DNA from: Burkholderiales bacterium
Lineage (GTDB): Bacteria > Pseudomonadota > Gammaproteobacteria > Burkholderiales > Burkholderiaceae_C
Reading direction: 5' to 3'
Length of the DNA stretch: 45,174 bases
NCBI GenBank assembly: GCA_030602985.1
Contig: JAUVYR010000007.1
Span: 1-45,174 of the forward strand
Of this stretch, positions 1 to 45,174 are shown in pieces (position 1 is the stretch's first letter; each line of letters opens with the position of its first letter). The notes under the pieces were generated by a model that searched no databases, was not told the origin of the DNA, and worked only from the letters and a program-made list of their open reading frames with translations. The translations under genes were made by a program, and so were the position numbers.

Positions 1-1124
1 GCCAGGTCGGCGCGCTGACTGGGGGCGAGGGTGCCCCGGTCGTGCAAACCCAGTGCGCGCGCGGCGTGGACCGTGATGCCGCGCACGGCTTCCAGTGGGG
101 TGAGGCGGAAGAAGCTGCAAGCCATGTGTGCCATCAGCGGCAGCGACAGCGCGGGCGAGGTGCCAGGGTTGTGGTCGGTGGACACAGCCATGGGCACGCC
201 GGCCTCGCGCAGCGCGGTCACTGGGGGCAACTGGGTTTCGCGCAGCATGTAAAACGCGCCGGGCAACAGCACCGCCACGGTGCCGGCGGCCTTCATGGCA
301 GCCACGCCAGCCGGGCTCAGGTGTTCCAGGTGGTCGCACGAGAGCGCGCCGAAAGAGGCTGCAAGCGCTGCACCGCCCTGATCTGACAGCTGTTCCGCAT
401 GCAGTTTGACCGGTACCCCCAGGGACCGTGCCGTTTCAAACACCCGGCGTGTCTGTGCCGGGGTAAAGCCGATGGTTTCGCAGAAGGCATCGACCGCATC
501 CACCAGCCCCTGGGCATGCAAGGTCGACAGCCAGTCGCACACGGCGTCGATGTAGTCGTCCGGTCTGCCCTCGAATTCCGGGGGCAGGGCATGCGCCCCG
601 AGAAAAGTGGTGCGCACTGAGAGGCCCATTTCATCCCCCAGGCGCCGCGCCACACGCAGGCAGCGCGCCTCGGCCTCCAGTGACAGGCCGTAGCCGGACT
701 TCACCTCCAGCGTGGTCACGCCCTGCTGCCTGAGCGCCTGCGCACGGCGCACCGCCCCGGCCAGCAACGCGTCCTCGCTCGCGGCGCGGGTGGCGGCCAC
801 CGTGGAGCGGATGCCACCACCTGCCCGTGCGATCTGCTCGTAGCTGGCGCCATTCAGGCGCATCTCGGCCTCATCGGCCCGGCGCCCGCCATAGACGAGG
901 TGGGTGTGGCAATCGACCAGACCAGGGGTGAGCAGGCCACCGCCCAGGTCGTGCTCTTCGTCCACTGTCAGGCGGCCAGCAGGCAATGTGGATGCGGGGC
1001 CGACCCAGGCGATGCGTTCGCCTTCGGTCACCACAGCGCCCGATTCGATCAGGCCCCAGTCGTCGCCAGTCAACGTGACCAGACGGGCGTTGCGCCAGAG
1101 CGTCCGCGTGGGCGGGGTACTCAT
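1..1124 (-). CDS. hutI: Imidazolonepropionase, partial (3' end beyond the left window edge)
   Basis: Translating the minus strand from ATG at 1122-1124 gives an open frame to position 1 ([29 protein letters not shown]...[21 protein letters not shown]...[13 protein letters not shown]...[10 protein letters not shown]). Amidohydrolase HutI signatures; directly follows hutH. Missing from the ORF track because no stop lies inside the window. Confidence 0.95.
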
Positions 1125-1126
1125 CC

Positions 1127-2680
1127 TCAGTCTGCCCAAAGCGCAGCCAGCGCGTCCTCGTTGCCCTCGGTTGCCCGGCCTTGGACCACGAGGTGGCTGG
1201 CGGCTTCGATATCGGGCGCAAACAGGCGGTCGCGGTCATAGAACGGCACCTTCGTACGCAGGGTGGCGTGGGTCTTTTGAAGGCGAGGCGAGGTGGCCAG
1301 CGGGCGGTGGAAGTCCACCCCCTGCGCCGCAGCCAGCCATTCGATGCCCAGAATGGTGGCGGTGTTGTCGGCCATTTCGCCCAGGCGCCGCCCGGCGTAG
1401 GTGGCCATGCTCACATGGTCCTCCTGGTTGGCACTGGTGGGAAGACTGTCCACACTGGCCGGGTGGGCGTGGGATTTGTTTTCCGAGGCCAGCGCGGCAG
1501 CGGTGACGTGAGCGATCATGAATCCGCTGTTCAGTCCTGGGTTGTCCACCAGGAAGGGCGGCAACCCCGAGAGCGTGCTGTCGATCAGCAGCGCGATGCG
1601 CCGCTCGGAAATCGCCCCGATTTCGCTGATGGCCAGGGCCAGCGTGTCGGCCGCAAACGCCACCGGTTCGGCGTGGAAGTTGCCGCCGGAGAGCACTTCG
1701 CCGGTGTCGGTGAACACCAGCGGGTTATCGGTCACGGCGTTGGCCTCGATCAGCAAGGTGCGTGCGGCGTTGGCGATAAGGTCGCGGCAGGCACCCATGA
1801 CCTGAGGCTGGCAGCGCAGGCTATAGGGGTCTTGCACGCGTTCGTCGTTGTCCAGGTGCGACAGGCGAATCTGACTGCCCTGCAGCAGGTTGCGCGTCGC
1901 GGCTGCCTGAGCCATCTGGCCGGGTTGGCCGCGCACGGCATGAATGCGCGGGTCAAAGGGGGCATCGCTGCCCTTGGCCGCGTCCACGCACAAGGCACCG
2001 ATCACCGTGCCGGCTTCCAGCAGGCGCTCGGCCATGAACAGGCCATGCAGCGCCAGTGCGGTGGACACCTGGGTGCCGTTGATCAGCGCCAGCCCTTCCT
2101 TGGCCGCCAGCGTCAGCGGGGGGATGCCTGCGGTTTTCAGGACTTGAGCGGCGGGCTGCCATTCGCCTTGGTACCAGGCATCGCCTTCGCCCATGAGCGT
2201 GAGCGTCATGTGCGACAGCGGCGACAAGTCACCTGAAGCGCCCACCGAGCCTTTGACCGGAATGCGCGGGACGATCCCAGCGTTGAGCACGGCGAGCAGC
2301 GTGTCCACCACCACCGGGCGCACGCCCGAGTAGCCGCGCGCCAGACTGGCCGCCTTCATGACCATGACCAGCCGCACCGTGGCCGCGCTCATGGGGTCGC
2401 CGCAACCCACCGAATGCGAGAGGATGAGGTTGCGTTGCAGGGCTTCCAGTTGCTCGTCCGGGATGCGCGTCTTGGCCAGTTTGCCGAAGCCGGTGTTGAT
2501 GCCGTAGGCGGCATCGCCTTGATTCACGATGGCCTGGATGGTGGCGCTGGATGCGGCCATGGTGTCATAGGCCTGGGGGGGCAGGGAGGCCTGCACGGTG
2601 CCCAGCCAGACTTGACGAAGGTGGGCCAGGGTCATCTGGCCGGGTTGAATGAGTAAAGGGGTGTTCATGGTCGTCATCAT
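1127..2680 (-). CDS. hutH: Histidine ammonia-lyase
   Basis: 517 aa; [15 protein letters not shown] contains the Ala-Ser-Gly MIO cofactor motif; hut operon context. Confidence 0.98.
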
Positions 2681-4365
2681 GCACGCAGCATGGGTAAGTG
2701 CAAGCCCTGTTTCTGGGCGGTTTCAATGGCCAGCTCGTAGCCAGCGTCGGCATGGCGCATCACGCCCGAGCCGCAGTCGTTGACCAGCACGCGCGCCAGT
2801 CGTTCAGCCGCTGCATCGGTGCCATCGGCCACGATGACCATGCCCGAGTGTTGCGAATAGCCCATGCCCACACCACCGCCATGGTGCAAGCTGACCCAGG
2901 TGGCGCCGCCGGCGGTGTTGAGCAGGGCGTTGAGCAGCGGCCAGTCGCTGACGGCGTCGGTGCCATCGCGCATGCCTTCGGTTTCGCGGTTGGGGCTGGC
3001 CACCGAGCCGGTGTCCAGGTGGTCGCGTCCGATCACGATTGGGGCCTTGAGCTCGCCGTTCTTCACCATCTCATTGAAAGCCAGGCCGGCGCGGTGGCGC
3101 TCACCCAGGCCCAGCCAGCAGATGCGCGCGGGCAGACCCTGGAAGGCAATGCGTTCGCGCGCCATGTCCAGCCAGCGGTGGGTGTGGTGGTTGTCGGGGA
3201 AGAGCTCCTTGATTTTGGCGTCGGTCTTGTAGATGTCCTCCGGGTCGCCTGACAGGGCCACCCAACGGAACGGACCCTTGCCCTCGCAGAACAGCGGGCG
3301 AATGTAGGCGGGCACGAAGCCAGGAAAGTCGAAGGCGTTCTTCACACCCTGGTCGAAGGCCACCTGGCGGATGTTGTTGCCGTAGTCCACGGTGGGAATG
3401 CCCATGGCCTGGAAATCCAGCATGGCCTGCACATGCACGGCACAGCCTTGGGCGGCGGCTTCGGTCAGGCGCTGGTGTTGGCTCGGGTCCTGTTGGGCCG
3501 CTTTCCATTGCGCCACCGTCCAGCCGATGGGGAGGTAGCCGTTGATGAGATCGTGGGCAGAGGTCTGGTCGGTCACCAGATCGGGCTTGAGGCCACCGGC
3601 CTTGGCGCGTTTCACCAGTTCAGGCAGCACCTCTGCCGCATTGCCCAGCAACGCGATCGATACCGCCTCTTTCCTGGCGGTGTGTTCCTTGATCAGCTCC
3701 AGTGCGTGGTCGATGTCGCGTGCCTGCTTGTCCACATAGCGCGTACGCAGGCGGAAGTCGATGCTGCTCTGCTGGCACTCGATGTTCAGCGAGCATGCCC
3801 CCGCCAGCGTGGCCGCCAGCGGCTGCGCTCCACCCATGCCGCCCAGGCCCGCGGTCAGTATCCACTTGCCAGACAGGTCGTTGTGGTAGTGCTGGCGGCC
3901 AGCCTCCACAAAGGTCTCGAACGTCCCTTGCACGATGCCCTGGCTGCCGATGTAGATCCAGCTCCCGGCCGTCATCTGGCCGTACATGAACAGGCCCTTG
4001 CGGTCGAGTTCGTTGAAGTGTTCCCAGTTGGCCCACTTGGGCACCAGGTTGGAGTTGGCCAGCAGCACGCGCGGGGCGTTGGGGTGGGTCTTGAACACAC
4101 CGACCGGCTTGCCCGACTGGATCAGCAGCGACTCGTCTTCGTTGAGGGTCTTCAACGTGGCCAGGATCTGGTCAAAACAGGCCCAGTCACGGGCCGCACG
4201 CCCGATCCCGCCGTACACCACCAGGGATTGCGGGTTTTCGGCGACTTCGGGGTCCAGGTTGTTCTGGATCATCCGGTAGGCTGCTTCGGTGAGCCAGTTC
4301 TTGCAATGCAGTGTGGTGCCGCGCGGGGCGCGGATCACACGGGATGGATCGGTACGGGTTGGCAT
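2677..4365 (-). CDS. hutU: Urocanate hydratase
   Basis: 562 aa; typical urocanase sequence ([62 protein letters not shown]); 4-nt overlap with hutH. Confidence 0.98.
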
Positions 4366-4387
4366 CGAATCTCCTTCATGGATCTAA

Positions 4388-4399
4388 ATGTATATACAT
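4388..4399. promoter_or_regulatory. Putative HutC operator (perfect palindrome ATGTATATACAT)
   Basis: 12-bp perfect palindrome in the hutU-hutC divergent intergenic region, with a TGTATATACA core like known HutC-type GntR operators. Confidence 0.65.
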
Positions 4400-4464
4400 T
4401 ATGAAGACGAATTTTGGTTTTCGTCAATACAATTGGCGTACATCTTGTTTCTTTCGTTTCCCAC

Positions 4465-5166
4465 ATGCCCACTTCCTTGCCGGCTTACCAACAGATCAAA
4501 GACCATGTGCTGGCTCAGATTCATGCCGGTGTCTGGAAGGAGGGTGACGCCATTCCTGCCGAGGAAGCGTTGGCGAGGCATTTCGGCGTCTCGCGCATGA
4601 CCGTGAACCGGGCGATCCGCGAACTCAGCGACGAGCAGATCGTCGTGCGGATACAGGGATCAGGCACCTACGTGGCGCAACAGAAGTACCAGTCCACGCT
4701 GGTCGAGATCCGCAACATCGCTGAAGAAATCAGGGCGCGCGGTCATCGCCATCACAGTGAATTGCATCGGCTGGAGCGGGTGCGGGCCAACGTGATGCAG
4801 GCCCGCCGCTTTGAACGTCCAGTGGGGGCGTGGCTGTTTCGCTCAGTGATCGTGCATTTCGAGAACGGGCTGGCCATTCAAGTGGAGGATCGCCATGTCA
4901 ACCCCCAGGTGGCCCCAGACTATCTGAACCAGGATTTTTCCAGTCAGACACCGAATGCCTACCTCATGCGGGTGGCTCCGCTCCAAGGGGTGAGCTTTGA
5001 AATCGAAGCCTGCCACCCTCCTGAGGACTGGGCCCGCCTGTTGAGCATGGAGCCCACGGAACCCTGTCTGGTGCTGCATCGGCAAACGCATTCCATGGGG
5101 CAGGTGGCCTCTTGTGCCTCCATGTGGCATCCGGCCTCGCGTTATCGATTCACCGGACGTTTTTGA
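4465..5166 (+). CDS. hutC: Histidine utilization repressor, GntR family (HutC)
   Basis: GntR wHTH (QQIKDHVLAQIHAGVWKEGDAIPAEEALARHFGVSRMTVNRAIRELSDEQIVVRIQGSGTYVA) plus UTRA domain; divergent from hutU. The ORF track starts at 4414; ATG at 4465 is more likely. Confidence 0.95.
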   Translation: MPTSLPAYQQIKDHVLAQIHAGVWKEGDAIPAEEALARHFGVSRMTVNRAIRELSDEQIVVRIQGSGTYVAQQKYQSTLVEIRNIAEEIRARGHRHHSELHRLERVRANVMQARRFERPVGAWLFRSVIVHFENGLAIQVEDRHVNPQVAPDYLNQDFSSQTPNAYLMRVAPLQGVSFEIEACHPPEDWARLLSMEPTEPCLVLHRQTHSMGQVASCASMWHPASRYRFTGRF

Positions 5167-5176
5167 GGCGAAGCGA

Positions 5177-6244
5177 TCAGCGCACCACCAGACGCGGACC
5201 ATCCAAGCCGGCAGCGGTGATTTCACCGACATCGGCAGCCGCAGCAAACCCATGGCGCTGGAAAACCGCCAATACCGCATGGACCGCATCCGGGGCGCAG
5301 GCCACGAGCAGCCCGCCACTGGTCTGTGGGTCGGTCAGCAAGGCCTGATCGATGGCGTCACGCCCCTCTTGTAACTGCACTTCGTGCCCGAAGGCGGCCC
5401 AGTTCCGGCCGGAGGCACCGGTCACCATGCCTCGAGCAGCCCACTCGCGCACACCCGGCAGCAGGGGCACACGGGCCATGTCCAGTTGAATGCAGGCCTT
5501 GGCCCCGCGCGCCATTTCCAGGGCGTGTCCAGCCAGACCAAAGCCGGTCACATCGGTCAGGGCGTGGACACCATCGAGGGCGGCCAGTTCTGGCCCGGGC
5601 GTATTGAGCTGGGTGGTGTTGGCGATCATCTGCGCATAGCCTTCCGGGTCAAGCGCGTCTTTTTTCAGGGCGGCCGACATCACGCCCACACCGAGAGGTT
5701 TGCCCAGGATGAGTCGGTCACCCACTTGCGCATCGGCATTGCGCTTGACGCGTTTCGGATGCACCAGCCCCAGGGCCACCAGTCCGTAAATCGGTTCCAC
5801 CGAATCGATGGTGTGTCCTCCGGCAATCGGGATGCCTGCTTCACGACAGACCGATTGTCCGCCTTCCAGAATCTTGCCAATCGTCTCGATCGGCAGCACA
5901 CTCACCGGCATGCCCACCAGCGCGAGCGCCATGATGGGTGTGCCGCCCATGGCGTAAACGTCGCTGATCGCATTGGTGGCAGCAATGCGGCCAAAGTCAA
6001 ATGGATCATCCACGATGGGCATGAAGAAATCGGTGGTGGCGATCAGCGCTTGATCGTCATTCAGCTGGTAAACCGCAGCATCGTCGGCCGTTTCAATGCC
6101 CACCAGCAGTTGCGGCGGAATGGGCATCGCCGTGGTCGTTTTGAGGATTTCGCTCAACACGCCAGGGGCTATCTTGCAGCCGCAACCTCCTCCGTGGGAC
6201 AGGCTGGTCAGTCGAGGGGTGGGAGAATGAAGAGGAGCATTCAT
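5177..6244 (-). CDS. selD: Selenide, water dikinase (SelD/SenC-type selenophosphate synthetase)
   Basis: SHGGGCGCKIAPGVL (catalytic Cys/Lys motif), TTDFFMPIVDDPFDFGRIAATNAISDVYAMGG, LTDVTGFGLAGH, TDPQTSGGLLVA. ATG at 6244, 2 nt past the upstream senB-like stop. Confidence 0.95.
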   Translation of the reverse strand: MNAPLHSPTPRLTSLSHGGGCGCKIAPGVLSEILKTTTAMPIPPQLLVGIETADDAAVYQLNDDQALIATTDFFMPIVDDPFDFGRIAATNAISDVYAMGGTPIMALALVGMPVSVLPIETIGKILEGGQSVCREAGIPIAGGHTIDSVEPIYGLVALGLVHPKRVKRNADAQVGDRLILGKPLGVGVMSAALKKDALDPEGYAQMIANTTQLNTPGPELAALDGVHALTDVTGFGLAGHALEMARGAKACIQLDMARVPLLPGVREWAARGMVTGASGRNWAAFGHEVQLQEGRDAIDQALLTDPQTSGGLLVACAPDAVHAVLAVFQRHGFAAAADVGEITAAGLDGPRLVVR

Positions 6245-6246
6245 GT

Positions 6247-7350
6247 TCAACAAGGAGTGGGGTCGTTCAATACATCAGCCAGGACGGTCCGGAGTGCATG
6301 CGCCTCGGTTTCAGGCAAAAACAGGACCGCCCGTTGATCACATTGTGCGTGTAAAGTCGACCACAGGTCTGCATGGGCGTTTCCTGGGCCCTTGAGGGAG
6401 TCGTGGCATGCTCGCAGCAACTGAGTGGCTACTTGCGCATCACCCCAGGGGAAATAGCCTGCGTAGTCTGCCCCCAGCATGCCCACATTGCCGGATACCC
6501 GCGATGCCACGACAGCGGTTCCACTCGTCACCGCTTCCATGATCACATGGGCTCCGCCTTCCATGCGACTGGGGTGTAGCAGCAGGTGCGCTCTCTGGAT
6601 GCGTGACCGAGCCTGGGCGTGGGTCACGCCCCCCAGCCAGCGATAGTGGGGGCATAGTCGGGCGGTCTCCGCCGCTGCTTCGGCCAGTGTCGGGTCCAGT
6701 CCCAGCCCCAGGTGGGCGATACGAATACCATCCTCCGGCTTCAGCCGCCGCGCGATGTCAAATACCGTCTGAGGCGATTTTTCCTCACGCAAATGGCCCG
6801 CCACCACCACATTGAGCCAACGGCGGGTTTTGGTCAGGGGCTGGCGGGCTGTGCTGGACTGGTAGACCACCCGGGCTTTAGACCGCCAGGTGGGTGGCAG
6901 GCTTTGCAGCCCGTCTTCCTGCAGCACGATCAGCCGCTGGGCATGCCGCAGCGATGCCTGGGCCTGCATGTCGGTCTCAATATCGCGGTACAGGTCCGTC
7001 CCCGTCAGGGCCACGATCAGGCAGCGGTGAGGGTGCTTCAGGTGCCAGGCGTCTATCGATGCGGCCGACCGCCGGGCGTGCAAGGCAAGCAATACATCAT
7101 CGTGCATGGCCTGATCGGGAGAGTCAGGCCAGGATTGCACCAGCCTGACCCGATATTCCTTTGACAGCTGGTGGGCCCAGCGGCGAGCCGTCTGCCAGTT
7201 GCCATTGTTGGCGTCGGCCAGAGCTGGCGTCACGATGCAGACAGTGGTTACAGCCTTCCGACCTTTCATGTCAGCCATTTTGACCGAAACCTGTCCGAAG
7301 AAAGGCAAAGGCTGCCTCACTCTTCGATTGGGCATGTTCATGATGCTCAA
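6247..7350 (-). CDS. senB: Putative selenosugar synthase SenB (TIGR04348-type glycosyltransferase)
   Basis: CIVTPALADANNGNWQTARRWAHQL N-terminus, LIVALTGTDLYRD, VVAGHLREEKSPQTVFDIARRL, LLLHPSRMEGGAHVIMEAVTSGTAVVASRVSGNVGMLG (GT-B/GT4-like). Directly upstream of and tightly coupled to selD. The track start at 7350 is a TTG; the true start may lie further downstream. Confidence 0.8.
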   Translation of the reverse strand: MSIMNMPNRRVRQPLPFFGQVSVKMADMKGRKAVTTVCIVTPALADANNGNWQTARRWAHQLSKEYRVRLVQSWPDSPDQAMHDDVLLALHARRSAASIDAWHLKHPHRCLIVALTGTDLYRDIETDMQAQASLRHAQRLIVLQEDGLQSLPPTWRSKARVVYQSSTARQPLTKTRRWLNVVVAGHLREEKSPQTVFDIARRLKPEDGIRIAHLGLGLDPTLAEAAAETARLCPHYRWLGGVTHAQARSRIQRAHLLLHPSRMEGGAHVIMEAVTSGTAVVASRVSGNVGMLGADYAGYFPWGDAQVATQLLRACHDSLKGPGNAHADLWSTLHAQCDQRAVLFLPETEAHALRTVLADVLNDPTPC

Positions 7351-7469
7351 TCAGGTGGATGAGGGCTCCCGCCGGAGAGGCCCTGGCCTGATCAAGTCGA
7401 ATCGAATTGCGTTCTAATTCCTAGCGGAATGCCCTTTTGCCCATTCCTCCTTTTCAAACTGGAACACTC

Positions 7470-8354
7470 ATGCTTTCTTTAAACAAGCTATCCACCTCAC
7501 GCCGTGCCTTGATGGCATTCGGTATGGCGTCGGCCTTGGCCCTGTCCGGTCAGGCCTGGGCGCAATCCGGCAATGTGTTGCGCGTCACCACCATTCCCGA
7601 AGAAGCCGCGACCGAGCAAATTCGCAAGTTCACCCCGCTGGCCAACTACCTCAGTCAGGCACTGGGCATGCGCGTGGAATTCAACCCGGTCAACGACTAC
7701 CCCGCTGCCGTGGAGGCCCTGGTCAACAAGCGTGTGGATCTGGTCTGGTTCGGTGGCTTCACCCATGTGCAGGCCAATCGCCGCTCGGGTGGCCGGATCG
7801 TGCCCTTGGCGCAGCGCGAGGAAGACACCCGCTTCCAATCCGTCTTCATTGCCCGCACGAATTCCGGCATCACTTCTTTGAATGATCTGCGTGGCCGACA
7901 GGTTTCCTTCGGTTCGCCCAGCAGCACGTCTGGCCACCTGATGCCGCGCAGCTTCCTGCTCGCCGCCGGTATCGAGCCCGAGCGCGACTTCCGTCGCGTC
8001 GCCTTCAGTGGCGCGCATGACGCCACCATCGCTGCCGTCGTGAGTGGCCGTGTGGACGCCGCCGCCCTGGACATCACGGTGTGGCGCATGTTTGTCGAGC
8101 AAAACCGTGTCGACACCCAGCAGGTGAACGTGTTCTACACCACGCCACCATTCTTCAACTACAACTGGTCGGTGCACGCCGACATGCCGGCTGACCTGCA
8201 GCAGCGCATCAAGAACGCGTTGCTGGCGCTGGACCCGGCCAACCCCGAGCACGCGGAAATTCTGCGTCTGAACCGGGCGACCCGTTATGTGCCGACCCAG
8301 CCCGAAAACTACCGGGGCCTGGAAGAGGCGGCGCGCAGCGCGGGTCTTCTCTGA
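7470..8354 (+). CDS. PhnD-like periplasmic substrate-binding protein, probably of the putative selenate/selenium ABC transporter group
   Basis: Signal peptide (RRALMAFGMASALALSGQAWAQS), then LRVTTIPEEAATEQIRKFTPLANYLSQALGMRVEFNPVNDYPAAVEALVNKRVDLVWFGGFTHVQA; PhnD-type fold; divergent from the senB-selD pair. Track start 7437 is an alternative TTG; ATG at 7470 preferred. Confidence 0.8.
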   Translation: MLSLNKLSTSRRALMAFGMASALALSGQAWAQSGNVLRVTTIPEEAATEQIRKFTPLANYLSQALGMRVEFNPVNDYPAAVEALVNKRVDLVWFGGFTHVQANRRSGGRIVPLAQREEDTRFQSVFIARTNSGITSLNDLRGRQVSFGSPSSTSGHLMPRSFLLAAGIEPERDFRRVAFSGAHDATIAAVVSGRVDAAALDITVWRMFVEQNRVDTQQVNVFYTTPPFFNYNWSVHADMPADLQQRIKNALLALDPANPEHAEILRLNRATRYVPTQPENYRGLEEAARSAGLL

Positions 8355-8382
8355 TGGCCTCTGAACCCAAGCGTTTCACGTT

Positions 8383-9213
8383 TTGAACATCGAGCTGGAT
8401 CAAGTCATCGCCGCGCACCCGGCGGCCCGGCCGGGGGTCACCCCTGCGCTGCGCCAGATCTCTCTGCAGATCGGTGCCGGTGAGCAGGTGGCCATCATCG
8501 GGCCGTCTGGTGCGGGCAAGACCACGCTGCTGCAAGTGCTCTGCTGCGGATTGCCACCCCGGCATGGCCGTTTCATGCTGGACGGGCAATCGCCCTGGAC
8601 GCTGTCCAGACATGCCTTGCAGCGCTTGCGGGGACAGCTGTTTCTGGCCCCTCAGGTGCCGCCGTTGCCACCGCGTCAACGCGTGGTCACGGCGGTGCTG
8701 GCCGCACGTTTGCCTGCCATGGGTTTCTGGGCCAGTGTCCGGTCGCTCATCTACCCGGCGGACATCCCCGCCGCCTTCGAGGCGCTGGATCGGTTCGATC
8801 TGGGCGAGAAGCTGTTTGAGCGCGTCGACCGCCTGTCAGGCGGTGAGCGCCAGCGCGTGGGGCTGGCCCGCGCGTTGCTGGCCCCGGCGCGTTTCTGGCT
8901 GGTGGACGAGCCCTTGTCGGCGCTGGACCCGAGCCGCTCCCGTCAGGCCATCGAGACGCTGACCCAGGAAGCCCAGGCCCGAGGGGTGACGCTGGTGGCG
9001 ACGCTGCATCAGGTGGATCGTGCCCTGGCGCACTTTCCACGCATCATCGGCTTGCGCGATGGGCAGGTCGCTTTCGATCTGCCCGCTGCTGAAGTGACCC
9101 GCGAGCGGCTGGCCCGGCTCTACGACCAGTACGAGCACGAACTTCGGGGTGAGATGGCGGCGCCCATCGAGCCCGACGCCATGCCCGCTCCGGTGGTCAT
9201 GCACTGTCGCTGA
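8383..9213 (+). CDS. ABC transporter ATP-binding protein, PhnC-like
   Basis: Walker A GPSGAGKTT, signature LSGGERQRVGLARALL, Walker B FWLVDEPLSALDP; TTG start. Confidence 0.92.
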   Translation: MNIELDQVIAAHPAARPGVTPALRQISLQIGAGEQVAIIGPSGAGKTTLLQVLCCGLPPRHGRFMLDGQSPWTLSRHALQRLRGQLFLAPQVPPLPPRQRVVTAVLAARLPAMGFWASVRSLIYPADIPAAFEALDRFDLGEKLFERVDRLSGGERQRVGLARALLAPARFWLVDEPLSALDPSRSRQAIETLTQEAQARGVTLVATLHQVDRALAHFPRIIGLRDGQVAFDLPAAEVTRERLARLYDQYEHELRGEMAAPIEPDAMPAPVVMHCR

Positions 9214-9220
9214 CCGTCTG

Positions 9221-10069
9221 ATGGTCGCACCTCCGCTGGCTCCTGCAGGCAAGGCACCCCTGGATCGCGATCCGGCCTGGTGGCCGCGCCTGTTCTGGAT
9301 CAGTGCAGCGTTGGTGCTGATGTGGCCCCTGCTGGTGGCCACGGAATTCCGTCCCTGGGTCTTTTTCGAACCCGAGAACCTGCAGGTGAGTGCCCACTTC
9401 ATCGGTAGCTTCTGGCCGCTTGCCTACGACCGGGAATTCATGACCATGGTGCTGCGCGAGTCCTGGCGCACCATCGCCATCGCCACGGCAGGCATGACGC
9501 TCGCGTTGGTGATTGCCATTCCCCTGACTTTGCTCAACACCCGGGTGTTGTCCATCTCCGCACTGTCTGGCCGCATGGCGGTGGGCCCTCGTTGGCTGCG
9601 TCAGCTGATCCGCTGGTTGCTCATCCTCTTGCGCAGCATTCCCGAGCTGGTCTGGGCGCTGGTGTTCGTGCGCGTGGTGGGTCTGGGGCCAACAGCTGGC
9701 GTGCTCGCCATCGCCCTGACTTATGGAGGGATGCTGGGCAAGGTCTATGGTGAAATTCTGGAAAGTGGCGAAACCCACTCCACCGAAACCCTGCTGCGCA
9801 ACGGCAGCGGGCGTTTGCAGGCTTTCCTGTTTGCCTTGTTGCCCACCAACGCCGCCGAACTGACCAGCTACACCGTCTACCGCTGGGAATGCGCCATCCG
9901 TTCCACCGTGGTGTTGGGTTTTGTGGGCGCCGGAGGGCTGGGGCAGCAGCTGGATAACTCCATGCGCATGTTCAATGGCGGCGAAGTGGCCACCATGTTG
10001 ATTGTTTTCATCCTGCTGGTGGCCTTTGCGGACCGGGTCAGCGCAGGGCTGCGCAAGGCGCTGGGGTGA
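9221..10069 (+). CDS. ABC transporter permease, PhnE-like (first)
   Basis: Several TM segments and a permease EAA-type loop (VVGLGPTAGVLAIALTYGGMLGKVYGEILESGE...). ATG at 9221 follows the ATPase stop; the track start at 9149 overlaps the ATPase. Confidence 0.9.
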   Translation: MVAPPLAPAGKAPLDRDPAWWPRLFWISAALVLMWPLLVATEFRPWVFFEPENLQVSAHFIGSFWPLAYDREFMTMVLRESWRTIAIATAGMTLALVIAIPLTLLNTRVLSISALSGRMAVGPRWLRQLIRWLLILLRSIPELVWALVFVRVVGLGPTAGVLAIALTYGGMLGKVYGEILESGETHSTETLLRNGSGRLQAFLFALLPTNAAELTSYTVYRWECAIRSTVVLGFVGAGGLGQQLDNSMRMFNGGEVATMLIVFILLVAFADRVSAGLRKALG

Positions 10070-10899
10070 GCATGACCCGACCGCGCGCCGCCAACCCTCC
10101 CTACCGGCTTCCGCCGCCCTTGTTCCACGCCCGTTGCAAGGCTTGCTGGTTCACCGTGGGCGTGATCGCGCTGGTGGTGGCGAGCTTCTGGTCGCTCGAT
10201 CTGCAGTGGGCGGCGTTTTTCTCAGCCGACGCCATGCGCAGCATGGGCCGGTTTGTGGGTGAATTCTTCCCGCCCGATCTGTCAGCGCCCTTTGTGCAGA
10301 AGGTCGCCATCGGGGTCTGGGAGACTTTTGCCATGTCCTTGCTGGGGACGCTGCTGGCCGCTATCGCCGGCCTGGCGCTGGCCTTGCCTGGCAGTCGACT
10401 GCACGCGGGCGATACCGCCTGGGCGCGTGGCCTCACCCGCTGGGTGCTGAATGTCTTGCGTTCGATTCCCGAGCTGGTCTGGGCGGCGCTGCTGCTTATT
10501 TCGGCGGGCTTGGGCCCGTTTGCCGGCACTCTGGCCCTGGCCTTGCACACCACAGGCGTGCTTGGGCGCCTGTTTGCCGAAGCCATCGAGAACGCGCCAC
10601 CCGGCCCGGGTGAGGCCCTGGGGGCGCAAGGGATCAGCAATGGCCGTGTTTTCCTTTACGTTACCTTGCCTCAGATCCTGCCCCAGTTGCTGAGCTACAC
10701 CCTGTACCGCTGGGAAAACAACATTCGCGCCGCCGCTATCCTGGGGGTCGTGGGGGCTGGCGGTCTGGGCCAGTTGCTGTCCTTCCACATGGGTTTGTTC
10801 CAGATTGACAAAACCGCCACGGTGCTGGCCGTCATGCTGTTGATGGTGGCTGCCGTGGATGCCATGAGCCATGGAGCGCGGCACTGGCTCACCCGCTAA
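10066..10899 (+). CDS. ABC transporter permease, PhnE-like (second)
   Basis: Parallel architecture to the first permease (SIPELVWAALLLISAGLGPFAGTLALALHTTGVLGRLFAEAIENAPPGPGEALGAQG); GTGA overlap with the upstream stop. Confidence 0.9.
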   Translation: MSMTRPRAANPPYRLPPPLFHARCKACWFTVGVIALVVASFWSLDLQWAAFFSADAMRSMGRFVGEFFPPDLSAPFVQKVAIGVWETFAMSLLGTLLAAIAGLALALPGSRLHAGDTAWARGLTRWVLNVLRSIPELVWAALLLISAGLGPFAGTLALALHTTGVLGRLFAEAIENAPPGPGEALGAQGISNGRVFLYVTLPQILPQLLSYTLYRWENNIRAAAILGVVGAGGLGQLLSFHMGLFQIDKTATVLAVMLLMVAAVDAMSHGARHWLTR

Positions 10900-10914
10900 C
10901 AGCCCTGCGTGTAG

Positions 10915-12423
10915 TCAGCGCTGGTTGGCTTTTTCCTGTGCCGAGCGATCCATGGCGGCGCCCACCCCTTTCAGAAAATAGGCCATTGCCTCGGAGCCAC
11001 CGACAGCCTGCAGGCACTCGGCGGCTTGCCAGGCGTCACGCGCCTGGCCGATCCGGGTCTGCCACGACTGGGCCGCGCTCATCCACTGATTCACCCGGCG
11101 CTGCTTGCGTGCGGGGAGGGCGCTGGCCAGTGCTTCGGAGCCGTAGCGCAGTCGCTTGGCCAGAAGCCGGGCTTTGTGCAGGCTGGCGACGTCTATCCAG
11201 GTGTCATGCGCTGGGTGCAGCAAGGCGCGCATCTGTCGATGCCAACGCGCCAGTCGTTCCAGCGCTTCCCTTTTTGTAAGGTCCAAGGGCTTGTCGTTCA
11301 TTTGCCAGAGAGTACGGGCCCAGCGCAGCAGAGCCAGACCGACCTCCGGGTCTGCCAGGCAGTCACGCAAGTGGGCGCGATGTTGTTCGCGAGCGTCTTT
11401 GAGGATTTCCACACTGTCCAGCCAGACGGTGCCTTCGCCAGGCCATGACGGTGCCCACAAGGGAAGGGTTTCGGTGCAGGCCACGTCCAGGTTACGTTGA
11501 TGGCCCAAGGCCTGCAGCAACGGTTTCATCGGAGTGACGTCGGGTGCTTCGTCCAGCCAGGGCCGCAGCAGTTTGTGCATGCTTCGCCACCGCCGCCAGC
11601 CCACCCGCGCCTGGTGCACGAGTTCCGGTGCGTCACTGTACATCAGGCTGTCCAGATTCCGGCTGAACTGGTCCAGCATCTCTTCCATCGCGCGGACAGC
11701 CAGCGAGGCGATCGGTTCGTTCGTGCCGGCTTGCAAATGGCGGGCTTTGGCCGGCTCCAGCAAGCGATCGGCCCACAAGGCCTGTCCCCGTTCGGCCTTG
11801 CTGCGGTTACTGGGCAACACCGGCACCCGCTTGGCCAGTTCTTCAGCCAGTTCAAAGAGAGTGTCAGCGGACCCCGATTTGGATTCCAGTTCCAGCTCCA
11901 CAAATGGGGCGGTCCGCCCCCGTGCCAGCACCTCACCGGCATCCAGGGCGACTTCGATGTGGGTGCCGTCCTTGCGCCTGACTTGCCAGGTGGTGCGCAG
12001 GCAGCGCGTTTCAAAGAGGGGTTGTAACTGGCTGAACCAGGCGTCATTGGGGTCCAGGGCGTCCCAGGCGGTCCCTCTGAGTGCTTCCCGATCAAGCCGG
12101 GCCTGGATGACCGGGGCTTCCCATTCCCCACGCTGGCTCAGCCCGCCCTGGCTTTGACCAGCGGTTTTGAAGGTCTGGATCCAGGTGGGTGGTTGAGTCG
12201 CGCGGATCGGCTCGGGGTGTGGTCGGATATGACGCAGGCGTAGCGCACAGCGGTGCTGCTGTAGCTGGCCATCAGGCGTGTCGAAATAACGGTTCTCCAG
12301 CCAGTGCTGGCTCATGGCGCGTCGAGCCAGGCTGGGGCTGCGGCGCAATTGCTTGAGGGCGTCCTCGCCCGATAAGCGAAGGATGACCAGCTTGAGTTCG
12401 ATTTCCTGAGGCTGCATAGGCAT
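10915..12423 (-). CDS. CYTH and CHAD domain-containing protein (putative inorganic triphosphatase)
   Basis: N-terminal EIELKL (ExExK CYTH motif), WLENRYFDTPDGQLQQHRCALRLR; C-terminal His/Arg-rich CHAD helices (VHQARVGWRRWRSMHKLLRPW, KARLLAKRLRYGSEAL). Confidence 0.9.
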   Translation of the reverse strand: MPMQPQEIELKLVILRLSGEDALKQLRRSPSLARRAMSQHWLENRYFDTPDGQLQQHRCALRLRHIRPHPEPIRATQPPTWIQTFKTAGQSQGGLSQRGEWEAPVIQARLDREALRGTAWDALDPNDAWFSQLQPLFETRCLRTTWQVRRKDGTHIEVALDAGEVLARGRTAPFVELELESKSGSADTLFELAEELAKRVPVLPSNRSKAERGQALWADRLLEPAKARHLQAGTNEPIASLAVRAMEEMLDQFSRNLDSLMYSDAPELVHQARVGWRRWRSMHKLLRPWLDEAPDVTPMKPLLQALGHQRNLDVACTETLPLWAPSWPGEGTVWLDSVEILKDAREQHRAHLRDCLADPEVGLALLRWARTLWQMNDKPLDLTKREALERLARWHRQMRALLHPAHDTWIDVASLHKARLLAKRLRYGSEALASALPARKQRRVNQWMSAAQSWQTRIGQARDAWQAAECLQAVGGSEAMAYFLKGVGAAMDRSAQEKANQR

Positions 12424-12472
12424 ATTCCGTTTTTACCCGGTTTGCTGCTTTCTCGCTACCGTGTTTTCATGA

Positions 12473-13429
<957 letters not shown>

Positions 13430-13437
13430 CCCGCTTC

Positions 13438-14016
13438 ATGAGCACACCGCGCCTTCCACCCGGCGAACGGCGCCTGCAGATTCTGCAGGCCCTGGCACAG
13501 ATGCTGGAGCAGCCGGGGGGTGAGCGGGTCACGACGGCGGCACTCGCGGCGCGTCTGCAAGTCAGTGAAGCGGCGCTCTACCGTCACTTTGCCAGCAAGG
13601 CCCAGATGTTCGACGGTCTGCTGGGTTTCATCGAACAGAGCCTCCTGGGCCTGGTGCAGCAAATCAGCGACCGTGAGCCCGATCCACGCCAACAAGTGGC
13701 CATGGTGGTGACGCTGGTGTTGCAATTTGCTGAAAAGAATCCCGGCATGGCGCGTGTCATGGCGGGCGACGCCCTGGTGCTGGAACACGAACGCCTGCGT
13801 GCGCGCATGGACCTGCTGTTCGACAAGATCGAATCCGCCATCAAGCAACGCTTGCGAGAGGCCGAGCAGCCAGAGCCAGAGGCGATGGCCAGCCTGTTGT
13901 CTGGTTTCCTGATGGGACGCATCCAGCGTTATGCCCGCAGCGGGTTCATACGCTTGCCGACCGAGCAATTGCAGGCGGTTTTGCAACACGCTTTGTCGAA
14001 TCAGGGTAAACCCTAG
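13438..14016 (+). CDS. slmA: TetR-type nucleoid occlusion factor SlmA
   Basis: PPGERRLQILQALAQMLEQPGGERVTTAALAARLQVSEAALYRHFASKAQMFDGLLGFIE; SlmA-type HTH; adjacent to argB. Confidence 0.85.
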   Translation: MSTPRLPPGERRLQILQALAQMLEQPGGERVTTAALAARLQVSEAALYRHFASKAQMFDGLLGFIEQSLLGLVQQISDREPDPRQQVAMVVTLVLQFAEKNPGMARVMAGDALVLEHERLRARMDLLFDKIESAIKQRLREAEQPEPEAMASLLSGFLMGRIQRYARSGFIRLPTEQLQAVLQHALSNQGKP

Positions 14017-14068
14017 TCATTGGCTGGGTTTCCTGGGTTGACGAATCTGGATTCAACCCTAAAATAGC

Positions 14069-14076
14069 ACGATCGT
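14069..14076. promoter_or_regulatory. Putative TetR-regulator operator core (ACGATCGT in a larger imperfect dyad)
   Basis: AAAATAGCACGATCGTTCGTTTTATTT immediately upstream of the TetR gene; typical length and position for autoregulation. Confidence 0.5.
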
Positions 14077-14092
14077 TCGTTTTATTTAAGCC

Positions 14093-14734
14093 ATGGTCGT
14101 CGCCACCAAATCCCGTTCACCCAAAGTCACCGCCATGACGCGTGGGGCCCACAAAGGTCAGCAGACCAAAGCGGCTATTGTGGATGCGGCTTTGGCTCTG
14201 GCCTCGCAGGTCGGTCTGGAAGGCTTGAGCATCGGTGCGATTGCTGAAGTCATGCAGATGAGCAAGTCGGGTGTGTTTGCCCATTTTGGCTCGCGCGAGG
14301 AACTGCAGATTTCCGTGGTCCGTGAATACCATGAGCGCTTTGAGCAGGAAGTGTTCTATCCTGCCTTGAAGGCTCCTCGCGGCTTGCCACGTTTGCGCAT
14401 GCTGTTTGACAACTGGATGCGCCAGACCTCCGCTGAAATCGACTCCGGATGCATTTACATCAGCGGCGCCGTCGAATTTGACGACCGCCCTGGCCCGGTC
14501 CGCGATGCGCTCGTCGAAACCGTCAACACCTGGCAGTCGGCCATCTACCGCGCCGTTGAACTGTCTGTCCGCGAAGGTCACCTCAAACCTGAGGCCGATG
14601 CGAGGCAGATCGCCTTCGAAATCCACGGCCTGATTCTGGCCCTGCACTACGAAGCCCGTTTTTTGCGCAATCCCAACGGATTGCAACGCGCCCGTCAAGG
14701 TTTTGACAACATCTTGTCGCGCAACTGTCCTTAA
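14093..14734 (+). CDS. TetR/AcrR family transcriptional regulator (probable beta-oxidation operon regulator)
   Basis: TetR HTH (AIVDAALALASQVGLEGLSIGAIAEVMQMSKSGVFAHFGSREELQ) immediately upstream of the fad-type operon. Confidence 0.92.
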   Translation: MVVATKSRSPKVTAMTRGAHKGQQTKAAIVDAALALASQVGLEGLSIGAIAEVMQMSKSGVFAHFGSREELQISVVREYHERFEQEVFYPALKAPRGLPRLRMLFDNWMRQTSAEIDSGCIYISGAVEFDDRPGPVRDALVETVNTWQSAIYRAVELSVREGHLKPEADARQIAFEIHGLILALHYEARFLRNPNGLQRARQGFDNILSRNCP

Positions 14735-14775
14735 CTGTCCTTTTTCACCCGCAACCGTCCTTCAAGGAGACCACC

Positions 14776-16572
14776 ATGCCCAGTTACACCCCCCCCCTGC
14801 GAGACATGCAATTCGTCTTGCACGAGGTTTTTCAGGTGACGGAAGAACTCAAGGTCTGTCCGCCCCACGCCGATGTGGACGCCGACACCATCAATGCGGT
14901 GCTGGAAGAGGGCGGCAAATTTGCGGCTGAAGTGGCGTTTCCCATCAACATCAGCGGCGATCAGGAAGGCTGCACGCTGGACAAGACCACCCACGAAGTG
15001 AAGGCGCCCAAGGGTTTCAAAGAAGCCTACAAGCAGTACGTCGAAGGCGGCTGGCCGGCACTCAGCTGCGATCCGGCATTTGGCGGTCAAGGTTTGCCCT
15101 TTGTGGTGAATCAGGCGTTCTATGAAATGCTCAACAGCGCCAATCAGGCCTGGACCATGTACCCCGGCTTGAGCCACGGCGCCTACGAGTGTCTGCACGC
15201 CCATGGTTCCGATGAGCAGAAAGCGACTTACCTGCCCAAGCTCACCAGCGGTGAATGGACAGGCACCATGTGCCTGACTGAACCCCACTGCGGGACCGAC
15301 CTGGGCCTGCTGCGCACCAAGGCCGAACCTCAGCCTGATGGCACCTACAAGATCACCGGCCAGAAGATCTTCATCAGCGCCGGCGAGCATGACCTGGCTG
15401 AGAACATCATTCACCTGGTGCTCGCTCGCCTGCCCGACGCACCCCAGGGCAGCAAAGGCATCAGCCTGTTCCTGGTGCCCAAGTACCACGTGAAGGCCGA
15501 CGGCTCGCTGGGCGAGCGCAATGGCATCTATTGCGGTGGTCTGGAGCACAAGATGGGCATCCATGGCAACGCCACCGCGCAGATGGTTCTGGATGAAGCG
15601 GTCGGCACCATGGTCGGTCAGCCCAACAAGGGCCTGCAAGCCATGTTCGTGATGATGAACGCCGCCCGCCTGGGTGTGGGCAACCAGTCGGTGGGCCTGA
15701 CCGAAGTCGCCTTTCAGAATGCGCTGGCCTACGCCAAGGACCGCATCCAGATGCGCAGCCTGAGCGGGACCAAAGCCAAGGACAAGCCAGCAGATCCGAT
15801 CATCGTGCATCCCGACGTGCGCAAGATGTTGCTCACCGCCAAGGCCTACGCTGAAGGCGGCCGTGCCTTGTTGACCTTCTGCGCCTTGCTGTTGGACAAG
15901 GAGCTGCACCACCCTGACGAAAAAGTCCGCAAGGACAGCGCCGAGCTGCTGGCTCTGCTGACCCCGATCGCCAAAGCCTTCCTGACCGACAACGGCTGGG
16001 AAGCCACCATGATGTGCCAGCAAGTTTTTGGTGGTCACGGCTACATCAAGGAGTGGGGCATGGAGCAGTACGTGCGCGATGCCCGTATCAACATGATTTA
16101 CGAAGGCACCAACACCGTCCAGTCGCTTGACCTGCTGGGCCGCAAGGTATTGGCCAATAACGGCGCCACCCTGAAGAAGTTTGCCAAACTGGTGGGCGCG
16201 CTGGTGGCTGAAGAAGGCGTCAACGAAAAGATGGCCGAGTTCATCAACCCGCTGGCCTACCTGGGTGAACAGATGACCAAGTTCACCACTGAAATCGGCT
16301 TCAAGGGCTTCCAGAACCCCGATGAGGTGGGCGCTGCCGCCGTGGACTACCTGCGCGTGGCGGGTCACCTCGTGTTCGGTTACTTCTTTGCCCGCATGGC
16401 CTCGGTGGCGCTCAAGCAGATCGCAGCCGGCAGCACCGACCCGTTCTACACCGCCAAACTCCAGACGGCGCGTTTCTACTTCGCCAAGCTGTTCCCAGAA
16501 ACCGCTTCTCTCATGCGCACTGCCCGTACTGGCAGCCAGGTCCTGATGGACACCGAAGCTGCTCTGGCCTGA
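14776..16572 (+). CDS. Acyl-CoA dehydrogenase (long, about 600 aa type)
   Basis: MCLTEPHCGTDLGLLRTKAEP, ITGQKIFISAGEHD, QVFGGHGYIKEWGMEQYVRDARINMIYEGTN. Confidence 0.96.
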   Translation: MPSYTPPLRDMQFVLHEVFQVTEELKVCPPHADVDADTINAVLEEGGKFAAEVAFPINISGDQEGCTLDKTTHEVKAPKGFKEAYKQYVEGGWPALSCDPAFGGQGLPFVVNQAFYEMLNSANQAWTMYPGLSHGAYECLHAHGSDEQKATYLPKLTSGEWTGTMCLTEPHCGTDLGLLRTKAEPQPDGTYKITGQKIFISAGEHDLAENIIHLVLARLPDAPQGSKGISLFLVPKYHVKADGSLGERNGIYCGGLEHKMGIHGNATAQMVLDEAVGTMVGQPNKGLQAMFVMMNAARLGVGNQSVGLTEVAFQNALAYAKDRIQMRSLSGTKAKDKPADPIIVHPDVRKMLLTAKAYAEGGRALLTFCALLLDKELHHPDEKVRKDSAELLALLTPIAKAFLTDNGWEATMMCQQVFGGHGYIKEWGMEQYVRDARINMIYEGTNTVQSLDLLGRKVLANNGATLKKFAKLVGALVAEEGVNEKMAEFINPLAYLGEQMTKFTTEIGFKGFQNPDEVGAAAVDYLRVAGHLVFGYFFARMASVALKQIAAGSTDPFYTAKLQTARFYFAKLFPETASLMRTARTGSQVLMDTEAALA

Positions 16573-16592
16573 ACAATCAATAGGAGACCACG

Positions 16593-17042
16593 ATGAACAC
16601 TGCACTTCCATTCAAGACAAGCCTGATGCTTGCCGCCGGTCTGCTGTCCATGGCCGCCTGGGCTGACATGACGCCCGTCGGTACCTGGCACAGCATCGAC
16701 GACAAAACCCAGCAACCCCGTTCGGCGATCGTGATCACTGAGGAGCAGGGGGTGCTGACCGGGCGCATCACCCAACTGCTGCGCGAAGGTGCTGACCAGA
16801 ATGCGCGTTGCACAGCCTGTACCGATGACCGGAAGGATCAACCCATGATCGGCCTGGAAATCATTCGCGGCGCCCGCCAGGCAGAAGGACGCGCGGTGTG
16901 GGAGGGCGGTCGGATTCTGGATCCGGAAAACGGCCGTTCTTACAGTCTGCGACTCACCCCGATTGACGGTGGTCAGCGCATGGAGGTGCGTGGCGCCATC
17001 GGCCCGATCGGCCGGACGCAAACCTGGGTGCGCGTGCAGTAA
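16593..17042 (+). CDS. DUF2147 domain-containing secreted protein
   Basis: Signal peptide (SLMLAAGLLSMAAWA), then TPVGTWHSIDDKTQQPRSAIVITEEQGVLTGRI...DDRKDQPMIGLEIIRG, as in DUF2147. Confidence 0.85.
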   Translation: MNTALPFKTSLMLAAGLLSMAAWADMTPVGTWHSIDDKTQQPRSAIVITEEQGVLTGRITQLLREGADQNARCTACTDDRKDQPMIGLEIIRGARQAEGRAVWEGGRILDPENGRSYSLRLTPIDGGQRMEVRGAIGPIGRTQTWVRVQ

Positions 17043-17075
17043 TTGCCCCGCCTCTCGACAAACCTAGGACACATC

Positions 17076-19478
17076 ATGAATCGTTTCACTGTGAAACAAG
17101 TCGCCGTGCTCGGTGCCGGCGTGATGGGGGCGCAGATTGCCGCGCACCTCGTCAACTGCCAGGTGCCCGTCATCCTGTTCGATCTGCCTGACACGAAATC
17201 GGCAGACAAGAACGGCATCGTCACCCGCGCGGTGGCCAACCTCAAGAAGCTCAAGCCCAGCCCGCTGGGCGTGGCTGCTGATGCCGACCTGATCCAGCCC
17301 GCCAACTACGAAGAGCACCTGGAGCTGCTGCGTGGTTGCGACCTGATCATCGAAGCCATTGCCGAGCGCATGGACTGGAAGCGCGACCTCTACGCGAAAA
17401 TCGCTCCGTTCGTGGCGGAGGGCGCGTTGCTGGCCTCCAACACCTCGGGCCTGTCCATCGGCGCGCTGTCCGAAGCCCTGCCCGAAGCCCTGCGTCCGCG
17501 CTTCTGCGGCATCCACTTCTTCAACCCCCCGCGCTATATGCCGCTGGTGGAACTGATCGCCACGCCGACTACTCAGCCACACGTGCTGGACCAGCTCGAA
17601 GCCTTCGTGACCACCGGTCTGTGCAAGAGCGTGGTGCGCGCCAAGGACACCCCCAACTTCGTGGCCAACCGCATCGGCATTGCCGGCATGTTGTCCACCA
17701 TGAAGGAAGCAGAACGCTTTGGCCTGACTTTCGATGTGGTCGATGACCTGACCGGCAAGCGCCTGGGGCGCGCCAGCAGCGGCACCTTCCGCACCGCCGA
17801 CGTGGTGGGCCTGGACACCATGGCCCACGTCATCAAGACGCTGCAGGACACCCTCAGCCCCGAGACCGATCCGTTCTACGGCAGTTTTGGTACGCCCGAG
17901 GTGCTCAAGACGCTGCTGGAAATGGGCAACCTGGGCCAGAAAACCAAGGCCGGTTTCTTCAAGAAGGTCGGGCGCGACATCATGCGCTTCGAGCTGGAGA
18001 GCAAGGACTACGTGCCCGCCGGCCAGAAGGCCGATGAGGTCTATGGTCGCATGCTCAAGAAGCCAGCCGTCGAGCGTCTGAAGCTGCTGCGCAACGCCGA
18101 AGGGCCGCAGGGGCAATTCCTGTGGGCCATTCTGCGTAACGGCTTCCACTACGCCGCCGTGCACCTGTCCACCATCGCTGACACCGCGCGAGATGTGGAC
18201 CAGGCCATGCGCTGGGGCTTTGGTATGCAGCAGGGCCCCTTCGAGCTGTGGCAGGAAGCTGGCTGGCTGGAAGTGGCCCAGATGATCCAGGAAGACATCG
18301 CCGCAGGCAAGACGCTGTGCGACGCGCCCCTGCCCGACTGGGTATTCAAGGGCCCGGTGGCCGATCGTGGTGGTGTGCACCAGCCGGAAGGATCGTGGAA
18401 CCCCACCAGCGGCCAGTTCCAGGCGAAGCGTGATCTGCCGGTGTATCAGCGCCAGCTGTTCCGCGAGCAATTGCTGGGCGAGAACGCGCCGGTGTTCGAG
18501 ACGGCTGGCAAGACGATCCATGAAGATGCCGACATCCGCCTGTGGACGCTCGATGACGAAGTGCTGATCGCCAGCATCAAGAGCAAGATGCACGCGATCG
18601 GGCCCGGCGTGACCGAGGGTCTAAGCCGCGCCGTGGATCTCGCCGAAGCCAGCTACCAGGGTCTGGTGGTGTGGTCGGGTGACGAGCCCTTCAGCGTGGG
18701 CGCAGACCTTCAGGCCGTGATGCCCGCCTTCATCGCGGCCGGTGTGTCAGCCATTGAAGACGTGGAAGCCGAGCTGCAACGGGTCATGCTCAAGCTGCGT
18801 TACGCCCAGGTGCCTACCGTGGCTGCGATCCGTGGCATGGCGCTCGGTGGTGGTTGTGAGCTGGCCGTGCATTGCGCCAAGCGCGTCGCTCACATGGAGA
18901 GCTACATCGGTCTGGTCGAGGTGGGTGTGGGCCTGGTGCCTGGCGCCGGTGGTCTCACTTACATCGCCCGCCGCGCCGCAGAAATCGCCAAAGCCTCCAC
19001 CGGCAACGACCTGCTGCCCTTCCTCACCGAAGGCTTCAAAGCCGCCGCCATGGCCACCGTCGGCACCAGTGCCATCGAGAGTCGCAAGATCGGTTACCTG
19101 CTGGACAGCGACATCATTGTTCCTCACAAGGACGAACTGCTCTATGTGGCGGTGGCTCAAGCCAAGGCGATGTTCAATACCGGATACCGCCCGCCGCTCA
19201 AGCGCCTGTTCGCCGTGGGCGGTCGCTCGGCCAAGGCCACCATTCTGGGTTCGCTGGTCAACATGCGCGACGGCGGCTACATCAGCCAGCACGATTTCCA
19301 CATCGCCAGCCTGATCGCCAACGTCCTGACCGGCGGTGACGTCGAGGCCGGTACGCTGGTGAGCGAGGAATACCTCATGAAGCTGGAACGTCAGGCGTTC
19401 TGCAGTCTGATCGTGAATCCCAAGACGCAAGCGCGCATCCTGGGCATGCTGTCCACCGGCAAACCCCTGCGTAACTGA
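17076..19478 (+). CDS. 3-hydroxyacyl-CoA dehydrogenase / enoyl-CoA hydratase bifunctional protein, FadN-like domain order
   Basis: N-terminal NAD-binding VAVLGAGVMGAQIAAHL, HFFNPPRYMPLVEL; C-terminal crotonase VAAIRGMALGGGCELAVHCAKRVAHMESYIGLVEVGVGLVPGAGG. ATG at 17076 preferred to the track start 17043. Confidence 0.95.
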   Translation: MNRFTVKQVAVLGAGVMGAQIAAHLVNCQVPVILFDLPDTKSADKNGIVTRAVANLKKLKPSPLGVAADADLIQPANYEEHLELLRGCDLIIEAIAERMDWKRDLYAKIAPFVAEGALLASNTSGLSIGALSEALPEALRPRFCGIHFFNPPRYMPLVELIATPTTQPHVLDQLEAFVTTGLCKSVVRAKDTPNFVANRIGIAGMLSTMKEAERFGLTFDVVDDLTGKRLGRASSGTFRTADVVGLDTMAHVIKTLQDTLSPETDPFYGSFGTPEVLKTLLEMGNLGQKTKAGFFKKVGRDIMRFELESKDYVPAGQKADEVYGRMLKKPAVERLKLLRNAEGPQGQFLWAILRNGFHYAAVHLSTIADTARDVDQAMRWGFGMQQGPFELWQEAGWLEVAQMIQEDIAAGKTLCDAPLPDWVFKGPVADRGGVHQPEGSWNPTSGQFQAKRDLPVYQRQLFREQLLGENAPVFETAGKTIHEDADIRLWTLDDEVLIASIKSKMHAIGPGVTEGLSRAVDLAEASYQGLVVWSGDEPFSVGADLQAVMPAFIAAGVSAIEDVEAELQRVMLKLRYAQVPTVAAIRGMALGGGCELAVHCAKRVAHMESYIGLVEVGVGLVPGAGGLTYIARRAAEIAKASTGNDLLPFLTEGFKAAAMATVGTSAIESRKIGYLLDSDIIVPHKDELLYVAVAQAKAMFNTGYRPPLKRLFAVGGRSAKATILGSLVNMRDGGYISQHDFHIASLIANVLTGGDVEAGTLVSEEYLMKLERQAFCSLIVNPKTQARILGMLSTGKPLRN

Positions 19479-19492
19479 AGCGGAGCACCGAC

Positions 19493-20728
19493 ATGAAACA
19501 AGTTCAAGACGCCTACATCGTCGCAGCCACCCGCACGCCTATTGGCAAGTCGCACAAAGGCTATTTCAAGCACACCCGCCCAGATGACCTTCTGGCCCAC
19601 GTGCTGCGCTCGGCGCTGGCCCAGGTGCCCAATCTGGACCCGGCCACCATCGAAGACGTGATTTGTGGTTGTGCCATTCCCGAGGCTCAACAAGGCCTGA
19701 ACGTGGCGCGCGTCGGCGCGGTGCTGGCTGGGCTGCCCAAGAGTGTGGGGGGCATTACCGTCAACCGATTCTGCGCCTCAGGCCTGAGCGCGGTGCAGAT
19801 GGCCGCCGACCGGATTCGCGTCGGCGAGTCCGACGTGATGATCGCCGCGGGCGTGGAAAGCATGAGCATGGTGCCCATGATGGGCAACTCACCCAGCCTG
19901 TCGCCCACCGTGTTTGCCAACACCGACAACGTGGACGACTACGGCATTGCCTACGGCATGGGGCTGACTGCTGAAAAAGTGGCGCAGCAGTGGAAAGTGT
20001 CGCGCGACGCGCAGGACGCCTTTGCCCTGCAATCGCACCAGCGTGCCATCAAAGCCCAGCAGGCGGGCGAATTCGCCAACGAGATCACGCCGGTGGAAGT
20101 CACCCAGCGCGAGTTGGATCTGGCCAGTGGTGAGGTGCGTTATTCGACACGCACGGTGAATCTGGATGAGGGCGCAAGACCCGATACCTCGCTGGAAGGC
20201 TTGGGCAAACTGAAACCCGCCTTCGCCATTCCCCGTCGTGCCGACCTGACTCCTACCGGTCTGGGTTCCGTGACGGCGGGCAACAGCTCGCAAACCTCAG
20301 ATGGCGCCGGTGCCCTGATCCTGGCCAGCGAAGCAGCGGTCAAGCGTTTCGGCCTCACTCCGTTGGCCCGTTTCGTGAGCTACGCTTCGCGAGGCGTGCC
20401 GCCGCATATCATGGGCATTGGTCCGATCGAAGCGATTCCAGCGGCGCTCAAGGCCGGTGGTCTGTCGCAGAATGACCTGGACTGGATCGAACTGAACGAG
20501 GCGTTCGCCGCCCAGTCGCTGGCGGTGATGAACCAGCTCGGTCTGGACCCGGCCAAAGTCAACCCCATCGGGGGCGCGATCGCGCTGGGGCACCCATTGG
20601 GAGCCACCGGAGCTATCCGTTCGGCGACAGTGGTTCATGCCTTGAAGCGTCACAATCAGCGTTATGGCATGGTGACCATGTGTGTGGGAATGGGCCAGGG
20701 CGCAGCAGGGATTTTCGAGCGCGTCTGA
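19493..20728 (+). CDS. Acetyl-CoA C-acyltransferase (3-ketoacyl-CoA thiolase)
   Basis: AATRTPIGKSHKGYF, VNRFCASGLSAVQMAADRI, ELNEAFAAQSLAV, GGAIALGHPLGATGA, VTMCVGMGQGAAG. Confidence 0.97.
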   Translation: MKQVQDAYIVAATRTPIGKSHKGYFKHTRPDDLLAHVLRSALAQVPNLDPATIEDVICGCAIPEAQQGLNVARVGAVLAGLPKSVGGITVNRFCASGLSAVQMAADRIRVGESDVMIAAGVESMSMVPMMGNSPSLSPTVFANTDNVDDYGIAYGMGLTAEKVAQQWKVSRDAQDAFALQSHQRAIKAQQAGEFANEITPVEVTQRELDLASGEVRYSTRTVNLDEGARPDTSLEGLGKLKPAFAIPRRADLTPTGLGSVTAGNSSQTSDGAGALILASEAAVKRFGLTPLARFVSYASRGVPPHIMGIGPIEAIPAALKAGGLSQNDLDWIELNEAFAAQSLAVMNQLGLDPAKVNPIGGAIALGHPLGATGAIRSATVVHALKRHNQRYGMVTMCVGMGQGAAGIFERV

Positions 20729-20759
20729 ACCAGCCCCAGCCAGCGGCGAGGAGACCCTG

Positions 20760-21608
20760 TTGATCGATCAGAACACCCAGCGGGCTGAAGCCCATTCTTT
20801 TGATGAAGCCATGGCGCTTCAACCGCAGGGTTCCGGTCGCTGGCAGGGTCTTGCCCATCCGGGCTACCAGAACATGGTGGGGCCGTTTGGTGGCATCACC
20901 GCCGCCCAGGCCCTGAAAGCCGTGCTGCTCCACCCGGATCGCCTGGGTGAGCCCGTTTCGCTGACCGTGAACTTCGCGGCCGCCATCGATCCCGCCTTGC
21001 CTTTCACCATTCAGGCGGTGCCTGTGCGAACCAATCGGTCCACCCAGCACTGGACCCTGAGCATGGTGCAGCGCGATGCCATGGGCGAAGAACCCATCGT
21101 CCTGACGGGAACCGCCGTGACGGCCAAGCGCCGCACCACCTGGAGTGCGGTGGATGCCGTGATGCCCCCCGTGCCCGCTCCCCAGACCTTGCCCCGCGTG
21201 CCGGTGGTGAGTCATCTGGAATGGCTCAAGCGTTACGACTTTCGCCTGTGCGCAGGCAGCTTGCCCGTGCATTGGGACGATGCCGAAGCCGACAGTCTCA
21301 CCCAGCTGTGGATGAGGGACGATCCGCCCCGACCCATCGATTTCTGCAGCCTGACGGCCTGTGCCGATGCCTTTTTTCCGAGGGTCTGGCTGCGGCGTGC
21401 TCGCATGACCCCCGCAGGCACGGTATCCATGACGGTCTACATCCATGTCGGTACCGCTGAACTGGAAGCCTCGGGCACGCGTTATCTGCTGGGTCAGGCT
21501 CGGGCACAATCGTATTTCAACGGGTATTTCGACCAGAGCGCCCAGCTCTGGAATGAAACCGGCCACCTGCTGGCCACCACCCACCAGATCGTTTACTTCA
21601 AGGAATGA
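20760..21608 (+). CDS. Acyl-CoA thioesterase, double hotdog (TesB-like)
   Basis: GRWQGLAHPGYQNMVGPFGGITAAQALKAVL...LSMVQRDAMGEEPIVLTGTAV...YFDQSAQLWNETGHLLATTHQIVYFKE. The track starts at 20682 inside the thiolase gene; TTG at 20760 preferred. Confidence 0.82.
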   Translation: MIDQNTQRAEAHSFDEAMALQPQGSGRWQGLAHPGYQNMVGPFGGITAAQALKAVLLHPDRLGEPVSLTVNFAAAIDPALPFTIQAVPVRTNRSTQHWTLSMVQRDAMGEEPIVLTGTAVTAKRRTTWSAVDAVMPPVPAPQTLPRVPVVSHLEWLKRYDFRLCAGSLPVHWDDAEADSLTQLWMRDDPPRPIDFCSLTACADAFFPRVWLRRARMTPAGTVSMTVYIHVGTAELEASGTRYLLGQARAQSYFNGYFDQSAQLWNETGHLLATTHQIVYFKE

Positions 21609-22378
21609 CTCTCATGTCCGACATCCTCACCCACGTCGAAGACGGCATCATGACGTTGACGTTCAACCGCCTGGCGCGCAAGAACTCCATCACCACCGCC
21701 ATGTACACCGCCCTGGCCGATGCCATTGAGCAGGCACAGGTCAATGACCGGATCCGTGTGGTGGTCATTCAGGGCGATGAATCGATATTCAGTGCCGGTA
21801 ATGACCTGGGGGATTTTCTGAACCAGCCGCCCGCTGGCGAGGATGCGCCTGTCTTCCGTTTTCTGCGCAACATCGCTACCTTTCCCAAGCCACTGGTGGC
21901 GGCAGTCTGTGGACCCGCCGTCGGCATTGGCACCACCCTGCTGTTTCACTGCGATCTGGTATATGCCGGCGACAACGCGGCTTTTTCCATGCCCTTCGTG
22001 AACCTGGGTCTGTGCGCCGAAGGGGCCTCCAGCCTGTTGGCGCCGCAGATGTTTGGCTACCACCGCGCTGCCGAAGCGTTGTTGCTCGGTGACGCCTTCT
22101 ATGCCGAAGCAGCTCTGGAAGTCGGTCTTGTCAACAAGGTATTGCCGCCCTCGGAGACCAATGCCTACGCCGCCCAGGTGGCCCGCAAGCTGGCGGCCAA
22201 GCCGATCAGCTCCCTGGTGGAAACCAAACGCCTGATGAAGAAAGGGCAGCAGACCGAAGTGCTCAAGGTCATGGCCGATGAAGGCGCCATTTTTGGGCGC
22301 ATGTTGCGCGAGCCTGCTGCCAAAGAGGCTTTTGCCGCTTTCATGCAGAAGCGTCAACCGGACTTCTCTCGTCTATGA
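21605..22378 (+). CDS. Enoyl-CoA hydratase/isomerase
   Basis: Crotonase signatures (MTLTFNRLARKNSITTAMYTALADAI, GNDLGDFL, PLVAAVCGPAVGIGTTLLFHCDLVYAGDNAAFSMPFVNLGLCAEGASS). Confidence 0.95.
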   Translation: MTLMSDILTHVEDGIMTLTFNRLARKNSITTAMYTALADAIEQAQVNDRIRVVVIQGDESIFSAGNDLGDFLNQPPAGEDAPVFRFLRNIATFPKPLVAAVCGPAVGIGTTLLFHCDLVYAGDNAAFSMPFVNLGLCAEGASSLLAPQMFGYHRAAEALLLGDAFYAEAALEVGLVNKVLPPSETNAYAAQVARKLAAKPISSLVETKRLMKKGQQTEVLKVMADEGAIFGRMLREPAAKEAFAAFMQKRQPDFSRL

Positions 22379-22869
22379 GCAAGGCCATCGTCCACCCGCC
22401 ATCGACGCCCATCGAGTTCGAGTCCGCATTTATCGAAGGCGTGCGCCAGATCTTTGAAGAAAAAATCGTCTTCAACACGGTTTTGGGCCTGAAGATCACA
22501 TCCATCACGCCGGAGCTGGTGACCGCGCGCATCGACATGCGGCCTGAGCTGGTCGGCCATTACGCCTACAACCGCATCCATGGTGGTGTGATCAGCGCTG
22601 GGCTCGATGCCATGGGTGGGCTCGCCGTGATGGCAGCCATCGGCGCGCGCCACATGGACGAATCGCCAGAGCAACGTTTGCACCGTTTTGCCAAACTGGG
22701 CACCATCGACCTCCGGATCGACTATTTGCGCCCAGGCATCGGTGAATGGTTTGAACTCAAGGCCGAGGTCTTGCGCCTCGGCTCGCGGGTGGCCACCACC
22801 CGGATGGGTTTCTACGCCGCCGACGGCAAGATGCTGTCCAGCGGCGCCGGTGCCTATATCGTCTCCTGA
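22375..22869 (+). CDS. PaaI-family hotdog thioesterase
   Basis: RIHGGVISAGLDAMGGLAVM..LGTIDLRIDYLRPG hotdog motif; ATGA overlap with the upstream hydratase gene. Confidence 0.88.
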   Translation: MSKAIVHPPSTPIEFESAFIEGVRQIFEEKIVFNTVLGLKITSITPELVTARIDMRPELVGHYAYNRIHGGVISAGLDAMGGLAVMAAIGARHMDESPEQRLHRFAKLGTIDLRIDYLRPGIGEWFELKAEVLRLGSRVATTRMGFYAADGKMLSSGAGAYIVS

Positions 22870-22871
22870 AG

Positions 22872-23084
22872 TCAGTGGCCGTGGGCCACGACTTCTCCAG
22901 CCTTCAGCCGATACACGGTCCCACAATAGGGGCAACGCACTTCCCCGGTCTTGGCCACATCCAGGTACACCTTGGGGTGGCTGTTCCAGAGTTTCATGTC
23001 CGCCTGCGGGCTGGGACAGAAACCCCCCCCGTGGCTGTTCAGATCTTTGGCGGCAAGTTCGACAACGGCTTGGCTCATGTTCAC
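22872..23084 (-). CDS. Zinc-finger (zf-CHCC type) domain-containing protein
   Basis: 70 aa; FCPSPQADMKLWNSHPKVYLDVAKTGEVRCPYCGTVYRL, as in the NDUFS6-like zf-CHCC family; overlaps the ilvE stop. Confidence 0.88.
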   Translation of the reverse strand: MNMSQAVVELAAKDLNSHGGGFCPSPQADMKLWNSHPKVYLDVAKTGEVRCPYCGTVYRLKAGEVVAHGH

Positions 23085-24016
23085 ACCTTGGTCAGCCAGT
23101 GGGCATATTGGGGGTTGCGGCCATTCACGATATCAAAAAAGGCCGTCTGCACTTTTTCAGTGATCGGGCCGCGGCTGCCTGCTCCGATCTCGATCCGGTC
23201 CAGTTCACGGATCGGGGTGACTTCTGCTGCGGTTCCGGTGAAAAAGGCTTCATCGGCAATGTAGACCTCATCGCGGGTGATGCGTTTTTGCACGATCTCC
23301 AGGCCCAGATCCTTGGCGATGTGGAACACGGTATTGCGCGTGATGCCGTTCAGGGCCCCGGCCGACAGGTCAGGCGTGTAGATCACCCCGTTTTTGATGA
23401 TGAAGAGGTTTTCTCCAGCCCCTTCGCTGACGAATCCGGCCGAATCAAGCAGCAACGCTTCATCGTAGCCCTCGTCCGTGGCCTCCATGTTGGCCAGGAT
23501 GGAGTTGGTGTAGTTGCTCACCGCCTTGGCTTGCGTCATGGTGATGTTGACATGGTGGCGGGTGTAGCTGCTCGTCTTCACGCGAATACCGCGCTTGAGG
23601 CCTTCTTCGCCCAGGTAGGCGCCCCATGCCCATGCGGCCACCATCAGGTGGATGGTGTTGCCTTTGGGTGACACGCCCAGTTTCTGGTCACCGACCCAGG
23701 TCAGCGGGCGGATATAACCGCTTTCCAGCCTATTTTCGCGAATCACAGCCTTCTGCGCTTCATTCACCTGTTCCTGGGTGAACGGAATTTTCATGCGCAG
23801 GATCTTGGCGCTGTTGAACAGGCGCTCAGTGTGTTCCTGCAGACGAAAAATGGCGGGTCCATGGATGGTGTTGTAGGCACGAACCCCTTCGAAAGCACCG
23901 CAACCGTAGTGCAGGGTGTGCGTCAGCACATGGATCTTGGCATCGCGCCAGTCCACCATCTGGCCATCCATCCAGATTTTGCCGTCGCGGTCGGACATGG
24001 AGGGGGTTGCAGTCAT
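23081..24016 (-). CDS. ilvE: Branched-chain amino acid aminotransferase
   Basis: KIWMDGQMVDWRDAKIHVLTHTLHYGCGAFEGVRAY; GVIYTPDLSAGALNGITRNTV; class IV aminotransferase. Confidence 0.97.
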   Translation of the reverse strand: MTATPSMSDRDGKIWMDGQMVDWRDAKIHVLTHTLHYGCGAFEGVRAYNTIHGPAIFRLQEHTERLFNSAKILRMKIPFTQEQVNEAQKAVIRENRLESGYIRPLTWVGDQKLGVSPKGNTIHLMVAAWAWGAYLGEEGLKRGIRVKTSSYTRHHVNITMTQAKAVSNYTNSILANMEATDEGYDEALLLDSAGFVSEGAGENLFIIKNGVIYTPDLSAGALNGITRNTVFHIAKDLGLEIVQKRITRDEVYIADEAFFTGTAAEVTPIRELDRIEIGAGSRGPITEKVQTAFFDIVNGRNPQYAHWLTKV

Positions 24017-24135
24017 CTTTTGCCTCAAAATAAAATGTGAAAGTCAAGTGTGATCAACAGGGTTAAGCCCCGTCTTTTCCAGCGAATCTGATTTTACGGC
24101 CTGACGTAAGCTTAAAAATTTTTTCTTTAAGACCC

Positions 24136-24162
24136 TAAAGTTTGTCCGTGAACTGCCGAAAT
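24136..24162 (+). promoter_or_regulatory. Putative sigma28 (FliA) promoter: TAAAGTTT-N11-GCCGAAAT
   Basis: -35 TAAAGTTT is an exact match to the FliA consensus; spacer exactly 11 nt; -10 GCCGAAAT versus consensus GCCGATAA; about 54 nt upstream of the ATG at 24216. Confidence 0.85.
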
Positions 24163-24215
24163 GAGAAGAAAGCGGGCATCCCGTCTGATCTTTTGACGCT
24201 CGCGAGGAGTTCGCC

Positions 24216-24956
24216 ATGCTGACCATTTCTTCTGTTGCTGTCTCTCCCGTCCCACCGCAGGCGCCAACGGTGGTTCGTGTGCAGCCGACTGCGCCTGTCA
24301 AGGCGAGCGACAACGTGTCTGCTGAGAATCAGGGAGTGGTGGCGCCTGTGACACCTGTGGGTGAAGGTTTCCGCGTCCAGGCAGGCGTGGCAACGCCCTC
24401 ATTGCCGCCTGTCAATCCCACCGGCGAAACGCCGCGGGTCAACAACTTCAACAATACTGCAACGCCCGAACGCCTGGGTGATGCGGTCGTGGTGTCGGCC
24501 GCACTTGCTCAGCGGTCAACAGCTGCTTTGGCAACCAGTGCACCGCGTAACGAGCCCTCCTTCCAGAATGCAAGGGATTCTTCAGCCGAAGAGGCCAATG
24601 AGGCGCGCCTGAATGCCGAGCCTCCAGACAGGGCCAACACGTCTTCAGCTCAGTTGAGCCCTGAAGCCCCCCGTTTGCGCGGTGAGTTGCCAGTCGAAGT
24701 GCAGAATCCGGCCATGGCAGCCATGGAAGCGCAGATCAACGACCTGCTACCCAATATCTGGTCGGCCAGTCGTGCGGCAGTGGATGTCCTGATCGGTGAA
24801 GAGGCCCGCGCAGCTGCCGCCGCGCGTTCTGAAATCCTCGCTGGTCGCGCTTCGGGGAATGCGGAGCGAGTGAATGAGGCGGCTGAAAACTACAACCGAA
24901 CCTCCAATTTGCCTGGTGAACCGAGCGCAGGCCGCAATATCGACCGTCTCGTCTAG
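24216..24956 (+). CDS. Uncharacterised Pro/Ala-rich protein, putative flagellar-regulon member
   Basis: 246 aa, good RBS (GAGGAG) before the ATG, FliA-type promoter upstream, converges on cheB; no family recognised. Confidence 0.8.
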   Translation: MLTISSVAVSPVPPQAPTVVRVQPTAPVKASDNVSAENQGVVAPVTPVGEGFRVQAGVATPSLPPVNPTGETPRVNNFNNTATPERLGDAVVVSAALAQRSTAALATSAPRNEPSFQNARDSSAEEANEARLNAEPPDRANTSSAQLSPEAPRLRGELPVEVQNPAMAAMEAQINDLLPNIWSASRAAVDVLIGEEARAAAAARSEILAGRASGNAERVNEAAENYNRTSNLPGEPSAGRNIDRLV

Positions 24957-24961
24957 ACCGG

Positions 24962-26062
24962 TCAGATGCGGTGGCGCACGCCGCCAGCGCTGTTGACGCG
25001 ATCGATGATGGCTTTCGCGATCGATTTGAGCGGCAACACCTCGTGCACGGCCCCCTGCTGAATCGCCATCTTGGGCATCCCGAACACAATGCAGCTGGCC
25101 TCGTCCTGGGCCAGGTTGTAACTGCCTGCATCTCGCATTTCTTTCATGGCGGTTGCACCGTCGCCTCCCATGCCGGTCAGCATCACGCCGATGGCATTGG
25201 GCCCCAGCACCCGGGCACAGGACTTGAACAGCACCTCCACGGACGGTTTGTGACGATTCACCGGTGGAGAGTCGTCAACCACGGCCACGTAATTGGCACC
25301 GCTGCGTTCAATGTGGAACTGCTTGCCCCCTGGCGCAATGTAGGCATGGCCGGGCAGGATACGCTGCCCGTTCACGGCTTCTGAAACCCGGATCTTGCAC
25401 AACGAATCCAGCCTGGCCGCAAAGCTGGTAGTGAATCCGGCTGGCATGTGTTGTGTGATGACGATGGCCGGCGAATCGGGCGGCAGTTCCACCAGAATCT
25501 CCTTGATGGCTTCTGTCCCTCCGGTGGAAGCGCCCACGCAGATGACTTTTTCAGTGGAGAGTCGATGGACCGTCAGGGGTTTGTTATCCGTGAGCGATAC
25601 CTGACCAGTGGCAGAACCATGGCCCGCGACAGTCGGGGCCGGCGAGACATGCCGGGCCACACGTGCCTTGCTGGCCACACGAATCTTTTCGACAATGTCT
25701 GCCCCGAGCGCTGTCAGACCACTGGCCACCCCGATACGGGGCTTGGCCACAAAGTCGACAGCACCCATTTCCAGGGCCCGCAAGGTGGTGTCCGCGCCCT
25801 GCTCAGTCAGCGTGGAGACCATCACCACTGGCATCGGGCGCAACCGCATCAGTCGAGAAAGGAACTCCAGGCCGTCCATCTTGGGCATTTCCACGTCCAG
25901 GGTGATCACGTCCGGGTTCAGCTCCCGGATCATCTCGCGCGCCATGAGTGGATCATTGGCGGCGCCAATACAGCACATATCGGGCTGTTTGTTGATGATC
26001 TCGGTCAACAGACTGCGGACCAGCGCGGAATCGTCAACCACCACCACCTTGATTTTCTGCAT
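24962..26062 (-). CDS. cheB: Protein-glutamate methylesterase/glutaminase CheB
   Basis: REC domain ([17 protein letters not shown]...[17 protein letters not shown]) plus CheB catalytic domain ([48 protein letters not shown]). Confidence 0.98.
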
Positions 26063-26077
26063 CCGTGCCGTTCCTTG

Positions 26078-26704
26078 TCAGAACAGATCCACCGAGCCAC
26101 CCGATGTGGACTGGACCACCTTGGTGGCCACACCTTGACGCTCTTGAGATTCGAGGGTGTCGGGATGGGCATGGGCCAGACGTTTGACCATGGCTTTGCC
26201 AGAAACAGGGAAGAACACCACCTTGCGCGGGTAGATGTCGAGCACGTCTTTGGACACCACAGGAATGCGCTCGGTGGAGAGGTAGTCCAGCACGAATTTG
26301 GTGTTGCGTTCGCCCACATTCATGCTGGTGAAGCCCGAGATCACCGCGCCGCCACCGAAAACCTTGGCCTGCATGTATTCCCGCGACGAACCCATCTTCA
26401 CCAGTTCGTTGATCAGCAGTTCCATGGCGTACGACCCGTATCGACCCGAGGTGTCGGCCCCACCGTCAGGCAGCATGAAATGGTTCATGCCACCGATGCG
26501 CAGTCGCGAATCCCAGATGCAGGCGGCAATGCAGGAGCCGAGTACCGTCATGATGACCAGGTCTTCGTTTGCCACGAAGTATTCGCCAGGCAGTACCTTG
26601 GCCGCGTTGTATTTGAAGTGCTGGTCGTGGAAGAAAAAAGACGCTTCCCCCGGTTTGCGAGTGCGGGCCTTCAGGGTTTTGAGGTAATCGGGACTGCGGT
26701 GCAT
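26078..26704 (-). CDS. cheD: Chemoreceptor glutamine deamidase CheD
   Basis: VLGSCIAACIWDSRLRIGGMNHFMLPDGG, KVFGGGAVI; start at MHRSPD (26704) avoids overlap with cheR. Confidence 0.95.
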   Translation of the reverse strand: MHRSPDYLKTLKARTRKPGEASFFFHDQHFKYNAAKVLPGEYFVANEDLVIMTVLGSCIAACIWDSRLRIGGMNHFMLPDGGADTSGRYGSYAMELLINELVKMGSSREYMQAKVFGGGAVISGFTSMNVGERNTKFVLDYLSTERIPVVSKDVLDIYPRKVVFFPVSGKAMVKRLAHAHPDTLESQERQGVATKVVQSTSGGSVDLF

Positions 26705-26708
26705 GGCC

Positions 26709-27539
26709 TCAGACTTTTTCGTAAACGGTTTTACCACGCAAAGTGAACAACGCCCGCGCATCACTGAAGTTTTCAGCATGACCCACGAACAGGGTTCCCT
26801 TGGGCTTCATGAGCCGATGGATGCGGCCCAGCACTTGCCGCTGAGTGGGATTGTCAAAATAAATCATCACGTTGCGGCAAAAAACCACATCAAAGGTTTC
26901 GCGCAGGCTCCAGTTGTCTTCGATCAGATTCAGGGAGAAGAAGGTGATGTGTTTTTGCAACTCCGGTTTGATCCGGGCCATGCCTTGATTGCTGCCTTTG
27001 CCTTTCAGAAAGTATTTCTGTAACTGGCTGGATGTCAGGTTCTTGAGACTGTCGAGCTTGTAGACACCACGTGACGCGGTGTTCAACACTTTCGTATCGA
27101 TGTCGCTCGCCCAGATATGAAACCGCCCGTTGATGCCGAGCACATCGGCCAGTGTGATGGCGATGGAATAGGGCTCTTCACCCGTGGAGGCTGCGCTGCA
27201 CCAGATCTTCCATTCGTGGTCGGGTGCGGCCTGGATCAGGCGCGTCAACTCTGTGAAATGGTGGTTCTCGCGAAAAAAAGATGTGAGATTGGTCGTCAAG
27301 GCGTTGACGAACTCCTGCCATTCATCGCCATCAGGCTGGCGCTCCAGCCATTCCAGATAGTCCTTGAAGCTGTGATGACCCGTTTCCCGCAGCCGGCGCG
27401 CAATCCGGCTGTAAACCATGGCCTGTTTACCGTCGTGCAGGCTGATGCCGGCATGCTGGTAGATCAGCGCCTTGATCCGGTCAAAGTCGGACTTCGTCCA
27501 GGTGAACTCTCGACTTTGAAGCTGGGCCGTGTCGTCCAT
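26709..27539 (-). CDS. cheR: Chemotaxis protein methyltransferase CheR
   Basis: NLTSFFRENHHF, WCSAASTGEEPYSIAITLAD, FDVVFCRNVMIYFDNPTQRQVL, GTLFVGHAENFSD. Confidence 0.97.
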   Translation of the reverse strand: MDDTAQLQSREFTWTKSDFDRIKALIYQHAGISLHDGKQAMVYSRIARRLRETGHHSFKDYLEWLERQPDGDEWQEFVNALTTNLTSFFRENHHFTELTRLIQAAPDHEWKIWCSAASTGEEPYSIAITLADVLGINGRFHIWASDIDTKVLNTASRGVYKLDSLKNLTSSQLQKYFLKGKGSNQGMARIKPELQKHITFFSLNLIEDNWSLRETFDVVFCRNVMIYFDNPTQRQVLGRIHRLMKPKGTLFVGHAENFSDARALFTLRGKTVYEKV

Positions 27540-27557
27540 GGATGGAATCCGTTGACG

Positions 27558-29825
27558 TTAATGCTTGGCCCGCCGCACCAGGGATGAGGTGTCGAGGATC
27601 AAAGACACACTGCCATCGCCCAGGATGGTGGCTCCCGACACGTTCGGGACCTTCTTGTAGTTGGCTTCCAGGTTTTTGATCACCACCTGCTGCTGCCCCA
27701 GCAATTCGTCCACCATGAGTGCCACACGAGAACCATCCGATTCGATCACGACCATGATGCTGTTGGCCGAACTGTCCCCCGCCTTGCGGGGTACGCCAAA
27801 GGTGCGGTCGATTTCGATGACCGGCATGTATTCGTCGCGAACCTTGACGAGCTGCGCATTCTGGGCCACGGTGTTGATCGACGTGGCTTCCACCTGGAAC
27901 GATTCCACCACCGAGGACAAGGGCAGGATATAGACTTCGTCGCTGACGCGCACGGTCATGCCGTCCATGATGGCCAGAGTCAGGGGCAGACGCACCTTGA
28001 CGCTCATGCCAAAGCCTTCAGAAGAATCGATCTCGACCGAGCCACCCAGCGCAGCGATGTTTTTCTTCACGACATCCATCCCGACGCCGCGTCCGGAAAC
28101 GTCGGTCACCACTTCGGCAGTGGAAAACCCCGGAGCGAAGATCAGACCCCAGACGTCCTGGTCGGGCATGTCGTCAGAGACATCGATGCCTTTGGAGCGA
28201 GCCTTGTCCAGTAGCTTTTGCCGGTTGAGTCCTTTGCCATCGTCGCGAACCTCGATCAGGATCGAGCCGCCCTGATGCGCCGCCGACAACGTGATGGTGC
28301 CCATTTCCGGCTTGCCACTGGCCAGGCGGACATCGGGCATTTCGATACCATGGTCACAGCTGTTACGGATCAGGTGCGTCAGGGGATCGGTGATCTTTTC
28401 GATCAGCCCCTTGTCCAGCTCTGTGGCTTCCCCGTGGGTGATGAGGTCCACCTTTTTGCCCAGCTTGCCCGCCAGATCCCGCAGCATGCGAGGGAATCGG
28501 CTGAATACCACCGACATGGGAATCATGCGGATGGACATGACCGATTCCTGCAGGTCACGCGTATTGCGTTCCAGGTCGGCCAGACCTGCAAGCAACTGCT
28601 GGTTGACGGCGGCATCCAGCGACTGACTGTATTGGGCCAGCATGGCCTGGGTGATCACCAGCTCTCCGACTTGATTGATCAGTTGATCGATCTTGCTGAC
28701 CGACACGCGCAGTGTGGTGGTTTCGAGCTGGGCCGTGGATGCGGTTCGCGAGGCCTTCGCCGCCTCGCGCGATTTGCTTTCTGCGGGCGGAGGAACGCTG
28801 ACGTTTGGTGAACCATCTGGAATGTCTACACCCAGGCTGGCCGCGTGATCACGTGGGTTCAGCGGGTTACCCGGAGCACCCGTGAACAGGCCGTAACCCT
28901 GGATCAGGTCTTCCGCGGGTACCGAGGTGCCGGTTTCATCCGTCACCGTAGAACCGACAGGGCTGCCGGGGGCGCCCGCAAACAGGCCAAAACCTTGTTC
29001 AATGATGTCTGCGCTATGGTCGTCCGCCGGGCCAGCTTGAGGTGAGGGCACGGGGGCAGGCGCCGATGTGGGAGCCGAGGCGGATTCCAGGCGAATTTTG
29101 TCCTTGGCGACATGGAAGGCGAAGAGATCCAGCAGATCATCATCGCTGCTGCTGGTGCTCAGGTCATAGATTCGGCAACCCTCCGCAGTGGATTCCTGAA
29201 GGATGGTTCCCAGCCCGGCAATGTCGCGAAAGAGATCTTTGATCGGATCGGCCAGACTCAAATCGCTCAGAGGGCCGATCACAGCGCGCAACGTTCGAGC
29301 CACACCAGGCGGTGACGCCGCAGGCATGCCGCCATGGGATGCAGGCGCTGGCGGCGGTGGCATCGGAGCGGGTGGGGGCGGTGGCGGTGGTGCAGCAACA
29401 GGGGGTGCAGCCAATGGCGCAGCGCCACTGGCGAGCACACGTATCCTTTCGACCAGACCAGATGTTTCAGGCGGTTCGCCGCCGATACCTTGATGCCGAG
29501 CCAGCAGTCCCTTCAAGGCGTCAGACGACTCCAGCAACACGTCCACCATGGGCATGGTGGGCGTGAGCTCATGCCGGCGTAGCTTGTCCAGCAGAGACTC
29601 CATCTGGTGGGTGAGTTCGGCCACATCCTCGAAGCCAAAAGTGGCCGCCCCACCCTTGATGGAGTGCGCACACCGGAAAATGGCATTCAGTTCCTCATCG
29701 TCGACCGTCTCCAGGTCGAGATTGAGCAGTTGCTGCTCCATTTGCTCCAGATTTTCCCCCGCCTCTTCAAAGAAGATCTGGTAGAACTGGGTCAAGTCAA
29801 AACCGTCGTTTTTATCGTCTGCCAT
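27558..29825 (-). CDS. cheA: Chemotaxis histidine kinase CheA
   Basis: HPt AHSIKGGAATFGF, Pro-rich linker, P3 dimerisation, HATPase (LTHLIRNSCDHGIE, VRDDGKGL, GRGVGMDVVKKNI), CheW-like P5. Confidence 0.97.
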   Translation of the reverse strand: MADDKNDGFDLTQFYQIFFEEAGENLEQMEQQLLNLDLETVDDEELNAIFRCAHSIKGGAATFGFEDVAELTHQMESLLDKLRRHELTPTMPMVDVLLESSDALKGLLARHQGIGGEPPETSGLVERIRVLASGAAPLAAPPVAAPPPPPPPAPMPPPPAPASHGGMPAASPPGVARTLRAVIGPLSDLSLADPIKDLFRDIAGLGTILQESTAEGCRIYDLSTSSSDDDLLDLFAFHVAKDKIRLESASAPTSAPAPVPSPQAGPADDHSADIIEQGFGLFAGAPGSPVGSTVTDETGTSVPAEDLIQGYGLFTGAPGNPLNPRDHAASLGVDIPDGSPNVSVPPPAESKSREAAKASRTASTAQLETTTLRVSVSKIDQLINQVGELVITQAMLAQYSQSLDAAVNQQLLAGLADLERNTRDLQESVMSIRMIPMSVVFSRFPRMLRDLAGKLGKKVDLITHGEATELDKGLIEKITDPLTHLIRNSCDHGIEMPDVRLASGKPEMGTITLSAAHQGGSILIEVRDDGKGLNRQKLLDKARSKGIDVSDDMPDQDVWGLIFAPGFSTAEVVTDVSGRGVGMDVVKKNIAALGGSVEIDSSEGFGMSVKVRLPLTLAIMDGMTVRVSDEVYILPLSSVVESFQVEATSINTVAQNAQLVKVRDEYMPVIEIDRTFGVPRKAGDSSANSIMVVIESDGSRVALMVDELLGQQQVVIKNLEANYKKVPNVSGATILGDGSVSLILDTSSLVRRAKH

Positions 29826-29884
29826 ATGCTGTTCTCTGAAAGTGGGCCGTTGCAGCGAGTCGGTTGGGCGTCAGGGCCTCAAAG

Positions 29885-30247
29885 TCAGCGAATCACCTTG
29901 TTGATGACCTCAATCAGCCGGGTGGGGTCAAAAGGCTTGACCAGCCAGCCGGTGGCACCGGCCGCACGACCGGCCTGCTTCATTTGATCGCTGGATTCCG
30001 TGGTCAGGATCAAGATCGGTGTGTTCTTGAAGTTCGGGTGTTCGCGCAACTTGCGAGTCAACCCGATGCCATCCAGTCGCGGCATGTTCTGGTCGGTCAG
30101 GACCAGGTCGAAAGTCTGTTTTTCAGCCTTTTCGAACGCGTCGACGCCATCGACCGCTTCCACGACCTTGAAGCCGGCCCCGACAAGGGTGAAAGAAACC
30201 ATCTTGCGCATGGATGCGGAATCATCAACAGCGAGAATCGAATGCAT
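29885..30247 (-). CDS. cheY: CheY-type single-domain response regulator
   Basis: ILAVDDSASMRKMV, FDLVLTDQNMPRLDGIGLTR, PILILTTESSDQMKQAGRAAGATGWLVKPFDP. Confidence 0.93.
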   Translation of the reverse strand: MHSILAVDDSASMRKMVSFTLVGAGFKVVEAVDGVDAFEKAEKQTFDLVLTDQNMPRLDGIGLTRKLREHPNFKNTPILILTTESSDQMKQAGRAAGATGWLVKPFDPTRLIEVINKVIR

Positions 30248-30289
30248 GTTGGTACCTTGTGACTAAAGCGATTGGTGATCGGTTGAAGG

Positions 30290-30790
30290 TCAGAACAACT
30301 CGATGGAGCCAGCGTCCATCTCGCTTTGCGTGACCGGGTTGGGGTTGCGTGGCATGTGGGTGACGACCACACCGGCTTCCTCTTCGTCGGGTTCCATGGC
30401 CTGGTCCGCCAGAATGTAAGCGCAGCCCTTGAGCATCTTGCCAATGTGCACCAGCAGTTGCGTGGACATGTCGTGGAATTGCAATTCTGTGACAGCTTGG
30501 TGCAACGCTTCACGCAACTCAGCAGATTGCGGGTGGCCGTCCATGGATTCTGCGACTTCCATGGCCTTGTTGAAACGGTCCAGCAGGTTGCCGGTGGCGT
30601 GGTCAAGCAGACCCTCCAATCGCTTGAGATCGTTCATGGCGACCAGCAAGGAGTCCTGGAGGTCCGCCACCACAGTCACGTCCATTTCCACCGCGAAGTC
30701 GCTGATGCGATCCTCCAGTGGTTCGATGGTGGTGAATTCTTCTCGAGGCCAACGGCGTTGGTCTGGCGATGAATCGGGTGTGGTGTCCAT
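30290..30790 (-). CDS. CheZ-like chemotaxis phosphatase (short, divergent)
   Basis: 166 aa helical protein with LQFHDMSTQLLVHIGKML, the DxxxQ spacing of the CheZ active site (E. coli FQDLTGQ); immediately upstream of cheY. Confidence 0.6.
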   Translation of the reverse strand: MDTTPDSSPDQRRWPREEFTTIEPLEDRISDFAVEMDVTVVADLQDSLLVAMNDLKRLEGLLDHATGNLLDRFNKAMEVAESMDGHPQSAELREALHQAVTELQFHDMSTQLLVHIGKMLKGCAYILADQAMEPDEEEAGVVVTHMPRNPNPVTQSEMDAGSIELF

Positions 30791-30925
30791 GGCCTAAATA
30801 TAAGCGGTTGACAGTAGGTAAGCCAGCGTTAAATGACGAGATGAATCAAAATGACAGGGAAAAAGTGTACTCGTTTGCTTGAAAATGCTCTATCGGCCAT
30901 TTAGGACTTTGCTACAGAGAACAGT

Positions 30926-32017
30926 TTGACAGATTTCCACCTGATTCATATTGAGGACAACCCTGCCGATCATGAGCTTGTCTTGCGCACGCTTGATCGG
31001 TGTGACGTGCCTTGCCGTGTCACCTGGGTCGACAGTCTGGAGGCTTTTCAGGAGGCTTTTGCCTCCACCCCTGTGGATGCGGTGTTGGCGGACTACCACC
31101 TCGCTGGTTTTTCAGGGATGGAAGCCTGGGAATGGTTGCGTTCGCAAACCCTGGAGCTGCCATTCATTCTGGTGTCTGGGGCGATCGGTGAAGCCACGGT
31201 GGCCGATGCCATGATTCGCGGGGTGAGCGACTACGTGGACAAGCATCACCTGCAGAGGTTGCCCCTGGTGCTGCAGCGCTCGCTCGAATTTCACGACGCC
31301 CGGCGGGCGCAAGCGCAGGCCCGACGGGCCCTGGAAGAGTCCCGCCAGCGCTTGCTCAGCTTGACCGAACATTTGCAGCAGAGCATCGATCGCGAACGGG
31401 CAGATATTGCCCGCGAAATCCACGACGATATCGGGGGGGCGCTGGCGGCGGTCAAGCTGGACCTGTCATGGCTGTCTCGTCGGCTCAGCGACGAAGCATC
31501 GCAGCGCCATGTACAAGCCGGCTTGGCCATGGTGGAGCATGCGCTGGGTGCCAGCCAGCGCATCATGCGCAACCTGCGGCCCGCTGTGCTGGACCAGGGT
31601 CTATGGCCGGCTTTGCAGTGGCTCACGCAGACCTTTGCCGATCGTTCAGGCCTGCATGTGCACTTGAACGGTCGACTGAGCCGGGAGGTGTCCCCCGATC
31701 AGGCCATGGTGGTGTACCGCACAGCCCAGGAAGCCCTGACCAATGTGCTCAAGCATGCCGGTGCTCGGGAGGTGCGGCTGGACATCAGCGATCTGGAAAA
31801 CTGCCTGACCCTGGAGATCAGTGACAATGGCAGGGGAGCTACCCCGGAAGATCTGGCCAAATTGCAATCATTCGGGTTGCTGGGTCTGAAAGAGCGCGCG
31901 CACAGTGTGGGGGGATGGCTGGATGTCGTCACGCAGCCTTCGCAAGGGATGACGCTGATACTGTCCATCCCGCTGTCGGGTGCGTCCTCCGTCGAATCCT
32001 GGGAGACTTCAGAGTGA
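30926..32017 (+). CDS. Hybrid sensor kinase with N-terminal receiver (REC-HisKA_3-HATPase_c)
   Basis: N-terminal REC (HIEDNPADHELVL...AVLADYHLAGFSGMEAWEWL), HisKA_3 (ERADIAREIHDDIGGALAAVKLDLSWL), HATPase (TAQEALTNVLKHAGA, ISDNGRGA, GLLGLKERAHSVGG). TTG start. Confidence 0.92.
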   Translation: MTDFHLIHIEDNPADHELVLRTLDRCDVPCRVTWVDSLEAFQEAFASTPVDAVLADYHLAGFSGMEAWEWLRSQTLELPFILVSGAIGEATVADAMIRGVSDYVDKHHLQRLPLVLQRSLEFHDARRAQAQARRALEESRQRLLSLTEHLQQSIDRERADIAREIHDDIGGALAAVKLDLSWLSRRLSDEASQRHVQAGLAMVEHALGASQRIMRNLRPAVLDQGLWPALQWLTQTFADRSGLHVHLNGRLSREVSPDQAMVVYRTAQEALTNVLKHAGAREVRLDISDLENCLTLEISDNGRGATPEDLAKLQSFGLLGLKERAHSVGGWLDVVTQPSQGMTLILSIPLSGASSVESWETSE

Positions 32018-32643
32018 TCAAGGTGATGTTGTGTGACGATCATGCCGTGGTGCGCCGAGGCGTCAAGGACACCTTGATGGAGGCCACGGACATCAAGGTC
32101 ATCGGCGAAGCCGATGGCTACGCCGGTCTGCGTGAACTGATCCGCCAGCAGCGCCCCGACGTGCTGTTGCTCGATGTGGACCTGCCTGGGCGCAGCGGGT
32201 TGGAAATCCTGGCCAGCTTGCAGGACGAGGAGCCACCGATTCGGACGGTGATGGTGTCCATGTACCCGGAAGACCAGTATGCGCTGCGGTGTCTGAAAGC
32301 CGGTGCCATGGGTTATCTGAACAAAGGCGGAGATCCCGCCGATCTGCTCTCGGCGGTTCGCACCGTGGCACAAGGGCGCAAGTTCATCACGGCACCGATT
32401 GCCGAATTGCTGGCCAATCATCTCAGCGCCCCCGATTCTGCCGAGTTACACGATGCGCTGTCGGAGCGTGAGTTGCAGACCCTGAAAAAAATCGCTTCGG
32501 GGAAAAAGCTCTCTCAAATCGCTGAAGAACTGATGATCAGCCCCAAGACCGTGAGCGTTTATCGCGCACGCGTGCTAGAGAAACTCGGGCTGAGCAACAA
32601 CGCCGAACTCACGGTCTACGCGATTCGCAACAAGCTGGTTTGA
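32014..32643 (+). CDS. NarL/LuxR-family DNA-binding response regulator
   Basis: VMLCDDHAVVRRGVKDTL...VLLLDVDLPGRSGLEIL REC and C-terminal HTH LSERELQTLKKIASGKKLSQIAEELMISPKTVSVYRARVLEKLGLSNNAEL; GTGA overlap with the kinase. Confidence 0.95.
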   Translation: MIKVMLCDDHAVVRRGVKDTLMEATDIKVIGEADGYAGLRELIRQQRPDVLLLDVDLPGRSGLEILASLQDEEPPIRTVMVSMYPEDQYALRCLKAGAMGYLNKGGDPADLLSAVRTVAQGRKFITAPIAELLANHLSAPDSAELHDALSERELQTLKKIASGKKLSQIAEELMISPKTVSVYRARVLEKLGLSNNAELTVYAIRNKLV

Positions 32644-32649
32644 ATCGAC

Positions 32650-33417
32650 TCAGTTGCCCAGGAACAGGTTGGCGATCACTTGCATCAGCTGGCTCACAGG
32701 CCGGTCCAGCATGGGCAGTGTGAAGGCAATGCCCAGCAGGCCGACCGACAGCGTGAGCGGAAAGCCGATGGCGAAGACGTTCATCTGGGGAGCGATGCGG
32801 GACATGACGCCCATAACCACATTGATGAACAGCAACATGCCGATCATGGGCAGGGCGATCCACAAACCGTAATAGAAGATCACGCCGCCCAGCTCATGCA
32901 GGCGCATCGTGCGAACGGCGCCCAGCATGGCGTCGCCGACCGGGAAGGTTTCAAAGCTTGCTGCCACGGCCATGATGAGCAGCAGGTGCCCGTTCATGAC
33001 CACAAACAGCAGCATAGCCATGTTGCCGAAGAAGCGACCCACCGTGCTGGTCTGGGAGTTGGTGGTGGGATCAAAGAAACCGGCAAAGTTCAGACCCATT
33101 TGCAAGCCCACGATCTCACCGGCCATTTCCACCGCGGCAAACACGATACGTACCGCCAGACCGATGGCCACGCCAATGGCAATCTGCTGGATTACTGCGC
33201 CCAGCGCTTCCGTGCTGGTCAGCGACACCATGGGGGGCTCAGGCAGTGCGGGCTGGATGCAGACCGCAATCACGAATGCGAGACCGATCTTGGTGCGCAT
33301 GGGCACCGACCGCGACGAGAAAATCGGTGCGCTGGCAAAAACGGCGAGCACACGGAGGAAGGGCCAGAAGATGGGCGAAATCCACGCCATGATCTGCGCT
33401 TCCGTGAAGCTGATCAT
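32650..33417 (-). CDS. fliR: Flagellar export apparatus protein FliR
   Basis: MISFTEAQIMAWISPIFWPFLRVLAVFASAPIFSSRSVPMRTKIGLAFVIA; fli order. Confidence 0.96.
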   Translation of the reverse strand: MISFTEAQIMAWISPIFWPFLRVLAVFASAPIFSSRSVPMRTKIGLAFVIAVCIQPALPEPPMVSLTSTEALGAVIQQIAIGVAIGLAVRIVFAAVEMAGEIVGLQMGLNFAGFFDPTTNSQTSTVGRFFGNMAMLLFVVMNGHLLLIMAVAASFETFPVGDAMLGAVRTMRLHELGGVIFYYGLWIALPMIGMLLFINVVMGVMSRIAPQMNVFAIGFPLTLSVGLLGIAFTLPMLDRPVSQLMQVIANLFLGN

Positions 33418-33443
33418 TGGGCCGTCCATGCTGCGCTTTCGCT

Positions 33444-33713
33444 TCAGATGGCGTAGTCAGGCAGCGAGAGCAGGGTGCGGCGCAGGAAGTCCACCAGGGT
33501 CACCAGCATCCAGGGCCCCGCAATCGCAAACACCGCCACGGCCGCCACCAGTTTCGGCACGAAGGAGAGGGTGGCTTCATTGATCTGGGTCAGTGCCTGG
33601 AACAGACTGATGACCAACCCGACGAGCAGCACGGTGCCCAGCACAGGGGCGGACACGCCGATCAGAATGAACAGGGCGTTTTGACCAATCGTCAGGGCGG
33701 CTTGAGCGTCCAT
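33444..33713 (-). CDS. fliQ: Flagellar export apparatus protein FliQ
   Basis: 89 aa, two TM helices, GLVISLFQALTQINEATLSFVPKL. Confidence 0.97.
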   Translation of the reverse strand: MDAQAALTIGQNALFILIGVSAPVLGTVLLVGLVISLFQALTQINEATLSFVPKLVAAVAVFAIAGPWMLVTLVDFLRRTLLSLPDYAI

Positions 33714-33727
33714 GGGTGTCTTTCTGT

Positions 33728-34507
33728 TCAGGTACTGAAGCTGGCAGCCAGAGAGCCGATGAGCAAATTCCAGCCATCGGCAAGGACAAACAGCATGAGT
33801 TTGAAGGGCAGGGCCACCAGCACGGGTGACAGCATCATCATCCCCAGCGACATGAGGATGCTGGCCACGATCATGTCAATCACCAGAAAGGGGATGAAGA
33901 TCATGAAGCCGATCATGAAGGCGGTTTTGAGCTCACTGATCACAAAGGCAGGTACCAGGACGCGCAAGGGGGCGGTATCGACCGTGACGTCCGGTTCCAG
34001 GTTGGCCAGGCGCGCGAACAGCTCGAAATCGGCCTGACGGGTTTGCGCCTTCATGAATTCCCGCATCGGTACTTCGCCTCTGGCCAGGGCTTCTTCAAAG
34101 CTGATGGCGTTTTGTGTGTACGGTAAGTAAGCGGTTTCGTAAACGCGATCCAGCGTGGGGCCCATGACAAAGAGAGTCAGGAACAAGGACAGCCCCACGA
34201 TCACCTGGTTGGGGGGGGATGCCTGTGTACCCAAGGCCTGACGCAGCAGGGACAGGACGATCACGATGCGCGTGAAGGCCGTCATCATGAGAAGGACGGC
34301 CGGCAAAAACGACAGTGCTGTGAAAAACAGCAGAGTCTGGATGGGCACCGAAAAGCTGGTGCCGCCGGCGCCTTGACCGACAATCAGGGGCAGGCCGGGC
34401 GGGGGTGCCGTCTGGGCATAAGCGGCTGAGGCACCGAGCAAGAGCAGCCACAGCCCCAGACCGGTCAGCAAGCCGTTGCGCACCAAGCCATACACACCCA
34501 GCTTCAT
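33728..34507 (-). CDS. fliP: Flagellar export apparatus protein FliP
   Basis: TLLFFTALSFLPAVLLMMTAFTRIVIVLSLLRQALGTQASPPNQVIVGLSLFLTLFVM. Confidence 0.98.
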   Translation of the reverse strand: MKLGVYGLVRNGLLTGLGLWLLLLGASAAYAQTAPPPGLPLIVGQGAGGTSFSVPIQTLLFFTALSFLPAVLLMMTAFTRIVIVLSLLRQALGTQASPPNQVIVGLSLFLTLFVMGPTLDRVYETAYLPYTQNAISFEEALARGEVPMREFMKAQTRQADFELFARLANLEPDVTVDTAPLRVLVPAFVISELKTAFMIGFMIFIPFLVIDMIVASILMSLGMMMLSPVLVALPFKLMLFVLADGWNLLIGSLAASFST

Positions 34508-34836
34508 GGCGTGTCACCGCCTGATGATGCATGCAGATCGCGGGCGACCTCACGGTAGCTGGCCGGGACGGGCACTTTCTGGGTGTACAGGGTGTTGATC
34601 TGCTGGGGTGTGATGCCGAGAGTCAGCTGCACCGGGCCCTCAGGCCCTTCCAGCTCGACCACAGCCACACGCTGCTGGGTGCCCACCATGATCTGCGACA
34701 CCAGGCGCAACTTCGCTCCCTGGCCGGTCCCTATGGGAGCCGTCCGTTTCTTGATCCACTGGACACCCCAGGCCAGCAAGCCCATGAGGAGGAGCAGGCC
34801 CAGAGCCGGGGCAAAGGCGGCAAAGGAGTGACTCAT
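34504..34836 (-). CDS. fliO: Flagellar biosynthetic protein FliO
   Basis: Single N-terminal TM, LRLVSQIMVGTQQRVAVVEL..LTLGITPQQINTLY; between fliN and fliP. Confidence 0.93.
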   Translation of the reverse strand: MSHSFAAFAPALGLLLLMGLLAWGVQWIKKRTAPIGTGQGAKLRLVSQIMVGTQQRVAVVELEGPEGPVQLTLGITPQQINTLYTQKVPVPASYREVARDLHASSGGDTP

Positions 34837-35255
34837 CAGTTTCGACTCAGGCGGCGCAGCCGTTCAGAGGGCGTGACGATATCGGTCAGGCGAATACCAA
34901 ACTTTTCGTTGACCACCACCACCTCGCCCTGCGCGATCAGATAGCCATTCACCAGCACGTCCATTGGCTCACCGGCCAGCGCATCCAGCTCCACAATGGA
35001 GCCCTGTGCCAGCTGCAGGATGTATTTGATGGGCACCTTGGTGCGCCCAAGCTCCACCGAGAGCTGGACAGGAATATCCAGCACCATACTGATGTCGTTG
35101 TTTCCCGCCGGATTGGCCGGGGTATTGCCGTCAAAGTGAGGGGCACCTGAGGCGAATTCATCATTGACACCGCCGGTCTGTTCCTGCAAGGCCTGGGCCC
35201 AGTCGTCGGCAATGGCGTCATCATCCACTTTGGGGGCGTCGTTTTCTTCAGTCAT
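34836..35255 (-). CDS. fliN: Flagellar motor switch protein FliN
   Basis: MVLDIPVQLSVELGRTKVPIKYILQLAQGSIVELDALAGEPMDVLVNGYLIAQGEVVVVNEKFGIRLTDIV. Confidence 0.97.
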   Translation of the reverse strand: MTEENDAPKVDDDAIADDWAQALQEQTGGVNDEFASGAPHFDGNTPANPAGNNDISMVLDIPVQLSVELGRTKVPIKYILQLAQGSIVELDALAGEPMDVLVNGYLIAQGEVVVVNEKFGIRLTDIVTPSERLRRLSRN

Positions 35256-36249
35256 GTTGATCTCCATGCCAGCTGCTGTCGCGTTCACGTATCAGCCGGG
35301 TCACCTTCAGGGCGTACTTGCCATTGTGTGTGCCGTACTCGCCTTCCAGGACGGGCACGCCGTCCACACGGGCTTCTATGATGCGCTCCCGTTCGAGTTC
35401 GATGAAATCCCCCACCTTCATGGCCAGCAATTGCTCCACTGTGGTCCTCGTGGTGGCCAGTTCAGCGGTCAGCTCGACCTCGGCCGACTGGATTTCGTTG
35501 CTCAGCAATCGGACCCAGCGGCGATCCACTTCCATGGAGTCGCCTTGCGAGGTCGAGTACAGGACATCTCGAATGGGCTCCAGCGTCGAGTAAGGGATGC
35601 ACAGGTGCAGTGAGCCGGTGATGTCACCAATTTCCAGCGTGAAGCTGGTGCTGACCACAATCTCGCTGGGCGTGGCGATGTTGGCGAACTGCGGCTGCAT
35701 TTCCGAGCGCTGGTAAGCGAGTTCCAGCGGGTAAATGCCTCGCCACGCCTTTTTGTACTCCTCGGAAACCACTTCCACCATGCGGTTGATGACCCGTTGC
35801 TCGGTGGGCGAGAAGTCACGCCCTTCGATGCGGGTGTGAAACTTGCCGTTGCCCCCGAACAGGCTGTCGATCACGCCGAACAGCAGTGTGGGTTCGCAGA
35901 CGATCAGGCCACTGCCACGCAAGGGGCGCACGGCCATGATGTTGAAGTTGGTGGGGACCACCAACTCCCGCAGGAACATGCTGTACTTCTGTACCTGTAC
36001 TGTACCGACCGAGATTTCCGGGCTGCGGCGAATGAAATTGAACAGGCCCACCCGCATGTTCCGGGCGAAGCGCTCGTTGATGACCTCCATCGTGGGCATG
36101 CGCCCACGAACGATCCGCTCCTGACTGGCCAGGTTGTAGTCCCGGATGCCGGTGGTGTCGAACTCCTCCTTGGCGAGTTTCTGGCTTTCGCCAGTCACCC
36201 CCTCGAGCAGGGCATCGATCTCATCCTGGGAGAGAAAGGCTTCGCTCAT
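35248..36249 (-). CDS. fliM: Flagellar motor switch protein FliM
   Basis: EAFLSQDEIDALLEGV (EIDALL motif), LASQERIVRGRMPTMEVINERFARNMR. Confidence 0.98.
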   Translation of the reverse strand: MSEAFLSQDEIDALLEGVTGESQKLAKEEFDTTGIRDYNLASQERIVRGRMPTMEVINERFARNMRVGLFNFIRRSPEISVGTVQVQKYSMFLRELVVPTNFNIMAVRPLRGSGLIVCEPTLLFGVIDSLFGGNGKFHTRIEGRDFSPTEQRVINRMVEVVSEEYKKAWRGIYPLELAYQRSEMQPQFANIATPSEIVVSTSFTLEIGDITGSLHLCIPYSTLEPIRDVLYSTSQGDSMEVDRRWVRLLSNEIQSAEVELTAELATTRTTVEQLLAMKVGDFIELERERIIEARVDGVPVLEGEYGTHNGKYALKVTRLIRERDSSWHGDQHD

Positions 36250-36270
36250 GATGAAGAGTCCTTGTGGGCC

Positions 36271-36795
36271 TTACTGGACAATCAGGTTGGCAAACAGCAC
36301 CGCCTGGATCGGACTTTCCGCACGCGGGGTCGAAATCAGGCCGGTTTCCTGGCGTACCAGTTCGAGGATGTCAGCGGCGAGCTGGTCTTTCCCTTCTGCA
36401 TTCAGCAACTCCTGGGCTGTGCGGCGCGACACCTGACGCAGAATGCCGTCACGAATCGTCGGCAGGAAGGCGGTGATCTGGGCGCTGGTGGCCGCATCTG
36501 CCACCTGCAAGGTGATGCCCACCTGCGCAAAACGGATCACGCCCGGATCGGCCAGGTTGATCACGACCGGGTCAAGCGGCATGAACTGGGGGGGAGTGCG
36601 GGGTCGCGCCACGGGTTGCGTGGCCTGGGGTGCGCTGGCTTCATCGAAGTCGTCATCCGACCCCCCGGACATCATCAAAAACAACACGGCGCCGCCTGCG
36701 GCCAGCAACAACACCAGTACAGCTGCAATGCTGATGATCAGCAGCTTTTTGCTTTTCGGCTTGGTCTCTGCATCAGCGGCAGGTTTGTCGGCCAT
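36271..36795 (-). CDS. fliL: Flagellar basal body-associated protein FliL
   Basis: N-terminal TM, FMPLDPVVINLADPGVIRFAQVGITLQVAD...IRDGILRQVSRRTAQELLNAEGKDQL. Confidence 0.96.
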   Translation of the reverse strand: MADKPAADAETKPKSKKLLIISIAAVLVLLLAAGGAVLFLMMSGGSDDDFDEASAPQATQPVARPRTPPQFMPLDPVVINLADPGVIRFAQVGITLQVADAATSAQITAFLPTIRDGILRQVSRRTAQELLNAEGKDQLAADILELVRQETGLISTPRAESPIQAVLFANLIVQ

Positions 36796-36830
36796 GGGGG
36801 TTCACCTTCATTTGAAAACAATCAATGGGA

Positions 36831-36847
36831 GATGCAAAAAATGCATC
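36831..36847. repeat. Inverted repeat GATGCA-AAAAA-TGCATC upstream of fliL
   Basis: Perfect 6-bp arms and 5-nt loop, 36-52 nt upstream of the fliL start. Confidence 0.7.
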
Positions 36848-36901
36848 CACCAAGGTATTGTGTCATGAGGATTATCCGGTGGGGTATTGAATCCTTGAGC
36901 G

Positions 36902-36926
36902 TAAAAAAAGGGGCTTGTTGGCCCCT
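36902..36926 (-). terminator. Rho-independent terminator downstream of fliK
   Basis: Minus strand reads AGGGGC-CAACAA-GCCCCT followed by a T tract (plus strand AAAAAAAGGGGCTTGTTGGCCCCT); 17 nt past the fliK stop. Confidence 0.85.
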
Positions 36927-36942
36927 GTTTGGTGTTTCACGA

Positions 36943-38124
36943 TCAGGCGTAGACGCTCAGCCCGACCCCTGATTGTTGCCGCAACAGCCGAGCGGCCTCA
37001 GCAGGCTCACCGGTTGATCGGTCGCTCTGCCGGGCAGAGGAGTCCCTTCGGTCGCCAGACGGCTGACCGGATTCACCAGCATCCCGACCACCCACCGACA
37101 GGCTTTCCAGTCCCAGGCCCGCCCGACTGAGCATGTCGGCCAGCAAGGTATGGGCGTGGGCGCGCAGGGCTTCACGCACCTGCACATCATCGGTGCGGAA
37201 AGCCAGCTCGGCTTTGTCGCCCACCAGGCTCACGTCCACTTCCATGGCCTCACGCAGACCGGCTTGCAGCATCAGGCTGGCTTTACGCGTTTGCCCCGCG
37301 GCCCACAGGCTGATCTGATTACCCAGTTGCTCAAAGGCCTGATCCATGCCGCCACCCATGGCGTCACCCAGTGCCGTGGCAAAGCTCCGAATCGTTGCGC
37401 CATCTGTGGCGGCAGAACGAACCTGGCCCGCAGATTCGAGCATCACACGGGCGCCTTCTCCACGCTGCCCCTGGCCTTGTCCGCCTTCGCGTTGTTCACC
37501 CGAGCGCTCGGCACCCGCTGGGTTGAGTGCATGCAGGTCCATGGCATCGGGCTCGCCCAGGCGTTCAGCCAGCAGACCACCGGGCTGCCCTGTGCTGCCC
37601 GCATGCCAGGCGCTGCGCATCGGGTCGGCCGCCAGCCCCTGGGTCACATCAGGCCCCGGCAGGTTTTGGGCCATGTCAGCCAGCAGGGTGGGGGGGGCGG
37701 CACGTGGCCGGGCCTTGGCCACTGTGGATACCCACTGCCCAGGGCCGCCCATGTCGGCCGCGCCAGGGCGTGAGTTTTCAGGCTTGGTGTCTGGTTTCGC
37801 TTCCGGTGTCTCGCCCATTTTCTGGTCAGACGCCATCAGCGGAAGGGCGAAGACTGTTTCGCTGTCTTTCAACTCGGCTTCTTCGCCCACTTCCGGGCTG
37901 GGTACGGGCGGGTTGAGGAGTGCCTGTGTATCCAGGGGTGTGTCCTGTGAGTCGGGCGAGGTGGCGATCTGTAGCGGGTTATCACCTTCCGCCGCCGACA
38001 GCAAAAGCGAGAAAAGATCGGCCGGAGCGTCCTTGGTGTCCCGCTTGGCAGGGCGGGCGTTGCCAGATGCATCGGCAGGGGGCTTGGGGGCAACGGCTTC
38101 TGTTTTCATGGCTGGGATCTCCAA
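36943..38124 (-). CDS. fliK: Flagellar hook-length control protein FliK
   Basis: Pro/Ala-rich N-terminus; C-terminal Flg_hook domain (RKASLMLQAGLREAMEVDVSLVGDKAELAFRTDDVQVREALRAHAHTLLADMLSRAGLGLESLSV). Confidence 0.9.
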   Translation of the reverse strand: MEIPAMKTEAVAPKPPADASGNARPAKRDTKDAPADLFSLLLSAAEGDNPLQIATSPDSQDTPLDTQALLNPPVPSPEVGEEAELKDSETVFALPLMASDQKMGETPEAKPDTKPENSRPGAADMGGPGQWVSTVAKARPRAAPPTLLADMAQNLPGPDVTQGLAADPMRSAWHAGSTGQPGGLLAERLGEPDAMDLHALNPAGAERSGEQREGGQGQGQRGEGARVMLESAGQVRSAATDGATIRSFATALGDAMGGGMDQAFEQLGNQISLWAAGQTRKASLMLQAGLREAMEVDVSLVGDKAELAFRTDDVQVREALRAHAHTLLADMLSRAGLGLESLSVGGRDAGESGQPSGDRRDSSARQSDRSTGEPAEAARLLRQQSGVGLSVYA

Positions 38125-38585
38125 GGGTGGGTCTGAGCGTGCTGGCGATGCTGGTTGGCGGCCATTTCGTCATTGGTCCGCTGGTCTTGCTGTTGCCGTG
38201 ACTTCTGCCAGATTTGCACACGGCGTTCCTGTACTTTCTGCAGGCTGGCCAGTTCGCGTTCGGCCTCCTGCAGCGAGCGTTGGCAGCGCTGGATGTTCTG
38301 CATCATCTGATTGAGCACACCGTCCTGGAAAGACACCGCGTGATCCAGTTTGGCCATGAAGGTTTGCTGGGTCAGGAGCAATGTCGGTGAAATGCCGGCC
38401 GTGGCACGCTGCCGCCACCGCTGTTGCGATTCCGCGGTGTAGCCTTTGAGCTGCTCCATCTGCAGCACGGCCTGCTCGTGCTGTTGCTGTGCCTGGCCCA
38501 GCGCCTGCAAGGCTTCATCGCGCTTGCGCAGAGCCAGTTCCAGTACCGTCGTCAGTGAAGTCAGTGACTGTGGCGGGGCCTTCAT
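38106..38585 (-). CDS. fliJ: Flagellar export protein FliJ
   Basis: Coiled-coil 159 aa ([39 protein letters not shown]); between fliI and fliK. Confidence 0.93.
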
Positions 38586-40012
38586 GGTCGACCTCCTGCC
38601 TGGGGTTCTTGCACCGTCTGCAGCAATTGGTGGGTGCTGGCTTCAAACGGAGCTTTTTCGTGCATGTCCTGCATCAGGTATTGCTGCATGGCAGGGAACA
38701 GGGCGATCGCTCGATCGGTATCAGGGTCGCTGCCGTGCATGTACGCGCCCAGCTGGATCAGGTCTCGCGCTTTCTGGTACCGCGCATAGAGTTGCCGGTA
38801 GCGGCGGGCATGCTGCAGGTGTTCGGGGCTGACCACGTTGTGCATCACCCGTGATGCAGATGCCTCGATATCGATTGCCGGGTAGATGCCGGACTCCGCC
38901 AGACTGCGCGAAAGCACGATGTGCCCATCCAGGATGGCGCGGGCCGCGTCCGCAATCGGGTCTTGCTGGTCGTCGCCTTCCGAAAGGACGGTGTAGAAGG
39001 CGGTGATCGAGCCCTGGCCTTCGGGGCCATTGCCACTGCGTTCCACCAGCTGCGGCAGCTTGGCAAAACAGCTCGGCGGATAACCCTTGGTGGCGGGAGG
39101 TTCGCCGATGGCCAGGGCAATCTCGCGCTGTGCCATGGCATAACGGCTGAGGGAGTCCATCAGCAGCAACACATCAAGCCCATCGTCGCGGAAGCGCTCG
39201 GCCACAGCCGTGGCGTACTGGGCGCCCTGCATGCGCAGCAACGGCGGGGAATCGGCTGGCGCCGCGACCACCACCGACCGCTCACGGCCGTCAGCCCCCA
39301 GGATGTCTTCAATGAATTCCTTGACCTCGCGGCCCCGTTCACCGATGAGGCCCACCACGATCACGTCGGCCTGCGTGAAGCGGGCCATCATGCCCAGCAA
39401 CACGCTTTTGCCCACGCCCGACCCCGCGAACAGGCCCAGCCGCTGACCACGCCCGACCGTCAGCAAACCATTGATGGCGCGGACCCCGGTGTCCAACGGC
39501 TGGCGCACCGGTGCGCGGTCCATGGAGTTGATGGGGGCCCGCTCCATGGGCTCCACCACCACATGCTCCAGGGGACCCAGCTTGTCGATCGGGTGGCCAT
39601 GTGCATCCACCACACGCCCGAGCAGGCCTTTGCCAAATGGCAGGCGCAGGACGCCACGATCATTGGGTGGCAATGCTTTCGGCTCATGCCCCAGTCGGGG
39701 TTGCGGCCGGTAGGGAGCCAGCGGTCGTACCCGCGCGCCGCTGGACAAGCCTTGTACATCGCCCGCCGGCATCAGAAAAGCCCGTTCGCCATTGAAGCCG
39801 ACCACTTCAGCCAGTACACGGGTGTCCGGGTCATCAGGCATGTCGATCACGCACTGCGACCCCACAGGTGTTTTGACGCCCTGTGCTTCCAGTACCAGCC
39901 CGGCCAGCCGGATGAGTTTGCCACTGGTTTCCAGCGGCGTGTGCTGGTTGGCAGCCTGGTGTACGGCAGCCATGAAGTCGTGCCAACGCTTGAGCTTGAG
40001 GGTGTCAGACAT
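38582..40012 (-). CDS. fliI: Flagellum-specific ATP synthase FliI
   Basis: Walker [63 protein letters not shown]; start [10 protein letters not shown] at 40012. Confidence 0.98.
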
Positions 40013-40706
40013 CGGCGTCCTCCCCCGGCTGCCATGGGGCATCCAGGCCCAGATTCGCCACGGCACGTGCCCAGCGTTTCTCGACTCGTCCATCAACCAT
40101 GCCCTGGCTCGATTCCACCACGCATCCGCCAGCGGTGATGTCCGCGTCAGGTTCCAGGCGCACGCCGGTCGGGGCTGTGCCCTGAGACCAGATCAGTTCC
40201 AGCAAGGTCGCATCGTCCGGGTGCACGCGCAGCACCGCCGGGCGGCCATCCTCCACGGCCAGCGCGAGGGCTTCCCGAACCACCGCCTCGATCGATTCAC
40301 GGGGTGTCAGCAACTCTCGGCGCACCACCTGCCTGGCCACATCACAAGCCAGCTCCAGCAGGTGTTGCGCGAGGGCATGTTCAAGCTGGTCAAAATGCTG
40401 GTCTGCCTGTTGCATCAGATCTGCCACACGGCTGGCCATTTCACGGCCTTTCGCTTCCAGCTGTTTTTCAAGGGCCGCGCGGGCCTCCCGGACGCCAGCC
40501 TGCCGGCCTTGCTCGAAGCCTTGGTCATAGGCCTCGTTTCTGGCCGCTTCGAGGTGTTCAGCAGTCAGCGTGGGGGGCTCTTCAGTCGTATCTGGCATGA
40601 CCGGCTCGCTGCCATCCACAGGCTTGAACTCCCAGGTCGCCACATCTGTCACTTCCTCACGGGGAATGAAGCGGTGGTAGTGCGAGGCCCGGTTAGATGA
40701 GGGCAT
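40005..40706 (-). CDS. fliH: Flagellar assembly protein FliH
   Basis: [63 protein letters not shown]; between fliG and fliI. Confidence 0.95.
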
Positions 40707-41694
40707 CGTCCCCACCTCCGCCCAGCACGATCTGGCCTTCGTCGGCCAGGCGCCTGACCACTTTCAGGATGTCTTTCTGCTGGTTTTCCACTTCAGACAG
40801 GCGCACGGGGCCGCGCGATTCCAGGTCCTCCTTCAGGGCCTCGGCGGCCCGGCTCGACATGTTACTGAGGATCTTTTCCTTCAGCTCGCTGCTGGAGCCC
40901 TTGAGCGCGATCACCAGCGCATCGGACGACACTTCTTTCAGTACCGCCTGAATGCCCTTGTTGTCGATCTTGAGCAGGTCCTCGAAGATGAACATCTTGT
41001 CCATGATCTTCTGAGCCAGTTCGGGATCGGTTTCACGAATCGAATCCACGACGCTGGACTCCAGGCTGGCCCCCAGCATGTTGATGATTTCGGCGGCCGT
41101 CTTCACTCCGCCCAGCGAGCTCTTGCGGATTTTGTCACCACCGGCGAGCACGTCATACAGCGCTTCGTTCAGGTCTTTCAACGCGTTGGGTTGTATGCCT
41201 TCCAGCGTGGCAATGCGCAACATGACTTCGTTACGCAAGCGCTCCGTGAAGTGCTTGAGAATGCTGGCCGCGTGGTCCTGATCCAGGTGCACCAGAATCG
41301 CTGCCAGGATCTGCGGGTGCTCATTGCGCAGCAGCTCGGCCACTGAAATCGGGTCCATCCATTTCAGGCTTTCGATCCCTGAAACGTCGCCACCCTGCAG
41401 AATTCGGTCGATGAGGAGCGATGCTTTGTCTTCACCCAGGGCGCGTTTGAGCACCGAACGGACGTAGTTGTCGGTGTCGGACACCAGCAGGCTCTGCGAG
41501 GCGGCTTCGTGCGTGAACTTGACGATCACGTCATCGACTTTTTCCTTCGAGACCGCACGCAAGCGTGCAATCGTCTCACCGAGACGCTGCACTTCCTTGG
41601 GAGAAAAGTGCTTGAACACCTCGGCGGCCTCTTCCTCGCCCAATGACATGAGGAAGATGGCCGCGTCTTGTAGTCCGTCGTCTTTGTCAGCCAT
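40693..41694 (-). CDS. fliG: Flagellar motor switch protein FliG
   Basis: AAIFLMSLGEEEAAEVFKHFSPKEVQRLGETIA, ILVHLDQDHAASILKHF, FEDLLKIDNKGIQAVLKEV. Confidence 0.98.
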   Translation of the reverse strand: MADKDDGLQDAAIFLMSLGEEEAAEVFKHFSPKEVQRLGETIARLRAVSKEKVDDVIVKFTHEAASQSLLVSDTDNYVRSVLKRALGEDKASLLIDRILQGGDVSGIESLKWMDPISVAELLRNEHPQILAAILVHLDQDHAASILKHFTERLRNEVMLRIATLEGIQPNALKDLNEALYDVLAGGDKIRKSSLGGVKTAAEIINMLGASLESSVVDSIRETDPELAQKIMDKMFIFEDLLKIDNKGIQAVLKEVSSDALVIALKGSSSELKEKILSNMSSRAAEALKEDLESRGPVRLSEVENQQKDILKVVRRLADEGQIVLGGGGDDALI

Positions 41695-41715
41695 GCACGT
41701 TCACCTCCAGGCCCA

Positions 41716-43443
41716 TTATGTGGTCTGCACGGACTCGCCCGTCATCCAGCCCCGCACAATATTGGCCACTGCGACCGGGTTTTCCTTGGCCAGCCGTTTG
41801 GCGTCTTCCAGCCGCAACATCTCTGCCGTGACCTCATTTTGCACCGGCGCGGGCAAGCCAGGGCGCTGGGTTTCATTGTCGACCACCGCATCCAGCTGCG
41901 TGCCAGTGGTCAGGCGCGTGATTTCATCCGGTGTCTTTTCCGGCTGGGCGGGCGGGGCGGTCATCATCTTCAGCGCGGGGCGCACCATCCCCAGGAAGAG
42001 GATCAGGCCGAGTAGCAGCATGCCCAGTGGCCAGGCCAGGCTGCGAGCCAGGTCCATGGTGTCGGCCTGCTGCCACCAGGCCACTTCTGGCACCTCGGTT
42101 TCGGTGCGGTTGAACGCGGCATTGAGCACGTTGACCGAATCGCCGCGCTGCGCATTGAAGCCGATCGCTTCACGCACCAGCGCATTGATCTGTTCGATGG
42201 TTTCCGGCGGCAGGGGGACGGTGGTGGTCTGCCCCCGGCGGTCGGTGGTTTCGCTGTGGTTCAGCACCACAGCCGCGCTCAGGCGCCGGATGTTGCCCGT
42301 AGAGCCGCGCGTCACGGAAACGGTCCGGTCGACTTCGAAGTTCATGACCTGTTCGCGGCGACGGTTGGCCTCTGTAGCGCCCAGCCCCACGTTGTTACCG
42401 GGTATCACGCCCAGTGCAGCCGCATCACCATTGATCGGGGCGGCTGCCTGCCCGGGGGGCAGGTTGGCCACCGCACCAGGTACGCCCGCAGGGAGTTGGT
42501 CCAGCTGGCTGCCCGCTTCAATCAGCTGCATGCTGCGCACTGCGGCTTCGTTATTGCCCTGGTTGGGTCGGTGCTGTTCGCTGGTCTGCTCGGTCAGGGA
42601 GAAGTCCAGATCAGCCGTGACTTGAGCCCGCACGTTCTGACGGCCCACCACAGGCTCCAGCAGGTCCAGAATGCGCTGGGTGTACATCTGCTCCAGCATG
42701 CGGGTGAATTCCAGCTGCTGGGCGTTAATGAATTCGTTGCTCTGGTTCGGTGTCTGCGAGAGCAGGTTGCCATGCTGGTCCACCACGCTCACCGCCGCAG
42801 GCTGCATTTCGGGCACGCTGCTGGCCACCAGATGAATAATGCCAGCCACCTGGGTGCGATCCAGCGCACGGCCTGGAAACAGCGTCACCAGCACGCTGGC
42901 CGATGGGCGCTGCTGCTCGCGGAAAAAGCCATTCTGGTTGGGCAGCGCCAGATGCACCCGTGCTTCTGCCACCGAGTTGAGCGACATGATCGAGCGGGTG
43001 AGTTCACCCTCCAGGCCGCGCTGGAAGGTCAGCCGCTCTTGAAATTGAGTCATGCCCAGGCGGGAGTTGTCCATCAGCTCAAAGCCCGTCACCGCCCCGC
43101 GCGGCAAGCCTTGGGAAGCCAGGCGCAAACGCGTTTCGTGTACCCGGTTCGCAGGTACCAGAATCGCCGAACCCCCTTCAGCGTGGCGGTAGGGCACGTT
43201 CATTTGCGAAAGCTGGGCAATCACTGCGCCCCCGTCCTTGTCGGACAGGTTCGCATAGAGCACCCGGTAATCGGGTTGATTGGCCATGAAGAAAGCCGCA
43301 GCGAGTACGCCGATCATCGCCAGCCCACCCAGAGCCAGCATGATCTTGCGCGAGGTGTCCAGCCGGTCGTAACCCTGCACCAGCGGATTGGGGGCGCGTT
43401 GGGCAGGCAGCGGAGCGTCGATTTCGGCAACAGCGGTATTCAT
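41716..43443 (-). CDS. fliF: Flagellar M-ring protein FliF
   Basis: YRVLYANLSDKDGGAVIAQLSQMNVPYRHAEGGSAILVPANRVHETRLRLASQGLPRG; PSASVLVTLFPGRALDRTQVAGIIHLVASSVPEM; start MNTAVAEIDAP at 43443. Confidence 0.98.
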   Translation of the reverse strand: MNTAVAEIDAPLPAQRAPNPLVQGYDRLDTSRKIMLALGGLAMIGVLAAAFFMANQPDYRVLYANLSDKDGGAVIAQLSQMNVPYRHAEGGSAILVPANRVHETRLRLASQGLPRGAVTGFELMDNSRLGMTQFQERLTFQRGLEGELTRSIMSLNSVAEARVHLALPNQNGFFREQQRPSASVLVTLFPGRALDRTQVAGIIHLVASSVPEMQPAAVSVVDQHGNLLSQTPNQSNEFINAQQLEFTRMLEQMYTQRILDLLEPVVGRQNVRAQVTADLDFSLTEQTSEQHRPNQGNNEAAVRSMQLIEAGSQLDQLPAGVPGAVANLPPGQAAAPINGDAAALGVIPGNNVGLGATEANRRREQVMNFEVDRTVSVTRGSTGNIRRLSAAVVLNHSETTDRRGQTTTVPLPPETIEQINALVREAIGFNAQRGDSVNVLNAAFNRTETEVPEVAWWQQADTMDLARSLAWPLGMLLLGLILFLGMVRPALKMMTAPPAQPEKTPDEITRLTTGTQLDAVVDNETQRPGLPAPVQNEVTAEMLRLEDAKRLAKENPVAVANIVRGWMTGESVQTT

Positions 43444-43608
43444 GATGCACAGGCTGAGTTGGGGGCCATAGTGAAAATGGATTATGGAAGGCACCCGGGT
43501 GAACTAAAGCCCAAAAAGCCGGGTGTCCTCGCCGTTATTCACATTCAAGTTTGGCGGCGGCCCGCTTAGCATCACGCCATTGCCTCCATCGCCCTGAAGG
43601 ACCCTGCC

Positions 43609-43956
43609 ATGGACCTGCGCCTGACCCCTCTGACTTCAGCCACCACACCCGCCATGCGACCCGCCGCCAGTTTGGCCCAGCCGCTGGGTGGGGCAGCGCA
43701 GACGCCGGGTGCGGGCTCGCCACGGGTCGCTGGTGCTGGTTTTGGCGAGGCCTTCCGCACCGCATTGCAGAATGTGAGCGCCGCACAAAACGAATCCAGC
43801 CGCCTGCAGACGGAATTCCAGATGGGCAACCCCAACGTCAGCCTGGAGCAGACCATGCTCTCGATGCAAAAAGCGCAGATCGGTTTTCAGGCGGCGCTGC
43901 ACGTGCGCAACCGTATGATGCAGGCCTATACGGATGTGATGAACATGCAGGTGTGA
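43609..43956 (+). CDS. fliE: Flagellar hook-basal body complex protein FliE
   Basis: FGEAFRTALQNVSAAQNESSRLQTEFQMGNPNVSLEQTMLSMQKAQIGFQAALHVRNRMMQAYTDVMNMQV; divergent from fliF. Confidence 0.97.
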   Translation: MDLRLTPLTSATTPAMRPAASLAQPLGGAAQTPGAGSPRVAGAGFGEAFRTALQNVSAAQNESSRLQTEFQMGNPNVSLEQTMLSMQKAQIGFQAALHVRNRMMQAYTDVMNMQV

Positions 43957-43968
43957 TTCAGTGCGGGT

Positions 43969-44253
43969 TCAAAGCCGCCCTTCGGCCGTTTTGTACGCAG
44001 CCAACGACTCCCGTTTCCCGATAGAGATCACCCTGACTTGAACGGTTTGATCTTGCACACGATAAACCAGTCGATACCCCAGACTCACCAGTTTGATCTT
44101 GTAGCAATCTGGCATGGAGGACAGCTTCGCGGACTCCACCCTGGGGTGTTGCAAGCGTTCCTGTAGTTTTTTCTTGAAGGCTTGCTGGACCGTTTTATCC
44201 AGTTTTTTCCATTCTTTCAGAGCCAGTTCGTGAAAAACCAGCTCATAGCTCAT
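43969..44253 (-). CDS. RelE/ParE-superfamily toxin (type II TA)
   Basis: SYELVFHELALKEWKKLDKTVQQAFKKKLQERLQ...CYKIKLVSLGYRLVYRVQDQTVQVRVISIGKRES is a typical RelE pattern; overlaps the antitoxin. Confidence 0.92.
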   Translation of the reverse strand: MSYELVFHELALKEWKKLDKTVQQAFKKKLQERLQHPRVESAKLSSMPDCYKIKLVSLGYRLVYRVQDQTVQVRVISIGKRESLAAYKTAEGRL

Positions 44254-44488
44254 CCAGATTCACCTTCACATAAGGACCGGCTTCGCGAGCTTCCACAGTC
44301 TGGTGGTCTATCAGGTCTTCTATCTGGTTGATCAAGCGCTCATACAGGGCCGCCGGGACCAAGTAGGCCTCAGGCTTGTTGTGATTGAGCACAGCTACAG
44401 GCTCGTTGTCGGCTTCACGCATCACTTCTGCGTAATGACGCTTCAACTCCGTCACACTGACAGAGCGGCTAGCCAGAATCGTTTGCAT
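44243..44488 (-). CDS. Phd/YefM-family antitoxin
   Basis: SVSVTELKRHYAEVMREADNEPVAVLNHNKPEAYLVPAALYERLINQIEDL; 11-nt overlap with the toxin gene. Confidence 0.92.
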   Translation of the reverse strand: MQTILASRSVSVTELKRHYAEVMREADNEPVAVLNHNKPEAYLVPAALYERLINQIEDLIDHQTVEAREAGPYVKVNLDEL

Positions 44489-44503
44489 GGTTCACCTCAA
44501 ATC

Positions 44504-44517
44504 GCATTAAAAAATGC
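44504..44517. promoter_or_regulatory. Inverted repeat GCATT-AAAA-AATGC upstream of the antitoxin (possible TA operator)
   Basis: Perfect dyad 15 nt upstream of the antitoxin start, where autoregulatory sites usually lie. Confidence 0.45.
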
Positions 44518-44542
44518 ATCAAATAAGGTGTGATTATGCACA

Positions 44543-44845
44543 TCAATGCAACTGCACGGGCGCCACCGGCCGGTGCAGTTCACCCAGATCGTCCACCCAG
44601 GGCTCTACCAGTTCACGCATCTGTGCGTCGTGGCGCAGGATGGTCATCATGATGCGGTGCTTTTCGGCGCGCTCTTCGGCTGACAGATCCATGCCCTGCG
44701 AGCGTTCGCGCAATTGCTCAATCAGCACCGCGCAAGCCCCTTCCAGGCGAACCACCTCATCCCAATCCTCGGCCAAAGCCGCCGACAGCATCCGTTCGCT
44801 GGTGCTTTCGATGGCTTTGTAGAAGTCGAGCAGAGGAATCGTCAT
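44543..44845 (-). CDS. fliT: FliT-like flagellar chaperone (copy 1)
   Basis: 100 aa helical; LLDFYKAIESTSERMLSAALAEDWDEVVRLEGACAVLIEQLR...ILRHDAQMRELVEPW, FliT-type; flagellar context. Confidence 0.8.
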   Translation of the reverse strand: MTIPLLDFYKAIESTSERMLSAALAEDWDEVVRLEGACAVLIEQLRERSQGMDLSAEERAEKHRIMMTILRHDAQMRELVEPWVDDLGELHRPVAPVQLH

Positions 44846-44853
44846 GGCGGTTT

Positions 44854-45174
44854 TCAGGGCTTACTGGAACTATCGGCCAAGTATGCGCCAACTTGACCGT
44901 GAATTGAAGGGTTAAGCCACTCATGTACCTTGACCCAGCCCGGCTCGGCCAGGTTCCGCACCTGAGCGTCCAGTCGCAAAATCGCTTTCAGCGCAGCGAG
45001 GCGGGCCTGCCGTTCCGTGCGAGTCATGGGCTGCATCTCGGTGGCCTTCAATGTGGCCACTTGCACCTGTGCCACCGACTGCAAGCGCTCCACCTCGCCC
45101 CATTGCCCCTGCTGGGCGGCCGCAGCCATGCGGGCGCTGGTCTGTTCAAGGGCTTGGTAGTGGGTCAGCGTTGT
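44854..45174 (-). CDS. FliT-like flagellar protein (copy 2), partial at the right window edge
   Basis: Frame open to 45174: TTLTHYQALEQTSARMAAAAQQGQWGEVERLQSVAQVQVATLK...ILRLDAQVRNLAEPGW aligns along its length with the downstream copy. The track start at 45129 is internal. Confidence 0.8.
   Translation of the reverse strand, partial: TTLTHYQALEQTSARMAAAAQQGQWGEVERLQSVAQVQVATLKATEMQPMTRTERQARLAALKAILRLDAQVRNLAEPGWVKVHEWLNPSIHGQVGAYLADSSSKP

Follow-up and report, generated by a model that had tools for sequence, protein, structure and literature searches.

The 246-aa protein gene at positions 24216-24956 (+) of the window, the whole 45,174-nucleotide stretch of DNA analyzed here, is very probably a FliA (sigma28)-dependent late (class III) flagellar gene, and its product is probably a cysteine-free and mostly disordered protein that docks via one helix. 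Comparative analysis showed that the predicted FliA promoter is conserved in the lineage, that the ORF is under selection, and that the gene occurs in one copy per genome and together with flagella. The class III flagellar-regulon membership claimed in an earlier, sequence-only reading of this DNA is thus strongly supported by an ortholog-conserved predicted FliA box, co-occurrence with flagella and protein-level selection. Genes of the FliA regulon are a known class, to which this one belongs; for the protein family, we found no published description of the gene or its relatives in the open-access literature.

The gene, its promoter and its transcript

The ORF (supported by ORF call, profile, AlphaFold2 and dN/dS) is preceded by a ribosome-binding site, GAGGAG, at 24205-24210 (+), of which GAGGA is largely kept in orthologs, and the positions of start codon, ribosome-binding site and stop are consistent among them. 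By context, its neighbors are a divergent class IV aminotransferase gene (ilvE-like; 23081-24028, -) and the convergent cheB (24962-26062, -), whose stop codon lies 5 nt from that of the ORF, in agreement with the convergence on chemotaxis genes reported earlier. Comparison with the nearest relative (71% identity) gave a dN of about 0.19 and a dS of about 1.7, indicating purifying selection; changes are fewest in the first 30 codons and in the core, and most numerous in the linker.

The predicted FliA promoter at 24136-24162 (+), assigned by pattern match and by upstream conservation in 14 orthologs, has the form TAAAGTTT-N11-GCCGAAAT and reads TAAAGTTT-GTCCGTGAACT-GCCGAAAT in the window. Against the FliA consensus TAAAGTTT-N11-GCCGATAA, as printed in PMC2859248, the -35 element and the 11-nt spacer are exact and the -10 element carries two mismatches; 0.04 matches per window are expected by chance at three or fewer mismatches. 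The pattern TAAAG-N14-GCCGAWA has a single exact match in the 2.1-Mb draft genome, which is this box, and five further sites with one mismatch each, one of which precedes flgM. Both FliA (NF005413/TIGR02479, above cut-off) and FlgM are encoded in the same draft genome. The promoter had been called near-perfect, and it is indeed the best site of the genome, exact in -35 and spacing and conserved in orthologs.

In the 14 aligned ortholog upstream regions, the invariant positions are mainly CTAAAGT, CCGA, the ribosome-binding site and the start, and the FliA box, about 80 nt before the ATG, is the best-conserved upstream element of the gene. Among the 21 cheB-adjacent genes, a strong box is present at -79 to -86 in 17, and two more have a weaker box in that position. 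In a second branch of the family, described below, 22 of 27 distinct genes carry a strong FliA-type box, located between about -80 and -109; in both branches, strong boxes were reached by at most two of 100 shuffles each. The box was not recognizable in a few homologs (L014, which is cut by a contig end, L026, L115, L117 and L128). Because of the invariance in 14 orthologs and the same placement across the cheB-adjacent genes, we take the predicted box to be a phylogenetic footprint rather than a chance match. That the promoter is fortuitous and the gene outside the flagellar regulon is hardly credible, since the site is the top conserved upstream element across genera, it is found again in the second branch, whose genes lie at other loci, and the family co-occurs with flagella.

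Directly after the predicted transcription start there is a short hairpin, GCGGGCATCCCGT (24172-24184 or 24172-24187, +), which is alike in several close orthologs; the ortholog comparison gave no covariation support for it. No terminator was found between the ORF and cheB. With the two stop codons so close, the FliA transcript might act mainly as RNA, either antisense to the cheB 3' end or as a UTR-derived small RNA, and sigma28-dependent small RNAs are known in E. coli (PMC10578931). We regard this as very improbable: the ORF is under strong protein-level selection, the transcript had no match in Rfam, the hairpin is without covariation, and the family is also retained where cheB is not adjacent.

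Several other features were observed in passing. A FliA-like site with three mismatches (TCAAGTTG-N11-GCCGATAG; 44870-44896, -) is located upstream of fliT and falls within the upstream ORF at 44854-45129 (-). In another genome (G139, locus L077), a FliA-like box (TAAAGACC...GGTCGATA, upstream of position ~191) precedes a response-regulator gene adjoining cheB, and the family member of that genome sits elsewhere. The window also encodes, on the opposite strand of the flagellar/chemotaxis region, a fusion of response regulator and HisKA_3 histidine kinase (30926-32017, +), as well as a pair of RelE/StbE-type toxin (94 aa) and YafN/Phd-type antitoxin (81 aa) at 43972-44488 (-), inside the flagellar cluster between fliE (43609-43953, +) and fliT (44546-44845, -).

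The protein and its two-branch family

The conserved N-terminus of the protein, MLTISSVAVSP, is followed by a disordered linker rich in Pro, Ala, Val and Thr, an amphipathic core helix with a W-x-A-S motif (VQNPAMAAMEAQINDLLPNIWSASRAAVDVLIGE; 24699-24800, +) and, as defined by the ortholog profile, a C-terminal region that opens with an invariant Tyr and closes with GRNIDRLV (24891-24953, +). AlphaFold2 predicted one helix, at residues 165-229, and low confidence elsewhere, so that the low-complexity N-terminal half and helical C-terminal half described earlier proved correct. Searches of Pfam, NCBIfam, PHROGs and PDB sequences with the protein gave zero matches, bearing out the previous view that it has no recognized domain. 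It had also been called an orphan, which holds in databases only; profile searches detected many homologs in related genomes.

Orthologs adjacent to cheB were found in other genomes of the GTDB family of the host, one of them in a record named Tepidimonas sp. UBA997. The profile of the first branch, built from 20 orthologs, contains three conserved islands, namely the N-terminus (M[LI][TNS]..S), the core helix and the C-terminal region, which runs from the invariant Tyr to a G..hD.LV-like end. With this profile we found the second branch, proteins of about 143 aa that start with MQ.PPVDRSP.WRPQGADLYSTGASGA and carry EPIYKQLLEFIQSMWRASGSAVE, in about 30 genera (L040, L042-L047, L098-L118, L122, L124 and L128). 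Profile-profile comparison joins the branches via the core (E = 4.8e-6), the reverse search with the second-branch profile retrieved first-branch genes at E values of 4e-4 to 5e-3, and intermediates (L022-L025, L039 and L041) combine the core with the C-terminal Tyr region. A 34-aa helix with W-x-A-S-x-x-[AV]-[VI]-[DEQ] is shared by both forms, and the 22-residue core is amphipathic in both. For a second-branch protein, AlphaFold2 likewise gave one helix (87-126), with helix confidence at best moderate and low confidence elsewhere. Common to the branches are also the C-terminal Tyr region, the disordered N-terminal part and the FliA-type promoter at a similar distance. The W-x-A-S helix family can be defined by the core helix motif with the C-terminal Tyr, both present in the 246-aa protein, and by a FliA-type box roughly 80-95 nt upstream of the start codon, which its gene likewise has. 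The family is fast-evolving.

The ortholog search proposed in the sequence-only reading thus yielded a two-branch family, and a core-only search found one copy per genome in 57 of the 201 genomes sampled from the GTDB family (about 40 of 141 genera). No sampled genome holds both branches (chance 0.014). No match was found outside the GTDB family in an order-wide sample of 200 genomes, searched with the second-branch profile only. For the second branch, no curated family was found, and a plasmid search gave no match. Its loci are away from cheB, in several genomes close to genes that were recognized by eye as gspF-like and cyanophycin-associated.

Other identities were rejected. The similar helix and C-terminus prompted a comparison with YjfB (PF14070), which gave a profile-profile probability of 0.2% (E = 0.29); YjfB was not found in the source genome either. 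FliK paralogy was dismissed, as there is neither a Flg_hook domain (PF02120) nor significant pairwise similarity, and so was FlgM paralogy, with no match to TIGR03824 or the Pfam FlgM model. A phage origin was discarded after the PHROGs search.

Co-occurrence with flagella and possible function

FlgI is present in 150 of the 201 sampled genomes, in 55 of the 56 confident carriers of the gene and in 95 of the 145 genomes without it (Fisher p = 8e-8, which ignores kinship among genomes and is a guide only). The FlgI counts were unchanged in the core-only set after one swap. One FlgI-negative genome, 90% complete, carries a copy. A detectable copy exists in only about a third of the flagellated genomes of the GTDB family, therefore the gene is not essential for flagella in general.

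With regard to the mechanism, export of FlgM would free FliA, which would then transcribe the gene, so that the protein would be made alongside flagellin, stator and chemotaxis proteins. Its amphipathic helix (W-x-A-S-x-x-[AV]-[VI]-[DEQ]) probably docks on a conserved partner from the flagellar or chemotaxis machinery, while the disordered N-terminal part and the C-terminal Tyr region would serve as tethers or secondary motifs. The protein would be an accessory of late flagellar assembly or of motor/chemotaxis output, and it would either stay in the cytoplasm or be exported late.

A role as a new chemotaxis/motility factor, as suggested in the earlier reading, is plausible, though the adjacency to cheB is not general. 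Most sampled cheB loci have other neighbors; in most genera the place is taken by other genes, among them one for an ABC-F-type ATPase (assigned by eye), and we rejected the gene as a general cheB neighbor. Since most homologs are located elsewhere in the genome, not beside chemotaxis genes, the adjacency does not point to CheB. For this reason we consider it rather unlikely that the protein serves the chemotaxis array or the motor as an adaptor in the cytoplasm, for instance as a CheB/CheA- or C-ring-binding peptide protein, even though cheB adjacency in one branch, the single putative docking helix in the AlphaFold2 model and the expected FliA co-expression with chemotaxis genes are consistent with it.

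Export through the flagellum is also plausible. The protein may possibly be a late flagellar type III export substrate, like FlgM, FliK or a filament-junction protein, with the disordered N-terminus as signal and the helix binding a chaperone until secretion, although we would not call it the probable case. A set of 28 homologs (6009 residues) is devoid of Cys, like FliK (0/393), compared with 15 Cys in 1630 residues of CheA/B/D/R, but low Cys is expected of disordered proteins in any case, and homologs are not independent observations. The N-terminal part is disordered in the models of both branches and the first residues are conserved within the cheB-adjacent branch, whereas N-terminal sequences differ between the branches, so that no common signal is evident. 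FliA dependence, as for flgM, would fit an export substrate; the lack of FliK similarity and of a FlgM or FliK domain does not.

Comparison with known systems places the predicted class III gene as follows. FlgM, the anti-sigma28 factor, is likewise small, disordered and cysteine-free, with a FliA-type promoter in the same genome; however, our protein has no FlgM domain, its core helix motif is unlike FlgM, and the FlgM of this genome is separate and elsewhere. FliK, for hook-length control, resembles it in the low-complexity N-terminal part without Cys (Pro+Ala content of 0.23 against about 0.28), but has the Flg_hook domain that our protein lacks and is a separate gene at 36943-38124. The YjfB family, a putative motility protein, is similarly small and motility-associated, and its 'A[LM]D.Q' helix bears a superficial resemblance. 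Class III genes of unknown function share the FliA promoter and co-occurrence with flagella; the curated families searched do not include our protein. We tentatively propose, at somewhat less than even chances, a component of flagellum or chemotaxis specific to one GTDB family (about 40 of 141 sampled genera) and absent from the databases searched, a disordered one-helix protein that would be made only after hook completion and would act as a modulator of late export, of the base of the filament or of the output of motor and chemotaxis.

One of the main sources of difference between bacterial flagellar systems is their lineage-specific class III proteins. In a large beta-proteobacterial family, the gene described here extends the late flagellar regulon by an unrecognized, widely distributed member, and it offers a clear promoter, a defined 34-residue putative functional core and many homologs.
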